A stretch of 64,000 bases of DNA. Source: Rhodococcus sp. KRD162 (GTDB lineage: Bacteria > Actinomycetota > Actinomycetes > Mycobacteriales > Mycobacteriaceae). Shown in pieces: positions 1 through 64,000 of the stretch. The notes beneath the pieces were generated by a model that worked only from the letters and a program-made list of their open reading frames with translations, was not told the DNA's origin and did no database searches. Made by a program: the position numbers and the translations under genes. The stretch is from positions 195,884 to 259,883 of the forward strand of contig NZ_JABFAU010000007.1 in assembly GCF_017168335.1 (NCBI RefSeq). The letters run 5' to 3'. Position 1 is the stretch's first letter, and each line of letters begins with the position of its first letter.

Positions 1-86
1 CGGGCGACCTCAACGGGGTCGTTGCCCTGTTCGATCGAATGCAGGAACAGCATTCCGAACGCATGTCCTCGCTCGGCCTGGACTGA
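1..86 (+). CDS. C-terminal end of a ferritin-like fold protein (partial)
   Basis: The window opens inside a reading frame of about 27 codons that ends in TGA at 84-86. The visible tail reads GDLNGVVALF..., then a polar stretch ending MSSLGLD. In the syntenic mycobacterial block the gene next to the DUF3107 gene is Rv3210c, a ferritin-like fold protein, and the orientation here matches once the whole block is inverted. The assignment therefore rests on position and a weak resemblance of the tail. Nothing catalytic is visible. Confidence 0.45.
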   Translation, partial: GDLNGVVALFDRMQEQHSERMSSLGLD

Positions 87-194
87 CCCGCCCACGCCCG
101 GTGTTCGCTGACAGCACAGGGCTGCGGGCGCAGTGAGTGAGCCCGCTGCACTAGCCTGGCGTGAGCAGAGTTGTCGAGAGTTCGGAGGTTGACC

Positions 195-422
195 GTGGAG
201 GTCAAGATCGGTGTTTCGGAGAGTTCCCGTGAGCTCGTCGTGAACAGCACGCAGTCCCCGGCCGAGGTCGAAGCGCTCGTATCGACCGCCTTCGCCGGTA
301 AGGACGGAGTGCTGTCTTTGGAGGACGAGAAGGGACGCAAGTTCTTGATCCAGGCCGCCAAGGTGTCGTACGTCGAGATCGGCCCGTCCGATGCTCGGAA
401 GGTCGGGTTCGCGACCGCCTGA
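195..422 (+). CDS. DUF3107 family protein
   Basis: A 75-residue protein beginning VEVKIGVSESSRELV, the usual start of the DUF3107 family (M. tuberculosis Rv3208A, TB9.4). The GTG start at 195 is chosen over an upstream TTG at 171 because CGGAGG at 183-188 sits six bases before it, and the family normally begins MEVKIGV. The protein is small, soluble and rich in beta-prone segments. Its function is unknown, although it is widespread in mycolata. It is followed directly by a strong hairpin terminator shared with the convergent TetR gene. Confidence 0.85.
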   Translation: MEVKIGVSESSRELVVNSTQSPAEVEALVSTAFAGKDGVLSLEDEKGRKFLIQAAKVSYVEIGPSDARKVGFATA

Positions 423-439
423 AACTGCCAGGAAACGCA

Positions 440-479
440 CCGCACGCCCCTGACTCGGATTCGAGTCGGGGGCGTGCGG
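440..479. terminator. Bidirectional hairpin between DUF3107 and TetR genes
   Basis: Arms 440-457 and 462-479 pair over 18 positions with one G-T wobble around a GATT loop. There is no clear T-tract, which is usual in high-G+C actinobacteria. It lies between two convergent genes and can serve both. Confidence 0.75.
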
Positions 480-502
480 CGTTGGATGAGGTGTACGACG
501 CG

Positions 503-1267
<765 letters not shown>

Positions 1268-1363
1268 TCACGGGTAACGATACTCGTGGTCGTCAGCACC
1301 ATCGGAATCCCGGGTGATGGCGATGAAATGCGAGATTGCCGAAACCGATCGAGAGGTTTGTTC

Positions 1364-1380
1364 GTATGATGATTTCATAC
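1364..1380. promoter_or_regulatory. Palindromic operator candidate, GTATGA-N5-TCATAC
   Basis: A perfect 6-base inverted repeat around a 5-base spacer in the 299-base gap between the TetR gene and the DUF3152 gene. TATGAT inside it could also be a -10 element for the rightward gene. Size and placement suit autoregulation by the adjacent TetR protein; this is inferred. Nothing else is recognised in the gap. Confidence 0.5.
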
Positions 1381-1455
1381 CTGGAACCCGATAGTTCCGT
1401 TGCCGTTTTCGGCGTGCCGAGCGGCGGGCGGCAAGGATTGTGAGATTGTGATCGA

Positions 1456-2535
1456 GTGACTGACCGAGGCGGGCCGCGCATTCGCGGTGGTGTGCCGTCG
1501 GGCGGTGTCGACGACGAGTACGGAGATCGGACGGACGGCTTCCCTCGCACGGTGGGAAGCCGGGGTTCGCATCAACCCCTCCGCGCGCAGTGGGACCCGA
1601 CGCAACGCGAGGTCAAACAACGCAGTTCTCGGCCCGATCGTGACGTACGCAAGCAGAGCAGGTTGGGCAAATTCGCCTCGACGTACGGATGGCGCGCGTA
1701 TGCGGTGCCGATCCTGATCGTGGTCACCGGTCTCGTCGTGGTCGATGCTGTGCGCACCGGCGAGCCCATTACCGGTAACGCAGTGCAGAGCACGGATGTC
1801 GATCCCGGGTTCGGCACCCTCAGCGGAGATACGACGTCGGGCACCGGAATCATCGGCGTGCCCCCGCAGGCCGATGGCAACTTCGCGTCGTCGGTGCCCT
1901 CGGGCGAGCTTCCCGACGGCGGTCCGTTCACGGTTCAGGGTGCCCAGACCTGGCACATCGTGTCCGGTACCACCGATCAGGTGGGGCAGGGGACCGAGCG
2001 GGTCTTCACGTACACCGTCGAGGTCGAGGACGGTGTGGACACGGTCGGGTTCGGCGGCGACGAGTCGTTCGGACGACTGGTGGACCAGACGCTCGCCAAT
2101 CCCAAGAGCTGGACGAACGACCCACGCTTTGCGTTTCGGCGAATCGACCAAGGCGATCCCGATTTCAGGATCTCGCTGACCTCGCAGATGTCGATCCGTC
2201 AGGCCTGCGGATACGACATCCAGCTCGAGGTCTCCTGCTACAACCCGGGGATCGGACGAGTAGTACTGAACGAGCCCAGGTGGGTGCGCGGGGCGATCTC
2301 GTTCCAGGGCGACATCGGCTCGTACCGTCAATATCAGATAAATCACGAGGTGGGCCACGCGATCGGGTATCAGCAGCATCAGCCGTGTGAGACCGACGGC
2401 GGGCTCGCTCCGGTGATGATGCAGCAAACGTTCGGGACATCGAACGACGACATTGCGCGCCTGGATCCGGAGGGTGTCGTGCCCATGGACGGTAAGACCT
2501 GCCGCTTCAATCCGTGGCCCTACCCGCGAGGGTGA
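1456..2535 (+). CDS. Membrane-anchored DUF3152 protein with HExxH metalloprotease-like motif
   Basis: 359 residues. A polar N-terminal tail of about 75 residues is followed by one transmembrane segment (AYAVPILIVVTGLVVVDAV) and a secreted domain of about 250 residues. The motif HEVGHAIGYQQH near residue 300 matches the zinc-binding HExxHxxGxxH pattern of metzincin-like proteases, and cysteines nearby could form disulfides. It matches Rv3207c, a DUF3152 protein. The start is GTG at 1456. It probably faces outside the membrane, and substrates are unknown. It is transcribed with the downstream moeZ gene at a 76-base spacing. Confidence 0.85.
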   Translation: MTDRGGPRIRGGVPSGGVDDEYGDRTDGFPRTVGSRGSHQPLRAQWDPTQREVKQRSSRPDRDVRKQSRLGKFASTYGWRAYAVPILIVVTGLVVVDAVRTGEPITGNAVQSTDVDPGFGTLSGDTTSGTGIIGVPPQADGNFASSVPSGELPDGGPFTVQGAQTWHIVSGTTDQVGQGTERVFTYTVEVEDGVDTVGFGGDESFGRLVDQTLANPKSWTNDPRFAFRRIDQGDPDFRISLTSQMSIRQACGYDIQLEVSCYNPGIGRVVLNEPRWVRGAISFQGDIGSYRQYQINHEVGHAIGYQQHQPCETDGGLAPVMMQQTFGTSNDDIARLDPEGVVPMDGKTCRFNPWPYPRG

Positions 2536-2611
2536 TCGGGCGCGGATTAGATTCGAAGGCGGCGCGTCGGGTCCCCGGTCGCCGTGTCGAGTCGAGGAGC
2601 GTCGCTGCGTC

Positions 2612-3778
2612 GTGGTCCACCTACCTCCCCTGGTCGAACCGGCAGGCGAACTGACGCCCGATGAAGTTGCCCGGTACAGCCGCCACCTGATCATCCCCAA
2701 CGTGGGTATCGACGGGCAGAAGCGGCTCCGACATGCGCGCGTGCTCGTCGTCGGTGCCGGGGGACTGGGATCGCCCGCATTGCTCTACCTCGCGGCCGCG
2801 GGCGTCGGGACCCTGGGAATAGTGGAATTCGACGATGTCGAACTGTCCAATCTCCAACGGCAGATCATTCACGGGCGATCCGATGTAGGACGTCCCAAAG
2901 CCGAGAGCGCCAGGGACTCGATTCTCGAGCTCAACGACGGGGTCGAGGTCAGGCTGCATCGGGTTCGGCTCGACTCCTCGAATGCGCTCGAGCTGTTCGA
3001 GAACTACGACCTCGTGCTCGACGGGACCGACAACTTCGCTACTCGATACCTCGTCAACGACGCGGCCGCCATCGTCGGCATCCCGTACGTCTGGGGTTCG
3101 ATCTATCGTTTCGAGGGCCAGGTGTCGGTGTTCTGGGACGGTGCGCCGGACGGAGCAGGCATCAACTACCGCGACCTGTACCCGGAGGCCCCGCCCCCGG
3201 GCATGGTTCCCTCGTGTGCCGAGGGCGGGGTGCTGGGCGTTCTGTGTGCCTCGATCGGGTCGATCATGGTGACCGAGGCCGTCAAGCTGATCACCGGAAT
3301 CGGCGAAACGTTGTTGGGCCGACTGATGATCTACGACGCGTTGGCCATGAGCTATCGAACGGTGGGCCTCAGTCGCGATCCGCACCGGGTCCCGATCACC
3401 GAACTGATCGACTACGAGGCATTCTGCGGAGTCGTCCCCGCCGTCGAATCGAAGGACGCGACCATCACTGCCCAGGAACTGCGAACGATGCTGGATTCCG
3501 GCCGCGAGGTGGCACTGATCGACGTGCGTGAGCCGGTGGAGTGGGACATAGTCCGCATCGACGGTGCGCGCCTGATTCCCAAGGACCGAATTCTCTCGGG
3601 GGCCGCCCTGACCGATCTTCCCCAGCATGTACCGATCGTGCTCTACTGCAAAACCGGCATCAGGTCTGCAGAAGCGCTTGCTGCCGTGGTCGGTGCCGGT
3701 TTCTCGGACGCGTCCCATCTGCAGGGCGGAATTGTGGAGTGGGCCAAGCAGATCGACCCGGGTATGCCCATCTACTGA
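2612..3778 (+). CDS. moeZ: Adenylyltransferase/sulfurtransferase MoeZ (ThiF-rhodanese fusion)
   Basis: 388 residues. The N-terminal E1/ThiF domain has the nucleotide loop GAGGLGSPALLYLAAAGVG and the R-residue motif NLQRQIIH. The C-terminal rhodanese domain (about residues 290-388) has the active-site loop YCKTGIRS. Such proteins adenylate and then sulfurate the C-terminus of ubiquitin-like carriers (MoaD, CysO, ThiS) for molybdopterin, cysteine or thiamine synthesis. Position matches Rv3206c. GTG at 2612, with GAGGAG upstream, gives the family-like start VVHLPPLVEP. The frame is open further upstream but that extension does not look like the family. Confidence 0.9.
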   Translation: MVHLPPLVEPAGELTPDEVARYSRHLIIPNVGIDGQKRLRHARVLVVGAGGLGSPALLYLAAAGVGTLGIVEFDDVELSNLQRQIIHGRSDVGRPKAESARDSILELNDGVEVRLHRVRLDSSNALELFENYDLVLDGTDNFATRYLVNDAAAIVGIPYVWGSIYRFEGQVSVFWDGAPDGAGINYRDLYPEAPPPGMVPSCAEGGVLGVLCASIGSIMVTEAVKLITGIGETLLGRLMIYDALAMSYRTVGLSRDPHRVPITELIDYEAFCGVVPAVESKDATITAQELRTMLDSGREVALIDVREPVEWDIVRIDGARLIPKDRILSGAALTDLPQHVPIVLYCKTGIRSAEALAAVVGAGFSDASHLQGGIVEWAKQIDPGMPIY

Positions 3779-3838
3779 TGCGGAGCGGGTGTGCGCGTCG
3801 TCCGCGGTGGCGGCCTGATCGGCGGTACCGTTGCGTTC

Positions 3839-4693
3839 GTGAGCTCTGTCGAACCTCCTCAGCACGTGATCTCTACGTTCGGGCTGCGCGATGTCGACCC
3901 TGCGCCGCTCGGTGCGGACTGGGACGGCGGGTGGCGGCTGGGTGATGTCGTGTTGTCTCCGGTTGCCGACCATGCTCGCGCCGCCTGGTCGGCCAAGGTA
4001 CGTGAGACCTTGTCGGTCGACGGGGTTCGACTGGCCCGCCCTGTGCGCTCCACCGATGGCCGATACGTCGTGTCGGGCTGGCGCGCAGACACGTTCGTAG
4101 CCGGGGAACCCGAGCCTCGTCACGACGAGGTGGTCTCGTTGGCGATGCGGCTGCACGCAGCGACGGCGCAACTCGAGCGCCCCCGCTTTCTGGTTCAGCC
4201 GCCCGTGGCACCGTGGGCCGATGTGGACGTGTTCGTGGCGGCGGACAGAGCGGCCTGGGAGGCCGTTCCGCTTCGGTCGGCGCGGGGCGCGGGAGCGCCC
4301 GAGCCCTCTTCCAATGACGGCAGGACCAGCCTCGAATTGGTCAAACAGCTTGCGACACTGCGCAAGCCCGTCGAGTCGCCGGATCAGTTGGTGCATGGCG
4401 ATCTGTTCGGGACGGTCTTGTTCTCGGGCAGTGACGCACCCGGAATCAGCGACATCACGCCCTACTGGCGACCCGCGCCGTGGGCCGCCGGAGTAGCCGT
4501 GGTGGATGCGCTCTCCTGGGGCGACGCGGACGACGGGCTGGTCGGCCGCTGGGACGCTCTTCCGGAGTGGCCGCAGATGCTACTGCGCGCGTTGATGTTT
4601 CGACTGGCCGTTCATGCACTGCATCCGAGGTCTACCTCGGAGGCGTTCCCGGGCCTCGCGCGGACAGCAGACCTGGTACGTCTCATTCTGTGA
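3839..4693 (+). CDS. TIGR02569 family protein
   Basis: About 284 residues, matching the Rv3205c position and the TIGR02569 family, which shows distant kinase/phosphotransferase-like patterns such as QLVHGDLFGTVLF. Function is unknown. GTG at 3839 is preferred because TACCGT at 3826-3831 lies seven bases before it, which suggests a leaderless transcript, and because SSVEPPQHV fits the family start. An upstream in-frame GTG at 3791 with GGAG before it is the alternative. The 3' end overlaps the convergent GntR gene by 11 bases. Confidence 0.8.
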   Translation: MSSVEPPQHVISTFGLRDVDPAPLGADWDGGWRLGDVVLSPVADHARAAWSAKVRETLSVDGVRLARPVRSTDGRYVVSGWRADTFVAGEPEPRHDEVVSLAMRLHAATAQLERPRFLVQPPVAPWADVDVFVAADRAAWEAVPLRSARGAGAPEPSSNDGRTSLELVKQLATLRKPVESPDQLVHGDLFGTVLFSGSDAPGISDITPYWRPAPWAAGVAVVDALSWGDADDGLVGRWDALPEWPQMLLRALMFRLAVHALHPRSTSEAFPGLARTADLVRLIL

Positions 4694-5372
4694 GTTCTGC
4701 TGCGCGAGTTGGGGGCTCGGACAGCTCTCGGAAGAGCGATCGGGCCGCTGTCGTCGCGCCGCCGACGTCAGCGTCGATGATCGCCTGAACCAGCGTGGTG
4801 TGCTCGGCGATGTAATCATCGTCGTGATCGAGGAAATGATCTCGTATCGCCTCGTGGATGACCGGAAGCAGTGAGTCGTAGAACTCGAGATAGATGGCGT
4901 TGTGGCTGGCGGCGACGATGGTGCGATGCAGGCAGGCGTCGATGCCGACGGCCTCGGCCAGCGGAGTCCCACTCGACCACGCCGCGTTGCGATTGTCGAG
5001 AGCGTCGAGCATGGCGCGGATGTCTTCGTCGTCGCGCCGGTCTGCCGCGAGCGCAGCCGCGGTGACTTCGAGTGTCTCGCGCAGTTCGGTGACGTCGCGG
5101 TGCCGGGCGTCCGAGAAGTACTTGCCCAGAGTGCCGCCGAGGCCCGAGTTGGTCAGCACGAAGGTGCCCGAGCCCTGTCGGCGCTCGAGCATGCCTGCGT
5201 GAACGAGCGCCTGCACAGCTTCGCGCACGGTGTTGCGTCCCGTGCCGGTCAGATCGCACAGCTCCGGTTCGGTGGGAATCCGACTGCCGACCGGCCATCG
5301 CTGCGACGTGATCTCCTCGCGCAGCTGGGCGGTGACCTGTGAGATCAGGCTCGATCGCTTGACCTGGCGCAC
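4683..5372 (-). CDS. FadR-type GntR transcriptional regulator (FCD domain)
   Basis: 229 residues. The winged helix occupies about residues 10-75 (RIPTEPELCDLTGTGRNTVR, then GMLERRQGSGTFV). The C-terminal helical FCD ligand domain (about 95-220) has histidines such as DACLHRTIV and FHDHFLDHD-like positions that could bind metal or acid. The GTG start at 5372 has AGGAG eight bases upstream. It is divergent from the CynX-type permease, a usual arrangement for a local repressor, so the permease substrate is likely its effector (inference). Confidence 0.85.
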   Translation of the reverse strand: MRQVKRSSLISQVTAQLREEITSQRWPVGSRIPTEPELCDLTGTGRNTVREAVQALVHAGMLERRQGSGTFVLTNSGLGGTLGKYFSDARHRDVTELRETLEVTAAALAADRRDDEDIRAMLDALDNRNAAWSSGTPLAEAVGIDACLHRTIVAASHNAIYLEFYDSLLPVIHEAIRDHFLDHDDDYIAEHTTLVQAIIDADVGGATTAARSLFRELSEPPTRAAELTE

Positions 5373-5418
5373 GAAATGCTCCTCGTTCGGTTGATGGTCC
5401 GTCGTCGATGATACGTCG

Positions 5419-5448
5419 TTGCACCCGATGATCCGGTCATCCTATGAT
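5419..5448 (+). promoter_or_regulatory. Promoter of the CynX-type permease gene with embedded palindrome
   Basis: TTGCAC at 5419-5424 and TATGAT at 5443-5448 are separated by 18 bases. The predicted start of transcription falls on the GTG at 5455. An imperfect palindrome, TGATCCGGTCA at 5429-5439, lies between the -35 and -10 boxes, where a repressor would block polymerase. The divergent GntR protein is the obvious candidate. Confidence 0.65.
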
Positions 5449-5454
5449 TATCGG

Positions 5455-6696
5455 GTGAGTGCCTCTGCCGTGTCCGAAACGACCCCCACCGCCGTGTCGA
5501 TCGTCCGGGGCCGTCTTCTGGTGTTCGCGGCCATCGTTCTCTCGGCGCTCACCCTGCGCGCTGCTGTCACGTCCATCAGCCCGCTGTTCGGCAGGATCGC
5601 CACGGATCTGCACTTCGGCGACACCGTCATCGGAATCACCGGGATGCTGCCTCCGGCGATGTTCGCGGTGTTCGGCCTGGCCACGCCGTTCCTCGCCAAG
5701 CGCACCGGCCTCGAACGAGCAGCTCTGCTCGCGATGACGCTGACGACCGTGGGCATGGCGACTCGGGCTTTCGCGCCCGGAACTGCATCCTTGCTCGCAC
5801 TGTCCGCGATCGCCCTGGCAGGCATGGGTATCGGAAACGTCGTGATCCCCCCGCTGGTGAAGCGGTACTTCTCGGACCGACTGGCAGTGGTCAGCACCAT
5901 CTACATCTGTGTGCTGCAGATCAGTACGATGGTTCCGCCCCTGCTGGCGGTCCCGGTCGCGGATGCCCACGGCTGGCGACTGTCGATAGGAATGTGGGCG
6001 ATCGTCGGCGTCGCCGCCGCACTGCCGTGGCTCGGCGTCGTGATCGCCCGACGTGGGCACGATGAGAAGGACGTCTCGGCCGAGGCGGGTTCGGCCGCCG
6101 TGCACTCCACATCCGGTGGGCGGATTCATCGGTCCACCCTGGCGTGGGGGATGGTCATGATGTTCGCGATGACGTCGCTGATCACGTACTCCATGCTGAC
6201 CTGGCTCCCGACGTTGCTGGTCGACTCGGGCATCGGCGAAGGGTTGGCGGGGGCCTCGGTCGCCGCCTTCGGCGCAATGGGCTTGGTCACCTCGCTGGCC
6301 ACTCCGACCCTCTGCGCGAAAATGCGCAATCCGTTCGGGCTCGTCGTGCTCGCCGCACTGTGCTACCTCGGCGGCTTCGGCGGCCTGCACTGGTCGCCGT
6401 CCGCGGGGACGGTGGTGTGGGTGTGCCTGATCGGGCTCGGCACGATGACCTTTCCGATGTCGCTGACCCTGATCAACCTCAGAACCCGCACGCCTGCAGG
6501 CTCGTCCTCGCTGTCGGGATTCACCCAGGGCCTGGGCTATGTGGTCTCCTCCACCGGCCCCGTCCTGTTCGGGCTCTTGCACACCCGCTCCGGCGGATGG
6601 GGCCTGCCGCTGTTCTCGCTCACCGGATGTGTGGCAATCCTCCTCCTCGGAGGTTATCTGTGCTGTCGTCCGAGGATGCTCGAAGACACCTGGTGA
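5455..6696 (+). CDS. MFS transporter, CynX/NimT type
   Basis: About 413 residues with twelve hydrophobic segments; it begins VSASAVSETTP and then TM1 (LLVFAAIVLSALTLRAAVTS). The layout and the SISPLF and PLVKRYF motifs are typical of the cyanate/2-nitroimidazole (CynX/NimT) branch of the major facilitator superfamily. Next to nirBD it may import or export nitrite, nitrate, cyanate or a related anion; which one cannot be told from sequence. GTG at 5455 is chosen because the promoter places the transcript start there. A frame-compatible TTG at 5419 is part of the -35 box and so cannot be the start. Confidence 0.8.
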   Translation: MSASAVSETTPTAVSIVRGRLLVFAAIVLSALTLRAAVTSISPLFGRIATDLHFGDTVIGITGMLPPAMFAVFGLATPFLAKRTGLERAALLAMTLTTVGMATRAFAPGTASLLALSAIALAGMGIGNVVIPPLVKRYFSDRLAVVSTIYICVLQISTMVPPLLAVPVADAHGWRLSIGMWAIVGVAAALPWLGVVIARRGHDEKDVSAEAGSAAVHSTSGGRIHRSTLAWGMVMMFAMTSLITYSMLTWLPTLLVDSGIGEGLAGASVAAFGAMGLVTSLATPTLCAKMRNPFGLVVLAALCYLGGFGGLHWSPSAGTVVWVCLIGLGTMTFPMSLTLINLRTRTPAGSSSLSGFTQGLGYVVSSTGPVLFGLLHTRSGGWGLPLFSLTGCVAILLLGGYLCCRPRMLEDTW

Positions 6697-6703
6697 CGCC
6701 GCA

Positions 6704-6733
6704 TCTCACGCCGGTCCCCGCGGCGGCGTGAGA
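6704..6733 (+). terminator. Hairpin after the CynX-type gene
   Basis: TCTCACGCCG (6704-6713) pairs perfectly with CGGCGTGAGA (6724-6733) around a 10-base loop, eight bases after the permease stop. There is no long T-tract. It probably separates permease transcription from nirB. Confidence 0.55.
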
Positions 6734-6921
6734 GCAAGTTAATCTTCCGAGTCACTGCGGGCAGCGTCGCGGCAACATGACTTTCCTAGGTTCGGTTCAC
6801 ACACCGATCAGGAGTCCAGAGTCGACCAGTCTTCCTCGCAGCGGTCCGCCAGCACGGCCGCGACCGTCGTAGGAGCAATCGAGAAGCTCTGCGCGGAAAC
6901 GCGAATTCGGAAGGACCGGCA

Positions 6922-9417
6922 ATGAAGAACGCGGTAGTAGTAGGCCACGGAATGGTCGGGCATCGCTTCGTCGAAGCGTTGCGCGCGCGTGACGAGGCGG
7001 CCGAGTGGAAGGTCACGGTGCTCTGCGAAGAGCCGCTACCGGCCTACGACCGGGTGGGTCTGTCGTCCTACGTCGGTGCCTGGGACCACACAGAACTGGC
7101 GCTGGCCGGCAACAACTATCCTGATGACGCACTCGTCGAGATGCGCACCGGCGTGCGGGCCGATCGCATCGACCGTGACCACCGCATCGTCGTGACCTCG
7201 GCGGGCGACTCGGTCGGCTACGACGCGCTCGTCCTCGCCACCGGTTCCTACCCGTTCGTGCCCCCGATCACCGGACACGATCTGCCCGCGTGCTTCGTGT
7301 ACCGCACCCTCGACGACCTCGACAAGATCCGGGCCCGCGCCGATGCCGCGGGACCGGGTGCCGTCGGTGTGGTGGTCGGCGGTGGATTGCTGGGTTTGGA
7401 AGCTGCGAATGCGCTGAAGAAGATGGGGATGACGCCCCATGTCATCGAGTTCGCCCCACGGCTGATGCCACTGCAGGTGGACGAGGGCGGTGGCGCGCTT
7501 CTGGCACGTCTGGTCACCGAGCTGGGACTGAATGTCCATGTGGGAGTGGGCACGTCCTCGATCGTCGAGAACAGTGACGGTGCCCTGACGGTCGAGTTGA
7601 GTGATGGGACCACGATCGAGGCAGCATTGCTCGTGTTCTCCGCAGGGGTCAGACCGCAGGACCGGCTCGCCCGCGAGAGCGGACTCGAGATCGGTGAGCG
7701 GGGCGGAATCATGGTCGATATCGGCTGCAGTACAGCCGATCCCGCCGTCTACGCGATCGGTGAATGCGCCGCGGTCGAAGGTCGGTGCTACGGCCTGGTC
7801 GCGCCCGGATACTCCACCGCCGAGGTGGTGGCCGACAGGTTGCTCGGCGGCGCAGCGCAGTTCCCGGGTGCCGACATGTCCACCAAACTCAAGCTCATGG
7901 GTGTCGACGTGGCGAGCTTCGGCGACGCGATGGGGGCTACGCCCGGGGCGCTCGAGGTGGTGTTCAGCGACGCTCCCAAGGGCACGTACGCCAAGCTCGT
8001 GGTGACGGACGACGCGAAGACCCTGCTCGGCGGAATCCTTGTCGGTGATGCGTCGGCGTACTCGCTGCTTCGGCCGCTGGTGGGACGCGAGTTGCCCGGC
8101 GACCCGGGTGCTCTGATCTCACCGGCAGCCGAACAGGTCGGTATCGGTGCGCTGCCCGACGACGCCGAGATCTGCTCCTGCAACGGGGTGAGCAAGGGGG
8201 CGATCTGCTCGGCGATCGACGAGGGAGCCTGTGATCTGGCGACCGTGAAGAGCTGCACCACCGCGGGCACCACCTGCGGCGGCTGCCTGCCGTCGATCAA
8301 GTCGCTGCTGGCGGCATCGGGAGTGGTGCTCTCGAAGTCGTTGTGCGAGCACTTCGTTCAGTCCCGGGCCGAGCTGTACGAGATCGTTCGGGCCACGAAC
8401 ACCCGCACCTTCTCCGGATTGATCGCCAAGTACGGCACGGGAAAGGGGTGCGACATCTGCAAGCCCGTCGTGGCATCGATCCTCGCATCGACGTCCTCCG
8501 ATCACATCCTCGACGGCGAACAGGCATCGCTGCAGGACACCAACGATCACTTCCTGGCCAACATCCAGAAGAACGGCACGTACTCGGTGGTGCCGAGAAT
8601 GCCCGGCGGCGAATGCACCCCCGAGCAGCTCATCGTGATCGGTGAGGTCGCTCGCGACTTCGGTCTGTACACCAAGGTGACCGGAGGCCAGCGCATCGAC
8701 ATGTTCGGTGCCCGCGTCGAGCAACTGCCTGCAATTTGGAAACGTCTGGTCGACGCCGGAATGGAATCGGGTCAGGCGTACGGGAAGTCGCTGCGGACCG
8801 TCAAGAGCTGTGTCGGATCCACCTGGTGCCGCTACGGCGTCCAGGATTCGGTGGGAATGGCCGTCGACCTGGAGAACCGATACCGGGGTCTGCGGTCGCC
8901 GCACAAGATCAAGTTCGGCGTCTCCGGCTGTGCACGTGAGTGCGCCGAGGCCCGAGGCAAGGACGTCGGAATCATTGCCACCGAGGGCGGCTGGAACCTC
9001 TACGTCGGCGGCAACGGCGGCCAATCACCCAAGCATGCTCAGTTGCTCGCCTCGAACCTCGACGATGCCACGTTGGTGAGTTACATCGACCGCTACCTCA
9101 TGTTCTACGTGCGCACTGCAGACCGATTGCAGCGCACCGCGCCGTGGCTCGAGTCGCTCGACGGGGGACTCGATCATCTCAGAGCGGTCGTGTGCGAGGA
9201 CAGCCTCGGCATCGGCGCAGAACTGGAAGCCGACATGGCTCGTCACGTCGCCGGGTACAAGGACGAATGGGCAGGGGTGCTCGAGGACGAGAACAAGCTC
9301 GGTCGCTTCGTCTCGTTCGTCAACGCACCGGGCGAGGCCGACCCCACCATCGCGTTCGACGAATCGGGGGCACGCAAGGTGCCGGTGCTGATGGGCATGC
9401 CTCGAGTCGGCTCGTAG
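6922..9417 (+). CDS. nirB: Assimilatory nitrite reductase [NAD(P)H], large subunit
   Basis: 831 residues, full length for NirB. Order: FAD/NAD(P)H oxidoreductase (GHGMVGHRFVEAL at the start, then VVVGGGLLGLEAANAL); a BFD-like [2Fe-2S] domain near residue 418 (CSCNGVSKGAIC and CTTAGTTCGGC); ferredoxin-like half; sulfite/nitrite reductase domain with siroheme-4Fe-4S cysteines CVGSTWC (about 631-637) and CARECAEA (about 670-674). It reduces nitrite to ammonium in the cytoplasm with NirD. GGAAGGA at 6909-6915 precedes ATG. The 188 bases after the upstream hairpin hold its promoter, but no clear GlnR box was found there. Confidence 0.97.
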   Translation: MKNAVVVGHGMVGHRFVEALRARDEAAEWKVTVLCEEPLPAYDRVGLSSYVGAWDHTELALAGNNYPDDALVEMRTGVRADRIDRDHRIVVTSAGDSVGYDALVLATGSYPFVPPITGHDLPACFVYRTLDDLDKIRARADAAGPGAVGVVVGGGLLGLEAANALKKMGMTPHVIEFAPRLMPLQVDEGGGALLARLVTELGLNVHVGVGTSSIVENSDGALTVELSDGTTIEAALLVFSAGVRPQDRLARESGLEIGERGGIMVDIGCSTADPAVYAIGECAAVEGRCYGLVAPGYSTAEVVADRLLGGAAQFPGADMSTKLKLMGVDVASFGDAMGATPGALEVVFSDAPKGTYAKLVVTDDAKTLLGGILVGDASAYSLLRPLVGRELPGDPGALISPAAEQVGIGALPDDAEICSCNGVSKGAICSAIDEGACDLATVKSCTTAGTTCGGCLPSIKSLLAASGVVLSKSLCEHFVQSRAELYEIVRATNTRTFSGLIAKYGTGKGCDICKPVVASILASTSSDHILDGEQASLQDTNDHFLANIQKNGTYSVVPRMPGGECTPEQLIVIGEVARDFGLYTKVTGGQRIDMFGARVEQLPAIWKRLVDAGMESGQAYGKSLRTVKSCVGSTWCRYGVQDSVGMAVDLENRYRGLRSPHKIKFGVSGCARECAEARGKDVGIIATEGGWNLYVGGNGGQSPKHAQLLASNLDDATLVSYIDRYLMFYVRTADRLQRTAPWLESLDGGLDHLRAVVCEDSLGIGAELEADMARHVAGYKDEWAGVLEDENKLGRFVSFVNAPGEADPTIAFDESGARKVPVLMGMPRVGS

Positions 9418-9484
9418 GCCGACAGATTCTGACAATCGACCGGTCACGACACTGAGTGCATGTGCACAGGCGAGTAATCACCAC

Positions 9485-9500
9485 TTAACGGGCCAGAAAC
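9485..9500 (+). promoter_or_regulatory. GlnR-type box upstream of nirD
   Basis: TTAAC-N6-GAAAC, that is AC-N9-AC, the spacing reported for actinobacterial GlnR sites, lies 36 bases before the nirD ATG inside the 119-base nirB-nirD gap. GTAAT six bases upstream extends the periodic pattern. A separate inverted repeat GTGCA-N2-TGCAC lies at 9456-9467. Nitrogen control of nirD by GlnR is inferred. Confidence 0.5.
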
Positions 9501-9536
9501 AACGGCAACGTGGAATAGCTGACCAGGAGGTACGCC

Positions 9537-9914
9537 ATGACTGTCATCGACTCACACACAGCAGTACCGAACGACGTAGCTCATGATTGGACCCCGGCCT
9601 GCACGCTCGACGCCCTGATCCCGGGTCGGGGAGTTGCCGTGCTACTGCGAGGCGGTACCCAGGCGGCGCTGTTTCTGCTCGACGACGGACGGCTGTTCGC
9701 GGTGGGCAACATCGATCCGTACGGTCGCGCGGCCGTGATGTCGCGCGGCTTGGTGGGTGATCGTGGGGGCGAGCCAACGGTGGCATCGCCGTTGCTCAAA
9801 CAGGTCTTCTCCTTGGCGGACGGGCGTTGTCTCGACGACCCCGAGGTCACGCTGGGATCCTTCGAGGTCTCCTGCCAGGGCCGCGTCGTGCTCGTCCGCG
9901 GTGGCTCTACGTGA
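9537..9914 (+). CDS. nirD: Nitrite reductase small subunit
   Basis: 125 residues with the Rieske-like beta fold of NirD (FAVGNIDPYGRAAVMSRGLVG, then PLLKQVFSLADGRCL and VRGG near the end). As usual for NirD, the Rieske Cys-His iron-sulfur ligands are absent; the subunit supports NirB. AGGAGG at 9525-9530 is an ideal ribosome site for ATG 9537. The stop overlaps the start of the next gene by four bases, so NirD and the HemD-like protein are translationally coupled. Confidence 0.95.
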   Translation: MTVIDSHTAVPNDVAHDWTPACTLDALIPGRGVAVLLRGGTQAALFLLDDGRLFAVGNIDPYGRAAVMSRGLVGDRGGEPTVASPLLKQVFSLADGRCLDDPEVTLGSFEVSCQGRVVLVRGGST

Positions 9915-11116
9915 GTGAAATCGCCGGGGCGGGAACGCCTCTGGCCGGGTTCACCGTGGGAATCACCGCCTCCCGCCGGGCCGAGGAGTTCGCGACTCTA
10001 CTCGAGCGGCGGGGCGCAACGGTGATGCATGCACCCGCAATCCGCATCATCCCGCTCGCCGACGATGCCGAGTTGGAACGCGTCACTGCCGCCGTCATCG
10101 CCGATCCACCCGAAATCACTGTTGCAACAACAGGAATAGGATTTCGAGGCTGGATGGAGGCGGCAGACGGCTGGGGCAAGGTGGAAGACCTCGGCCGCGC
10201 ACTCGGTGCGTCCCGGGTGCTCGCTCGTGGGCCCAAGGCGAAAGGGGCGATCCGGGCGGCCGACCTGCGCGAGGAATGGTCGCCTGCCTCCGAGTCCTCG
10301 GCGGAAGTACTCGAACATCTCCTTGCCGAGGGGATCGAGGGCAAGCGCATCGCGGTGCAACTACACGGCGCGACCACCGAATGGGAGCCCATCCCCGACT
10401 TCTGCGAGGTACTGCGCTGCGCCGGAGCCGAGGTGGTTCCGGTGCCGGTGTACCGCTGGACGGCCCCGGACGATCAGAGTCCGATGGATCGGATGATCGA
10501 ATCGGTGATCATCGGCGATCTCGACGCGCTCAGCTTCACCTCTGCGCCTGCGGTGGCGTCGATGCTGATGCGTGCCGACGAGAACGGCGTCCTCGAACCC
10601 CTGCTGCAATCGATGCGATCGAGAGTGCTTCCGGTCTGTGTGGGGCCGGTGACGGCTGCTCCCCTCGAGCAATTGAACGTCACCACCACGCAGCCCGCGC
10701 GGGCGCGCTTGGGTGCCCTGGCGCGGCATATCGCCGAGGAACTGCCGCGCCGAACCGGGCGGCTGCATGCAGGAGGTCACGTGGTCAGTGTTCGTGGCCG
10801 CTGCGTCGTGGTCGACGATGAGGTGCGACCGGTGTCTCCGGCAGGCATGGCGTTGATGAAGACGCTCGCCCGCAACCCCGGACGTGTCGTCTCTCGGGAG
10901 GATCTGCTCGCCTCGTTGCCCGGCGGCGGGGGCGATACCCATGCGGTGGAAACCGCGATGACCAGACTTCGATCCTCACTCGGTGCTCCGAAAGCAATCC
11001 AGACCGTGGTCAAGCGGGGCTATCGCATCGCCCTCGATCATGTCGAGACCGAATCGACATGCGACGCAGGAGTATTGGAGCCACGGGTGGCCGCCGTAGA
11101 CGGGGGAAAGTACTGA
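9911..11116 (+). CDS. Uroporphyrinogen-III synthase-like protein fused to a winged-helix DNA-binding domain
   Basis: 401 residues. The first 270 or so form a HemD fold (LAGFTVGITASRRAEEFATL at the start; DALSFTSAPAV later). Residues about 290-385 are an OmpR/PhoB-type winged helix (CVVVDDEVRPVSPAGMALM, then GRVVSREDLLASLPG and VETAMTRLRSSLG with GYRIAL at the end). M. tuberculosis Rv0260c has the same architecture near nirBD. It may make uroporphyrinogen III for siroheme, regulate nirBD, or both. GTG at 9911 overlaps the nirD stop, which is why this start is taken. Confidence 0.85.
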   Translation: MSEIAGAGTPLAGFTVGITASRRAEEFATLLERRGATVMHAPAIRIIPLADDAELERVTAAVIADPPEITVATTGIGFRGWMEAADGWGKVEDLGRALGASRVLARGPKAKGAIRAADLREEWSPASESSAEVLEHLLAEGIEGKRIAVQLHGATTEWEPIPDFCEVLRCAGAEVVPVPVYRWTAPDDQSPMDRMIESVIIGDLDALSFTSAPAVASMLMRADENGVLEPLLQSMRSRVLPVCVGPVTAAPLEQLNVTTTQPARARLGALARHIAEELPRRTGRLHAGGHVVSVRGRCVVVDDEVRPVSPAGMALMKTLARNPGRVVSREDLLASLPGGGGDTHAVETAMTRLRSSLGAPKAIQTVVKRGYRIALDHVETESTCDAGVLEPRVAAVDGGKY

Positions 11117-11844
11117 TGACACCGACCTTGGTGTTGGTCGCACACGGCACCCGAAACCCCCGTGGCGTCGAGATGGTCGCAGCACTCGCCGATGCCGTGT
11201 CCACTCGGATCGGCACCACGCGAGTGGCTTTCGTCGACGTACTCGGACCGTCCCCGGCCGAGGTGCTGCGCGGCACCCCCGAGTCGGCAGTAGTGGTGCC
11301 CGCATTCCTGGCATCGGGGTATCACGTTCACACCGATGTGCCGAGGGAGATCGCCGACAGCGCCCACACCTCGGTCGCGGTCACCCGCGCTCTGGGACCG
11401 GACCCCGTGCTGGCAGAGGTCATGATCGACCGGCTACGCGATGCAGGCTGGCAGGCGGGTGACGCCGTCGTGCTCGCAGCGGCAGGCTCTTCCGATGCTC
11501 GTGCACTGGACGAACACCGGCGTGCGGTCGAGATGTTGACCGACCTCGCCGGGGTCCCGGTACGCGTCGGCTACGTCGCCACCAGTGTCCCCACCGTGTC
11601 CGACGCGGTGGCCACACTGCGCGAAGCCGGGCACGCACGTGTGTTCGTGGCCTCGTATCTGTTGGCGCGCGGGCTCTTTCACACCCGGTTGGCCGATGCA
11701 GGTGCCGATGGCGTCGGTGATCCGCTCGGAGTGCATTCCTCGGTCGTCGATCTGGTCGTCTCGCGCTACCGCGAGGGCGTTCGATCGCTCGGTGGATCTA
11801 TCGGTGTGGCAACGGAAGAATTATCGCCGGTTCGTCGTCGCTGA
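11116..11844 (+). CDS. Sirohydrochlorin chelatase (CbiX/SirB family)
   Basis: 242 residues with two CbiX half domains: LVLVAHGTRNPRG at the start carries the metal-binding histidine, and VVVPAFLASGYHVHTDVP provides the second. It would insert iron into sirohydrochlorin to make siroheme for NirB (or cobalt for B12). ATG at 11116 shares one base with the preceding stop (TGATG), so it is in the same operon. Position matches Rv0259c. Its 3' end overlaps the convergent mobA-moeA gene by 47 bases. Confidence 0.88.
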   Translation: MTPTLVLVAHGTRNPRGVEMVAALADAVSTRIGTTRVAFVDVLGPSPAEVLRGTPESAVVVPAFLASGYHVHTDVPREIADSAHTSVAVTRALGPDPVLAEVMIDRLRDAGWQAGDAVVLAAAGSSDARALDEHRRAVEMLTDLAGVPVRVGYVATSVPTVSDAVATLREAGHARVFVASYLLARGLFHTRLADAGADGVGDPLGVHSSVVDLVVSRYREGVRSLGGSIGVATEELSPVRRR

Positions 11845-13567
11845 TCTGCGCTGGAATCAGGGCAAGCGCATCGCGGCCGACCAGATGGGCCAGATGTGCG
11901 GTGCGAACCGTGGTGTCGGCTCGAAAGCGGGTGCCGACCGCGGTGACGGGGACGAGGCGCGGGACCGCAGATCGAACATCGGCGGCATTGGACAACAACC
12001 CGAGCTGAGGAGGGCGCACCGTCCGACTGGTCAGAGCGTCGACGATCGACGGTGCCGTCAGCAGGGCAGTGCTGACGGCCGCGAGCGGATTACCGGGGAG
12101 GCCGAGCACCACGGTGCCGTCGGGCAGTACCGCGGTGATCTGGGAACCGCCGGGACGTACCCGCACTCGGCCGACGATGGAGTGCGCGTCGAGCGCGGCC
12201 AGTGTGGAGCGCAGTTGGTCGGCTGCGCCACCGCCGGTCGCTCCGACGACGACGACGACATCGACGTCCTGCGTTCGGGTCAGGGCGTCCCTGAATCCCG
12301 TCGCCGAGTCGTCGAGCAGTGTCACATCGATCGTGTCGATGCCGCAGTGCGCCAGATACTCCGGAAGAACCGAGCCGAGAACGTCCCGGGTCTCGCCGGG
12401 GGCGAGCGGGCCCGTCGATCGAATTTCATTGCCACTGATCACAACTCGGCCGCGAACGGGTCCGCGTACTGCGATGTCGGTGATCTCCGCGCTGGCCGCC
12501 AGCGACCGTACCGCAGCATCGACCGGGGTGCCCGCGCTCACCAGTTCCGCCCCAGGTAGCCACTCCTCGCCGCGTCGACGCGTGTCGTCGGCCTCGGGTG
12601 CCGTCGGCAGGCGGCGCAGCACACCGTCCGAACCACCGGTCACGCGCTCGTCACGTACCACCGACGTGGATCCGGGTGGAACCGCCGCTCCGGTTGCGAT
12701 GCGCACCGCGGTTCCCTCGGTGAGCGCAGCGATATCTGCGCTTCCCGCGTACGCGATGTCGGGACGCAGCGTCCACGGTTCGGTGCCGCATACGGCATAG
12801 CCGTCCATCGCGGAAATGTCGACGGCAGGCAATGCTGTCACGGCCACCAGAGGTTCCGCGAGAACACTTCCGGCACTGTCGAGTAACCGAACACGACGGG
12901 TCGCAAGAGCGGTGATGTGGTGTCGGATGCGATCGAGTGCGTCGGCGACGTCGAGTGTCTCCGAGGGCTGTACGGCGAGGCGGGCGGCGAGAAGATCGGC
13001 GGGGGTGTCGCAGTCTTCGATTCCGGGTAGATCGATGACCAGATGATCGACCGGGACGATTCTTCGCATCGAAGCGCCCTGCGTTGAATCCAACTGTGCT
13101 ACAGCGGACTTCAATGCGGCGTACCGCCAGACGCCGAGCAGGAATTGGGTGCGGCCCGCACCGTCGCGGGCGTAGACGGCGTCGGACTGCGTGTGCTGCA
13201 GCGATGTGATCAACGACGTGACGGCGTCTGCGTCGAGACGCGGAATGTCCGACGCGATGACCGTTACCAGATCCGCTGTGCCGTCGAGCAATCGCAGTGC
13301 GGCGGCAAGGGCCGCGACGGGCCCACCCCCTGCGGGGGTCTCGCGGGTCTGAAACACGTGCTCGGGCACTCCGTCGCGCGCCGGTCCCACCAACACCGTT
13401 CTGCGGCAATTCGATACTGCATCCAAGGCGATGTCGACCATGCGTCGTCCGCCGACCGTCATGGCCGGCTTGTCCACATCGTGCGAGGAGTTCGTATACC
13501 CGGGATCGAACATTCTCGATCCGCGACCACCGGCGAGGACGATCGCATCGCACACCGGTCGGGTCAT
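11798..13567 (-). CDS. MobA-like nucleotidyltransferase fused to MoeA molybdopterin molybdotransferase
   Basis: 589 residues. Residues 1-190 are a MobA-type NTP-transferase (DAIVLAGGRGSRMFDP, then DKPAMTVGGRRMVD, and SDIPRL). Residues about 200-589 are MoeA (PAVDISAMDGYAV; VVVVGATGGGAADQLRSTL; VLGLPGNPLAAVS). The fusion would join molybdenum insertion and nucleotide addition at the end of molybdenum-cofactor synthesis, in the cytosol. It stands next to nitrite assimilation genes, which suggests cofactor supply for a nitrate reductase encoded outside the window. It is the first gene of a leftward group with the thioesterase just upstream at 14 bases. Confidence 0.9.
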   Translation of the reverse strand: MTRPVCDAIVLAGGRGSRMFDPGYTNSSHDVDKPAMTVGGRRMVDIALDAVSNCRRTVLVGPARDGVPEHVFQTRETPAGGGPVAALAAALRLLDGTADLVTVIASDIPRLDADAVTSLITSLQHTQSDAVYARDGAGRTQFLLGVWRYAALKSAVAQLDSTQGASMRRIVPVDHLVIDLPGIEDCDTPADLLAARLAVQPSETLDVADALDRIRHHITALATRRVRLLDSAGSVLAEPLVAVTALPAVDISAMDGYAVCGTEPWTLRPDIAYAGSADIAALTEGTAVRIATGAAVPPGSTSVVRDERVTGGSDGVLRRLPTAPEADDTRRRGEEWLPGAELVSAGTPVDAAVRSLAASAEITDIAVRGPVRGRVVISGNEIRSTGPLAPGETRDVLGSVLPEYLAHCGIDTIDVTLLDDSATGFRDALTRTQDVDVVVVVGATGGGAADQLRSTLAALDAHSIVGRVRVRPGGSQITAVLPDGTVVLGLPGNPLAAVSTALLTAPSIVDALTSRTVRPPQLGLLSNAADVRSAVPRLVPVTAVGTRFRADTTVRTAHLAHLVGRDALALIPAQISDDEPAIILPLPHR

Positions 13568-13580
13568 GTTCTGGGCGCTG

Positions 13581-14027
13581 TCATGTCGGCAGGGGCACGT
13601 TCTGAAGCCGAACCTGACCGCGGGCGATGGTCTTGCCGCTGTCGGTGGCCGTGACGGTTACCAACCACAGTTGCTGAATGCGACCCTGCTGCAACGGTTC
13701 TGCGAGAACATCGACGCGTCCACCCTTGCTTGCGCGCAAGAAATCGGTGCCGTTGTGCACTCCGACGGCGAACTCACCGCGATCCTTGACCGCCTCGCTC
13801 GCACCGATGCTCGCAGCACTCTCCACGGCGGCGGTGTACACGCCGCCGTGAACGACACCCCACGGGGTGAAGTGCTCCTCCGTCAGGTCGATGTGTCCAG
13901 CTACCCGAGTGCCCGAGACCTCGTCCACCACGAGACCGGCCGAGGCGACGAAGGCGCTCGCGCCCGACAGCGCGTACTTCGCGGTCGGGCGCGGATCGAA
14001 CTGTCCGAGCGAGTCTCTGATGTTCAT
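13581..14027 (-). CDS. PaaI-type hotdog thioesterase
   Basis: 148 residues with the hotdog-fold signature TPWGVVHGGVYTAAVESAAS, where GGVYT follows the active-site HGG turn, and VGVHNGTDFLR. Members hydrolyse acyl-CoA thioesters, often aryl-acyl-CoA. The specific substrate is unknown. It lies 14 bases before mobA-moeA and 10 bases after the alkyltransferase-like gene, all leftward, so the lipV to moeA genes could be one transcript. Confidence 0.85.
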   Translation of the reverse strand: MNIRDSLGQFDPRPTAKYALSGASAFVASAGLVVDEVSGTRVAGHIDLTEEHFTPWGVVHGGVYTAAVESAASIGASEAVKDRGEFAVGVHNGTDFLRASKGGRVDVLAEPLQQGRIQQLWLVTVTATDSGKTIARGQVRLQNVPLPT

Positions 14028-14036
14028 GCTCCGAGG

Positions 14037-14366
14037 TTAATGGTCGGTGGGAGGTAGCGGTGGGAGCGCCCCGAAGTCGAAACGAATCGACTTCAGCGGG
14101 ACTCGGCCGTCGTGCACCGCCACGCCTTCGCTGCGTAGCGTCTCGAGCTGCCGTGCTGCCAGGTGTGGGGCGGGCTTGCCACTGGCGCCGAGCACTCGAT
14201 GCCAGGGCAAGTCCGCGGAGTCGGTGCGCATGATCCACCCGACGATGCGCGGACTGGACAGCTCCGCAGCGGCGGCGATATCGCCGTAGGTGGCGACGAA
14301 TCCCGCTGGAATGGACGCCACGAGCGCGCGCACCCGCTCTACCTGGATGTCGGTGATGGGGGCCAT
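14037..14366 (-). CDS. Alkyltransferase-like (ATL) protein, MGMT family without the active cysteine
   Basis: 109 residues forming only the DNA-binding domain of O6-alkylguanine-DNA alkyltransferase: VATYGDIAAAAELSSPRIVG is the helix-turn-helix with the arginine finger. The active-site PCHRV is replaced by PWHRV. ATL proteins bind alkylated guanine and hand the lesion to nucleotide excision repair rather than repairing it. Position matches Rv3204. Its ATG abuts the stop of the upstream hydrolase gene with no gap. Confidence 0.9.
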   Translation of the reverse strand: MAPITDIQVERVRALVASIPAGFVATYGDIAAAAELSSPRIVGWIMRTDSADLPWHRVLGASGKPAPHLAARQLETLRSEGVAVHDGRVPLKSIRFDFGALPPLPPTDH

Positions 14367-15152
14367 CTACAGCACGGATCGCACCAGATCGGCCACCTCG
14401 ACCGGCTTGGCTTGGCCGACCATGTGATCGCAGTCCAGTTCCACCGTGCGGAGATTGTCGCCGAGCTTGCCGCGCAGCGCCGAGACGAACTCGTCCGTCA
14501 CATAGGGAGGGTCGACACGCATGGCCCGCACCACGATCGTCGGGACATTCTCGGCGGGCACCACGATCGGACGAGCCAGCTCGCCCCACGTCGCGACGAT
14601 GGCCGGAATCGACATTCGCCACGAGACCTTGCCGCCGTCGGCGGGGACCAGATGATCGACGATCTCGCGGTCGAGCAGTGCGGTGGGAACATCGGCCCAG
14701 GCCCCGTGGATCTTCTCCGATCGCGCTTCGTCGGCGTCGGTGTAATCGGGGAACTTCGCCGTCGTCTCGGCCATGTCGAGCAGTTCCTCGGGAGGCAGTG
14801 CGATCGCGGGATCGAGCAGAACCAGCGCGCGTACAGCTTCGGGGAATCGCTGAGCGAGGTGCACGGCCAGCGCGCCGCCGTACGAATGGCCGAGGACGAC
14901 AACCGGTCCACGCGCATGGGCGTCGAGAACGGCTTTCAGAGCGGTGACCTGAGCGTCGATGTCCCAGGGCGGCGTGGACGGGGAATGCCCGTGACCGATG
15001 AGGTCGGGTGCCAGGATCCTTGCCTCGGGAAGGTGGTTCTCGGCGAGGTCCCACCAGCGGGCACCGTGTCCGGTGACACCGTGGACGGCCAGGATTTCGG
15101 GACCGTCTGCGGGTCCGAACGTATGCAGATTCAACTCGGGCACGTCGACCAC
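14367..15152 (-). CDS. lipV: Alpha/beta hydrolase, LipV-like
   Basis: About 261 residues, matching Rv3203 (LipV) in position. Features: oxyanion loop HGVTGHGARW, nucleophile elbow LGHSYGGALAV, acid residue after LVLLDPAI region, and catalytic histidine in LDCDHMVGQ near the end. Probably an esterase or lipase; substrate unknown. Start GTG 15152 leaves 14 bases to the ABC permease stop; an earlier frame start at 15197 would overlap that gene and adds residues unlike the family. Confidence 0.8.
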   Translation of the reverse strand: MVDVPELNLHTFGPADGPEILAVHGVTGHGARWWDLAENHLPEARILAPDLIGHGHSPSTPPWDIDAQVTALKAVLDAHARGPVVVLGHSYGGALAVHLAQRFPEAVRALVLLDPAIALPPEELLDMAETTAKFPDYTDADEARSEKIHGAWADVPTALLDREIVDHLVPADGGKVSWRMSIPAIVATWGELARPIVVPAENVPTIVVRAMRVDPPYVTDEFVSALRGKLGDNLRTVELDCDHMVGQAKPVEVADLVRSVL

Positions 15153-15166
15153 TATGCCGTATCGCC

Positions 15167-15943
15167 CTAGGACCAGCGAAACAACCGGACGGCGCACGCG
15201 ATCCCGAGGATCACGGTGGCGACGAGCCCGATCGGTCCGGCGGCGTCGACCGCAGTTCCGGCCCAGGCAGACCCCAGCGCAGTGACGGTGGCACCGAAGG
15301 GTAGTACTTCCCCGACGGCCATCACCGGGTCCGGTAGATCTGTGACCGGTCCGAACAATCCGCCGGTGGCACCGAGAAGCAGGAACACGGTGAGGCCGAT
15401 CGCGACGGCCGAGTTCGCGGTGGGTGCGAGGGCAGCCACCACGATCCCCAGCGAATACATCGCCGCGCCGCCCAGCATCAGAATTGCCGCAACCAGAATC
15501 GGGTTGTGCGGGGGCGTGATTCCGAAGAGCACGGCCGCAGCCGACAGGGCGATGCCGATTCCGAGCATCGCTTGGACGGCGCTGGTGATCACCTGTGCGG
15601 CCAGCACCTGCGTCGGTTCGATCGGTGTCGTCGACAGTCGCTTGAGCACCCCGGACTTGCGATAGAGAGCAAGAAAGCTCGGCATGTTCACGATGCCGAT
15701 GACGGCGACGATCATGGTCAGGACAAGCGGTAGGACGAACCGATCGAACGCGGTCATCTCGCCCGGGCCGACGATCTCCGCCGAAGTACCGGCTCCGTTC
15801 ATGACCAGTACGAGAACCGGGAGGGCGATGGGCACGATCAGCCCGGCCGTGTCCCGGGTGACCATGCGCAACTCGGCCCCGACGAGTGCTCGCGTGGCAC
15901 GCAGGCCAGGGCGAGGTGCAGCGTGAATGTCGTGTGCGGTCAT
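15167..15943 (-). CDS. ABC-2 type transporter permease
   Basis: 258 residues with six hydrophobic segments (LIVPIALPVLVLVMNGAG; FVLPLVLTMIVAVIGIVNMP; and others). The conserved stretch PSFLALYRKSGVLKRLSTTP is the cytoplasmic coupling region typical of DrrB-like exporters. It partners the ATPase encoded just upstream, whose stop overlaps this start by four bases. Likely exports a drug or lipid. ATG 15943 is favoured by that overlap. Confidence 0.88.
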   Translation of the reverse strand: MTAHDIHAAPRPGLRATRALVGAELRMVTRDTAGLIVPIALPVLVLVMNGAGTSAEIVGPGEMTAFDRFVLPLVLTMIVAVIGIVNMPSFLALYRKSGVLKRLSTTPIEPTQVLAAQVITSAVQAMLGIGIALSAAAVLFGITPPHNPILVAAILMLGGAAMYSLGIVVAALAPTANSAVAIGLTVFLLLGATGGLFGPVTDLPDPVMAVGEVLPFGATVTALGSAWAGTAVDAAGPIGLVATVILGIACAVRLFRWS

Positions 15944-16671
15944 GCCGAACTCCGATCCGTCAGTGTCAGGAATGCGTCTTCGAGGGTGGCCCGATGGTCG
16001 CCTCCGAGGCCGGCATCGGCGATCAGAGAGTCCGGTGTGCCGGTGGCCACGACGGACCCACGATCGAGGACGGTGATGCGATCGCACAGGCGGTGAACCT
16101 CGTCCATGTGGTGACTGACCAGCAGGATGGTGACACCGTCTGCGCGCAGATCCTCGATCAGGTGCCACACGGTGCGTCGCGCATCAGGGTCGAGTCCGGT
16201 GGTGAGCTCGTCGAGCAGGACGACCCGAGGGGAACCGATCAGGGCGAGAACCACCGACAACCGTTGTTGCTGGCCGCCGGACAGACGCTCGTAACGCACC
16301 CGGCGGTGCTCGTGCAGGCCCACTGCGCGCACGAGTGCGTCTCGATCGGCAGGTCGACGATAGAACGAGGCGAACAGATCGACCAGTTCGGCAACGGTGA
16401 GGGCGGTGTGAAGGTCGTGGGACTGCAGCTGTACCCCCAGAACGGCGCGCACTCGATCGCGGTCGGTGAAGGGATCGAGTCCCAGAATTCGCACGGCACC
16501 CGAACTCGGTCTACGAAGGCCCGCAACGGTTTCGACCAGGGTCGTCTTACCCGCACCGTTGCGCCCGAGCACGCCGTGCGTCTCGCCTTCGGCGACCGAG
16601 AGGTGCACGCCTGCCACAGCGGTGTGCCCCCGATACCGCTGCGTGATGTCTCGAACGTCGATCGCTGCCAT
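15940..16671 (-). CDS. ABC transporter ATP-binding protein (DrrA-like)
   Basis: 243 residues: Walker A GRNGAGKTTLVE, signature LSGGQQQRLS, Walker B VVLLDELTTGLDP (the usual D-E-P is D-E-L here) and switch histidine LLVSHHMDEV. It energises the adjacent permease. AGGAG precedes ATG 16671. It is divergent from a histidine kinase and response regulator 136 bases away, an arrangement common for exporters induced by cell-envelope or antibiotic stress. Confidence 0.9.
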   Translation of the reverse strand: MAAIDVRDITQRYRGHTAVAGVHLSVAEGETHGVLGRNGAGKTTLVETVAGLRRPSSGAVRILGLDPFTDRDRVRAVLGVQLQSHDLHTALTVAELVDLFASFYRRPADRDALVRAVGLHEHRRVRYERLSGGQQQRLSVVLALIGSPRVVLLDELTTGLDPDARRTVWHLIEDLRADGVTILLVSHHMDEVHRLCDRITVLDRGSVVATGTPDSLIADAGLGGDHRATLEDAFLTLTDRSSA

Positions 16672-16794
16672 CCGATGCTCCTTTCTCGATGGTCTCGATC
16701 TCGACGCTAGATCCGTCGTGGCCTGCGCACAGGTGCCGATGGTCACCGATGGCGATCGTGACTTTCGGCACGGGTGTGCAGGCGAATCGGGCGA

Positions 16795-16800
16795 TAGGGT
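16795..16800 (+). promoter_or_regulatory. -10 box of the histidine kinase gene
   Basis: TAGGGT ends seven bases before ATG 16808, so the mRNA is probably leaderless. No good -35 is visible. Confidence 0.5.
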
Positions 16801-16807
16801 CGCCAGA

Positions 16808-17929
16808 ATGAGACGCTTCGAGCCCGACGTTCTGGCCGGAGTGTTCGTGTCCGCGCTCGCGGTCGCTATGGGCGCTCTCGTCGTCTTCGATCGGTCGATG
16901 GCGGACGGTCTCGTGGTTCCTCGCTGGTTCTGGGTTGTGCTGTTCGCGGCTTTTCTCCTGGTGCAAACCGTGGGTATGTGGTGGGAAGACCGGTTACCGG
17001 ATCGTCTCGTGCGCGGGTGCTTCGCCGCGCAGGTGGTGCTGGTACCGGTTCTGGTGCTGACTGCTCCGTCGGCAAGCTGGTTGCCGATCCTGCTGGTCTT
17101 CACCTCGACGTTCGCCGTGTATCGGGTGACCGGTTCGTCGGTAGCGGTGATAGTCGCGGTCTACACCTGTTGTGTGGGGGTGTCGGTTGCGATCCGGGGT
17201 GGACGGGTCTCGGAGATCGCCCTGATCATGTCGATCTACGGAGCGTTGCAGGTGGCCAGTGCGTTGTCGGTGACCGCGCAGCTGCACCAGGCCCGCTTGC
17301 GGCGGGAACTTGCCGTTGCGCACGCCGAACTGCGCGCCGCCAGTGCGTTGTTGGACGATTCCTCCCGTGCCGACGAGCGATTGCGGATCGCGCGAGAGTT
17401 GCACGATGTTCTCGGCCACCAGCTCACCGCACTGAGTTTGGAGCTCGAGGTTGCCTCTCACCAGGTCCCCGAACCTGCGCGCGAACATGTCGTTCGAGCC
17501 CGATCCATCGCGCGCGACCTGCTCGGGGACGTTCGGGCGACCGTCGGCGAGGTACGCAGCAGAACTCCGGTGCTGGGCGAATCGCTCGAAGGTCTGGTCG
17601 CTCGGCTACCCGAACCGGTCGTGCATCTGACGGTCGACTCCGAGATTCGGGTCGACGACGCTCGCGCGGTGGCGGTGATCCGCTGCGTACAGGAGTTGAT
17701 CACCAATACCATTCGTCATGCGAATGCCGAGGAGATGTGGATCGAGGTACGCGCAGATCCGGCAGGCGCGTTGTCGGTCTCGGTACGCGACGACGGCCGG
17801 GCGTCGGCCGAATTCGAGCCGGGGCACGGGCTGCAAGGAATTCGAGAGCGCATCGAAGGACTGGGCGGCACGGTGTCGTTCGTGGTCGATCGCGGATTCG
17901 CGGTCCATGCCACGGTGCCGGCACCGTGA
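16808..17929 (+). CDS. Sensor histidine kinase (HisKA_3 / NarL-partner type)
   Basis: 373 residues. About five transmembrane segments span the first 140 residues with no large extracellular domain. The HisKA_3 dimerisation box RIARELHDVLGHQLTALSLE holds the phosphorylated histidine, and the ATPase domain has QELITNTIRHANA (N box) and GHGLQGIRERIEGLGG (G box). Such intramembrane sensors often respond to envelope-active drugs. The stop overlaps the response regulator start by four bases. It probably controls the divergent ABC exporter (inference from position). Confidence 0.9.
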   Translation: MRRFEPDVLAGVFVSALAVAMGALVVFDRSMADGLVVPRWFWVVLFAAFLLVQTVGMWWEDRLPDRLVRGCFAAQVVLVPVLVLTAPSASWLPILLVFTSTFAVYRVTGSSVAVIVAVYTCCVGVSVAIRGGRVSEIALIMSIYGALQVASALSVTAQLHQARLRRELAVAHAELRAASALLDDSSRADERLRIARELHDVLGHQLTALSLELEVASHQVPEPAREHVVRARSIARDLLGDVRATVGEVRSRTPVLGESLEGLVARLPEPVVHLTVDSEIRVDDARAVAVIRCVQELITNTIRHANAEEMWIEVRADPAGALSVSVRDDGRASAEFEPGHGLQGIRERIEGLGGTVSFVVDRGFAVHATVPAP

Positions 17930-18570
17930 TCACGGTGTTGATCGTCGATGACCACACTCTGGTCAGGCAGGGGATCCGGAGCCTGCTCGAACTGGACCCC
18001 GACATCGAGGTGACCGGTGAGGCGGAGGACGGCGCTGCTGCGGTCGGGTCGATCGAACTCGATCCTCCCGATGTGGTCCTGCTCGATCTACGCATGCCGC
18101 GGTTCGATGGATTGTGGACGCTTCGGGCATTGCAGGACAGGGAAATTCGGGTTCCCGTCTTGGTTCTGACGACATTCGACGACGACGAGTTGGTGCTCGG
18201 GGCACTTCGTGCAGGCGCTCAGGGTTACTTGCTCAAGGACGTGAGCTTCGAGCGGCTCTGCGGCGCTGTCCGTGATCTCGCGGCCGGGCGCACCGTGGCT
18301 CAACCTGCCATCACCGAGCGACTGCTGGATGCTGTTCGGAGCGGGAAGCACGGCCGCAGCGACGTCGGAGTCACGGAAACACTCACTGCCCGTGAGATCG
18401 ACGTTCTACGGCTCGTGGCAAGTGGGTACACCAACAGATCCATCGCCGACGTACTGCATCTCGCCGAAGGAACCGTCAAGAACCATATGTCCTCGGTGAT
18501 CGTCAAACTCGGAGCGAACGATCGAACGAGCGCCGTCCTGCGTGCGTTGCGAGACGGGTTGCTCGACTGA
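17926..18570 (+). CDS. NarL/FixJ family response regulator
   Basis: 214 residues. Receiver domain: acidic pair in LIVDDHTLVRQG, phospho-acceptor in DVVLLDLRMPRFDG, lysine in GYLLKDVS. LuxR-type helix-turn-helix at the end: LTAREIDVLRLVASGYTNRS and EGTVKNHMSSVIVKLG. GTG at 17926 overlaps the kinase stop (GTGA), so the pair is coupled. The likely target is the promoter of the divergent exporter operon. Confidence 0.93.
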   Translation: MITVLIVDDHTLVRQGIRSLLELDPDIEVTGEAEDGAAAVGSIELDPPDVVLLDLRMPRFDGLWTLRALQDREIRVPVLVLTTFDDDELVLGALRAGAQGYLLKDVSFERLCGAVRDLAAGRTVAQPAITERLLDAVRSGKHGRSDVGVTETLTAREIDVLRLVASGYTNRSIADVLHLAEGTVKNHMSSVIVKLGANDRTSAVLRALRDGLLD

Positions 18571-18634
18571 CCGGGCCGCGCCCTTGTTCCGGGCGGCGGC
18601 CGAGGTGTCGGTGGCTCGTGATTGCATCTGTGTC

Positions 18635-21600
18635 ATGAGCTCGGACAGCAGACACGGCGCGACGGTCACCCTCGTCCGGGCACCCAAAGTGGCTCGGCCC
18701 GCGCGCACGTGGACCGGCGCGGCGGCTCGGCTGCTGTCGTCGACGCCCGACTCGGCAGCGGAGGCCGCGAAAGGGGCTCCGCGGTGGAATCCGTGGCAGG
18801 TGATCGGTGGCCCCGGAACGGGTAAGACCTCGCTGGTCGCCGATTACGCGGTCTCGCGCATCGTCACCGGTGATCCGGAGTCGGTTCTGGTGCTCACTCA
18901 GTCCAAACGGGCCGCAACCGCGGTGCGCGAGGTCATCACCTCAGGTCTCTTCAGCGGCGATCATGCGTTGCGGGCAACCCGTGAACCGTTGGTACGCACG
19001 GTGCACTCCTATGCCTTCGCAGTGCTGCGGCTGCAGGCTTCGCTGTACGGCAATCCGCCGCCGCGATTGCTGACCGGTGCCGAGCAGGACGCTGTGGTGC
19101 GAGAGATGCTGCGCGGCGATCTCGAGGATGGGGCACACGACTGGCCGGAGCGGTTGCGCCCGGCATTGGGCACCGCAGGATTCGTCACCGCGGTGCGAGA
19201 CATGATGCTCAGGTCGGCCGAACGCGGGATCGGCCCGGAAGACCTCGTCAAACTCGGGCGCAAGCACGGCAGACCGGAGTGGGTGGCCGTCGGGAGGTTC
19301 GCCGCTCGGTACGAGCAGGCCATGCTCTTGCGCGGTGCCGTCGGAGTGGAAGCGGCGGGAGCCACGGCACCTGGTCTCGATGCCGCCGAGCTGATCGGTG
19401 CCGCGCTGATGGCGTTCGCCACCGATCCCGAACTGCTACGCAGTGAACGGGCTCGTATTCGCCATCTCGTCGTCGATGACGCGCAGCACCTCGATCCGCA
19501 AGCGGCACAACTGGTCCGGCTGATCGGCACCGACACCGAATCGACCGTCGTCGCCGGGGACCCCGATCAATCCGTATTCACGTTCCGAGGTGCCGACCCC
19601 ACTTTCGTGACCGACCTGGTCGAGGTGGACTCGCCGCGTCGCGTCGTACTCGACCGCAATCACCGGTCCGTGCCCGAGGTCGCGGAGCTGACCGACATCG
19701 TTGCCGGACGGCTGCCCGGGCTCGGTCGGCACCGCTGTCCCGAACCGGTGGGGACCGCCCGATTCGGAGAACCGACAGCGCGAGTGCACGTCGTGTCCTC
19801 GCCTGCGAAAGAGGCAGCGATCATCGCCGACGCCATGCGCCGGGCCCACCTGATCGACGGCATGCCGTGGTCCGATATGGCGATAGTGGTTCGGTCTGTG
19901 CCGCGCACCCTCGCACCGTTGCGTCGAGCTCTCCACGGCGCAGGGGTGCCGATGATCACCCCGACCTCGGAGCTGCCGCTGCACCGCCAGCACGGAGCCG
20001 TGGGTCTCCTGCTGGTTTTGCGGGCGATCTCCGACCCGAGCTTCGACGGTGAGGATGCACTCGCACTGCTCTCCGGGCCGATCGGTGGAGCCGACCCGGT
20101 GGGTCTGCGCCGACTGCGCCGGGGCGTGCGCAGGCTCGAGCTCGCATCGGGCGGCGAGCGCGACTCGGCCGAGTTGCTCAGAGTCGTACTCACCGACGAC
20201 ACGCGGGGGAGTGCCGGGTGGACCGGCGGACTCTCGGATGTGGAGTCGGCCCCGCTGCGCAGAACCCTCGGTGTGATCAGGAAGGCACGAGCGCTCGCCC
20301 GCGCCGGTCGTGGTGTCGAGGACGTGTTGTGGGCGGCATGGCAGGCATCGGGACTCGAGCGGCGTTGGTCCAGCGCGTCCGCCTGGGGTGGCTCGGCCGG
20401 GGCTCAGGCCGACCGCGACCTCGACGCCGTGGTCGCGCTGTTCGACGCGGCAGCGGCATACGTGGACAAGTTACCGCGGGCCAGTGTCGGTGGATTCCTC
20501 GATTACATCGCGCAGCAGGAGATTCCAACGCTCAACTCGCACCGCACCACGGTACGAGCCGATGCGGTGTCGCTGCTGAGTGCGCATTCTGCGGCCGGTC
20601 GGGAATGGGAGCTCGTCGCGGTTGCCGGCGTGCAAGAGGGGCTGTGGCCGGCTCTGCGGTCACGCGGCAGTCTCCTGGGCACCGACACCCTGGTCGACCT
20701 CGTCTCCGGCACAGTCGACGCAGCTGCGGCACTCGACGGACGACTGTCGAAGTCCGCGCCGTTGCTGGCCGAGGAACGCACCCTCTTTCTGGTGGCGTGC
20801 AGTCGCGCTCGGTCGACGCTGCTCGTCACCGCCGTCGATTCCAGTACCGGGGATGCGGATCTGGTCCGGTCGCGGTTCGTGGACGAACTGCGCGGCCACG
20901 ACGCCGAAGCGGGAACGGATCTCGCACCCGAGCTGCCCGCTCCTGAGGCTGCACACCGGGTGCTTGCGCTGCCCATGCTGGTGGCCGAGCTGCGCAGTGT
21001 CGTATGCGATCCGGTTGTCGCCGAGCAGGATCCGGACAGGCGAGCCCGAGCAGCGCGGCATCTGGCAACGCTCGCCGAAGCCGGAGTTCGCGGCGCGCAT
21101 CCCGACGAGTGGTTCGGCGTGGCAGGGCCGAGCACCGACGCGCCGCTGTGGCAGCTCGGCGACGGTCCGGTTCCGCTGTCGCCATCGACGGTGGAACAGC
21201 TCACCACCTGTCCACTGCGCTGGATGCTCGAACGTCACGGCGGCAACGACGGCACGAACACCCATGCGGTCACCGGCACACTCGTGCACACTCTCGTGCA
21301 GGCGGTGGCCGGTCGGATACCGCCGGATCGACTCCGCCGCGCTCTCGAAACAGCCTGGGATGCAGTAGATCTCGGATCGCAGTGGTATTCGAGGCACGAG
21401 CTCGACCGAACCGGGACGATGCTCGAGACCTTCGAGGCCTGGTTGCAGGGCAGTCGAGGCGAGCTCACCGAGGCCGGAGTCGAAGTGCGCGTCGACGGCA
21501 TCCTCGACGCCCGGTCGGAGAACGAACCTGCGGTGGCGTTGCGCGGCCGCATCGACCGACTCGAGCACGATCCCGATGGTCGGCCGGTGATCATCGATGT

Positions 21601-21952
21601 CAAGACGGCCAAGACCGTGCTCTCCAAGGAGGATGCCCGTAACCACCATCAGCTGGCCACCTACCAGGTTGCCGCGGCAGCAGGTGCCATCGAGGGCGAG
21701 CCCGCGGGCGAGCCGGGCGGAGCGCGGTTGGTATTCGTTGCCAAGCCCCACAACAAGGACGGGGCGACGCAGCGTGTCCAGGAAGTGCCGACGCCGGAGA
21801 GACTCGAGGAGTGGCGAGACACCGTGCACCAGGCCGCATCGGCAACGCAGGGACCCACGTTCGAGGCGCGGATCAACGACGGCTGCAGGCATTGCCCGGT
21901 CAAGTCCAGTTGTCCGGCACACGAGACGGGTAGGCAGGTGACCGAGCAGTGA
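18635..21952 (+). CDS. adnA: AdnA subunit of the AdnAB helicase-nuclease
   Basis: 1105 residues. UvrD-type motor with Walker A GGPGTGKT (residues 58-65), VVAGDPDQSVFTFRG and a C-terminal RecB-like nuclease with GRIDRLEHDPDG...IIDVKTAK and QLATYQ. Four cysteines (CPLRWML, then CRHCPVKSSC at the end) are arranged like the 4Fe-4S staple of AddB-type nucleases. AdnAB resects double-strand breaks in actinobacteria. Position matches Rv3202c. ATG 18635 is taken because the residues before it read like noncoding sequence. It overlaps adnB by four bases. Confidence 0.92.
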   Translation: MSSDSRHGATVTLVRAPKVARPARTWTGAAARLLSSTPDSAAEAAKGAPRWNPWQVIGGPGTGKTSLVADYAVSRIVTGDPESVLVLTQSKRAATAVREVITSGLFSGDHALRATREPLVRTVHSYAFAVLRLQASLYGNPPPRLLTGAEQDAVVREMLRGDLEDGAHDWPERLRPALGTAGFVTAVRDMMLRSAERGIGPEDLVKLGRKHGRPEWVAVGRFAARYEQAMLLRGAVGVEAAGATAPGLDAAELIGAALMAFATDPELLRSERARIRHLVVDDAQHLDPQAAQLVRLIGTDTESTVVAGDPDQSVFTFRGADPTFVTDLVEVDSPRRVVLDRNHRSVPEVAELTDIVAGRLPGLGRHRCPEPVGTARFGEPTARVHVVSSPAKEAAIIADAMRRAHLIDGMPWSDMAIVVRSVPRTLAPLRRALHGAGVPMITPTSELPLHRQHGAVGLLLVLRAISDPSFDGEDALALLSGPIGGADPVGLRRLRRGVRRLELASGGERDSAELLRVVLTDDTRGSAGWTGGLSDVESAPLRRTLGVIRKARALARAGRGVEDVLWAAWQASGLERRWSSASAWGGSAGAQADRDLDAVVALFDAAAAYVDKLPRASVGGFLDYIAQQEIPTLNSHRTTVRADAVSLLSAHSAAGREWELVAVAGVQEGLWPALRSRGSLLGTDTLVDLVSGTVDAAAALDGRLSKSAPLLAEERTLFLVACSRARSTLLVTAVDSSTGDADLVRSRFVDELRGHDAEAGTDLAPELPAPEAAHRVLALPMLVAELRSVVCDPVVAEQDPDRRARAARHLATLAEAGVRGAHPDEWFGVAGPSTDAPLWQLGDGPVPLSPSTVEQLTTCPLRWMLERHGGNDGTNTHAVTGTLVHTLVQAVAGRIPPDRLRRALETAWDAVDLGSQWYSRHELDRTGTMLETFEAWLQGSRGELTEAGVEVRVDGILDARSENEPAVALRGRIDRLEHDPDGRPVIIDVKTAKTVLSKEDARNHHQLATYQVAAAAGAIEGEPAGEPGGARLVFVAKPHNKDGATQRVQEVPTPERLEEWRDTVHQAASATQGPTFEARINDGCRHCPVKSSCPAHETGRQVTEQ

Positions 21953-24900
21953 CGACATCGACGAGGCCACGGACCGCCTCGGTGCGGGTATCGCCGATCG
22001 AGCTCGCCCGGGCGCTCGGGCAGAAGCACCCGCCGACCGACGAACAAGCCGCGGTGATCGCAGCGCCGCCCGGCCCGACGCTCGTCGTCGCGGGTGCAGG
22101 TGCAGGCAAGACCGAGACCATGGCTGCCCGCGTGGTGTGGATGGTGGCCAATGGTTTCGTCGACCCGGACCAGGTTCTGGGACTGACCTTCACTCGAAAA
22201 GCTGCACAGCAGTTGACCTCTCGGATCAGAGCCCGGCTGGCACGGCTGGCCGGGTCCGATCTGGTGCGCGCACTCGATCCCAGTCTGGCGCTTCGCGAGC
22301 GCATCCTCGGTGCCGAGCCGGAAGTGAGTACCTACCACTCCTATGCCGGCCGATTGCTCACCGAGCACGGCTTGCTGTTGCCGATCGAACCGTCCGCGAC
22401 GCTGCTCTCGGAAACCGAACTGTGGCAGCTGGCCCATCGCGTCGTCAGTACCTGGGACGGAGATCTGGACACCGACCGCAACCCCACCTCGGTGACCGAG
22501 GCAGTACTCGCGCTCTCCGGTCAATTGGCCGAGCATCTGGTCGACCCCGAGGAACTGCGTCACGCGCACGTGGAGCTCGAGAAGTTGGTGCACACGCTCG
22601 GTCCTGGGCCGCGACAACGCGGCGGCCCCACCAAGGAGCTGCTGAACATCCTCGACGCCCAGCATCAAAGAATCGGGTTGTTGCCGTTGGTGGAACGGCT
22701 GGCGCAGACTCTACGGCGCGAGGGAGCGCTGGATTTCGGCTCGCAGATGTCGATGGCGGCGCGGGTCGCTGCCGAGCATGCCGAGGTGGGAATCGCCGAA
22801 CGGCAACGCTTCCGGCTCGTGTTGCTCGACGAGTACCAGGACACCGGCCATGCCCAACGCGTCCTGCTGTCGTCTCTGTTCGGTTCGGGGACCGACCCGC
22901 AGTTGGCCCTGACCGCCGTCGGCGACCCGATGCAATCGATCTACGGGTGGCGCGGCGCATCGGCTGCGAACCTGCCTCGGTTCGCCACCGATTTTCCTGG
23001 CGCCGACGGCAGCCCGGCACCTCGGCTCGAGTTGCTCACCAGCTGGCGAAATCCGCCCGAGGCGCTGACTCTGGCAAACCTGATCACCGACCCACTGCGC
23101 CGCGTCGGTGTGCCGGTGCCGACGCTGCGGGCCCGGCCCGGTGCGGTTCACGGTGATATCCGACTCGCCGTCACCGATACCGTCCTCGGCGAACGAGAGT
23201 GGATAGCCGACCGGATAGCGGGGGAGTACCGCGCAGCCCTCGAGCAGGATCGGCCGCCGCCCACCGCAGCAGTTCTGGTACGCCGAAACGCCGACGCCGA
23301 GCCCATCGCGGAGATGCTGCGAAGCCGCGGGTTGCCGGTGGAGGTCGTCGGGCTCGGTGGATTGCTCCATGTTCCCGAGGTGGCCGACATCATCGCGATG
23401 CTGCGGTTGGTAGCCGACCCCACTGCCGGTAGCTCGGCGATGCGCATCCTCACCGGATCTCGGTGGCAGATCGGGCCGACCGATCTGCGGGCACTCTCCC
23501 AGCGAGCCCGAGAACTCGAGATCCGCGGTGGATACGGCACTGCGGGGCGGGTCGACGACTCGCAGGCACTCGAGGCGGCGCTCGGTAGCGCGCTGCCCGG
23601 TGAGCAGTCGGAGCAGGCCGGACTGGCCGATGCGATAGCCGATCCCGGTCCGGCCGAGCGGTACTCGCAGGCGGGCCATCGCCGGATCCTCGCCCTGGCC
23701 GGCGAGCTGCATCTGCTACGCGACCGGATCGGTCAACCGCTCACGGAATTGGTCGCCGATATCGAACGGATCATGGGCATCGGGGTCGAAGCGCAGGCGC
23801 GCACGCCGATCAGCACCGAGGGTGCGGTCGGCCGTGAACACCTCGACGAGTTCGCGCATGTGGTGGCCGATTACGCCGACAATCCGACCGCCACCGTCAC
23901 CGGGTTCCTGTCGTTCCTGGCCGCCGCCGAGACGGTCGAGGACGGCCTTGCCCCCGGAGAGGTCGACGTCGCACCCCATCGTGTGCAGGTGCTCACCGTC
24001 CATTCGGCGAAAGGCCTCGAATGGGAGGTGGTGGCCGTCCCACACGTGGCGAAGGGAGTGTTTCCCTCATCCAACGCATCCTCGACCTGGCTCGGGGCAC
24101 TGGCCGAATTGCCGCCGACCTTGCGCGGTGACCGCGCGCTCGACGGCGAAGGCTCCGAAGGGGTTCCCGTTCTCGAACTCGACCGACTCCACAATCGCAA
24201 GGATCTCGAGGACGCCGTCAAGAGTCACAAGGATGCGCTGGCGCGGCGTCGGCTCGCCGAGGACCGGCGACTGTTCTATGTGGCACTCACCCGCACCGAA
24301 CGGGTGCTGTTCGTTTCGGCCCACCACTGGGACGAGACGTCCACGAAGCCACGCGGACCGTCCGAGTTTCTCGACGAGTTGTACCGGCAGGTCGGCGAAT
24401 CCGCCGATGCGCCTGCGGTGATCGAGCACTGGGCACCGGCTCCTGAGGACGGGGCACAGAACCCGCTCGGGGCCGAGCCGCACACGGCGTCCTGGCCACG
24501 CGATCCGCTCGGCCCGAGGCGGGCCGCAGTCGAGAGCGGAGCGCGCGAAGTGCTGCGCGCACTGGAAGATGTCTCGGCTGCACCGAGCGATGAGTGCGAG
24601 GCCGTCCAGGATCGAACGCAGGAGGACCCGGAGAACTGGGCTGCCGATGTGCGGACGCTGCTGGCGGAGCGGGCAGCGAGATCGGTCGCGGGAGTCGATG
24701 TCACCCTGCCGGGCAATCTCTCGGTGACGCAGTTGGTCGACTTGGCTGCAGATCCCGATGCCCTGGCGTCACGTCTGCGCAGACCACTACCGTTCCCTCC
24801 GAATCCGTTGGCCCGCAGAGGAACCGCCTTTCACGCCTGGATCGAAAGACGGTTCGGTGCGACGCGGCTACTCGATCTCGACGAGCTGCCGGGCTCGGCC

Positions 24901-25368
24901 GATACCGGTGCCTCGGCCGACGTCGACCTCGAGACCCTGCAACAGGCATTTCTCGACTCGAAGTGGTCGCTGCGCAGCCCGGTGGAAGTCGAGGTGCCCT
25001 TCGAGACATCCGTGGCGGGAACGGTGCTGCGCGGACGCATCGACGCCGTGTTCGCAGACTCCGACGGCGGCTGGACCGTCGTCGACTGGAAGACCGGTGC
25101 CGAGCCGACAGCGTCGGAGGAGCAGGCTGTGGCAATGCAACTCGCGGCCTATCGTGTGGCGTGGGCGGAGTTGATGTCGATCGGGCGGGCCGAACCCGTG
25201 CCACTCGACCGGGTGCGTGCGGCATTCCACTACGTCCGCAGCGGTCGCACCGTCTCGCCTGAGAACCTGCCGGACGCCACAGCGTTGGCCGCGCTGCTCG
25301 ACGGTCCGAGGACGACCGAGCCGTCAGGATCTACGGGGCATTCCGACGAGCCTTCAGAGCCTCGGTGA
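21949..25368 (+). CDS. adnB: AdnB subunit of the AdnAB helicase-nuclease
   Basis: 1139 residues. UvrD-like helicase with Walker A AGAGAGKT (residues 48-55), Walker B VLLDEYQDTGHAQR, GDPMQSIYGWRGA, and LTVHSAKGLEWEVV; the C-terminal nuclease has GTAFHAWIERRFG, RGRIDAVFADSDGG and VVDWKTG followed by QLAAYR. In the complex AdnB is the main motor and both subunits cut. GTG 21949 overlaps the adnA stop. Matches Rv3201c. The 3' end overlaps the convergent DoxX gene by 38 bases. Confidence 0.93.
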   Translation: MTTSTRPRTASVRVSPIELARALGQKHPPTDEQAAVIAAPPGPTLVVAGAGAGKTETMAARVVWMVANGFVDPDQVLGLTFTRKAAQQLTSRIRARLARLAGSDLVRALDPSLALRERILGAEPEVSTYHSYAGRLLTEHGLLLPIEPSATLLSETELWQLAHRVVSTWDGDLDTDRNPTSVTEAVLALSGQLAEHLVDPEELRHAHVELEKLVHTLGPGPRQRGGPTKELLNILDAQHQRIGLLPLVERLAQTLRREGALDFGSQMSMAARVAAEHAEVGIAERQRFRLVLLDEYQDTGHAQRVLLSSLFGSGTDPQLALTAVGDPMQSIYGWRGASAANLPRFATDFPGADGSPAPRLELLTSWRNPPEALTLANLITDPLRRVGVPVPTLRARPGAVHGDIRLAVTDTVLGEREWIADRIAGEYRAALEQDRPPPTAAVLVRRNADAEPIAEMLRSRGLPVEVVGLGGLLHVPEVADIIAMLRLVADPTAGSSAMRILTGSRWQIGPTDLRALSQRARELEIRGGYGTAGRVDDSQALEAALGSALPGEQSEQAGLADAIADPGPAERYSQAGHRRILALAGELHLLRDRIGQPLTELVADIERIMGIGVEAQARTPISTEGAVGREHLDEFAHVVADYADNPTATVTGFLSFLAAAETVEDGLAPGEVDVAPHRVQVLTVHSAKGLEWEVVAVPHVAKGVFPSSNASSTWLGALAELPPTLRGDRALDGEGSEGVPVLELDRLHNRKDLEDAVKSHKDALARRRLAEDRRLFYVALTRTERVLFVSAHHWDETSTKPRGPSEFLDELYRQVGESADAPAVIEHWAPAPEDGAQNPLGAEPHTASWPRDPLGPRRAAVESGAREVLRALEDVSAAPSDECEAVQDRTQEDPENWAADVRTLLAERAARSVAGVDVTLPGNLSVTQLVDLAADPDALASRLRRPLPFPPNPLARRGTAFHAWIERRFGATRLLDLDELPGSADTGASADVDLETLQQAFLDSKWSLRSPVEVEVPFETSVAGTVLRGRIDAVFADSDGGWTVVDWKTGAEPTASEEQAVAMQLAAYRVAWAELMSIGRAEPVPLDRVRAAFHYVRSGRTVSPENLPDATALAALLDGPRTTEPSGSTGHSDEPSEPR

Positions 25369-25717
25369 CCAGTGGGATCTGCAGCGGGAGGCGGGCGATC
25401 ATGGCCGCTTTGAGTGCCGGTGAAGCCTTCGGGCTCTGCACGTACTTCCAGGCGAGATTGATATTGGCGGGGAAGACCAGGACGAACAGCGCAGCCGCCA
25501 GCGCGCCTCCCACTCGACGTGTCCTGGGAACGGCCAGTGTCGCGGCCACGGCCAGCTCGGCGACGCCCGAGACCTGGGTGTAGGTGCGCGGCGAGCCCGG
25601 CAACGCTGTGGGGACCTGAGTATCGAAGAATTTCGGAGTGACGAAGTGAAGAATACCGGCCCCGGTGAGCAGTCCCGCGAGGCGCAGCGCCGCTGCCTGG
25701 CTTGGTCCCTGTGTCAT
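25331..25717 (-). CDS. DoxX-like membrane protein
   Basis: 128 residues with four hydrophobic segments (RLAGLLTGAGILHFVTP; VSGVAELAVAATLAV; GGALAAALFVLVFPANI; PLQIPLVTEAL). The conserved GxxHF and NI.LAW patterns fit the DoxX/DUF4267-like group. Role unknown; some relatives act in thiol or membrane redox stress. ATG at 25717 is preferred over an upstream GTG-like extension. Confidence 0.7.
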   Translation of the reverse strand: MTQGPSQAAALRLAGLLTGAGILHFVTPKFFDTQVPTALPGSPRTYTQVSGVAELAVAATLAVPRTRRVGGALAAALFVLVFPANINLAWKYVQSPKASPALKAAMIARLPLQIPLVTEALKARRNAP

Positions 25718-25786
25718 GCACACACCGTGCCACATCGGCTGTTGTCGGCGCGGATTTGTCTCGTAGGGTTACGCTGCGTGCCGTGA

Positions 25787-26890
25787 ATGATCTCGACTTC
25801 GGTGAGTACCTCGGCGGGCGACGTGGCAGGTAGGTTACGTGCGCGCCTGAGCGACAGTGGTGCGCTGACCGACAAGCCCGATTTCGCGCTCGTCGGAGTG
25901 CTCCGAGTGCCGGAACTGGAATCGAGTCCGTGGCGCGCCATCTACAAAAGGGTGCTGTTGGCGCTGGGAATTCTGTTTCTCGCAGCGTTCGTGGTGTACC
26001 TCGACCGCGACGGCTACAGCGACGCCCAGAACGGCGAGCTCTCGTTCCTGGACGCGTTCTACTATGCGACGGTATCGCTGTCGACCACGGGATACGGAGA
26101 CATCGCACCGATGAGCCCGTCGGCGCGGCTGGTCAATATCCTTGTCATCACACCACTTCGGGTCCTTTTCCTCATTCTGCTGGTCGGTACGACGTTGTCG
26201 GTTCTCACCGAGCGGTCCCGGCAGGCATTCAAAATTCAGCGATGGAGACGCAGCGTGCGCAATCACACCGTGGTCATCGGTTTCGGCACCAAGGGCCGAA
26301 CCGCAGTCGACGCGATGCTCGGAGACGGCGTGACGGCGTCCGACATCGTCGTGGTCGATACCGACCAGACGGTGCTGGACGCCGCATCGGCTATGGGGTT
26401 GGTCACCGTGCACGGTTCGGCGACCAAATCCGACGTGCTCCGGCTCACCGGGGCCCAGCATGCAGCGGCCATCATCGTGGCGACCAATCGAGACGACACC
26501 GCCGTCCTGGTGACTCTCACCGCTCGGGAGATAGCTCCCAAAGCCAAGATCGTCGCAGCGATCAGGGAGGCAGAGAACACCCATCTGCTACGACAGTCCG
26601 GAGCCGATTCGGTGGTGGTCTCGTCCGAAACAGCGGGCAGGTTGCTCGGTATCGCCACCTCGACCCCGTCCGTGGTGGAGATGATCGAGGACCTGTTGAC
26701 TCCGGAAGCAGGATTTGCGATCGCCGAGCGTGAAGTCGAACGCGACGAGGTGGGCGGATCGCCGAGGCACCTCACCGACATCGTCCTCGGAGTTGTCCGG
26801 GGCGGCAAACTGTTTCGAGTCGGGGCGGCGGAAGTGGATGCGATCGAGGCGGCCGACCGCCTGCTCTACATCCGTCGTGTGGGTGATTAA
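25787..26890 (+). CDS. Potassium channel with TrkA-N (RCK) regulatory domain
   Basis: 367 residues. A two-transmembrane pore module (VLLALGILFLAAFVVYL, selectivity filter STTGYGD, then ILVITPLRVLFLILLVGTTLS) is followed by a Rossmann RCK domain (HTVVIGFGTKGRTAV; VVDTD) and a C-terminal TrkA-C-like part. It resembles Rv3200c. It would conduct K+ across the membrane under nucleotide or ion control. ATG 25787; TAGGGT at 25764-25769 is a possible -10. Confidence 0.9.
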   Translation: MISTSVSTSAGDVAGRLRARLSDSGALTDKPDFALVGVLRVPELESSPWRAIYKRVLLALGILFLAAFVVYLDRDGYSDAQNGELSFLDAFYYATVSLSTTGYGDIAPMSPSARLVNILVITPLRVLFLILLVGTTLSVLTERSRQAFKIQRWRRSVRNHTVVIGFGTKGRTAVDAMLGDGVTASDIVVVDTDQTVLDAASAMGLVTVHGSATKSDVLRLTGAQHAAAIIVATNRDDTAVLVTLTAREIAPKAKIVAAIREAENTHLLRQSGADSVVVSSETAGRLLGIATSTPSVVEMIEDLLTPEAGFAIAEREVERDEVGGSPRHLTDIVLGVVRGGKLFRVGAAEVDAIEAADRLLYIRRVGD

Positions 26891-26901
26891 CGAAGGCAAA
26901 G

Positions 26902-26907
26902 TAAGGT
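26902..26907 (+). promoter_or_regulatory. -10 box of nudC
   Basis: TAAGGT ends seven bases before the GTG at 26915, implying a leaderless transcript and supporting that start. Confidence 0.5.
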
Positions 26908-26914
26908 TTCGAGT

Positions 26915-27817
26915 GTGCCGAAATTCCACCTCGCTCACCCACCTCGCTTGTCCCGATCGCCAGTGAACAGGGCAGAGGAATTGCGTCGAGACACCGCTGC
27001 CCTGGCGGCGGGCTGGGCCACCGGCCGAATACTCGATGTCGATGGCAGGGGAAGATTCGGCGTCGACGAGGCGGGCCTCGTCCTCACGTCGGCGCTCGAT
27101 GTGGCAGCAGAGCCGACGGCCGACGCGGTTTTTCTCGGAATTCACGACGATCGGCACCTGTGGGCGAGGCGGGTGGAGATCGTGGAGGGCACGCTCGGCG
27201 ACCTACGCACCGACGGCGATCGATTGGACAGTGACGCGCTGTCGATGGTCACCGCCGCCCTCGCGATCCTGAACTGGCATGCGAGCGCACAGTTCAGCTC
27301 ACTCGACGGTGCGCCGTCGATTCCGTCGAGCGCGGGATGGTCTCGAACCAGCACATCCACCGGGCACGAGGAATTTCCCCGTACCGACCCTGCCGTCATC
27401 TGCCTGGTTCACGACGGAGGCGACCGGGTGCTGCTGGCGCGCGCGCCGGCCTGGCCGGAACGGCGATTCTCCGTGCTGGCGGGATTCGTCGAGGCTGGCG
27501 AATCGCTGGAAACCTGTGTGGCACGGGAAATCGAGGAAGAGGTCGGCCTCGACGTCTCCCAGATCGAGTACCTGGGTAGCCAACCGTGGCCGTTTCCGCG
27601 CTCGGTGATGATCGGATTCTCGGCCGTCGCCGACCCGGAGCAGCCGTTGTCGTTTCAGGACGGTGAAATTGCCGAGGCCCACTGGTTCGATCGAGCCGAA
27701 GTGGTCGCGGCTCTCGAACTGGGTGACTGGGGGTCCGATTCGACCTCCAGATTGCTGCTTCCCGGGTCGATCTCCATCGCACGCGGAATGCTCGAGGCGT
27801 GGGCGGCGTCGAGCTGA
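26915..27817 (+). CDS. nudC: NADH pyrophosphatase NudC
   Basis: 300 residues. The Nudix box GFVEAGESLETCVAREIEEE is intact and followed by the NudC signature SQPWPFPRS. It hydrolyses NAD(H) and can remove NAD caps from RNA. The zinc-ribbon cysteines of the E. coli enzyme are missing: the segment from NWHASAQF to GHEEFPRTDP has none. Matches Rv3199c. The start is GTG 26915, 24 bases after the potassium channel stop. Confidence 0.92.
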   Translation: MPKFHLAHPPRLSRSPVNRAEELRRDTAALAAGWATGRILDVDGRGRFGVDEAGLVLTSALDVAAEPTADAVFLGIHDDRHLWARRVEIVEGTLGDLRTDGDRLDSDALSMVTAALAILNWHASAQFSSLDGAPSIPSSAGWSRTSTSTGHEEFPRTDPAVICLVHDGGDRVLLARAPAWPERRFSVLAGFVEAGESLETCVAREIEEEVGLDVSQIEYLGSQPWPFPRSVMIGFSAVADPEQPLSFQDGEIAEAHWFDRAEVVAALELGDWGSDSTSRLLLPGSISIARGMLEAWAASS

Positions 27818-27829
27818 TACTCGGCCGGG

Positions 27830-28099
27830 TCAGCGCGAGAGTGCGCGTTCGACCTCGGCGAGACTGGGATTGGTGGCCGTCGAGCCGTCCGCGAAGAGCA
27901 CGGTGGGTACCACGTGGTTGCCGTTGTTGACGCTGCCGACGAAATCGGCTGACTCCGGGTTCTGCTCGATGTCGATCTCGGCGTACGCGATACCGGCTTG
28001 GTCGAGTTGCGTCTTGAGGCGGCGGCAGTAGCCGCACCACGTGGTGGAGTAGACGGTCAGCGCGGCCGGGGTCTGCGGAGTGTTCTCGGAAGTAGTCAC
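27830..28099 (-). CDS. mrx1: Mycoredoxin Mrx1
   Basis: 89 residues, glutaredoxin fold with active site WCGYC near residue 22, cis-proline loop VVPTVLF and C-terminal [11 protein letters not shown]. It reduces mycothiol mixed disulfides in the cytosol. Matches Rv3198A. The start is GTG 28099. It is convergent with nudC (12 bases apart) and divergent from uvrD2. Confidence 0.92.
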
Positions 28100-28204
28100 G
28101 ACAACAGTCAACAGGAACGCCGACGCGATTGTTCCTGCCGATCCCGGAACAGGGACGGGACAGGCCGGGACAGGGCGGGGGAGCTGTCGGTACGCACTGA
28201 CACA

Positions 28205-30328
28205 ATGGTCCTCATGGCTGACGACGCGATGACCGCCGGACTCGATCCGGAGCAATCCGCGGCGGTACTCGCTCCTCGTGGCCCGGTGTGCGTTCTCGCC
28301 GGCGCTGGTACGGGCAAGACGCGCACGATCACCCGACGCATCGCGCACCTCGTCTCGGCCGGGCACGTGTCCTCTGGGCAGGTGCTGGCGGTGACGTTCA
28401 CTGCACGCGCGGCAGGGGAGATGCGCGGCCGCCTGCGCGAACTCGGTGTCGGCGGGGACGGACCGCCGGTGCAGGCCCGCACGTTTCACGCCGCTGCGAT
28501 GCGCCAACTCAAGTACTTCTGGCCACAGGTGGTCGGAGACACCGGGTGGCAGTTGCTCGATCGCAAGTTCACCGTGGTCTCGCAGGCCGCCAACCGCGCC
28601 GGGGTGTCCACGTCCACCGACGCGATCAGAGATCTCGCGGGCGAGATCGAGTGGGCCAAGGGATCTCTGATCGCACCCGAGGACTATCCGCGTATCGCGG
28701 CCAGCAACCGCCGTGATGTTCCGATGGACGCAGCGAAGGTCGCCGCTGTGTATGCAGGCTACGAGGAGCTCAAGTCCCGTGGCGGTGACGGTATGTTGCT
28801 CGACTTCGACGACCTGCTCCTGCACACGGCAGCGGCCCTGGAAGAACACTCGTCGGTGGCCGACGAGTTCCGTGAGCGCTACCGCTGCTTTGTCGTCGAC
28901 GAGTACCAGGACGTGACGCCGCTGCAGCAACGTGTCCTCGACGCCTGGGTGGGTGAACGAGACGATCTCACTGTCGTCGGCGACGCGAATCAGACCATCT
29001 ATTCCTTCACCGGTGCCTCCCCGCGGTATCTTCTCGACTTCTCCCGGAAATACCCCGAGGCCACCGTGGTTCGGCTCGAACGCGACTACCGATCGACGCC
29101 CGAGGTGGTCTCGCTCGCGAACCGCGTCATCGGTGCCGCACGTGGTCGCATTGCCGGCACCAGATTGCAATTGATCGGCCAGCGCGAGCCGGGACCCGAG
29201 CCGGAGTTCTTCGAGTACGACGACGAGCCGGCGGAAGCCGACGGCGTGGCACGGGCGGTCAAGAGGTTGATCTCGAAAGGCGTGGAGCCGGCCGAGATCG
29301 CGATTCTGTACCGCATCAACGCACAGTCCGAGGCCCACGAGCAGGCCTTGACCGAGCTGAAGATTCCGTATCAGGTTCGCGGCGGCGAGGGCTTCTTCAC
29401 CAGGCCCGAGGTGCGGCAGGGAGTCAACGCGCTCCGGCAGGCTGCCGGGCGCGACGATCTGCCCGAGGGTGCGCAGGCGGGGGACGGTCTGACCGCCCTG
29501 GTGCGGGCCGTGCTTGCCCCGTTGGGTCTGACGGCCACCGAACCGGCCGGCGCACAGGCCCGGGAGAAGTGGGCATCGCTCGGCGGTCTGGTGCAACTGA
29601 CCGAAGAACTCCTCGTGCACGAGCCGGACTTGACGCTCGAGAAGCTACTGGGGGAGCTGGCAGCTCGCGCCGAGGCGAGGCATCCACCGACGGTGCAGGG
29701 CGTCACGCTCGCCTCGTTGCACGCGGCGAAGGGCCTCGAGTGGGATGCGGTGTTCATCGTCGGGCTGGCCGACGGCACTCTGCCGATCTCGCACGCGATC
29801 GGCAACGATCCCAGCGCCAACAACGAGGCGGCCGTCGAGGAGGAACGCAGACTGCTCTACGTCGGTGTCACGCGCGCCCGGGTCCACCTCCATCTGTCCT
29901 GGGCGCTCGCCCGCAACGAAGGTGGGCGTAAGTCGCGTCGCCGATCGAGGTTTCTCAACGGCCTCGTCCCCGAGGATTCGCCCGCATCACGAATCGCGGC
30001 ACCGGCGGCCAAGAAGTCAGGGCCCAAGTGCCGGTTGTGCGGAAAGCCCCTGATCGGGACGTCGGCGACCATGCTCGGCCGCTGCGACAGCTGCCCGTCG
30101 AACGTCGACGTCGCCCTGCTCGATGCGCTCAAGTCCTGGCGACTGGACAAATCCCGTGAACTGAAGGTGCCCGCGTACGTGGTGTTCAGCGACAACACAC
30201 TCACGGCGATTGCCGAGCAGCAACCTCAGGACGAGCGTGGCTTGGTGGCGATACCGGGAATCGGGGCCAAGAAGCTGGAGCGGTTCGGTGAGGACGTGCT
30301 CACAGTCGTTCGGTCCTCCGATCGGTGA
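28205..30328 (+). CDS. uvrD2: ATP-dependent DNA helicase UvrD2
   Basis: 707 residues. SF1 motor: Walker [53 protein letters not shown]. After the motor comes a tetracysteine zinc module ([10 protein letters not shown]...CDSC) and a C-terminal HRDC domain ([10 protein letters not shown] to VVRSS). This domain order is diagnostic of mycobacterial UvrD2 (Rv3198c), an essential repair helicase. Two ATGs, 28205 and 28214, are possible; 28205 has TACGCA eight bases upstream. Confidence 0.94.
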
Positions 30329-30364
30329 TGGCGCGGCGTGCTCATCGAAGAAAAACTGCAGGTC

Positions 30365-30403
30365 AAAAATAACTTGTGCAGATATCGACGGGGGGCTTAG
30401 TCT
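30365..30403 (+). promoter_or_regulatory. WhiB7-autoregulated promoter
   Basis: An AT-rich block AAAAATAA (30365-30372) sits immediately upstream of TTGTGC (-35, 30374-30379), with TAGTCT (-10, 30398-30403) 18 bases further on. An AT-rich element beside the -35 is the known hallmark of WhiB7-SigA promoters, bound by the WhiB7 AT-hook. The transcript would have a leader of about 490 bases. Confidence 0.85.
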
Positions 30404-30471
30404 GTTTCACGTGCCGCGGGAGACTGCGCACTGCCCATCCACCTACGAGACCAGAACAGGAGCTGAAAGAA

Positions 30472-30747
30472 ATGATCAACACATTCCACGCCGCCGTTGC
30501 CGATGCAACCGTCGCGTTCAGCCCTGTCCTTGGCATGGCGCCCTTGGGTATCGCGTCTGAGCGCAATGCCGGTGCCGCAGCCGCTGGCTCGGTTGCACAG
30601 ACGTGGATTCGCTCCTCCGCCTTCGGTCCCACTCAGGAATCCGCAGCCGTGGCACCAGGAGCGAATGCAGTTGCTCTGGCAACTCGACGTCACCGCGCAC
30701 CCAGCGCGTCCGTGGTCGACAGCAGACACCGACTTCACTGTCGGTAG
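30472..30747 (+). CDS. Upstream ORF in the whiB7 leader
   Basis: 91 codons with AGGAG at 30458-30462 before ATG 30472, reading MINTFHAAVADATVAFSPVL at the start. The C-terminal half is basic and Ser/Arg-rich and does not look like a folded protein. The stop at 30745-30747 is 21 bases before the leader hairpin. In mycobacteria, uORF translation coupled to a terminator controls whiB7 induction by ribosome-stalling antibiotics. This frame probably plays that part. It may be shorter than annotated in vivo. Confidence 0.6.
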   Translation: MINTFHAAVADATVAFSPVLGMAPLGIASERNAGAAAAGSVAQTWIRSSAFGPTQESAAVAPGANAVALATRRHRAPSASVVDSRHRLHCR

Positions 30748-30768
30748 ACGCTTCGATCAGCCCCACCA

Positions 30769-30808
30769 GGCCACGGACCCGCAGACGCGGACCGTGGCCT
30801 TTCTCGTT
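30769..30808 (+). terminator. Intrinsic terminator/attenuator in the whiB7 leader
   Basis: GGCCACGG (30769-30776) pairs with CCGTGGCC (30792-30799) and CCGC (30779-30782) with GCGG (30787-30790), closing a 4-base loop; a T-rich run TTTCTCGTT follows at 30800-30808. It would stop transcription before whiB7 unless translation of the upstream ORF changes leader folding. Confidence 0.8.
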
Positions 30809-30900
30809 CAGGTAGTTCCTCTATCCGAGCGTGAGGCCGACAGGTTCGCATTACCCCTCGAACCGATAACGAAGCCGCACGAAAAGTAGAGGAGACCGAC

Positions 30901-31221
30901 GTGTCAACCGCCACGATCCGGACGACATGCCGACCAGAGTCCGAAAGTGCCTACGCTGCACAGTCTTCGACCGAACAGGTCGAGCTGGCACTGTCGGTAC
31001 CCTGTCGAGCGGCGAACCCCGACATGTGGTTCGCCGACACCCCTGCCGAACTCGAGCAGGCCAAGGCGTTGTGCGCCGACTGCCCCATCCGGCGTACCTG
31101 CCTGAGCGCGGCCCTCGACCGCGCCGAGCCATGGGGCGTGTGGGGCGGCGAGATCCTCGAGCAGGGTGTCGTCATCGCACGCAAGCGTCCTCGGGGACGG
31201 CCGCGCAAGAACGCAGCATGA
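30901..31221 (+). CDS. whiB7: Transcriptional regulator WhiB7
   Basis: 106 residues. Iron-sulfur ligands C35, C58, C61, C67 (C-x22-C-x2-C-x5-C), the SigA-contact motif EPWGVWGGE (76-84) and C-terminal AT-hook RGRPRK (98-103). It activates intrinsic antibiotic resistance genes together with the primary sigma factor. GTG 30901 has AGAGGAG just upstream. Position between uvrD2 and the UbiB-type kinase matches Rv3197A. Expression is governed by the upstream promoter, uORF and terminator. Confidence 0.97.
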   Translation: MSTATIRTTCRPESESAYAAQSSTEQVELALSVPCRAANPDMWFADTPAELEQAKALCADCPIRRTCLSAALDRAEPWGVWGGEILEQGVVIARKRPRGRPRKNAA

Positions 31222-31234
31222 GGCCCGGCACCGA

Positions 31235-31275
31235 TGCCCGGCTTCGCCGAACGAGTCAGTCGGTGAAGCCGGGCA
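31235..31275. terminator. Hairpin between convergent whiB7 and UbiB-type kinase genes
   Basis: Arms 31235-31250 and 31260-31275 pair over 16 positions with one mismatch around a 9-base loop. The right arm includes the last codons of the leftward gene. No T-tract. Confidence 0.55.
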
Positions 31276-32566
31276 GCCACTCGGTGAGGATGGCCATGTA
31301 CGGCGCATAGGCGTCCAACTGCGCGCAAATTCCCACCAGCCCGCCCAGCACCCGGAAGACCATCACGTACTCGGCAGGCATGTTCAACGCGCGAACCGTA
31401 CGAAACTGCGCGCTGTTGAAATCCGTGGCGGTGCCCGCGGCCTTCTGCAGCCAGGCCCGGGTGAAGTGGAACGATTCGGTGTGAATCGGGTCGGTGAAGG
31501 GACGCAGATAGTCTTCGATCTCCTTCTCCGTGACGGTGCGCCCGGGAACCACGAAACCGCTCTCGCTGCAGAGTTCGACCAGTTCGTCGAACTTCTCGTC
31601 GCGTGCGAGCGAGACCATCCGACCCAGAACGGGTGGGAGGCCGTCCGGCATCGGAGCGCAGGCACCGAAATCGATGACGCCCATGCGCCCGTCGTCGAGC
31701 ATCATGAAGTTGCCCGGGTGTGGATCGGCGTGCAGCAACTTCGCGCGAGCGGGTGACATGAATGCGAACAGTGCCAGGAGTTCGCCGGCCCGGTTGCGTT
31801 CCTCGGCCGTTCCGCTGGCAATGACGTCCGACAATGGTCGGCCTGTCATCCACTCGCTGACAACGACTTTGGGCGCACTGGCGACGATCCTGGGGATGGC
31901 GAATTGCGAATCGCCCGCGAATTCCTTGCTGAACACCCGCTGGTTCGCCGCCTCGATGCGGTAGTCGAGTTCGTCTTCGGTGCGGGCGGTCAACTCTTCG
32001 AGAACCGGTTTGACGTCGGTTCCCGCGAGGACGGTGCTGAACAGGTTCGCAAAACGTGAGAGCGTCTTGAGGTCGGAGCGCAATGCGTCGTCCGCACCCG
32101 GATACTGAATCTTGACCGCGACATCGCGTCCGTCCGACCACGTAGCGCGGTGCACCTGGCCGATGCTCGCCGAGGCGATGGCGGTGTCGTCGAATTCGAG
32201 GAAACGCGATCGCCAGGCAGTTCCGAGTTGCTGGTCCAACACCCGGTGAACCGTCTTCGCGGGCATGGGTGGCCCCTGGGCCTGGAGTTTGGTCAACGCC
32301 TCGCGGTAGGGCTCGGAATACTCCTCCGGCACCGCGGCTTCCATCACCGACAGCATCTGCCCGAGTTTCATCGCGCCGCCCTTGAGTTCCCCGAGCACGG
32401 CGAAGAGTTGTTCTGCTGCCTTCGCGGCCATATCGGCATCTATCTCGTCGCGATTGCCGCCCGCGAGCTTCTTGCCGAAGCCCATGGCGGCACGCCCCGC
32501 CATTCCCAGGGGAATGCTGGCCAGCTTTGCGGTGCGGGTCGATCCGCGGCGAGGTATGTCAGACAC
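31256..32566 (-). CDS. ABC1/UbiB (AarF) family atypical kinase
   Basis: 436 residues. Family motifs: KLGQMLS (the KxGQ extension), alanine-rich loop ASASIGQVHRAT in place of the glycine loop, VAVKIQYPG (lysine), LLHADPHPGNFMM (catalytic Asp) and GVIDFGACA (metal-binding Asp). Members are ADP/ATP-binding kinases or ATPases linked to isoprenoid lipids. Rv3197 occupies this position and, like here, is convergent with whiB7. GTG 32566 with GGAG upstream is used; the open frame further up is unlike the family. Confidence 0.9.
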   Translation of the reverse strand: MSDIPRRGSTRTAKLASIPLGMAGRAAMGFGKKLAGGNRDEIDADMAAKAAEQLFAVLGELKGGAMKLGQMLSVMEAAVPEEYSEPYREALTKLQAQGPPMPAKTVHRVLDQQLGTAWRSRFLEFDDTAIASASIGQVHRATWSDGRDVAVKIQYPGADDALRSDLKTLSRFANLFSTVLAGTDVKPVLEELTARTEDELDYRIEAANQRVFSKEFAGDSQFAIPRIVASAPKVVVSEWMTGRPLSDVIASGTAEERNRAGELLALFAFMSPARAKLLHADPHPGNFMMLDDGRMGVIDFGACAPMPDGLPPVLGRMVSLARDEKFDELVELCSESGFVVPGRTVTEKEIEDYLRPFTDPIHTESFHFTRAWLQKAAGTATDFNSAQFRTVRALNMPAEYVMVFRVLGGLVGICAQLDAYAPYMAILTEWLPGFTD

Positions 32567-32658
32567 GACTCCATCATGGCCGAACCAGCCGACAAATGCT
32601 CGGACCGCCCGGTTGCCGCCGGTATCGGTCGAGGTCAGCTCGCGCGATGGGCATCCGG

Positions 32659-33552
32659 TCAGTGCCAACAATCGCAATGCGGATGCTTGGACCACTGTCT
32701 TTTCCGCACGGTGGTTCCGGATGCTGCAAACTTCAACTCCATCGTGCAGTCGGCCGTTTCGGGCAGGGCAGCGTCGCTTCGGGCGATGAGGGATTCGAGT
32801 TGAGCGAAAGCACACGCTGCCGTGGCCAGTACCGTCGCGCTACTGGCATGGCCGACCGTGCCGAGAAGGTGAGCGGACAGATGCGGCCACTCGGGCTCGA
32901 AGTCGCAGCGAGTCAGATCCGCGCACCGCAGGCAACTCGTGCGGCCGGGCAGTACGAACGGGCCGACCAGTCCCGCTCCGTCACGTAGGCGAACCTGCAG
33001 ATGCGGGATGCGGAGACGCACCAGATCGGCGACCAGCCGCGGTTCGGCGACGAGATCGTCGGTGAGTACGACGACATCGTAGGTCCAGGCGTTCACCGCT
33101 GCGTGTGGGTAGCGCGTCGGGGTTAGACTCGACCGGGTCACAGAGGCGTTGGTCCGACTCAGCCCTGCAGCCAAAGCATCGGAAATCGGACCCCGCCCCA
33201 CGAGATGGACGGTGTTCAGCGTCGCAGGCATGTCCGGCGGGACGCGTTTTGAGGCATCGGATGCGACGGGTCCGCTCGTACCGTGCACGAGCAACCCGGA
33301 TTCCTCCAGCTCGCCGAGCATCGCCGAGGTTCTGTTGGCCGACAGCCCCAATGTCATTGCATGGCAGACGATATGAGGTCTCGAGTGGCCTGCGGCGATG
33401 AGGCGAAGTATCTCGAGTATCGAACCCGGCTCGGCATCGGGAGGTGGAGTGACGACGACACTGGTCTCGGGGCTCCAGCCCAACTGAACAGTGCCGTCTC
33501 GTCGCGGCAGGATTGCCACCGAAGGATCGAGTCGAACGGTCGGTGTGATCAT
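32659..33552 (-). CDS. E1-like/TOMM leader-binding-like protein at the Rv3196 position
   Basis: About 297 residues. The N-terminal 100 residues contain a winged-helix-like part (LGLSANRTSAMLGELEESGL). The middle has Rossmann-like strands (TVHLVGRGPISDALAAGLS, DVVVLTDD), and a zinc-type cysteine set follows (CLRCADLTRC, and HCDCWH at the extreme C-terminus). This arrangement recalls the E1-like half of TOMM cyclodehydratases, and mycolata homologues are often labelled that way. No precursor peptide or partner cyclodehydratase is nearby, so the role is unknown. ATG 33552; GTG 33561 is possible. Confidence 0.6.
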   Translation of the reverse strand: MITPTVRLDPSVAILPRRDGTVQLGWSPETSVVVTPPPDAEPGSILEILRLIAAGHSRPHIVCHAMTLGLSANRTSAMLGELEESGLLVHGTSGPVASDASKRVPPDMPATLNTVHLVGRGPISDALAAGLSRTNASVTRSSLTPTRYPHAAVNAWTYDVVVLTDDLVAEPRLVADLVRLRIPHLQVRLRDGAGLVGPFVLPGRTSCLRCADLTRCDFEPEWPHLSAHLLGTVGHASSATVLATAACAFAQLESLIARSDAALPETADCTMELKFAASGTTVRKRQWSKHPHCDCWH

Positions 33553-33675
33553 GGAACACACTCTGGCAGCGAAAGCAGTGACGAATGCCCGCTCGAAGGC
33601 GGTTATCCACAGGGCGGAAGTGCCTCCGAGCAGGCATTCTGTCGATTCGGGCGAATCAGCACGAACGAGACCGGA

Positions 33676-35064
33676 TCAGGGTGTGGATGAACCCTTCTCG
33701 GGGTCCTCGTCGGTACCGTCGTCGTGGCTCGCGGCCTCGGCGCGCTCCTTGGCCTCCATCGCTTCCAGTTGTGCGATCGGGTCGTCGAAGCTCGATGTGC
33801 CGCCGCCGACGACGCGGTCGATGAAGGACGCGGGATTGTCCAGATCCGAGGAATCGGGAAGCAGGTCGGGATGGGCCCACACGCCGTCACGTCCCTCGAT
33901 GTCGGCGGCCGACAGCAGCTGACGCCACAGATCGGCTGCTTCGCGGACCTTGCGTGGCCGCAGCTCGAGGCCCACCAGCGTGGCGAAGGTCTGCTCGGCC
34001 GGTCCGCCGGATGCCCGGCGTCGTCTGATGGTCTCGCCCAGTGCGACCGCCCCGGGCAGGCGGTCACCCAGTGCCGCTGCGACCACAGTCTCCACCCATC
34101 CCTCGACCAGGGCCAGCAACGTCTCGAGACGTTCGAGAGCGTGCTTCTGCTCCGGCGTGGTCTGCGGCTCGAAGGAACCCTGCTGCAGGATTTCCTCGAT
34201 CTTCGACGGATCGGTCAACGCGGACGGGTCGAGACCCGCAGCCGCCTCCTCGATCGCCGAGAAATCCATCCGGATTCCGCGTGCGTACTCCTCCACTGTG
34301 GCCAGCACCCGCTGTCGTAGCCACGGAATGTGGCTGTACAGACGTTGGTGTGCGGCCTCTCGCGCTGCGAGGAATACCAATACCTCGCGCTCGGGCTGCT
34401 CGAGACCCTCACTGAACGACGCAATGGCCGAGGGCAGCAACGCCGCTGTTCCGGACGGGCCGAGTGGCAGGCCGATGTCGGTCGAGGTCAGAACCTCCTT
34501 GGACAGCTGGCCGAGTGCCTGGCCGAGCTGCGAACCGAAGGCCATGCCGCCCATCTGCGTCAGCATGCCCATCATCGGCCCGGCCATCTGCTGAGCCTCG
34601 GCGGGAAGACCGGAGGTCCACATGCCCGAGATCTGCTCGGCGACAGGGTCGCACAGGCGCTTCCAGGTGTCGATGGTGTTGTCGAGCCAATCGACCGGTG
34701 TCCACGCAACGGTCTTGGTGGCCCCGGCAGGCAAGGTCGTCGCCCCGTCGAGCCAGAGCTCGGCCAGGTGAGCGGCATCGGTGATGGCCTCGCGCTCGCC
34801 TGCCGAGACCGGGCTGAAATCGCCCATCTGCTGGCGCGCGAGCTGCTTGGCGAGGTCGTAGTTGACCGGGCCCGACCCGGTTCCGCCTGCCCCGGCAGCA
34901 CCCATGCCGCTGAGCATCTGGCCGAACTGCGTGAGCATCTGACCCAGCTGGGCAGGGTCGAAGCCTTCGGCACCGAAGCCGAAACCGGCAGCGCCGGCCG
35001 AACCGTCCGGATCCTTTTTCTTGTCCGGATCGTCGTCGGAGGCACCGAAACCAAAATTGCTCAT
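33676..35064 (-). CDS. Zinc-dependent metalloprotease-like protein (DUF2342)
   Basis: 462 residues. The first 60 are low-complexity Gly/Asp-rich; the rest is the helical DUF2342/zincin_2 domain with VFLAAREAAHQRLYSHIPWL as the degenerate zinc motif and MDFSAIEEA downstream. Matches Rv3195. Cytosolic, no signal peptide. The family is annotated as coenzyme F420 biosynthesis-associated or zinc protease; activity is unproven. It is divergent from the Lon-like protease gene. Confidence 0.85.
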   Translation of the reverse strand: MSNFGFGASDDDPDKKKDPDGSAGAAGFGFGAEGFDPAQLGQMLTQFGQMLSGMGAAGAGGTGSGPVNYDLAKQLARQQMGDFSPVSAGEREAITDAAHLAELWLDGATTLPAGATKTVAWTPVDWLDNTIDTWKRLCDPVAEQISGMWTSGLPAEAQQMAGPMMGMLTQMGGMAFGSQLGQALGQLSKEVLTSTDIGLPLGPSGTAALLPSAIASFSEGLEQPEREVLVFLAAREAAHQRLYSHIPWLRQRVLATVEEYARGIRMDFSAIEEAAAGLDPSALTDPSKIEEILQQGSFEPQTTPEQKHALERLETLLALVEGWVETVVAAALGDRLPGAVALGETIRRRRASGGPAEQTFATLVGLELRPRKVREAADLWRQLLSAADIEGRDGVWAHPDLLPDSSDLDNPASFIDRVVGGGTSSFDDPIAQLEAMEAKERAEAASHDDGTDEDPEKGSSTP

Positions 35065-35194
35065 GACTCAACGGTACAAGCCCGGCGAAGGCAGAGCGTG
35101 GCAGATCGTCACGCTGACGGCGAACACGGGTGCCACCGACGGCGCACAGGGCCCTGCGGTAGGGGCGGTCTGCACGGGCGATGGTATTCGGATC

Positions 35195-35200
35195 TAGTGT
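35195..35200 (+). promoter_or_regulatory. -10 box of the YlbL-type protease gene
   Basis: TAGTGT ends seven bases before GTG 35208, consistent with a leaderless mRNA and excluding an upstream ATG at 35181 as the start. Confidence 0.5.
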
Positions 35201-35207
35201 CTACGGA

Positions 35208-36233
35208 GTGAACCGAAGGATCGCCACTCTTGTCGCTGCGTTGGTACCGGTGGTGGTGCTGGGCGTCACCGGTTCGGTCGTCACCGTTCCGTTCGCAGCC
35301 CTCGGCCCCGGCCCGACCTACAACACTCTCGGCGATGTGGACGGGGAACCGGTGGTGCAGATCGACGGAACCGCTGTCGATCCGACCACCGGCCACTTGA
35401 ACATGACGACCGTGGCCGTGCGCGATCAGCTCAATCTGTTCGAGGCACTCGGTTTCTGGGCGAGCGGTCGTCAGGGTCTGGTGCCACGTGAAGAGGTCTA
35501 TCCGCCGAACAAGACCAAAGAAGAAGTGCAGCAGGGCAACCAGGCCGACTTCGAGGAGTCCGAGTCCAGTGCCGAACTGGCAGCCCTGCACTACCTGAAT
35601 CTGCCGGTGTCGCTGACGGTGGCGAGCGTGGCCGAGGACGGGCCCGCCGCAGGCGCATTGAACGTCGGTGACACGCTCGTGTCGGTCGGCGGTACCCCCG
35701 TTGCCACTGCGACGGAGGTGCGTGAGGCGGTCAGCTCCAGATCGCCGGGGGAGTCCCTCGACATCGAGTACATCCGAGACGGCACTACTCGGACGGCCTC
35801 GGTGGTACTCGGAGCGCGCCCCGACGACGCATCCAAGGGATACCTCGGCGTGACGCCCGAGGAGCAGCCCGATGTGCCGTTCCAGGTGACGTTCAATCTC
35901 GCCGACGTCGGTGGGCCGTCGGCCGGACTGATGTTCAGCCTCGCGGTGGTGGACAAGCTCAGTCCCGGTGAGTTGAGCAACGGGCAGTTCGTCGCGGGCA
36001 CCGGAACCATCGACGCCGACGGGACGGTCGGCCCGATCGGCGGAATTCCCTACAAGCTGATCGCCGCCCGCGAGGCCGGAGCGACCACTTTCCTGGTCCC
36101 GGACGCGAACTGCGGTGAGGCGCAACAGAACGTCCCCGACGGCCTCCGGCTGGTACGCGTCGAATCGCTGGACAGCGCCGTCGACGCGCTGCAGACGATC
36201 GGCTCCGGCGGGGACGCTCCGTCCTGCAGCTAG
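35208..36233 (+). CDS. Membrane-anchored PDZ-Lon protease (YlbL family)
   Basis: 341 residues. N-terminal signal anchor (LVAALVPVVVLGVTGSVV), a PDZ domain (about residues 135-215; VSVGGTPVATATEVREAV) and a Lon-type serine protease domain with the Ser-Lys dyad in GGPSAGLMFSL and GIPYKLIAA. It would cleave substrates outside the membrane. Length and order match Rv3194c. The stop codon lies in a 16-base tandem repeat shared with the convergent gene. Confidence 0.9.
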   Translation: MNRRIATLVAALVPVVVLGVTGSVVTVPFAALGPGPTYNTLGDVDGEPVVQIDGTAVDPTTGHLNMTTVAVRDQLNLFEALGFWASGRQGLVPREEVYPPNKTKEEVQQGNQADFEESESSAELAALHYLNLPVSLTVASVAEDGPAAGALNVGDTLVSVGGTPVATATEVREAVSSRSPGESLDIEYIRDGTTRTASVVLGARPDDASKGYLGVTPEEQPDVPFQVTFNLADVGGPSAGLMFSLAVVDKLSPGELSNGQFVAGTGTIDADGTVGPIGGIPYKLIAAREAGATTFLVPDANCGEAQQNVPDGLRLVRVESLDSAVDALQTIGSGGDAPSCS

Positions 36234-36254
36234 TCGTCCCTGCAGCTAGTCGTC
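36223..36254. repeat. Exact 16-base tandem duplication at two convergent stops
   Basis: CCTGCAGCTAGTCGTC occurs twice in a row. The first copy contains the TAG of the protease gene and the second contains the reverse-strand TAG of the PPA1309 gene, so each gene keeps its own stop. Confidence 0.9.
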
Positions 36255-36902
36255 CTCGACCGCGTCGAACGTGGCGTAGAGGCCGTGCACGATGTTGGGG
36301 GCCAGATTCTCGGCGATCCGCAGTTCGATCGGGGCGAAGGGATCGGCGTCCTCGTCCGGGTGCAACTGCAGAAGTGTCAAGGACGGGCCGTTGTCGAGTA
36401 CCGCCACGATCAGTCGCGCATCGCGCTTGTCGGGATGGTTCTCGGCAGCCGAGCGAGCGGCGTGGTCGGCGGCGTCGGGATCGGCGAGCAACGGCATCAG
36501 GGCGTCGTCGAGGGTCGATTCGGCAGTCGGGGGCAGGACGACGATCTCTTGAACCAGAGCGCATCCGACGACGCCCTCGGGCCACGTCGAGGTGGCGAGG
36601 AATTCGTCGAGGGCGGGGGAGCCGCCGGTGATGTCCTCGGGGAGCGAATGCTGCTGAATCGGAGTCAGTGCCGCGCCGTCGGCCAGATCGTCGAGCAAAC
36701 CCGGCTCGGCCGCGGCGAGTGCTGCGGTGGGCACCAATGCGAACATCTGCGGTGCCTGCTGCCATCCGCCTGCATCGACGAAGTCCGCCACCTCGCGGGC
36801 ACACCGCGCCAGAGCCTCGGCCGCGTCTCGACCACCCGAACGAGGGTCGAACTCGTCACCGAAATTGTCTTCGTCGTGTGGTCCGTCGCTGTCGTTGCTC
36901 AC
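36246..36902 (-). CDS. PPA1309 family protein
   Basis: 218 residues, acidic and soluble, with conserved stretches WPEGVVGCALVQEIVVLPP and LDNGPSLTLLQLH and the C-terminal IAENLAPNIVHGLYATF. These mark the actinobacterial PPA1309 family, whose function is unknown. The start is GTG 36902. It is divergent from the UPF0182 gene (199-base gap) and convergent with the Lon-like protease. Confidence 0.8.
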   Translation of the reverse strand: MSNDSDGPHDEDNFGDEFDPRSGGRDAAEALARCAREVADFVDAGGWQQAPQMFALVPTAALAAAEPGLLDDLADGAALTPIQQHSLPEDITGGSPALDEFLATSTWPEGVVGCALVQEIVVLPPTAESTLDDALMPLLADPDAADHAARSAAENHPDKRDARLIVAVLDNGPSLTLLQLHPDEDADPFAPIELRIAENLAPNIVHGLYATFDAVEDD

Positions 36903-37101
36903 GGCACTATCCTCGCATTCGGATGGTTCTCCGGATGCCGATGCTCCTGACCTGCGGTTGGCTGTGGCCGCAGTACGGGTGTCGCAGCCGTAGGATCAAC
37001 GTACGTACAGTAGGGCGAAACGGACATGCGGTGCACGACGAGTGTGCCGAAGAAGTCATCTGCGGCGCCGGACGGCGTCGCCCGAAGTTGGAGTGTGGCA
37101 C

Positions 37102-40086
37102 GTGGGCATGAGGCCCCCCACCGGTATGCCGTCCTTGTCGCGGCGAAGCCGGATCTTGCTCGTATTGGCCTTGGTGGCAGCAGGTCTGCTGCTCATCGGA
37201 CCCCGTCTGATCGACATTTACACGAACTGGCTGTGGTTCGGCGAGGTCGGCTTCCGCGGTGTGTACACCACCACCCTGCTCACGCGCGTCGTGCTCTTCG
37301 TCGTGGTCGCGCTGGTGGTCGGGCTCATCGTGTTCGGCGCACTGCTGGTTGCCTACCGCAATCGTCCGGTGTTCGTTCCGGTCGCCGGGCCCAACGATCC
37401 GATCGCGCGGTACCGCACCACGGTGATGAGCCGGTTGCGTCTGTTCGGCATCGGAATCCCCGTGGCGTTCGGGTTCCTCTCCGGCATGATCGCCCAGACG
37501 AACTGGGCAACGGTGCAGCTGTTCCTGCATGGTGGTGACTTCGGGATCACCGATCCTCAGTTCGGTATCGACGTCGGGTTCTATTCCTTCGACCTGCCGT
37601 TCTACCGCTTCATCTTGAACTGGTTGTTCGTGGCCATCGTGGTGGCCTTCTTCGCGAACCTGGTGACGCAGTACGTGTTCGGCGGGATTCGCCTCGCCGG
37701 GCGCGAGGGGGCTCTCACTCGCGCTGCACGCATTCAACTGGCAGTTATCGCCGGCACGTTCGTTCTGCTCAAGGCGGTCGCGTACTGGTTCGATCGGTAC
37801 ACGCTGCTGTCGAGCAGTCGAAAGGAACCCACCTTCAGCGGTGCCAGTTTCACCGATATCAACGCGGTCCTGCCTGCCAAGCTGATCCTGCTGGCCATCG
37901 CGGTCATCTGCGCAGTGGCGTTCTTCGCGGCCATCTTCCTGCGTGACCTCCGTATTCCGGCCTTGGCGACTGCGCTTCTGGTGCTCTCGTCCATCCTGAT
38001 CGGAGCGGTCTGGCCGCTGGTGATGGAACAGTTCTCGGTTCGTCCGAACGCGGCCGAGAAGGAGAGCACCTACATCCAGCGAAACATCACCGCGACTCGG
38101 GACGCGTACGGAATCGGCGACGACGTCGTCGAATATCAGGCCTATTCGGGCGAGAGTTCGCAGAACCCGCGCGAGAGTGCGGCGGACAGGACCACCATCG
38201 CCAACACGCGCCTGTTGGACCCGAACGTGCTCTCCCGGACGTTCACCCAGCAGCAGCAGCTGAAGAACTTCTTCGGTTTCCCCGACACCCTCGACATCGA
38301 CCGGTACGAGATCGATGGGCAGCTGCAGGATTACATCGTCGCTGCTCGCGAGCTCTCCCCGCAGTCGTTGACCGGTAACCAGACGGACTGGATCAACCGG
38401 CACACCGTGTACACACACGGGAACGGCTTCGTCGCGGCACCTGCCAACCGGGTGAACGCAGCGGTACAGGATCCCACCGCCGAGGGTGCGACCAGTAACA
38501 GTGGCTACCCGATCTACACGGTCAGTGACATCGCCTCGCAGGGCAAGAATCAGGTCATCCCGGTCGATCAGCCACGCATCTACTACGGCGAGGTCATCGC
38601 GCAGGCAGACCCGGACTACGCCATCGTGGGTTCCACGGGTACCGGTGACCGTGAGTACGACACCGACGAATCCAACTACACCTACACCGGTTCCGGCGGC
38701 GTCCCGGTCGGTAACTGGTTCAACCGGTTTGCTTTCGCCGCGAAGTACGCCGAGCGGAACATCCTCTTCTCCGGTGCGATCGGCAGCGACTCGAAGATCC
38801 TGTTCGATCGCGATCCTCGCGACCGGGTGCAGAAGGTTGCGCCGTGGCTGACGACCGACACCGATTCGTATCCGGCAGTGGTGGACGGCAAGATCGTCTG
38901 GATCGTCGACGGCTACACGACGCTGAAGAACTACCCCTACGCCCAGCGTGCCTCGCTGGACGGTTTGACGGTGGACAGCGTGGAGCCGACGACGGGTCGC
39001 CCGTTGCCGCGCGACGAAGTGTCGTACATTCGCAACTCCGTCAAAGCGACGGTCGATGCGTACGACGGCACGGTGACGCTGTACCAGGTGGACGACAAAG
39101 ACCCAGTCCTGAAGGCGTGGATGGGTGTGTTCCCGGGTTCGGTTCAGCCCGAGTCCGCGATCACCGACGAGCTCCGTTCGCACTTCCGTTACCCGGAGGA
39201 CCTGTTCAAGGTCCAGCGGGAAATGCTGGCGAAGTACCACGTGGACAACCCCAACGAGTTCTTCACCAACAACGCGTTCTGGTCTGTACCGAGTGACCCG
39301 ACGAGCAACAGTGGTGCCGGCAGTGATCTGAATCAGCCGCCGTACTACGTGCTCATCGGTGATCCCGAGACCGGAAAGCCCTCGTTCCGACTCACCAGCG
39401 CGATGGTCGGGTTCAATCGTGAACTGCTCGCTGCGTATATTTCCGTGCGCTCCGATCCGGACAATTACGGCAAGTTCACCGTTCTGCAATTGCCGACTCA
39501 GACTCAGACACAGGGTCCGCAGCAGGCGCAGAACTCGATGACCTCCGACGCGCGTGTGGCGTCAGACCGAACCCTGCTCGAGCAGTCGAACGAACTGCAG
39601 TACGGCAACTTGCTGACACTGCCCATTGCCGACGGCGGAATCCTGTACGTGGAACCGCTGTACACATCGCGGAAGAATGCGGCGACGTCGACGTTCCCCC
39701 AGCTGACCAAAGTTTTGGTGAGCTACCGCGAGCCAGGGGCCGAGGGTGGTGTGCGCGTCGGATACGCGGCCAGATTGTCCGAGGCACTCGATCAGGTGTT
39801 CGGTGCGGGTACCGGATCGGCAGCCACTGCTCCCGGTGGAGCGCCCGAGAATCCGCAGCCGGCGGAGTCCGGCGGAACAACAGGGTCGGAGACACCGGCA
39901 CCTGCGCCTGGGAACCCGGCTCCGTCCAACGGCGGCTCGGCTACGAGGGACGCTGCGGTCACCGGGTTGAACTCTGCGCTCGATGCCGTGCGCACCGCAC
40001 AGCAGAGTGGAAACCTGGCCGATCTCGGTACTGCACTCGAGAACCTGCAGACTGCCGTGGACACGTACAACTCCGCCGCGAACTGA
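37102..40086 (+). CDS. UPF0182 family large membrane protein
   Basis: 994 residues. Seven transmembrane helices lie in the first 330 residues ([37 protein letters not shown]; and others); a large extracytoplasmic domain (about 340-900) with [15 protein letters not shown] is followed by a Pro/Gly-rich linker and a short C-terminal helix. Matches Rv3193c. Function is unknown. GTG 37102 with GGAG at 37090-37093 gives the usual start [18 protein letters not shown]. Confidence 0.9.
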
Positions 40087-40117
40087 TCGTCGAGTTCGCA
40101 GCGGACTGACCTACGCG

Positions 40118-40152
40118 AAGAGCCGCCTCACCGAAACGGTGAGGCGGCTCTT
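40118..40152 (+). terminator. Perfect 16-bp hairpin after the UPF0182 gene
   Basis: AAGAGCCGCCTCACCG (40118-40133) and CGGTGAGGCGGCTCTT (40137-40152) pair perfectly around AAA, followed by T-rich TCGTTGTT. A classic intrinsic terminator, usable from both sides since rpf is convergent. Confidence 0.92.
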
Positions 40153-40215
40153 TCGTTGTTCGCTACCCGCGACTGGGTGCCTTCGGCACCGCGGGTGGAC
40201 GACCGTACGTGCTTA

Positions 40216-41307
<1,092 letters not shown>

Positions 41308-41384
41308 CGCGGGGTGGAGCAGCTCGGTAGCTCGCTGGGCTCATAACCCAGAGGTCGCAGGTTCAAATCCTGTCCCCGCTACCA
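41308..41384 (+). tRNA. Initiator tRNA-fMet (CAT)
   Basis: 77 bases including the encoded CCA. The acceptor stem is CGCGGGG/CCCCGCT with an unpaired C1-T72, and the anticodon stem CTGGG/CCCAG has the three G-C pairs around loop CTCATAA. Both features mark an initiator. T-loop TTCAAAT. The genomic island begins at its 3' end. Confidence 0.97.
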
Positions 41385-41385
41385 A
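41377..41385 (+). repeat. Left putative attachment-site core, CGCTACCAA
   Basis: The last bases of the tRNA plus AA. The same nine bases occur at 50758-50766. The short identity is what large serine integrases usually leave. Confidence 0.55.
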
Positions 41386-41399
41386 AGTGGAAAAGTTAG

Positions 41400-41431
41400 A
41401 ACCAGCGCCCTCAGGGCGCTGGTTTTTTCTT
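41400..41431 (+). terminator. Intrinsic terminator just downstream of tRNA-fMet
   Basis: AACCAGCGCCC (41400-41410) pairs with GGGCGCTGGTT (41414-41424) around TCA, followed by a T-run to 41431. It belongs to the island side and now ends tRNA transcription. It also lies inside the antisense integrase remnant. Confidence 0.93.
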
Positions 41432-42013
41432 TTGAGCAAGGAACGACCGGTTGAGTCGGGGGTTGTCGAAAACTGCGAGTTCAAAGTAGTCCACGACCCG
41501 TCCGGCTCCTGCTGCGCGTCAGACTCTGCACGAAGACGCTTTGCAATATTCGGGTCCGTAAGGACCTCAAACAGTGAAGTCATCTTCACGTCGATGTCAT
41601 CGTCCATCACCTCGAAGTGTCTGATGATGGATGCATTGAGTTCGCGTCGAACCGCACCCGTCCCCTTCTCGTACAACTGTCCTGCGTTGGCCAGTATCTT
41701 GAGTGCCCGGTCCAGGCTTCGAGTGATGTGGTCGTGGGTGAGGCGGGTGCCGTCCAGGGTGTTTTGAGCATGCGTAATCTGCTCTGCGATTCGTTCCTGT
41801 TCCGTCTTCAGCTGATCAAGCGGCACTGCGCCTTGATAGTGGGCGTGTAAGACGGCCTCACGTTGTTTCTTCAATTTGGCAACCGCGTTCTCAGCACGGG
41901 TAATACGTCGACCGCCGCTCAACGAAGAAAACGACTCGTGGCTGCGTCGAAAGTTAGCTGACAGCAGGCACCAGGAGGCAGAGCACTTCTATCGAGCGCT
42001 TGAGGCAAGCACG

Positions 42014-42265
42014 ATGGGGGAGAACATTCATTCGATTTGGCAGAAGTTCGTACTCGACGGACATCGAGCAGAACTATCGGGCGACACCAGTGCAAGCCAG
42101 GTGCACAGCACAATCGCAGCGTGTGAGGAATATCGCAGTGCGATTGATCAGGACTGGCTGAAAATAGCTGATTGGTATGCACCGGGCTCGAAAGCGCCGC
42201 GTGGAAAAGACGGAAAACATCTGTATGCAGAACACGTGGAGTCGCTTGAAATAACGCCACAATAA
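42014..42265 (+). CDS. Hypothetical protein or gene fragment
   Basis: 83 residues from ATG 42014 (MGENIHSIWQKFVLDGHRAE...). The frame is open back to 41876 and still reads protein-like from about 41950 (RHQEAEHFYRALEAS), so this may be the end of a larger truncated gene adjoining the integrase remnant. No family is recognised. The sequence is hydrophilic and probably cytosolic. Confidence 0.4.
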   Translation: MGENIHSIWQKFVLDGHRAELSGDTSASQVHSTIAACEEYRSAIDQDWLKIADWYAPGSKAPRGKDGKHLYAEHVESLEITPQ

Positions 42266-42283
42266 TTTGGGCTTATTGTGAAA

Positions 42284-42625
42284 TTAGGTGCTGGACTCGG
42301 CGTCAGGGACAAGCTCGACGCTCCAACCTGCGGCGAAATCGTCTCCGACTACCTGGTCGATACTTTTCTCGGACAGAACTCTGACCAGGGCGAGTCGCCT
42401 GCTTTCAAGATCGCGCAGCGTCGCATCTCTCGTTGAGTCGAGACTGTGTGGTGCCACCACGGCGATGTCCGCGTCCTCGCTGTCGATCAGCAAATAGTTT
42501 GATGCCCTGTATCCAGCGTCTGCCGCGTTGTCTGAGGCACCGTGGAGCAGGTCAAACATTCCGATGGTCTCTTTTGTTGCTCGTTCGCTGCTTCGACCCG
42601 GTTTAGGTAGATGGTTCACGGCCAT
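42284..42625 (-). CDS. Hypothetical protein
   Basis: 113 residues, acidic, starting MAVNHLPKPGRSSERATKET. No recognised domain. The central part (YRASNYLLIDSEDADIAVVA) looks like alternating strands and loops. GGGAG at 42631-42635 (reverse strand) precedes ATG 42625, and a promoter-like TTGACA/TATTAA pair lies upstream, so expression is plausible. It is encoded downstream of the frameshifted membrane gene on the same strand. Confidence 0.6.
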   Translation of the reverse strand: MAVNHLPKPGRSSERATKETIGMFDLLHGASDNAADAGYRASNYLLIDSEDADIAVVAPHSLDSTRDATLRDLESRRLALVRVLSEKSIDQVVGDDFAAGWSVELVPDAESST

Positions 42626-42647
42626 TGGTTCTCCCAATTAGTATTGT

Positions 42648-42678
42648 TTAATACGACTTTATCACAATTTGTTGTCAA
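42648..42678 (-). promoter_or_regulatory. Promoter candidate for the 42.3-kb hypothetical gene
   Basis: On the reverse strand TTGACA (42673-42678) and TATTAA (42648-42653) are 19 bases apart, a slightly long spacer. The AT-rich setting contrasts with core promoters. Confidence 0.45.
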
Positions 42679-42694
42679 AATCGACCGGTAAAAA

Positions 42695-43794
42695 CTAGCT
42701 AACTCTGGCATCATTCATGAACCAGAATCGCAGCATGCGAACTGTGCTGACTGATATCGCAATAGCCGCCATCCATGCGCTGATGCCAACTGCAACATTC
42801 CAGAGGATAGTGGAATCAAAGACTGCCATAACCCACGGCAGGTTTTCCACGTTTCGACCGGCTACAACCAGTGCGTATGCGAGAAATTCCAGGTGAGGCT
42901 GACGGCTCCAATTAGCGAGAACGCTAGGGCGCTTGCAGATGACACAAGTGAACGACGCATTCGTGCCAAGTAGATAGTGACGGCCGTTGCTATAAGTAGT
43001 GGACACGCCAGAGTTGCGGCAACGAAGTCGCTGCCCGATTCTGAATTGACGACGGCCTGACGGAGCGAGATTGTGATTCCTAGAACGATTGTCAGCCAGA
43101 ATGCCGAAAGTAGGTCTGAACCAGTCGGCCTCTCAAATACTCTTAGCCGCATGAAGTAATCGGAGTTTCCCGATTTTGCAGCTTCTCGGCTATAAAAATG
43201 TGTCTGTGATGCACCTCGTTGTGGCAGTCGGAAGTAGCCTGGTGACATTGTCGATGCCGGTCGCGTTGAGCGGGTAGTGTTGCCTGTTCGATGCTCGATG
43301 GTTATCCTGTCCATAAAGGATCCATCGGGTACGGTTACCGATAGATGATAACTTTTAGACCGCTCGGCTCGGCCGAGGCCAATCTGAACGTGGCCGCTTG
43401 AGATTTTGAACAGTCGAAGAAACAATTGCGCGGGACGGCTGTATTCTGATTCGGACGCTGACTTCTGTATGGCGCTGTTCGGTATGTCAAAGGAATAGTT
43501 AATGGAGTAATGTGTCTGCGCTGGAGCCTGGATCACTATAAAGAATCTTGTCACCAGAGCCTGCGCGAAAAGCCTGGAGAGGGAGTGTGCATTTGGGTCA
43601 TTTATTGTTGAATTCGAGAATGCGCTGTTGACCCTCCCCAGTAATTGGGCGGAAATGCCTCCGTTATTGCGGGCAAGAACATGAGCTGGCTGAATGGCTG
43701 CACCGACCAGATCATTCAAATGTGAGGTAAACTCGTGGGACCAAAGGCTGAGATCGGGGTCAAGATTATATGCTTTCTTGTATAGAGAGATCAT
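42695..43794 (-). pseudogene. Membrane protein gene split by a frameshift
   Basis: The first frame (42862-43794, 310 residues) has a soluble N-terminal part of about 230 residues and three C-terminal hydrophobic segments (LLSAFWLTIVLGITISL; VAATLACPLLIATAVTIYL; ASALAFSLIGAVSL), then stops. The -1 frame continues at the same place (EFLAYALVVAGRNVENLPW) and adds a further hydrophobic segment (ILWNVAVGISAWMAAIAI) to a stop at 42695. One indel near 42880-42910 would explain this. A truncated but functional protein is also possible. No family is recognised. Confidence 0.55.
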
Positions 43795-43855
43795 TGATGC
43801 GACCGCGAGAATGTTGCAATCGGCGAGTGATTGCGCACTCTGCGTAGTCGGGGGA

Positions 43856-43894
43856 TCAGTTACCGCCGCCGTTGAAGTTGCCGCCGCCGTTCAT
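43856..43894 (-). CDS. Twelve-residue Gly/Asn peptide ORF upstream of the membrane gene
   Basis: MNGGGNFNGGGN, with an A/G-rich ribosome-site-like run (AGGGGGG) a few bases upstream of ATG 43894. It ends 61 bases before the membrane-protein ATG on the same strand. Could be a leader peptide. The repetitive codons could also be chance. Confidence 0.3.
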   Translation of the reverse strand: MNGGGNFNGGGN

Positions 43895-44008
43895 CGTCCA
43901 CCCCCCTTCGCGTAGATCATTTCCTTGCCAGCTGAGTAGTCGGCAGACGTTACGCGGGTGGATCTTCGTCTGACCGTCCTCGCAACGTCAGGATCAGAAT
44001 ACGCCGTT

Positions 44009-44071
44009 TACGCATGGGTGCAATACGCATGGGTACATTCCTCTCTGGCCGTATGGACGTGGGCCGTATGG
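44009..44071. repeat. Four-copy CGYATGG repeat cluster upstream of the XRE gene
   Basis: TACGCATGGGT occurs at 44009-44019 and 44024-44034, GGCCGTATGG at 44047-44056 and 44062-44071. Each pair has a 15-base period; the shared core CGYATGG starts at 44011, 44026, 44050 and 44065. The cluster ends 10 bases before the XRE GTG, so it is a likely operator for that protein. Iterons are a second possibility. Confidence 0.6.
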
Positions 44072-44080
44072 GGTTGATAG

Positions 44081-44347
44081 GTGCCCGATGCAGCGAAGCC
44101 TCCCCTCAACGCCACGACGCGCGAGTTTGGGGCGCGTATCCGTGCCCGCCGGGAGGAACTTGGACTCAGCCAGGAGGCCGCCGCGCTGCGGTGTGGCATC
44201 CACTGGACGCAGCTCGGGAAAGTGGAGCGCGGTCAGCGCAGTCTGCGGCTGGAGAACATCGTAAAGATTGCGTTTGGTCTTGATGTCACACCAGGTGGGT
44301 TGCTCAACGGCGTGCCGTTGCCTGGTGATGAGAATCAACCCGGATGA
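44081..44347 (+). CDS. XRE family (Cro/CI-type) transcriptional regulator
   Basis: 88 residues, essentially one helix-turn-helix: FGARIRARREELGLSQEAAA, then GIHWTQLGKVERGQRSLRLE and NIVKIAFGLDVTPGGLL. No sensor domain. GTG 44081 is preceded by the repeat cluster, with no ribosome site, so the mRNA may be leaderless. It is the first rightward gene of the cargo and probably controls itself and perhaps module A. Confidence 0.85.
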   Translation: MPDAAKPPLNATTREFGARIRARREELGLSQEAAALRCGIHWTQLGKVERGQRSLRLENIVKIAFGLDVTPGGLLNGVPLPGDENQPG

Positions 44348-44698
44348 TGGAACGCGGATCCCATCGGTATCAGTACCACCCCGTCACAGCCTGACTCAGC
44401 GGTAGCGATTGGTAAGGAGCCTGTCTGATTCGGACGTGCAATTGCAGCATTTCGGTCCGACGACGCATCAGGCCGTGAGTTCAGCACTTTTGGCGTAAGT
44501 GCTGATATCAAGGTGGGCCTTCGGGCGTTGTTGTCGCGATCGGAGTGCGCTCATTGGTTGCGGAGTGCGATTCGTGTAGTCCCCCAGCGGGCGCTTATGG
44601 CACTATATGGGTTCGAGTAGTGTAAGAATTCAAAACGGTCGGTATTCTATCGTTCGTGGCGCCGGAAGTGAGTTCGGACGCGAGGTTGGGGGTCTTTT
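44348..44698. other. Intergenic region with inverted repeats upstream of module A
   Basis: 351 bases without a convincing gene. A perfect 9-base inverted repeat TCAGCACTT-N7-AAGTGCTGA spans 44481-44505 (possible terminator for the XRE gene or operator), and a palindrome TGCAATTGCA lies at 44437-44446. The region nearest 44699 should hold the promoter of the next gene. Confidence 0.5.
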
Positions 44699-45214
44699 AT
44701 GTCCGTCGCAGTATGGTATCTGTTGCCATTCGCAGCAGTCGGAGTCCTGACGACCCTTCATGCGTTGCGCGCGTTTGCTCGTCGATCAGGCGACAGCCAT
44801 GTGGGAGTCTCCGGCGTATACGGAACCTATGATCCGGAAGCAAACCCCAATGTCAGAGCAGGTGTTGCGATCGTCAAGCAGAGAGGATCACGAATTTGCG
44901 TTCGAGTTGAGCGCGAGATTAGTCGATCGAACACGCCGCAGAGTCCCCGGAGAGTATTCGTCTACCGCGGGATATACCAAGCTGATAAAATTGCGTTGAC
45001 CTTTGCAGACCGACGTCTTAAGCACCGGATTGGCACCTTAATTGTGCACCGGGAAGGAACAAATGACTTTTTCTCCGGACTTGCGGTGTTCTACGAAGGT
45101 GACAACTTAGTGACGCACAGGTTTCAGCTCCGTAAGGACGGTTCACTGACAGGCGGTGCTGTTCTGCGATGGAGGGTCGGCACCGCGTTGTGGTTGTGGG
45201 GCGGCCTTGGTTGA
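44699..45214 (+). CDS. Membrane-anchored beta-rich protein (candidate effector)
   Basis: 171 residues. One N-terminal transmembrane helix (AVWYLLPFAAVGVLTTLHAL) is followed by about 140 residues of short alternating strands: GVSGVYGTYDPEANPN, VAIVKQRGSRICVRV, RRVFVYRGIYQADKIALTF, GTLIVHREG, FFSGLAVFYEGDNLVTHRF. The layout recalls the membrane-plus-beta-barrel effectors of CBASS-like systems (Cap15 type), although those have two helices. No nucleotide cyclase is encoded nearby, so this is only a structural comparison. It is the first gene of module A, 38 bases before the first PRTase-like gene. Confidence 0.55.
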   Translation: MSVAVWYLLPFAAVGVLTTLHALRAFARRSGDSHVGVSGVYGTYDPEANPNVRAGVAIVKQRGSRICVRVEREISRSNTPQSPRRVFVYRGIYQADKIALTFADRRLKHRIGTLIVHREGTNDFFSGLAVFYEGDNLVTHRFQLRKDGSLTGGAVLRWRVGTALWLWGGLG

Positions 45215-45237
45215 GGGCGGCATGTACGTCACTCAGC

Positions 45238-45246
45238 TGGTATAAT
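45238..45246 (+). promoter_or_regulatory. Extended -10 promoter of the first PRTase-like gene
   Basis: TGGTATAAT: a perfect TATAAT at 45241-45246 with the TG extension. ATG 45253 is six bases downstream, so the transcript should begin at the start codon. No -35 match at the usual spacing. Confidence 0.7.
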
Positions 45247-45252
45247 ACCTAC

Positions 45253-45795
45253 ATGAAGCCTGATATCCCCGCTATGAAGCCGGCCGGTCACGCCGGCAGC
45301 GGCTTCGGGTGTCGCCACGTTTTGCCGCGGCCAATCGAGGCTGCGGATTTGGCGCGTATCGCGTCGAGGTTCCAAGCCGTCGTGGGTTCTAAGATCGACG
45401 GACCAGTCCATCTAATCTCTGTGGCCAAGAGTGGCTACCCAATAGGCACGGCAGCGGCGCTGGAATTGATGCGCTCGGATGCTCAGCGTCAGGTGTATTT
45501 AAGTTGTGTAGATCCTACGGCAGATTTAAACACTTTCGCCGATATTGTTCAGTTTTCAAACTGCACAACCATACTTGTAGATAACTCGATAAAAACTGGA
45601 GAAACTGCTGTTCAGAGCGTAAAGATTCTTCACGATGCGTCTATTGATATCAACTTTATTGTTAAACTTGTAGAGTATAAAGACCTTGCCGAAATTGAGG
45701 CTCAGTCGTATATTAGTGGAGTGTGTCCATCGGCAGAAATTCTATCGCTGTACAGCGAAGGCGAAATTCGACAGCGCATAATTAGCGGATCTTGA
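45253..45795 (+). CDS. Phosphoribosyltransferase-like protein, soluble
   Basis: 180 residues with a type I PRTase fold pattern: HLISVAKSGYPIGTAAALEL as the pyrophosphate-loop region and TTILVDNSIKTGETAVQ as the PRPP loop. The loop reads V-D-N-x-x-x-T-G-x-T; the second acidic residue usual in PRTases is Asn. No hood domain of a known nucleotide salvage enzyme is recognised, and no pyr or pur genes are near. ATG 45253 is fixed by the promoter. Codon use is AT-rich, unlike the core. Confidence 0.65.
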   Translation: MKPDIPAMKPAGHAGSGFGCRHVLPRPIEAADLARIASRFQAVVGSKIDGPVHLISVAKSGYPIGTAAALELMRSDAQRQVYLSCVDPTADLNTFADIVQFSNCTTILVDNSIKTGETAVQSVKILHDASIDINFIVKLVEYKDLAEIEAQSYISGVCPSAEILSLYSEGEIRQRIISGS

Positions 45796-45859
45796 GTCGT
45801 TTATACTTTGGCAAGCTTAGGGGATTCCTATTATTACCGCCATTCTAGCTGGATTTTCG

Positions 45860-46408
45860 GTGCTTTCGGGTCTAGTTACTATTGTCGCTTTCTGCTTTAT
45901 TGTCCATGATGAGATTATCACTCGTCGAGTTAAGTCGTCCGATCTGAATGAGCCGTTGCGGATATGGCGATCGATCAGATACCGAGACTACTTAAACTCT
46001 ATCGCTGTAGTGACCGAGCGTATGAAGTCGGCAGAGTTTTCACCATCTTATATTGTCGCAATTCAGTACGGTGCCTTTGTTCCATCGGCTGAATTTGCAA
46101 AGAAGTTTAGGGTTCCTGTTTTGCACGTCGAAGTAGACTTGGATACAACGGATGTTGTGCCTGTTTGCGAGAGAGTAAAGCTGAAGTTCGATATAGAACT
46201 AATTGCAAACCGGCAGATACTAGTAGTGGATAACACAATTACCACCGGTAAAACTTTACGAATGACTTTAGATGAGATTGGAAAGGTGGATGGTGTCAAA
46301 TTGATATCCTGCGTAGTTTATCGTCCGAGTCTGAACTCTCCCAATTATGGTTCGCCGGACCATCTCTTGTTTCAGTCCAGGAGGAGGGTGACGCCGCTAC
46401 TCCGTTGA
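45860..46408 (+). CDS. Phosphoribosyltransferase-like protein with N-terminal membrane anchor
   Basis: About 182 residues from GTG 45860. A hydrophobic segment (LSGLVTIVAFCFIV) starts the protein; then a PRTase-like domain with YIVAIQYGAFVPSAEFAKKF and QILVVDNTITTGKTLRM. The PRPP loop has the same D-N change as the neighbour. The open frame begins at 45821 (ITAILAGFSV before GTG), and AGGGG at 45819-45823 would suit an AUU start near 45830 that completes the membrane helix. The true start is uncertain. It lies 64 bases after the first PRTase-like gene. Confidence 0.6.
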   Translation: MLSGLVTIVAFCFIVHDEIITRRVKSSDLNEPLRIWRSIRYRDYLNSIAVVTERMKSAEFSPSYIVAIQYGAFVPSAEFAKKFRVPVLHVEVDLDTTDVVPVCERVKLKFDIELIANRQILVVDNTITTGKTLRMTLDEIGKVDGVKLISCVVYRPSLNSPNYGSPDHLLFQSRRRVTPLLR

Positions 46409-46758
46409 AAGAATCGCATCATTTTTGTTGAACTAAATAGTCGGTCTATTGGCCGAAGCGTATATGCCGTATTCATTTCTCCTCCTTGGTGTGAGTCTCC
46501 TCTTTATCAAAACTGGGCCATACCAGCTCCGTGGCTTTCAAACGTCAACAAGCACGAATGTGTCTGTCAATATTCTTGCTTGAGTCTGCCAAGCTGATGC
46601 AGCCTCGATCTTTTCGACGAAATGCCCCACTACCGCGACGAGGGTCAACTTGCGGTTCGGTGCGAAGGTGTCTCCGAGCGCGCCATAGTTGTAGTTTGAG
46701 CCATGTGCTTAAATGGCATGATAAGTTCGTAACGCACACCAGAAGAGAGACCATCGTC
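46409..46758. other. Intergenic region with the lsr2 promoter
   Basis: 350 bases. TTGAGC (46696-46701) and TGATAA (46719-46724) are 17 bases apart and would give a leader of about 28 bases for the Lsr2 gene. Earlier bases hold nothing recognised; a frame open from 46531 into lsr2 has no family-like residues before MAKQ. Confidence 0.5.
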
Positions 46759-47124
46759 ATGGCCAAGCAAATCTTCGTCCAACTCGTCGACGATCTCGAC
46801 GACAAAGAGATCCCCGAAGGTACGGGGGAGAACATCACATTCTCGGTCAACGGCAACGAGTACGAGATCGATCTGAGCGACAAGAACGCCAAGGAGTTTC
46901 ACCGCAAACTCGACTACTACATTGGGTACAGCACCAAGGTTGGCGGACGCAAGGCGCGCAAATCGGCCAAAACGGGAGCTACCGCAAGCTCGACCGGCGC
47001 GCCCAAGCGAGACGCAGCTCAGACCCGTGCCATCCGTGAATGGGCACTTGCGAATGGGTACGAAATCTCCGCTCGCGGCCGTATTCCCGCAACAGTGGAA
47101 GAAGCATTCGACGCTGCTCACTGA
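46759..47124 (+). CDS. lsr2: Lsr2-family nucleoid-associated silencer
   Basis: 121 residues. N-terminal oligomerisation domain (FVQLVDDLDDKEIPEGTGEN, then YEIDLSDKNAKEFHRKLDYY) and C-terminal AT-rich DNA-binding domain with the core ARGRIP and REWALANGYEISARG. Lsr2 silences AT-rich foreign DNA as H-NS does. Its presence on the AT-rich island suggests an accessory copy that silences or modulates its own cargo; whether a second chromosomal copy exists cannot be seen here. ATG 46759 gives the canonical MAKQ start. Confidence 0.93.
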   Translation: MAKQIFVQLVDDLDDKEIPEGTGENITFSVNGNEYEIDLSDKNAKEFHRKLDYYIGYSTKVGGRKARKSAKTGATASSTGAPKRDAAQTRAIREWALANGYEISARGRIPATVEEAFDAAH

Positions 47125-47352
47125 TTGACCGTTGATCATAGAGGTGTTCGTAGATCGGCATGAAACGCCGCAAAACTGAGCCGGTATGAGGCTTTGTCAG
47201 CTGGAATTTTGATTGTCCGGGCCGCGTGGATGTTCAACGCACCGCATAGCCCAAAGCCCGCCGGACACCCGATGCGTCGTCCAACTTAATTCCTGCGCCG
47301 TACCGCGTAGCTGCAGGTAAACGCCGCTATTGCCAATGGCCAAGACATCACG

Positions 47353-47592
47353 ATGCTCCTAGAATTGGGTGTTTCGCGACCCAGTGAAGTTGTTTTGATG
47401 TCGCTTGGACTATCCCGAACAGCTACGCTTGCGCTAGCCGCATACGTGACGTCTGAGAGATGGACCGCTACCGAAAGCATCAGCTGGCTGAGGCGTCAAA
47501 ACATTGAAGGACTGGATATCCCGATCTTAATACAGAAGGAGATCCAAACTCTGCTAGATTCGCTTCAGTCTCGTCCTGAACAGCCTGGCTAA
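47353..47592 (+). pseudogene. Possible C-terminal tail of a helicase-type protein (fragment)
   Basis: 79 residues: VVLMSLGLSRTATLALAAYV, then ATESISWLRRQNIEGLDIPI. This resembles the small C-terminal domain seen at the end of some actinobacterial DEAD/DEAH helicases (SLGLSR...AL.WLR...). No helicase motor is present upstream, so it is probably debris left by a deletion. A small standalone protein cannot be excluded. The 228 bases before it hold nothing recognised. Confidence 0.3.
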
Positions 47593-48197
47593 ATATGGCG
47601 GCCCACCGATTGAATCTGTACGGGTGTTGAAATCAGCAGAAATTATTTTTCGACTAGCCGAAGTTCGACGTTCACGGCGTTGACGTCACTGGGCCTTGGC
47701 GTCTGCTTCCGTTTAAGCCTTTGCAACCAAACTATCGTCGCTAATATCAGCAACACTGCCGAGTCAATTCGCGATGGCCTTTTCGCCCGCTAGGATTGTG
47801 ACGAAGGTGTCGCGCTAGTCACATGCCCTGACGAATGTGAAAAGGTTTTGAGCGACCGAATGATGGGTGCAAGTCGGAACACAAATCAAACGATGCGCGC
47901 CCGGATCCGTGACGTTCTTCCATCCTTCAGTCGAATGACAAGCTATCCGTATGTGGAGTTGACCATCACGTCCGGCTCTGCGACCCAACCCAGCTCTATG
48001 CGAATCGCGAGAATACTAGCTGGTATCACCATTGGTCGGTCCGTCGAAGAGCCTGCGCGGCAACATTAGGCAAAGAAATAGTAGCTACCTAGGTGTGATG
48101 CGAAAGCCGGATGTTAAGATGGTAAGAACATAGACATGCGATTTAAGTTTATTTTTTGACAAGTTATCTTAATTGCAAGAAGGAGGCAATAGTTGCA
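47593..48197. other. Noncoding spacer upstream of module B
   Basis: 605 bases without a supported gene. An AT-rich block at 48110-48180 contains TTGACA at 48155-48160, an inverted repeat TTAAGAT (48114-48120) / ATCTTAA (48166-48172), and AGGAGG at 48181-48186 for the next gene; this is the likely control region of module B. The part before 48.0 kb looks like decayed sequence. Confidence 0.5.
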
Positions 48198-48944
48198 ATG
48201 GCAATTTCCGAGCAAGACGTGCTTCGTGTTGTCAACCGCTATATCGGGGTTGATGGAGGATATTTGGGTGACTTCAGTTATAGAACGCACACAGATTTCT
48301 ACACCGAGTATTGCGGCATATATGACATATTTCCTGACGAGCTCGAAGGAACGACACGTCAAAGATTCATTTCGATTCTGACTCAACAGTCGGCGGACAG
48401 GCAGGCAAAGATTCTGCGTGGTGTTCTGGAAAAGTACCCAGCAAACAACGAGTCTAGACGGCAATTCCTTCCAACTATTGAAGCCTGGATCAGGCAGCTT
48501 GAGGGAGCGCCCGTTGTCGACAGTCCAAAGCCAATTGAGTCGATGAGTGCAGTTGTTCGACAAGCGTTGGTTGATGCTGAGAATCTTATTCGGACGAGTG
48601 GACCTGCAAGTGCGGTAGATAGGGTTCATACTGCGCTGCATGGACATGTTAAATCCTTGTGCGACGCTGCAGGAATAGCACTTCCTGAACGTCCGACGTT
48701 GCAGGTTGCGGTGAAGCGTCTACGTGAGAACCATCCGCAACTTGTTCCAGCCGGTGAGCGTGCTGACGAGGTAAGTCGAATCCTGTATTCAATGGCTACG
48801 ACACTGGACGCTCTTACGACTTTGCGCAACAATGCTACAGCGGCGCATCCGAATGAGTCGTTACTGGGCGACCATGAAGCATTATTAGCGATTAATTCGG
48901 CCCGTACAGTCTTTGCGTATCTTGACTCGAAGGTGCAGGCATGA
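48198..48944 (+). CDS. AbiJ-type abortive infection protein (AbiJ N-terminal domain plus Abi_C)
   Basis: 248 residues. Residues about 5-80 fit an AbiJ N-terminal domain (DFYTEYCGIYDIFPDELEG, TTRQRFISILTQQ, AKILRGVLEKYP). Residues about 130-248 fit Abi_C (SAVDRVHTALHGHVKSLCDA, ILYSMATTLDALTTLRNNA, then HPNESLLG and NSARTVFAYLDS). Such proteins occur in phage-abortive systems, and Abi_C (HEPN-like helical fold) often marks RNA-targeting toxins. AGGAGG sits 11 bases before ATG. The stop overlaps the nuclease gene by four bases. Confidence 0.8.
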   Translation: MAISEQDVLRVVNRYIGVDGGYLGDFSYRTHTDFYTEYCGIYDIFPDELEGTTRQRFISILTQQSADRQAKILRGVLEKYPANNESRRQFLPTIEAWIRQLEGAPVVDSPKPIESMSAVVRQALVDAENLIRTSGPASAVDRVHTALHGHVKSLCDAAGIALPERPTLQVAVKRLRENHPQLVPAGERADEVSRILYSMATTLDALTTLRNNATAAHPNESLLGDHEALLAINSARTVFAYLDSKVQA

Positions 48945-50158
48945 GTCAGCTGTTTAATCGAGGAGAGTTAAGCGACTATCTTTCAAGTCGGCTAAGGTCT
49001 TGTCTGGGTCGGCTGGAGGCTATGCATGAGGACGAAGTCTTAGCGAGATCAACCGACGATATCGTCGCAGCACTTGCTGAAGCTGCCTATGTTGAGCCTG
49101 TAAAAGTTGGAGCGGACGCCGTAGATGGAGGTGTGTCCGAGACGAAAGTCGAGTCATACGATCGCTTTGATGGACAGTCTTATGTAGTGGCAGGACTGAA
49201 AATTCATGCTGTGTTCGAGTACTCTGGCAATACTGAAATTCTTTACTATCGCCCTTCCACACGGCTTCTTACGAGCTTCAATGCAGAAATAAGAAATAAT
49301 ACCATCACAGTGAAGATCGAGCAGGCAGGATCAACCCCCAACCCGACTGTAGCCAAGGATGCTATTAATCGTCAGATCGACCAGATCAGAACCATGGTCG
49401 GGCATGCTTCTACGGATATTACGGCCTTTAATGCGACGCTTGATACTCGAATTCGATCAGCTGTTGAGCGTCGCAAAGAATTTTTGCAGAACAGGCGCGA
49501 TCTAGCTGGTGCCCTTGGGTTCCCGTTGAAAAGAAGAAGCGATGCGCCCGCTCCGGTTCCACTACACCGCAAGGCTATGGGTGTCAGTCGATCAAGTTCT
49601 GCTAATCCGCGGTTGCCTTACAAAGACGAGCCGGCTTTGACCGAAGCGCAGTACGAGGATGCTATATCTGTCATTTCTTCTGCGTTGCTCTCGATGGAGC
49701 GTACGCCGTCTGTGGTTGCAGGAAAGAATGAAGAAGAGCTTCGCGATTACATCCTTTTTATGCTGAACGGCACGTTCAAGGGATCGGCCACTGGCGAAAC
49801 ATTCGTTAAGTCGGGTAAGACTGATGTTCTAATTCGTGTAGAGGATCGACATGTATTTGTCGGTGAGTGCAAGTGGTGGAAGGGCGCAAAGGCGCTTGAT
49901 GCAGCAATCGGCCAATTGCTCGGTTACTTACCATGGCGTGACGAAAAGGCGTCGCTTATTATCTTCATAGACAATAAGGATGCCAGTGCAGTCTTCGATA
50001 AGGTGGAAGCGTCGGTGAAGGCACATTCTGCTTACAAGCGGGCGGGGAAAGCATCATCTGATGGTACAAGGCGACGAAATTTTGTTCTAGGTCACCCAGA
50101 AGATCCTGAGCGGGAGATCCAACTCGCTGTCATGTTTGCCGTTGTAGACACAAAGTAG
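48941..50158 (+). CDS. PD-(D/E)XK nuclease-like protein, partner of the AbiJ/Abi_C protein
   Basis: 405 residues. The N-terminal 200 residues (HEDEVLARSTDDIVAALAEA, KIHAVFEYSGNTEILYYRPS) are a beta-rich region with an Arg-rich helical stretch and no recognised family. The C-terminal half has a PD-(D/E)XK core: EELRDYILFML, GKTDVLIRV (Asp), VFVGECKWWKGAK (E-x-K) and AIGQLLGYLPW (Gln/Tyr helix). It probably cuts nucleic acid. ATG 48941 overlaps the AbiJ stop (ATGA), so both are made together. AT-rich codon use matches module A. Confidence 0.75.
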   Translation: MSQLFNRGELSDYLSSRLRSCLGRLEAMHEDEVLARSTDDIVAALAEAAYVEPVKVGADAVDGGVSETKVESYDRFDGQSYVVAGLKIHAVFEYSGNTEILYYRPSTRLLTSFNAEIRNNTITVKIEQAGSTPNPTVAKDAINRQIDQIRTMVGHASTDITAFNATLDTRIRSAVERRKEFLQNRRDLAGALGFPLKRRSDAPAPVPLHRKAMGVSRSSSANPRLPYKDEPALTEAQYEDAISVISSALLSMERTPSVVAGKNEEELRDYILFMLNGTFKGSATGETFVKSGKTDVLIRVEDRHVFVGECKWWKGAKALDAAIGQLLGYLPWRDEKASLIIFIDNKDASAVFDKVEASVKAHSAYKRAGKASSDGTRRRNFVLGHPEDPEREIQLAVMFAVVDTK

Positions 50159-50264
50159 ATGCTGTCTCCGCCGCACCTTTTATGCACTGGCGTGTCTTGG
50201 GCTATCAGAATATACAGCGGCAGGTACAATTTTTGACTTTCTTGGGGCTATTCTAAGAGTACTT

Positions 50265-50474
50265 ATGCAAAACCCTGAACCAAAGAAACGTACGACTCCA
50301 TCAAAATCATCACCACGAAAACCTCGCAACATTAGCGTTCGCGCGGTGCGGCTAGAGAACCCCGATCTCGATCGGTTCGCCCGAGCGGTCCTTGAGATTG
50401 CTCTCTTGGAAGCCGAGAAGGCTGCCCGCATCGAGCAGAACGACAAGCTTGACTGGCCTAAGTTGCCTAACTGA
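50265..50474 (+). CDS. Small basic hypothetical protein
   Basis: 69 residues: a Lys/Pro/Ser-rich basic N-terminus (EPKKRTTPSKSSPRKPRNIS) and an amphipathic helix (LDRFARAVLEIALLEAEKAA). No known family. The basic tail suggests nucleic-acid binding. It lies near the right end of the island, convergent with a small HTH gene. The ribosome site is weak. Confidence 0.5.
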   Translation: MQNPEPKKRTTPSKSSPRKPRNISVRAVRLENPDLDRFARAVLEIALLEAEKAARIEQNDKLDWPKLPN

Positions 50475-50481
50475 GTCTGGC

Positions 50482-50706
50482 TCAATACCGCCCACCCCAC
50501 GGCCGAACCGTCGCCTCACGTTCGCGCAGTACCTTGAGAACCGTCGCCTTCCCGATGCCAAGCTCCTCGGCAACCATCCGGCTCGTCGACCCAGTCTCAT
50601 ACAGCTCCACGACTCGATCCTTCAGCCGCTCAGTCATGCGGGTACGTGTTCGTGGCCGTTGGTCGTCTGTATCAATGAACGTACTGGCGTCGGGTCTTGC
50701 ATTCAC
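50482..50706 (-). CDS. Small resolvase-type helix-turn-helix protein
   Basis: About 74 residues from GTG 50706 (or 51 from ATG 50637). The segment DRVVELYETGSTSRMVAEEL followed by GIGKATVLKVLREREATVRP is the HTH found at the C-terminus of resolvase/invertase recombinases and as standalone small proteins beside actinobacterial serine integrases. No catalytic domain. It lies near the right end of the island, opposite the integrase remnant at the left, and may be a leftover of the same element or a directionality factor. Confidence 0.6.
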   Translation of the reverse strand: MNARPDASTFIDTDDQRPRTRTRMTERLKDRVVELYETGSTSRMVAEELGIGKATVLKVLREREATVRPWGGRY

Positions 50707-50757
50707 CGTAGATCTGTGAGCAAGATCACTGTATTCGCTCAAGTTAAGTTGCTCCAG

Positions 50758-50766
50758 CGCTACCAA
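50758..50766 (+). repeat. Right putative attachment-site core, CGCTACCAA
   Basis: Copy of the tRNA-fMet 3' end, followed immediately by a perfect terminator hairpin that would suit the tRNA gene before insertion. Confidence 0.55.
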
Positions 50767-50767
50767 T

Positions 50768-50801
50768 AAAAAGACCCAGGACATATGTCCTGGGTCTTTT
50801 T
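50768..50801. terminator. Perfect 17-bp palindromic terminator, probably the displaced tRNA-fMet terminator
   Basis: Arms 50768-50784 and 50785-50801 are exact reverse complements (AAAAAGACCCAGGACAT and its complement). One base after the right CGCTACCAA copy, it would sit just behind the tRNA if the island were removed. No other rightward gene ends here except through the island. Confidence 0.85.
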
Positions 50802-50862
50802 CGTGATTGCATGAGCGAATGACTCCACGTGGCGTGACCTGGTACCGAGCGGGCCGAGTCCG

Positions 50863-51378
50863 GTGATCCTTCCCCAAGTCAGAGACCCGCGATTGATCAC
50901 CGTGCGCCGCGGCGGCCAACTGTCCGACGAGGACCATCGACATATCGCACTGTGGGCGGCCGAGTGTGCCGAACACGTCCTGGGATTATTCGAGGAGGTC
51001 GAACCCTCCGATTCGCGGCCCCGCGCCGCCGTCGACGCGATCCGCGCGTGGACGCGTGGCGAACTCGCCATGATGGACACGCGAGCGTTCGGCGGACACA
51101 GCATGGGTGCAGCGCGGGCCCTGTCCGGTGCCGCACGTTTCGCCGCCTACGCGGCCGGCCAGGCGGCGTGTGTGGCCCATGTTCCCGAGCATGATCTGGG
51201 AGCGGCCGCGTACGCCATCAAGGCGGTTCGGGCCGCGGCACCTGCGGGTGCGCAGGCAGTCGCTGGACGCGAGGAACGCGCGTGGCAGCGCGATCGTCTC
51301 CCTCCCAGCGTGCGGGAGTTGGTCCTGGAGGATCAGAAGCGACGGAACAGTATCTGCTGGTTCGTATTCGATTCCTGA
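50863..51378 (+). CDS. Imm-5-like protein (putative immunity protein family)
   Basis: 171 residues: ILPQVRDPRLITVRRGGQLS, then HIALWAAECAEHVLGLFEE, AIRAWTRGELAMM and RFAAYAAGQAACVAHVPEHD. This matches the Imm-5-like family (helical, often annotated putative immunity protein), which in actinobacteria is usually a standalone gene without a neighbouring toxin. No toxin is seen here. GTG 50863. First core gene after the island. Confidence 0.7.
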   Translation: MILPQVRDPRLITVRRGGQLSDEDHRHIALWAAECAEHVLGLFEEVEPSDSRPRAAVDAIRAWTRGELAMMDTRAFGGHSMGAARALSGAARFAAYAAGQAACVAHVPEHDLGAAAYAIKAVRAAAPAGAQAVAGREERAWQRDRLPPSVRELVLEDQKRRNSICWFVFDS

Positions 51379-51417
51379 TGCCCTGGAACCGCTCGCCTGA
51401 GTGTCATGCCACCCGAA

Positions 51418-51591
51418 TCAGTCCGAGACCTGCTCCCGGGCATCGTCGGACGTGACAGTCTCTGCGCCGTCGTCGGAATCATCGGCGGTGAGGTCGACCG
51501 TGTCTGCACCCTCGAGCGCCGTCAATTCCTGCTCCGCCTCCGCGAAAAGGCCTTTGGCGTTCTCTTCGATCTTCTTGACCCACTCGGCCAT
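51418..51591 (-). CDS. Small acidic hypothetical protein
   Basis: 57 residues: MAEWVKKIEENAKGLFAEAE forms an amphipathic helix, followed by an Asp/Glu-rich tail. No recognised domain. An upstream in-frame GTG at 51624 would add 11 residues. It is divergent from the acetyltransferase gene by 68 bases. Confidence 0.5.
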   Translation of the reverse strand: MAEWVKKIEENAKGLFAEAEQELTALEGADTVDLTADDSDDGAETVTSDDAREQVSD

Positions 51592-51646
51592 GCCGGTCAC
51601 ACCCTTCACTCGATCGTGTATCACCGGTCTACCAGACTTTTCGACC

Positions 51647-51652
51647 TAGGAT
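51647..51652 (+). promoter_or_regulatory. -10 box of the GNAT gene
   Basis: TAGGAT ends seven bases before GTG 51660, so a leaderless transcript is likely. Confidence 0.5.
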
Positions 51653-51659
51653 CGACCAT

Positions 51660-52205
51660 GTGCGTGCACGAACCTCACGTCTCGATCTCGACGAGCCGGC
51701 CGATGCGGACCTCGATGAGCTGTATCCGATGTGTAGCGATCCGCGGTCGTGGACACACTTCCCGAGCCTGCGTCACACCGATCCCAGCGTCACCGACCGA
51801 ATGCTGCGCGGGTGGATGGCGCAATGGCGTCGGGATGGATTGGGCACGTGGATCATTCGCGAGCACGGTAGTGACTCGATCAGCGGCTACGGTGGATGCT
51901 CGGTGCGGAGCAAGGCCTTCTGGAATCTCGGATATCGGCTCCAGCCCGACGCGCAGGGCAAGGGATACGCCACCGAGGTGTCCGCGGTCGCAGTGGAACA
52001 GGCCCACCGGATCCGGCCCGACCTGCCGGTCGTGGCCTACCTCCTCGAACACAACGTGGCGTCGGCGAGGGTTGCCGAGCGTGCGGGGCTCGAGCTCGTC
52101 GCCCGCGGACCGGATGCCGGCAACCCGGATCCGACCGCGATCCGTCTGGTGTATGCAGACCGTCCGTTGCGTGCGGATCAGATGGACTCGGTGCTCTCGG
52201 CCTGA
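51660..52205 (+). CDS. GNAT family N-acetyltransferase (RimJ-like)
   Basis: 181 residues: LDLDEPADADLDELYPMCSD at the start, acetyl-CoA loop YRLQPDAQGKGYATEVSAVA (Q/R-x-x-G-x-G/A) and AYLLEHNVASARVAERAGLE, the RimJ/RimL C-terminal signature. Substrate unknown. The start GTG 51660 is supported by the -10 box. Its 3' end overlaps a convergent pseudogene by 28 bases. Confidence 0.85.
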   Translation: MRARTSRLDLDEPADADLDELYPMCSDPRSWTHFPSLRHTDPSVTDRMLRGWMAQWRRDGLGTWIIREHGSDSISGYGGCSVRSKAFWNLGYRLQPDAQGKGYATEVSAVAVEQAHRIRPDLPVVAYLLEHNVASARVAERAGLELVARGPDAGNPDPTAIRLVYADRPLRADQMDSVLSA

Positions 52206-52550
52206 TCGATACTGCCCTGCACCTCGGTCAACCGGCGCCGCAGCAGTTGTTTCTCCGGAGCCGTTCGGGCGAAATCGAGTGCCCGTCGATACTGGACCGC
52301 CGCCTCGTCGAATCGTCCGAGTCGTTGCAGCAGATCGGCTTTCGCCATGGGATACGGATGGTAGCGGCGCATCGACGGCTCGTCCGCCAGCAGGTCCAGC
52401 TCACGCAGACCGGCTTGCGGACCCTCGCGCATCGCCAGAGCAACCGCCCGGTTCAGGGCAAGGATCTGTGCCCAATCAGTCCTCCACGCTGCTGCAGCCC
52501 GGTGCTGCTCCGGGCGCGGTGTCGGCATTGATCAAGAGGATGTACTTCAT
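52178..52550 (-). pseudogene. Deletion scar: start of a YCII-domain gene joined to the tail of an ECF sigma-factor gene
   Basis: AGGAG and ATG 52550 begin MKYILLINAD, the usual start of YCII/DGPF proteins, but after 10 codons the sequence passes into the C-terminal part of an ECF42-type sigma factor (TDWAQILALNRAVALAMREG, then LLQRLGRFDEAAVQYRRALD), in another frame. The two genes are normally adjacent, so one deletion explains the fusion. The join ILALNRAVALA also looks shorter than the family, hinting at a second internal loss. Confidence 0.65.
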
Positions 52551-52734
52551 GGTGCGCTCCTGGTGTCGGTACGTCGGTGTCACGGCGTGTATCGCCGTAC
52601 ACGATGACGACGTTCGACAGGCCACGATATCGACACCGGTGCCGGAATTTTCTTTCTGACGCACGAAAACGGCACCGGACGCGAGGTCCGATGCCGTTTC
52701 GCGGATACTTCTCGGCTCGACGACGAGCCAGGTG

Positions 52735-53955
52735 TCACTTCAGCTCTGCCGACGACTTTCCGAGTACACGACGAGCAACGATCAGCTGCTGAATCTGCTG
52801 CGTTCCCTCGAAGATGTCGAGGATCTTGGAGTCGCGGCTCCACTTCTCGAGCAGCGGGCGCTCGGAGTACCCGTAGGTACCGGCCAATTCCACTGCCTTG
52901 AGAGTGATGTCGACCGCAGAACGACCGGCCTTGGCCTTGGACATCGAGGCCTGAAGCGAGTTGGGCTCCTTGTTGTCGGCCATCCACGCCGCGCGCAGTG
53001 CGAGCAGATGCGCTGCCTCCCAGTCGGCTTCGAGGCGCAGGAACTCTGCGGCCGCCGCGTGCTGGTTGTAGGCGGGGGTCTCGTACGAGACCTCGACTCC
53101 GGCGTCCACCAGGATGGACCGCAGCTCTTCGAGTGCTGCCCGTGCCACGCCGATGGCCATGCCGGCCACCAGGGGGCGCGTGTTGTCGAAGGTCTGCATG
53201 ACGCCGGCGAAGCCCTTTTCGACGTTCACCTCGGCGGTGCCGAGCAGGTTGTCCTTCGGAATGCGGCAATCCTCGAGCAGCAATGCTGCGGTGTCGGAGG
53301 CCTTGATGCCCAGCTTGTGCTCGAGGCGGGCAACCGACAGTCCCGGTGCGTCACGCGGGACGACGAACGACTTGATGGCCGCACGGCCGAGAGACTTGTC
53401 CACTGTTGCCCACACGACGATGTGGGTGGAACGCTCACCGGCCGTGACGTAGATCTTCTCGCCGTTGAGTACCCACTCGTCGCCGTCGAGCACGGCCGTG
53501 GTCGTCACCGCAGCGGAGTCGGAGCCGAACCCGGGCTCGGTGATGGCCATCGACGCCCACACCTTGCCGAAGCGCTCGAGCTGCTCGTCGGTGGACACTG
53601 CCGCGATGGCAGAGTTGCCGAGTCCCTGATAAGGGATCGACAGGGTAAGGCCGACGTCGCCCCAGCAGGTCTCGATCACGTTCACCAGAGCAGACATGTT
53701 GCCGCCGTTGGCGTTCGCGGTCTTACTGGGCTTGGCCGACTCGCTGTCCTTCTCGCGGCCACCGGCGGCTCCGCCGATCTGGCCACCGGCGTCGGACATG
53801 CCTTCGACCATCGAGGCCATCGTGTCGAGCTCGACCGGGTACTCGTGCTCGGCGAGGTCGTACTTGCGGGAAATGGGGCGGAAGATCTCGGCAGCGACCT
53901 GGTGAGCCTGATTCGCCTGCGCCCGAAGCTTCTTGGGAAGTTCAAGATTGATCAT
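52735..53955 (-). CDS. fadE23: Acyl-CoA dehydrogenase FadE23-like
   Basis: 406 residues. Acyl-CoA dehydrogenase fold: MAITEPGFGSDSAAVTTTAV (FAD/substrate loop), GEKIYVTAGERSTHIVVWAT, and the C-terminal DIFEGTQQIQQLIVARRVLG with the Gly-Thr flavin contact and EGTxQIQ signature. It corresponds to Rv3140. ATG 53955. It is encoded downstream of fadE24 with a 44-base gap, one leftward operon. Mycobacterial FadE pairs like this form heteromers that oxidise particular acyl-CoAs; the substrate is unknown. Confidence 0.85.
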   Translation of the reverse strand: MINLELPKKLRAQANQAHQVAAEIFRPISRKYDLAEHEYPVELDTMASMVEGMSDAGGQIGGAAGGREKDSESAKPSKTANANGGNMSALVNVIETCWGDVGLTLSIPYQGLGNSAIAAVSTDEQLERFGKVWASMAITEPGFGSDSAAVTTTAVLDGDEWVLNGEKIYVTAGERSTHIVVWATVDKSLGRAAIKSFVVPRDAPGLSVARLEHKLGIKASDTAALLLEDCRIPKDNLLGTAEVNVEKGFAGVMQTFDNTRPLVAGMAIGVARAALEELRSILVDAGVEVSYETPAYNQHAAAAEFLRLEADWEAAHLLALRAAWMADNKEPNSLQASMSKAKAGRSAVDITLKAVELAGTYGYSERPLLEKWSRDSKILDIFEGTQQIQQLIVARRVLGKSSAELK

Positions 53956-53999
53956 CGTATGTGTCCTTGGGTGAGTGCCATGGAATTCGGGGCGGCAAG

Positions 54000-55403
54000 C
54001 TAGATGAGAACGATGCCCTCGGCGACGCCGACGGACCGCAGATCGCGGTACCAACGCTCGACCGGGTGCTCCTTGGTGAAGCCGTGGCCGCCGAGCAGCT
54101 GCACACCGTCGGAACCGATCTGCATGCCCTTCTCGGAGGCGAGTCGACGCGCGAGTGCCGATTCACGAGTGAACGACAGTCCCTGCTCGGCTCGCGAAGC
54201 GCCGCGCAGCGTGACCAACCGCATGCCGTCGAGTTCGATGGCGATGTTGGCGACCATGAAGGCGACGGCTTGCCGGTTGCTGATCGGCTCGCCGAAGGCA
54301 ACGCGGTCGTTGACGTAGGGGACTACGTAGTCGAGAACGGCCTGACCGGTACCGACAGCCAACGAGGCCCAGCCCAGACGCGCCAGGCCGATAGCGGCGC
54401 TGTACTCGGCGGCCCGCTGGTCCGCGTCCCCGTCGCCGAGCAGAGCCGACTCGGGCACCGCGACATCGGTGAGAATCAAGCGGCCGAGACCCGCTGCGCG
54501 CAAGCCCATGCTCGGGTCGGCCTCGACCACGAGTCCATTGGAACCGGACTCGACGATGAAGAATGCCGGACGGCCTTCGAGTTCGGCGGCGATGATGAAC
54601 AGCTCGGAGCTTCCGGCGGCGGGCACGAGGCTCTTGACGCCGTTGAGCTTGTAGCCGCTGGGGGAGCGGACGGCCTTGGTCTGGAGTGCATACGGATCGA
54701 ACAACGCGCGGGGCTCGTTCACGACAACGGCCGCGTTGGGTACTTTCTCGCCGACGAAGGCCGGGAGGTACGTCTTCTGTTGCGCGTCCGTTCCCCACTG
54801 GGTGAGGGCGACGGCCACACCGCTGGGCGCGAGAATCGGCAATGCCAGGCCCATGTCTCCGTGCGCGAGTGCCTCGGCGACCAGAGCGTTTGTCACGGCT
54901 CCGCGTTCGGTGGCCGCGCCGTCGAGTTCCTCGGGAACGTTGATCAAGGTGATGCCGAGCTCTGCCGAGCGGCGCACCAGATCCTCGGGTGAGGACGCAT
55001 CGTGGTCGGCGTCGAAGGCGGCCGGACGCAGAATCTCCTCGGCGAACTCTTTGACCGTCTCGACGATCATGCGCTGCTCGTCGTCGGGGGTCAGATCGAA
55101 GTAGCTCAGGTTCTTGGCGGCACCGTCGTCGAGACGCTTGGGCTTACCGCCACCGGTGACCTTGGAGAACGTCCGATTGGCCGCGCCGAGTGTCTTGAAC
55201 CCGGTCTTGGTGCTCTCGTACGTCACCCTGTCGATGGTCTGACGGAGGTTGTACTTCTCCGCCAGTTCCGATCCGGTGATCGCAGTCAGAACACGCATGG
55301 CGGTTCCGATCGCGTCTCTCTTGAACGGATTGAGGCCAACCGCTGAAGTATCGCGGGGCACCTTCGGATGCTGCGCGTCGACCACACTGTCTTGCTTGCT
55401 CAT
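54000..55403 (-). CDS. fadE24: Acyl-CoA dehydrogenase FadE24-like
   Basis: 467 residues, longer than FadE23 because of a 90-residue N-terminal extension (VGLNPFKRDAIGTAMRVLTA). Dehydrogenase part: ALPILAPSGVAVALTQWGTD, GYKLNGVKSLVPAAGSSELF, and the end QLLGGHGFTKEHPVERWYRD, typical of the C-terminus. Matches Rv3139 in size and partner. ATG 55403 with GAGGAA upstream. The palindromic operator 41-79 bases upstream should control the pair. Confidence 0.85.
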   Translation of the reverse strand: MSKQDSVVDAQHPKVPRDTSAVGLNPFKRDAIGTAMRVLTAITGSELAEKYNLRQTIDRVTYESTKTGFKTLGAANRTFSKVTGGGKPKRLDDGAAKNLSYFDLTPDDEQRMIVETVKEFAEEILRPAAFDADHDASSPEDLVRRSAELGITLINVPEELDGAATERGAVTNALVAEALAHGDMGLALPILAPSGVAVALTQWGTDAQQKTYLPAFVGEKVPNAAVVVNEPRALFDPYALQTKAVRSPSGYKLNGVKSLVPAAGSSELFIIAAELEGRPAFFIVESGSNGLVVEADPSMGLRAAGLGRLILTDVAVPESALLGDGDADQRAAEYSAAIGLARLGWASLAVGTGQAVLDYVVPYVNDRVAFGEPISNRQAVAFMVANIAIELDGMRLVTLRGASRAEQGLSFTRESALARRLASEKGMQIGSDGVQLLGGHGFTKEHPVERWYRDLRSVGVAEGIVLI

Positions 55404-55443
55404 GATCACCAGTTCCTCGGCATCGGTCACGGACCAGATGAAT

Positions 55444-55482
55444 CTTACTCCCGAGTAAGTTAGCTGTCTACTATCGAGTAAG
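55444..55482. promoter_or_regulatory. Palindromic operator upstream of fadE24
   Basis: CTTACTC-CC-GAGTAAG at 55444-55459 is a perfect 7-base inverted repeat; a second GAGTAAG at 55476-55482 has a degenerate left half. Two half-turn-spaced sites suit a TetR-type repressor of fatty-acid genes; no such gene is adjacent. Confidence 0.65.
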
Positions 55483-55551
55483 TTTGCGTGGCGCACGACA
55501 CCGAACCCCGAGTTCGTACCCTCCGGCGCAGCTGTGTGTCAGGCTTGTCCC

Positions 55552-55920
55552 GTGCATCCGACAGCTCAGATCTTCGCCGCACTCGCAGCGGCGCTCCACG
55601 TCGTCATCTTCGTCATGGAGAGCGTCCTGTGGTCGAAGCCGGCCGTATGGTCCAGGTTCGGGCTCGCGAGCCAGAACGATGCCGACATCACCAAACCCAT
55701 GGCCTTCAATCAAGGCTTCTACAACCTGTTTCTCGCCATCGGCATCGTGGTCGGTCTCGTCATGGGCGGATCCGCGGGTGACGCCATCGTTTACTTCGCA
55801 TGCGCCAGCATCGTCGGCGCGGCGCTCGTGCTGGCCACCGGTGGCGCAAAGTACTTCAGGGCCGCCACAATTCAGGGGATCACACCGTTGATTGCACTGG
55901 TACTGGCCGCAGTGCTGTAG
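55552..55920 (+). CDS. DUF1304 family membrane protein
   Basis: 122 residues with four hydrophobic segments. The motifs ALHVVIFVMESVLW, NQGFYNLFLAIGIVVGL and GATK-like AKYFRAATIQGITPLIAL mark DUF1304. Function unknown. GTG 55552. It is divergent from fadE24 across the palindromic operator and may share its control. Confidence 0.8.
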   Translation: MHPTAQIFAALAAALHVVIFVMESVLWSKPAVWSRFGLASQNDADITKPMAFNQGFYNLFLAIGIVVGLVMGGSAGDAIVYFACASIVGAALVLATGGAKYFRAATIQGITPLIALVLAAVL

Positions 55921-55930
55921 AGACCCGAAC

Positions 55931-56722
55931 TCAGGATTCGGGGGACAGTCGGCGCAGTGCCTCGCGCTGCAGCAGACCGTTGGTGGCGACCGCACTGCCG
56001 CCGTGCGGACCGGCAACACCGTCCAGTGCGGTGAAATCGCCACCGGCCTCGCGAACGAGCACGTCGAGCGCGGCGAGGTCCCACAGCGAAACCTCGGGCT
56101 CGGCCGCGATATCGACCGCACCCTCGGCAACGAGACAGTACGAGAAGAAATCGCCGTACCCGCGTACCCGCCACACGGCGTCGGTCAGATCCAGGAACCG
56201 GTCCCGAGCGCCACGGTCGGCCCAACCCGACAGGCTCGAGAAGCTCAGGCTCGCCGAGGACAGTGCATCGACCTTCGAGACGGAAATCCGTCGCCCCGCG
56301 GCCGCGTCCGAGGCCGTCCAGGCCCCCAGGTCTCGCGCTGCCCACCAGCGGCGCTGCAATGCAGGCGCGCTGACAACCCCGACGCGGGGTATTCCATCGT
56401 CGAGCAGTGCGATCAACGTTGCCCACACCGGGACGCCCCGCACGAAGTTCTTCGTCCCGTCGATGGGATCGACCACCCACTGGCGGCCGCTGAACGTCGC
56501 AGTGCCGCCGTATTCCTCGCCCAGCAACGCGTCGCCCGGACGCTCCGAGCCGAGTTCTGCGCGAATCATCGTCTCCACGGCCAGATCCGCGTCACTGACG
56601 GGTGTGAGATCGGGCTTGGAATCCACCGAGAGGTCCATGGCCAGAAAACGTCGACGGGTGATCGCGTCGGCCTCGTCGGCGAGTCGGAGGGCGAGAGAAA
56701 GATCAGCGGCGTAATCGGTCAC
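55931..56722 (-). CDS. hisN: Histidinol-phosphatase HisN (inositol monophosphatase fold)
   Basis: 263 residues: metal-binding motifs [22 protein letters not shown] and [17 protein letters not shown] are those of the IMPase superfamily, and GYGDFFSY is the HisN-specific stretch. It removes phosphate from histidinol phosphate in histidine synthesis. Matches Rv3137. On the reverse strand TAGTCT ends six bases before GTG 56722, suggesting a leaderless mRNA. Confidence 0.88.
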
Positions 56723-56781
56723 CGGAGAAGACTATCGCCGTGCACGCGGCCTCTCGCATGTGGCGACCAGTGTCCTCGGGC

Positions 56782-57273
56782 CTATCCGCCGACTTCGTTC
56801 AGCTTTCCGGTGGCCACATCGAAGACGAAGCCTCGAATGGATTCGTGCAAGGTGACGAACGGACTCTGCTCGATGCGTGCCAGCGACCGGCGAACATCAC
56901 TGTCCAGATCGGGGAATGCTTCCGCGGCCCAGTTCGGCTCGATTCCGGTCTCGTCCCGCAGAGCCTTCGCGAACTCGTCGTCGGTGAACGTGAGCATTCC
57001 GCAGTCGGTGTGATGGATCAGGATGATCTCTTTCGTGCCGAGCAGGCGCTGGCTGATGGCCAGCGACCGAATTTCGTCGTCGGTGATCACACCGCCCGCA
57101 TTCCGGATGACGTGTGCTTCACCGTCGGCCAATCCCAGGATTCGATAGACGTCGAGTCGAGCGTCCATGCACGCCACCACTGCGACGTGCTTCGACGGCG
57201 GCAGCGGCAAGGGGCCGTCGAACGTCGCGGCATACGCCCTGTTGTTCTCGAGGTACTGATCGGTGACGGTCAT
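56782..57273 (-). CDS. Beta-class carbonic anhydrase
   Basis: 163 residues. Zinc ligands in [10 protein letters not shown] (Cys, with Asp-Arg dyad) and [11 protein letters not shown] (His, Cys). It interconverts CO2 and bicarbonate. Closest in size and motifs to M. tuberculosis Rv1284. AGGAG precedes ATG 57273. It is divergent from prfB across 225 bases. Confidence 0.92.
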
Positions 57274-57484
57274 ACGGGGCTCCTGTGTGCTGCGGGTGTG
57301 GCCGCCGCCGAGCGGTGGCAGGCGTGTCGAGATGCGAATATGTCGATGATCCGAAACCTAGTGGCCGACCGGCTGGTCCGACGAGAGTTGAAATCAGCGC
57401 GATTCGAACCCTCGACGTCGGACTCCGTCCGGCTCGTGTGGATCGGCGGAGTCGGGGGCGGTCGGGCTCGGCTTCGACTGCCGG

Positions 57485-57490
57485 TAACCT
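57485..57490 (+). promoter_or_regulatory. -10 box of prfB
   Basis: TAACCT ends eight bases before GTG 57499. It supports that start and a nearly or fully leaderless mRNA. Confidence 0.45.
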
Positions 57491-57498
57491 TGACTCTC

Positions 57499-58611
57499 GT
57501 GCATCCCGACGTTTCAGCAGACCTGGCCGAGCTAGACACCACTCTGTCCACCGTCGAGTCGGTGCTCGACGTGGAGGAACTGCGGCGGCGCATCGACGAA
57601 CTCGAGCATCAAGCGGCGTCACCGGACCTGTGGAACGACCAGGAGCACGCCCAGCAGGTGACCAGCCAGCTCTCCCATGCGCAGGCCGAGCTTCGCCGCG
57701 TCGAAGAGCTTCGGCAACGGCTGGAGGACATGCCGGTTCTGTACGAGCTGGCCGAGGGCGAAGAGGGCGAGGCGGCCACGGCGGCCACCGCCGACGCCGA
57801 CGCCGAACGAGCAGCGCTACGTGAGGACATCGCCGCCATGGAAGTACGGACCCTGCTGTCCGGCGAGTACGACGCCCGCGATGCCCTGGTCAACATTCGG
57901 TCCGGTGCAGGTGGGATCGATGCCGCCGACTGGGCCGAGATGTTGATGCGGATGTACATCCGCTGGGCCGAGAAGCACGGGTACGGCGTCGAGGTCTACG
58001 ACACGTCCTATGCCGAGGAGGCGGGTATCAAGAGCGCCACGTTCGCCGTCAAGGCCCCGTACACGTACGGAACCTTGTCGGTCGAGCAGGGCACACACCG
58101 GCTCGTTCGGATCAGCCCGTTCGACAACCAGGGGCGTCGACAGACCTCCTTCGCCGAGGTCGAGGTACTTCCGGTCGTCGAGACCACCGATCACATCGAG
58201 ATCCCCGAAGGCGATGTGCGCGTGGACGTGTACCGGTCTTCCGGGCCGGGTGGACAGTCGGTCAACACTACGGACTCCGCGGTCCGGTTGACCCACATCC
58301 CGACCGGCATCGTGGTGACCTGTCAGAACGAGAAGTCCCAGCTGCAGAACAAGGTTTCGGCCATGCGCGTGCTGCAGGCCAAGCTCCTCGAGGTCAAGCG
58401 CAAGCAAGAGCGTGCGGAGATGGATGCCCTCAAGGGCGACGGTGGTAGCTCCTGGGGTAACCAGATGCGCTCGTACGTATTGCACCCGTACCAGATGGTG
58501 AAGGATCTGCGAACCGAGTACGAGGTGAACAATCCGGCTACTGTTCTCGACGGGGACATCGACGGGTTTCTGGAGTCGGGAATTCGCTGGCGAATGCGAG
58601 GGGAGCAGTAG
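57499..58611 (+). CDS. prfB: Peptide chain release factor 2
   Basis: 370 residues. The codon-recognition tripeptide SPF is in [13 protein letters not shown] and the GGQ motif in [15 protein letters not shown]. It recognises UGA and UAA. No in-frame UGA or frameshift site is needed; the frame is continuous, as in actinobacteria. Start GTG 57499 ([13 protein letters not shown]) fits the family; the open frame upstream is noncoding. Followed at 5 bases by the MscS gene. Confidence 0.96.
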
Positions 58612-58616
58612 ATCCG

Positions 58617-59516
58617 ATGGCAAGTTGGCTCGATCCGACGCTCGAGGTCAAACTCAACGGCCTCGGAATCGTGCTGTACATCCTCGGAGGTCTGCTGGCT
58701 GCGCGATTCGTCACCTGGACCGGGTCCAGAATCACGTCTCGAATAGATGCGAACTATCAGCACAGCGATGCGCTCGTTCGGTCCGAGGCCGCCAAACATC
58801 GTCATGCGTTGGCTCAGGTCATCACCTGGGTGGCGGTCACGCTCATCTACACCCTGGTCACCATCGAGGTGCTGCGCCGCTTCGGATTCGGTGTCGGCGG
58901 CCTCGTCGCACCGGCGACTGTCCTCGGTGCAGCTCTCGGATTCGGAGCTCAACGCGTCGTGCAGGACATCCTCGCGGGCTTCTTCATCATCACCGAACGC
59001 CAGTACGGATTCGGTGACGTAGTGCAGATTGCGGTGCTCGGGTCCGCGGAGGACGCCCAGGGCACCGTGGAGGACGTGACGCTGCGGGTCACTCGCGTTC
59101 GGAGCGTCGACGGTGAGGTCATCACTATCCCGAACGGGCAGATCGTCAAGTCGATCAATCTCTCCAAGGACTGGGCCCGCGCCGTCGTCGATGTGCCTGT
59201 GCCGAGTACCGCCGATCTCACGCAGGTCAACGCGCTGCTGCGGGCGGTGGGTCGGGACGCGTTCGCCGACGCTCGACTGCGCCCACTGCTGCTCGACGAA
59301 CCGACGGTGATGGGTGTGGAGAGCATCGAGGTGGGCCAGGTCAATGTCCGTCTCGTGGCGCGGACATTGCCGGGTAAGCAGTTCCAGGTCGGTCGCGATA
59401 TCCGGGTGCGGGTGGCTGCTGCCCTGCAACCCGAAGGAATCAGCGTCGCGCCGGACCTCAGCACGGCGGGCGTTGCCCCCGACGCCTCCGGGCCCGTGAG
59501 GACCGAGAAGAAATGA
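58617..59516 (+). CDS. Small-conductance mechanosensitive channel (MscS family)
   Basis: 299 residues, three transmembrane helices (GIVLYILGGLLAARFV; VAVTLIYTLVTIEVL; VAPATVLGAALGFGAQRVVQ, which continues as the pore helix) and the beta domain DVVQIAVLGSAEDAQGTVED, ITIPNGQIVKSINLS. Relieves osmotic down-shock. Operon with prfB (5 bases upstream) and with the next small gene (4-base overlap). Confidence 0.88.
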   Translation: MASWLDPTLEVKLNGLGIVLYILGGLLAARFVTWTGSRITSRIDANYQHSDALVRSEAAKHRHALAQVITWVAVTLIYTLVTIEVLRRFGFGVGGLVAPATVLGAALGFGAQRVVQDILAGFFIITERQYGFGDVVQIAVLGSAEDAQGTVEDVTLRVTRVRSVDGEVITIPNGQIVKSINLSKDWARAVVDVPVPSTADLTQVNALLRAVGRDAFADARLRPLLLDEPTVMGVESIEVGQVNVRLVARTLPGKQFQVGRDIRVRVAAALQPEGISVAPDLSTAGVAPDASGPVRTEKK

Positions 59517-59956
59517 CCACACCGGATTCCGGAACCGAGTCGCCCCGGCGTAGCTGGCGACAGTGGCGTATCCCGGCGACGATCGGTGGCCGCATCCGTA
59601 CGTCGACGGTGGCGTTCGGCATCTGCTTCGCTCTCACTGCCATGCTCTACGCCCAGGTCAGTGCGGAGTTGAAGGCGCAGAACGAAGAAGCGGTCCAGGG
59701 GCCGGTAGCGGTGGACCCGAACGCGCCGACGCCGTACACCTCGCCACAGAATCAGACGACTCGGTCGGCGACGTCCAGCGTGTCGTCGACGCCCACCGCG
59801 ACGGGTGAAGCCGAACAGCCGACAGGCGTGGCAGGGACCGGTCAGCAGCCCTCGACGACCACACCGCCCACGACGACAGCGCCATTCGGTCTGCCGATTC
59901 CACCGGCGATTCAGTCGCTGGTACCGAGCCAACCTGCGCCGACATCGTCGCGCTGA
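59513..59956 (+). CDS. Hypothetical single-pass membrane protein, Thr/Pro-rich
   Basis: 147 residues: basic cytosolic start, one helix (TVAFGICFALTAMLYAQVSA), then a low-complexity tail rich in Thr, Ser, Pro and Gln. It occupies the place of Rv3103c before ftsE. No domain is recognised; the tail could span the cell wall. ATG 59513 overlaps the MscS stop. Confidence 0.75.
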   Translation: MTTPDSGTESPRRSWRQWRIPATIGGRIRTSTVAFGICFALTAMLYAQVSAELKAQNEEAVQGPVAVDPNAPTPYTSPQNQTTRSATSSVSSTPTATGEAEQPTGVAGTGQQPSTTTPPTTTAPFGLPIPPAIQSLVPSQPAPTSSR

Positions 59957-60042
59957 CGCGGTCTTTACCGTCTCTGGGGACTCGCCGCTGTGCCCTCGAG
60001 GTTCGAGCGGTTACCGGTGGGTAAGGACTACACTGGCGACCC

Positions 60043-60732
60043 GTGATCAGCACCTCGAATGTCTCCAAGTCCTACAAGACCTCCACCAGGCCCGCCCTGG
60101 ACAAAGTGACGGTCTCCATCGACAAGGGTGAGTTCGTGTTCCTGATCGGCCCCTCGGGGTCCGGTAAGTCGACGTTCATGCGTCTGCTCCTCAAGGAGGA
60201 GACGCCTACTTCGGGCGATGTCCACGTGGCCGACTTCCACGTCAACAGGCTCGCCGCCCGACGAGTCCCGCGGCTGCGGCAGAGCATGGGGTGTGTGTTC
60301 CAGGACTTCCGCCTCCTGCAACAGAAGACGGTGGTGGAGAACGTCGCGTTCGCGCTGGAGGTGATCGGAAAGCCTCGTTCGATGATCAAGCGAACCGTCC
60401 CCGAGGTGTTGGACCTGGTGGGACTCGGCGGCAAATCCGATCGTCTGCCGAACGAGCTGTCCGGTGGCGAGCAGCAGCGGGTGGCCATCGCGCGGGCCTT
60501 CGTCAATCGCCCCCTGGTTCTGCTCGCGGACGAGCCGACCGGAAACCTCGATCCGGACACGAGTCAAGACATCATGCTGTTGCTCGAGCGCATCAACCGC
60601 ACCGGAACCACGGTGCTGATGGCCACCCACGACAACCACATCGTCGACTCGATGCGCCGTCGCGTCGTCGAACTCGACAACGGACGAGTCGTTCGGGACG
60701 AGGCCCGCGGGGTCTACGGCGTCGGGCGCTGA
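60043..60732 (+). CDS. ftsE: Cell division ATP-binding protein FtsE
   Basis: 229 residues: Walker [14 protein letters not shown], signature [15 protein letters not shown], Walker [13 protein letters not shown] and ATHDNHIVD. With FtsX it activates peptidoglycan hydrolases at the septum. TACACT at 60029-60034 ends eight bases before GTG 60043. Followed by ftsX after 66 bases. Confidence 0.96.
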
Positions 60733-60798
60733 CGCCCTCGACCGGACTGAACCGCTCAGACTTCTCCACCGAACGAATCGAAGGGCTCGGATTCCGCG

Positions 60799-61704
60799 AT
60801 GCGCGCAAGTTTCATCTTCAGTGAGGTCTTCACCGGACTTCGTCGCAACATCACCATGACGGTCGCCATGATATTGACGACGGCGATCTCCCTCGGCCTG
60901 TTCGGCGGTGGACTGCTGGTGGTGCAGATGGCAGGGAAAACTCAACAGATCTTTCTCGATCGGGTGGAAGTGCAGATCTTTCTGACCGACGACATCTCGG
61001 CATCCGATCCCGATTGCACCCAGGAGACCTGCGCAACTCTGCGCTCGGATCTCGAGAACACACCGTCGGTCGTGTCGGTGCAGTATCTCAACCGCGAGGA
61101 CGCGGTGAAGGACGCCACCGAGCGAGTGTTCAAGGACCAGCCCGAGCTGGCGGAGCTGGTCAGTGCAGACAGTTTCCCGGCCTCGTTCAAGGTGCGCCTG
61201 AGCGATCCCGAGCGGTTCGGGGTGATCAACGACAGCTTCGAGAACCGGCCGGGTGTGCAGAGCGTGCTCAATCAACGTGACTTGGTCGAGCGCTTGTTCA
61301 GTGTGCTCAACGGTGTGCGCAATGCTGCGTTCGCGATCGCCACGGTGCAGGCCATCGCGGCCATCCTCCTGATCGCCAACATGGTCCAGATCGCTGCCTT
61401 CACCAGGCGAACCGAGGTCGGGATCATGCGATTGGTCGGTGCCACTCGCTGGTACACCCAGCTGCCGTTCCTGCTCGAGGCCGTCGTGGCGGCATTGATC
61501 GGATCCGCACTGGCCATTGCCGGGCTGTTCACGGCGAAGAACATGTTCATCGACGATGTGCTCTCGGACGTGTATCAGGCCAATATTCTGGCCCGAATAT
61601 CGAACAGCGACGTGCTACTGGTCTCACCGTTCCTGGCGTTGGTCGGCGTGGGAATGGCCGCTGTGACGGCCTACATCACGCTGCGTCTGTACGTGCGCGA
61701 ATAA
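60799..61704 (+). CDS. ftsX: Cell division permease FtsX
   Basis: 301 residues: TM1 [20 protein letters not shown], an extracellular domain of about 130 residues with a Cys pair (CTQETCATL), then three helices ([52 protein letters not shown]). Partner of FtsE; the extracellular part contacts a RipC-type hydrolase in mycobacteria. Confidence 0.95.
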
Positions 61705-61787
61705 AAGCGTTTGCTCATCGGTTCTATGCTGGAGCGGTTGCCCGTGGAACCGGTCCACCCGGCGAACGCTCGAGAAAGGGCCCTGCA

Positions 61788-62261
61788 GTGAGAGAGAAGG
61801 GCCGTAAGGCCATCGCGACCAACCGCAAGGCGCGGCACAACTACTCCATCCTCGACGTCTTCGAAGCCGGAGTTGCGCTCGTCGGGACCGAGGTCAAGAG
61901 CCTGCGCGACGGTAAAGCCTCACTGGTCGACGCCTTCGCAACCGTGGACGACGGTGAGATCTGGCTGCGCGGGCTGCACATCGCGGAATACACGCTCGGT
62001 AGCTGGACCAACCATGCGCCGCGTCGAAACCGCAAACTGCTGTTGCATCGCCGTGAGATCGATCGCCTGGCAGGCAAGGTCAAAGAAGGAAATCTGACAT
62101 TGGTGCCGTTGTCGATGTACTTCTCCGACGGCAAGGTCAAGGTGGAACTTGCACTGGCCAAGGGCAAGCAGGACTACGACAAGCGACAGTCGCTGGCCAA
62201 GCGCACTGCCGAGCGCGAAGTGACCCGTGAGCTGGGGCGTCGCGTGAAGGGTATGCGCTGA
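61788..62261 (+). CDS. smpB: SsrA-binding protein SmpB
   Basis: 157 residues: [35 protein letters not shown], and [15 protein letters not shown] are SmpB signatures; the C-terminal basic tail [16 protein letters not shown] inserts in the ribosome. It delivers tmRNA to stalled ribosomes. GAAAGGG precedes GTG 61788. The tmRNA gene is not in the window. Confidence 0.97.
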
Positions 62262-62281
62262 CCGCAGTCCTGCTCGCTCTC

Positions 62282-63124
62282 GTGGCAGCCGTCGGCTACG
62301 GGGTGAGTGATTTCGTCGGCGGCGTCGCATCCCGCCGGGTCGCCGCCCTGCGTGTGGTCATCGTCTCCTACCCACTGTCGCTGGTGATCGTGCTGCTCGC
62401 TGCACCGTTCGTGGGCGGAACGATCGAGCTTTCGGCAATGCTGTGGGGTCTGGCCTCCGGTGTCGCCGGTGGTGTCGCGGTCTGGTGGTTCTACCTTGCT
62501 CTCGCTGCCGGGCCGATGGCCGTCGTCTCCCCGGTCACCGCGGTGTTGGTTGCCGGGATTCCGGTGCTGGTGGGCTTGTCGATGGGGGAGCGTCCCGGCA
62601 TCCTCGCGTTCGTCGGCATTGCGGTGGCGCTGGTGGCAGTGGTGCTCGTCAGCAAAGAGTCGCCCGACGAGTTGACCGGTGAAGTGGCCGGTGGTCGCGA
62701 GATGAAGTTCACCAGAACCGTGGCCTTGCTGACGGTCGGTTCGGGCGTGACCTTCGCCTTCGCCTTCATCTTCCTGCACCAGATCGGCGGCGGTAGCGGC
62801 CTGTGGCCGCTGGCGGCCTCCCGCGCGTCGGCGACGGCCGTGGTCTGGGTCGTGGCGTTGGCGTCCGGTCACTTCTCGCCCCCGCACGGCAGCGTGCTCA
62901 GACTCGCCGCCTTCGTCAGTGTGCTCGATGTGGTTGCCAATGCGGCGATGATCTACGCGTATCAGGGCGGCCTGCTGTCGTTGGTGAGCGTCATCGCCTC
63001 GCTGTATCCGGCAGCGACTGTGCTGCTGGCGATGGTGATGCTCGGTGAGCGCGTGGGAACTCTGCAGAAAGTGGGAATGGCGTTGGCGCTCGGTGCCATA
63101 GCCATGATCGCGCTCGCGGGTTGA
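62282..63124 (+). CDS. DMT superfamily (EamA) transporter
   Basis: 280 residues from GTG 62282 with about ten hydrophobic segments in two EamA repeats (VVIVSYPLSLVIVLLAAPF; WWFYLALAAGPMAVVSPVTA; ASLYPAATVLLAMVMLGERV). Substrate unknown. From GTG the first helix is cut short; the frame extends upstream without a stop to CTG 62258, which overlaps the smpB stop (CTGA) and would give [19 protein letters not shown], the normal family start. A CUG start is therefore possible. Confidence 0.82.
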   Translation: MAAVGYGVSDFVGGVASRRVAALRVVIVSYPLSLVIVLLAAPFVGGTIELSAMLWGLASGVAGGVAVWWFYLALAAGPMAVVSPVTAVLVAGIPVLVGLSMGERPGILAFVGIAVALVAVVLVSKESPDELTGEVAGGREMKFTRTVALLTVGSGVTFAFAFIFLHQIGGGSGLWPLAASRASATAVVWVVALASGHFSPPHGSVLRLAAFVSVLDVVANAAMIYAYQGGLLSLVSVIASLYPAATVLLAMVMLGERVGTLQKVGMALALGAIAMIALAG

Positions 63125-63155
63125 ACACTCTCGCACGCGGGTAATGCCCCCGGTT

Positions 63156-64000
63156 ATGACAGCTTCCGATTCTGCCTCCGATGCCCCCACGTCCGAGGCC
63201 GCGTCGCGGCCTCGCGTCCTGGTCACCGGTGCCACCGGATACCTGGGCGGGCGGTTGGCTCCGCGACTGCTCGAGGAGGGCTACCGCGTTCGGGTGTTGG
63301 CGCGCACCCCGGCCAAGCTCGACGCCGTCCCGTGGGCGGCCGACGTCGAGATCGCCGAAGGAGACCTCAGTGACCGGGAATCGTTGAAGGCGGCGCTCAC
63401 CGGCGTCGACATCATGTACTACCTGGTGCACTCGATGGGAACCGCCGGGCACTCCGATTTCGCCGATACCGAACGAGACAGCGCCGAGAACGTCGCAGCC
63501 GTGGCGGCCGAATGCGGTGTGGGGCGCATCGTCTACCTCGGCGGACTGCATCCACCGACCGGTGAGCTCTCCCCGCACCTGAAGTCCCGTGCCGAGGTGG
63601 GACGCATTCTGATCGACTCGGGTGTACCGACGATCGTGCTGCAGGCCGGCGTGGTGATCGGATCCGGATCGGCGTCGTTCGAGATGATCCGACACCTGAC
63701 CAACCGGCTTCCGGTGATGACCACTCCTCGGTGGGTGCACAACCGCATTCAGCCCATCGCCGTGCGCGACGTGCTGCACTACCTGATCGGAGCCGCGAGT
63801 GCGCCGATCACCGAATCCAGAACATTCGACATCGGTGGCCCGGACGTGATGCAGTACGGCGAGATGATGAACATCTACGCCGATGTCGCGGGGCTTCGGC
63901 AGCGTCGGATCATCGTGTTACCGGTACTGACACCGCGACTGGCCGGCCACTGGATCGGGCTGGTGACTCCCATTCCGCGCGGGCTGGCGATGCCGCTCAT
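63156..64000 (+). CDS. NAD(P)-binding SDR/NmrA-like protein (partial, runs off the window)
   Basis: At least 281 residues, incomplete. Nucleotide loop VLVTGATGYLGGRLAPRLL at residues 21-39, then GDLSDRESLKAALTGVDIMY and IVYLGGLHPP, as in extended atypical SDRs that often carry a C-terminal DUF2867 domain (not reached here). ATG 63156; ATG 63144 in the same frame is an alternative. Function unknown; relatives act on quinones or sugars. Confidence 0.8.
   Translation, partial: MTASDSASDAPTSEAASRPRVLVTGATGYLGGRLAPRLLEEGYRVRVLARTPAKLDAVPWAADVEIAEGDLSDRESLKAALTGVDIMYYLVHSMGTAGHSDFADTERDSAENVAAVAAECGVGRIVYLGGLHPPTGELSPHLKSRAEVGRILIDSGVPTIVLQAGVVIGSGSASFEMIRHLTNRLPVMTTPRWVHNRIQPIAVRDVLHYLIGAASAPITESRTFDIGGPDVMQYGEMMNIYADVAGLRQRRIIVLPVLTPRLAGHWIGLVTPIPRGLAMPL

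Follow-up and report, generated by a model that had tools for sequence, protein, structure and literature searches.

A rare three-gene module, carried on a mobile genomic island, was identified in the window (the whole stretch of 64,000 nucleotides analyzed here). By sequence comparison the trio is a conserved unit (n = 2 loci), and its context tentatively suggests a conflict module, probably directed against phages or mobile elements, in which a pair of PRTase-like proteins would bind PRPP or a nucleotide and control a third protein. The three open reading frames are co-directional, all on the plus strand. P1 (44699..45214) encodes a 171-aa protein with an N-terminal hydrophobic helix followed by a predicted beta-rich domain, P2 (45253..45795) a 180-aa divergent PRTase-like protein with the motif VDNSIKTGET, and P3 (45821..46408) a PRTase with a predicted transmembrane (TM) anchor and the motif VDNTITTGKT. 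The earlier note had described an AT-rich island encoding a one-helix beta-rich protein, a PRTase-like protein, and a membrane-anchored PRTase, and this description is borne out by the open reading frames, GC content, and profiles. The D-N that it reported in both PRTase motifs is likewise read directly from the sequence.

Relatives of P1, P2, and P3 occur in the same order and on the same strand in a second, remotely related locus (L040), on contig WRMB01000002.1 of a Micrococcales MAG, whose source we take from its name to be the termite gut. The earlier note had suggested a search for co-occurring homologues, and here all three are found together. Smith-Waterman comparison of the window with L040 against 500 shuffles gave z scores of 20, 24, and 38 for P1, P2, and P3, respectively. 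Identities range from 31 to 40% across the trio: 31% locally for P1 (33% in alignment A2), 40% over 70 aa for P2, and 31% over the alignment for P3. We found L040 by searching genome_contigs at the DNA level for [hydrophobic]-D-N-[S/T]-I-x-T-G-[K/E]-T, a pattern derived from P2 and P3. Twenty-two stretches carried this pattern, and L040 matched through its P2 loop. Because the pattern selected for the P2 loop only, the presence of P1 and P3 and the gene order in L040 are independent of the discovery route. The other 21 of the 22 stretches had no tblastn match worth keeping and were, by eye, other genes or short frames. Serine-recombinase-like fragments are present in both loci: an integrase piece at the left end of the island in the window (phrog_95, E = 2.5e-4), and a fragment in L040/L071 recognized by eye and by one 32-aa match at 50%.

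The module rides a precise 9.4-kb insertion at tRNA-Met (41386..50766; strand not applicable). GC content is 0.485-0.576 in the ten 1-kb bins between 41001 and 51000 and 0.61-0.70 elsewhere, and the low-GC stretch starts at the 3' end of the tRNA-Met gene (41308-41384). A 9-bp direct repeat, CGCTACCAA, is found at the tRNA end (41377-41385) and again at 50758-50766. A search of 37 genomes yielded 19 loci from relatives. The site is uninterrupted in all 13 relatives examined (L080-L092), where the tRNA is followed directly by a terminator-like hairpin (by eye) resembling the hairpin after 50766 in the window. In blastn, 11 of the 19 loci align with the right flank from 50758-50878 on, and two more from 51418; among the other six loci (L093-L098), one aligns from 51473 and five have no right-flank match within the retrieved stretch. 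The uninterrupted tRNA sites in relatives, together with the flank alignments, therefore place the module on a 9.4-kb insertion, which has the hallmarks of a tRNA-borne island: insertion at a tRNA, a direct repeat, and an empty site in relatives.

Other cargo of the island includes genes for HTH_3, Lsr2, Abi_C, and PDC-S54 proteins. The HTH_3 regulator gene (44081..44347, plus strand; PF01381, E = 3.1e-12; PADLOC Control_protein, E = 2.1e-14) lies upstream of the three genes and is a possible regulator of them. Outside the module, at 48156..50158 on the plus strand, an Abi_C gene (PF14355, E = 8.3e-14) is followed by a PDC-S54 candidate (PDLC05036, E = 3.9e-125); the ends of the two genes overlap, and they likely form a two-gene defense unit. 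The Lsr2 protein (46759-47124) has both dimerization and DNA-binding domains and perhaps silences AT-rich cargo.

P3 falls within the PRTase family, matching Pribosyltran (PF00156) at E = 2e-10, with its L040 relative at 4.1e-15 (Pfam). The profile match likens P3 to the type I PRTase fold (purine PRTase-like; 1vdm, 5vog), and a search with the A1 profile retrieves both structures, 1vdm at 8.3e-8 and 5vog at 3.1e-7. Unlike such enzymes, P3 has a TM anchor, carries D-N rather than D-D, and has no salvage gene found adjacent, and the match of P2 to the fold is marginal. The predicted TM segment is present in P3 of both loci, with 19-residue hydropathy values of 2.36 and 2.37. In contrast, the best 19-residue value in the P1 relative of L040 is 0.93, with no predicted TM helix, and by eye none is encoded in the three frames upstream of that gene. 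The PRTase is therefore the predicted constant membrane component. The earlier note had proposed the layout of a membrane effector with nucleotide sensors; as worded, this is not supported, because P1 of L040 lacks a predicted TM helix and it is the PRTase P3 that keeps the anchor in both loci.

The start of P3 may be unusual. Its first standard start codon is GTG 45860, which gives 182 aa, and the frame is open from 45821. Since the hydrophobic segment runs 5' of GTG 45860, and that part aligns with the TM segment of L040 P3, initiation may occur upstream at a non-standard codon. Between 45821 and 45860, no standard start lies 5' of the hydrophobic segment in its full length; translation of P3 may begin here at ATT codons that follow an AGGGG.

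In profile comparison, P2 is far more degenerate than P3. Its scores are weak (UPRTase, E = 0.0054; PRTase_2, E = 0.018), both under the curated Pfam cut-off, and it is also weakly pyrE-like. When P2 was compared with P3 using hhalign, the PRPP loop alone was aligned (E = 2.5e-4, probability 43%). The P2 model has a pLDDT of 43, and the Foldseek matches listed for a model of such low confidence include no PRTase. The P2 frame spans 45169-45795, and translation probably starts at the in-frame ATG 45253. An exact TATAAT box (45241..45246, plus strand), read from the sequence, lies six bases before this ATG. It is missing from the output of the promoter consensus scan, which also requires a -35 element. 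In L040, TAAAAT lies seven bases before GTG 4747 of P2; an alternative in-frame start, ATG 4738, overlaps this box. A -10-like box directly before the start is the pattern of leaderless actinobacterial genes. The two boxes, noticed post hoc, are only suggestive of a leaderless-like start for P2 in both loci.

The D-N change is found in all four PRTase-like domains of the two loci. Among generic PRTase loci from the P3 searches, 37 of 38 read D-D, none reads D-N, and one has no motif in the range scanned, a narrow control, since almost all of the 37 have an identical loop and represent one housekeeping family. The claim that the loops keep TGxT alongside D-N stood for D-N only, as the L040 P3 loop (VDNSIRSGKT) reads SG. 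The two adjacent acids of canonical PRTase catalysis are not both present: all four domains lack the second and retain the first Asp. In uracil PRTases, too, the second position of the motif is not an acid. Given this precedent and the retained Asp, the D-N argument against a metabolic role is weaker than the earlier note stated. The other half of that argument holds, as the proteins scanned at the two loci include no salvage gene beside the module.

P1 has one hydropathic segment (residues 2-20 in a hydropathy scan) and no family match at E ≤ 1 in Pfam, PADLOC, or NCBIfam. Its AF2 model, of low confidence (pLDDT 42), contains a helix at residues 9-26 and eight strands, and P1 is perhaps a ligand-binding barrel. 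Neither this weak model nor that of P2 gave a confident fold in Foldseek or VIA. If the low-confidence model is right, the predicted N-terminal helix and eight strands would resemble the Cap15/OptE S-2TMbeta effectors, as described in the available text of PMC12657218. However, those effectors have two N-terminal TM helices, whereas P1 has one hydropathic helix and its relative none. Kinship with Cap15, which had been raised from the sequence, finds no support at that level. Neither P1 nor its relative has any Pfam match at E ≤ 1, and thus none to Cap15_CD_rec (PF18153), and comparison of P1 with two Cap15 proteins gave Smith-Waterman z scores of -0.5 to 2.3 and an hhalign probability of 0.2%. 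No CD-NTase is among the scanned neighbor proteins, and a profile search of the source genome with PF18153 yielded no match. Cap15 is also absent from the VIA matches listed for the P1 model, which, given the weakness of that model, excludes nothing.

Cap15 genes themselves occur in 5 of 61 relatives (L099-L103). In both loci for which open reading frames were listed (L100 and L102), the Cap15 gene adjoins a gene that, by eye, we take to be nucleotidyltransferase-like, forming CBASS-like pairs.

The family is sporadic: among the whole-genome searches it was found in the source genome and G712 only. P3 matched 25 of 61 whole genomes, and all 19 matching loci checked are D-D. Searches with P2 in 298 and in 396 whole genomes each returned the source genome and two weak matches, and P1 in 396 returned the source genome and one weak match. 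A P3 profile matched 146 of 297 genomes of the order of L040; besides G712, all matches listed begin at model position 44 or later, past the TM segment, and of 19 loci checked, 18 are D-D and one has no motif in range. Among 394 genomes of the class, the source genome alone was found at 1e-11, and among 37 genomes of the genus, the source genome plus two matches on the PRTase part. No usable close homologue was found in genome_contigs with P3, and no match in plasmids by tblastn with P1, P2, P3, or the P3 and P2 relatives. In phages, P2 had no match and P3 had one (E = 6e-3). Neither single proteins nor three profiles gave anything usable in viral_contigs, where the D-N motif occurs in three stretches, none with a tblastn match. 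On inspection, all five weak matches from the P2 and P1 searches look unrelated or generic: L023 and L024 have D-D motifs; L025, although its tblastn E in a small set was 3e-5, runs antisense to a radical-SAM-like frame and contains stops; and L026 and L028 are other genes by eye.

PRTases have been placed in defense modules before. In the available text of PMC12548924, type III retrons carry a PRTase (PRTase/winged-helix effectors) as the effector gene, and its action is called unknown. These systems place a PRTase within a defense module, as the candidate module here would, but among the 10 island proteins scanned there is no reverse transcriptase, Rfam at the gathering threshold finds only the tRNA in 40900-51000 and no retron ncRNA, and P1-P3 have no PADLOC match. 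In P2-like phages, a DprA-PRTase system that acts against T7 and lambda likewise has a PRTase as proposed effector, with its action called unknown in the text available (PMC9122126); here, the proteins scanned at the two loci include no DprA. PADLOC has no model for P1-P3 (E ≤ 1) or for their L040 relatives (E ≤ 0.01). Among the titles listed in searches of open-licence PMC papers, none matched the three-gene layout, which is not proof of absence, and the terms PRTase, phosphoribosyl, and PRPP do not occur in PMC7159879. As a minimal two-PRTase module, with one PRTase predicted at the membrane and no reverse transcriptase or DprA found adjacent, this locus would allow the PRTase part of defense to be studied alone. 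It could also reveal whether PRPP or nucleotide pools tell cells that they are infected.

We favor a conflict role over metabolism because of the sporadic spread, the mobility, and the defense-type neighbors, and we infer the function from this context. P2 and P3 would pair at the membrane and bind PRPP or a nucleotide that infection generates or depletes. P1 would be the partner whose state they control, with a predicted anchor in the window and none in the relative, and the infected cell would stop growing or suffer membrane damage. Weighing against a conflict role, there are two loci only, no defense model covers the trio, the genes scanned beside the L040 module belong to no clear defense family, and the defense-type neighbors on the island can be chance cargo. 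A doubtful alternative, though not far behind the PRTase pair, is that P3 is a toxic enzyme and P2 its pseudoenzyme partner, with P3 consuming PRPP or modifying nucleotides at the membrane and P1 acting as sensor or immunity partner. P3 keeps a recognizable PRTase domain in both loci, with the first Asp and G-K-T intact, next to a far more degenerate P2, and PRTases are probable effectors of other systems in the portion of PMC9122126 available; the second acid of the PRPP motif, however, is missing throughout the family.

The mobile island, the HTH gene upstream in the window, and the promoter-like box of P2 in both loci would also suit an addiction or island-maintenance module, resembling a toxin-antitoxin system rather than phage defense. 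P1-P3 match no toxin or antitoxin family, and we regard this as improbable. A metabolic or envelope role seems the least probable of the explanations weighed here. Actinobacteria convert PRPP to lipid-linked pentose in arabinan synthesis, and a P3 anchored in both loci could pass a phosphoribosyl group to lipids or surface precursors, but the genes are sporadic in the whole-genome searches, sit on a mobile island, and have no envelope or salvage gene adjacent among the proteins scanned. A bolder form of the PRTase-pair reading is itself unlikely, if slightly less so than an addiction module: a new immune module in which an anchored PRTase and a degenerate soluble paralogue, their loops retuned from D-D to D-N, would gauge PRPP or a nucleotide and release a small barrel protein once infection shifts the pool.

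In the window, 42862-43794 (minus strand) encodes a membrane protein of 310 aa that belongs to no known family. It is possibly a very remote relative of a membrane protein of 593 aa whose gene lies some 1 kb downstream of the relative's module (L071:14936-16717). The whole proteins gave a Smith-Waterman z of 2.3 and an hhalign score inside the shuffle range; hand-chosen halves, selected post hoc, gave a z of 3.6 that none of 500 shuffles reached. About 8.4 kb upstream of the relative's module, L071 1053-3907 encodes a small TM protein with a weak match to PD-Lambda-5_B (E = 0.0091) and, after it, a protein of 790 aa that has an FGE-sulfatase domain and, by eye, a P-loop-like stretch.
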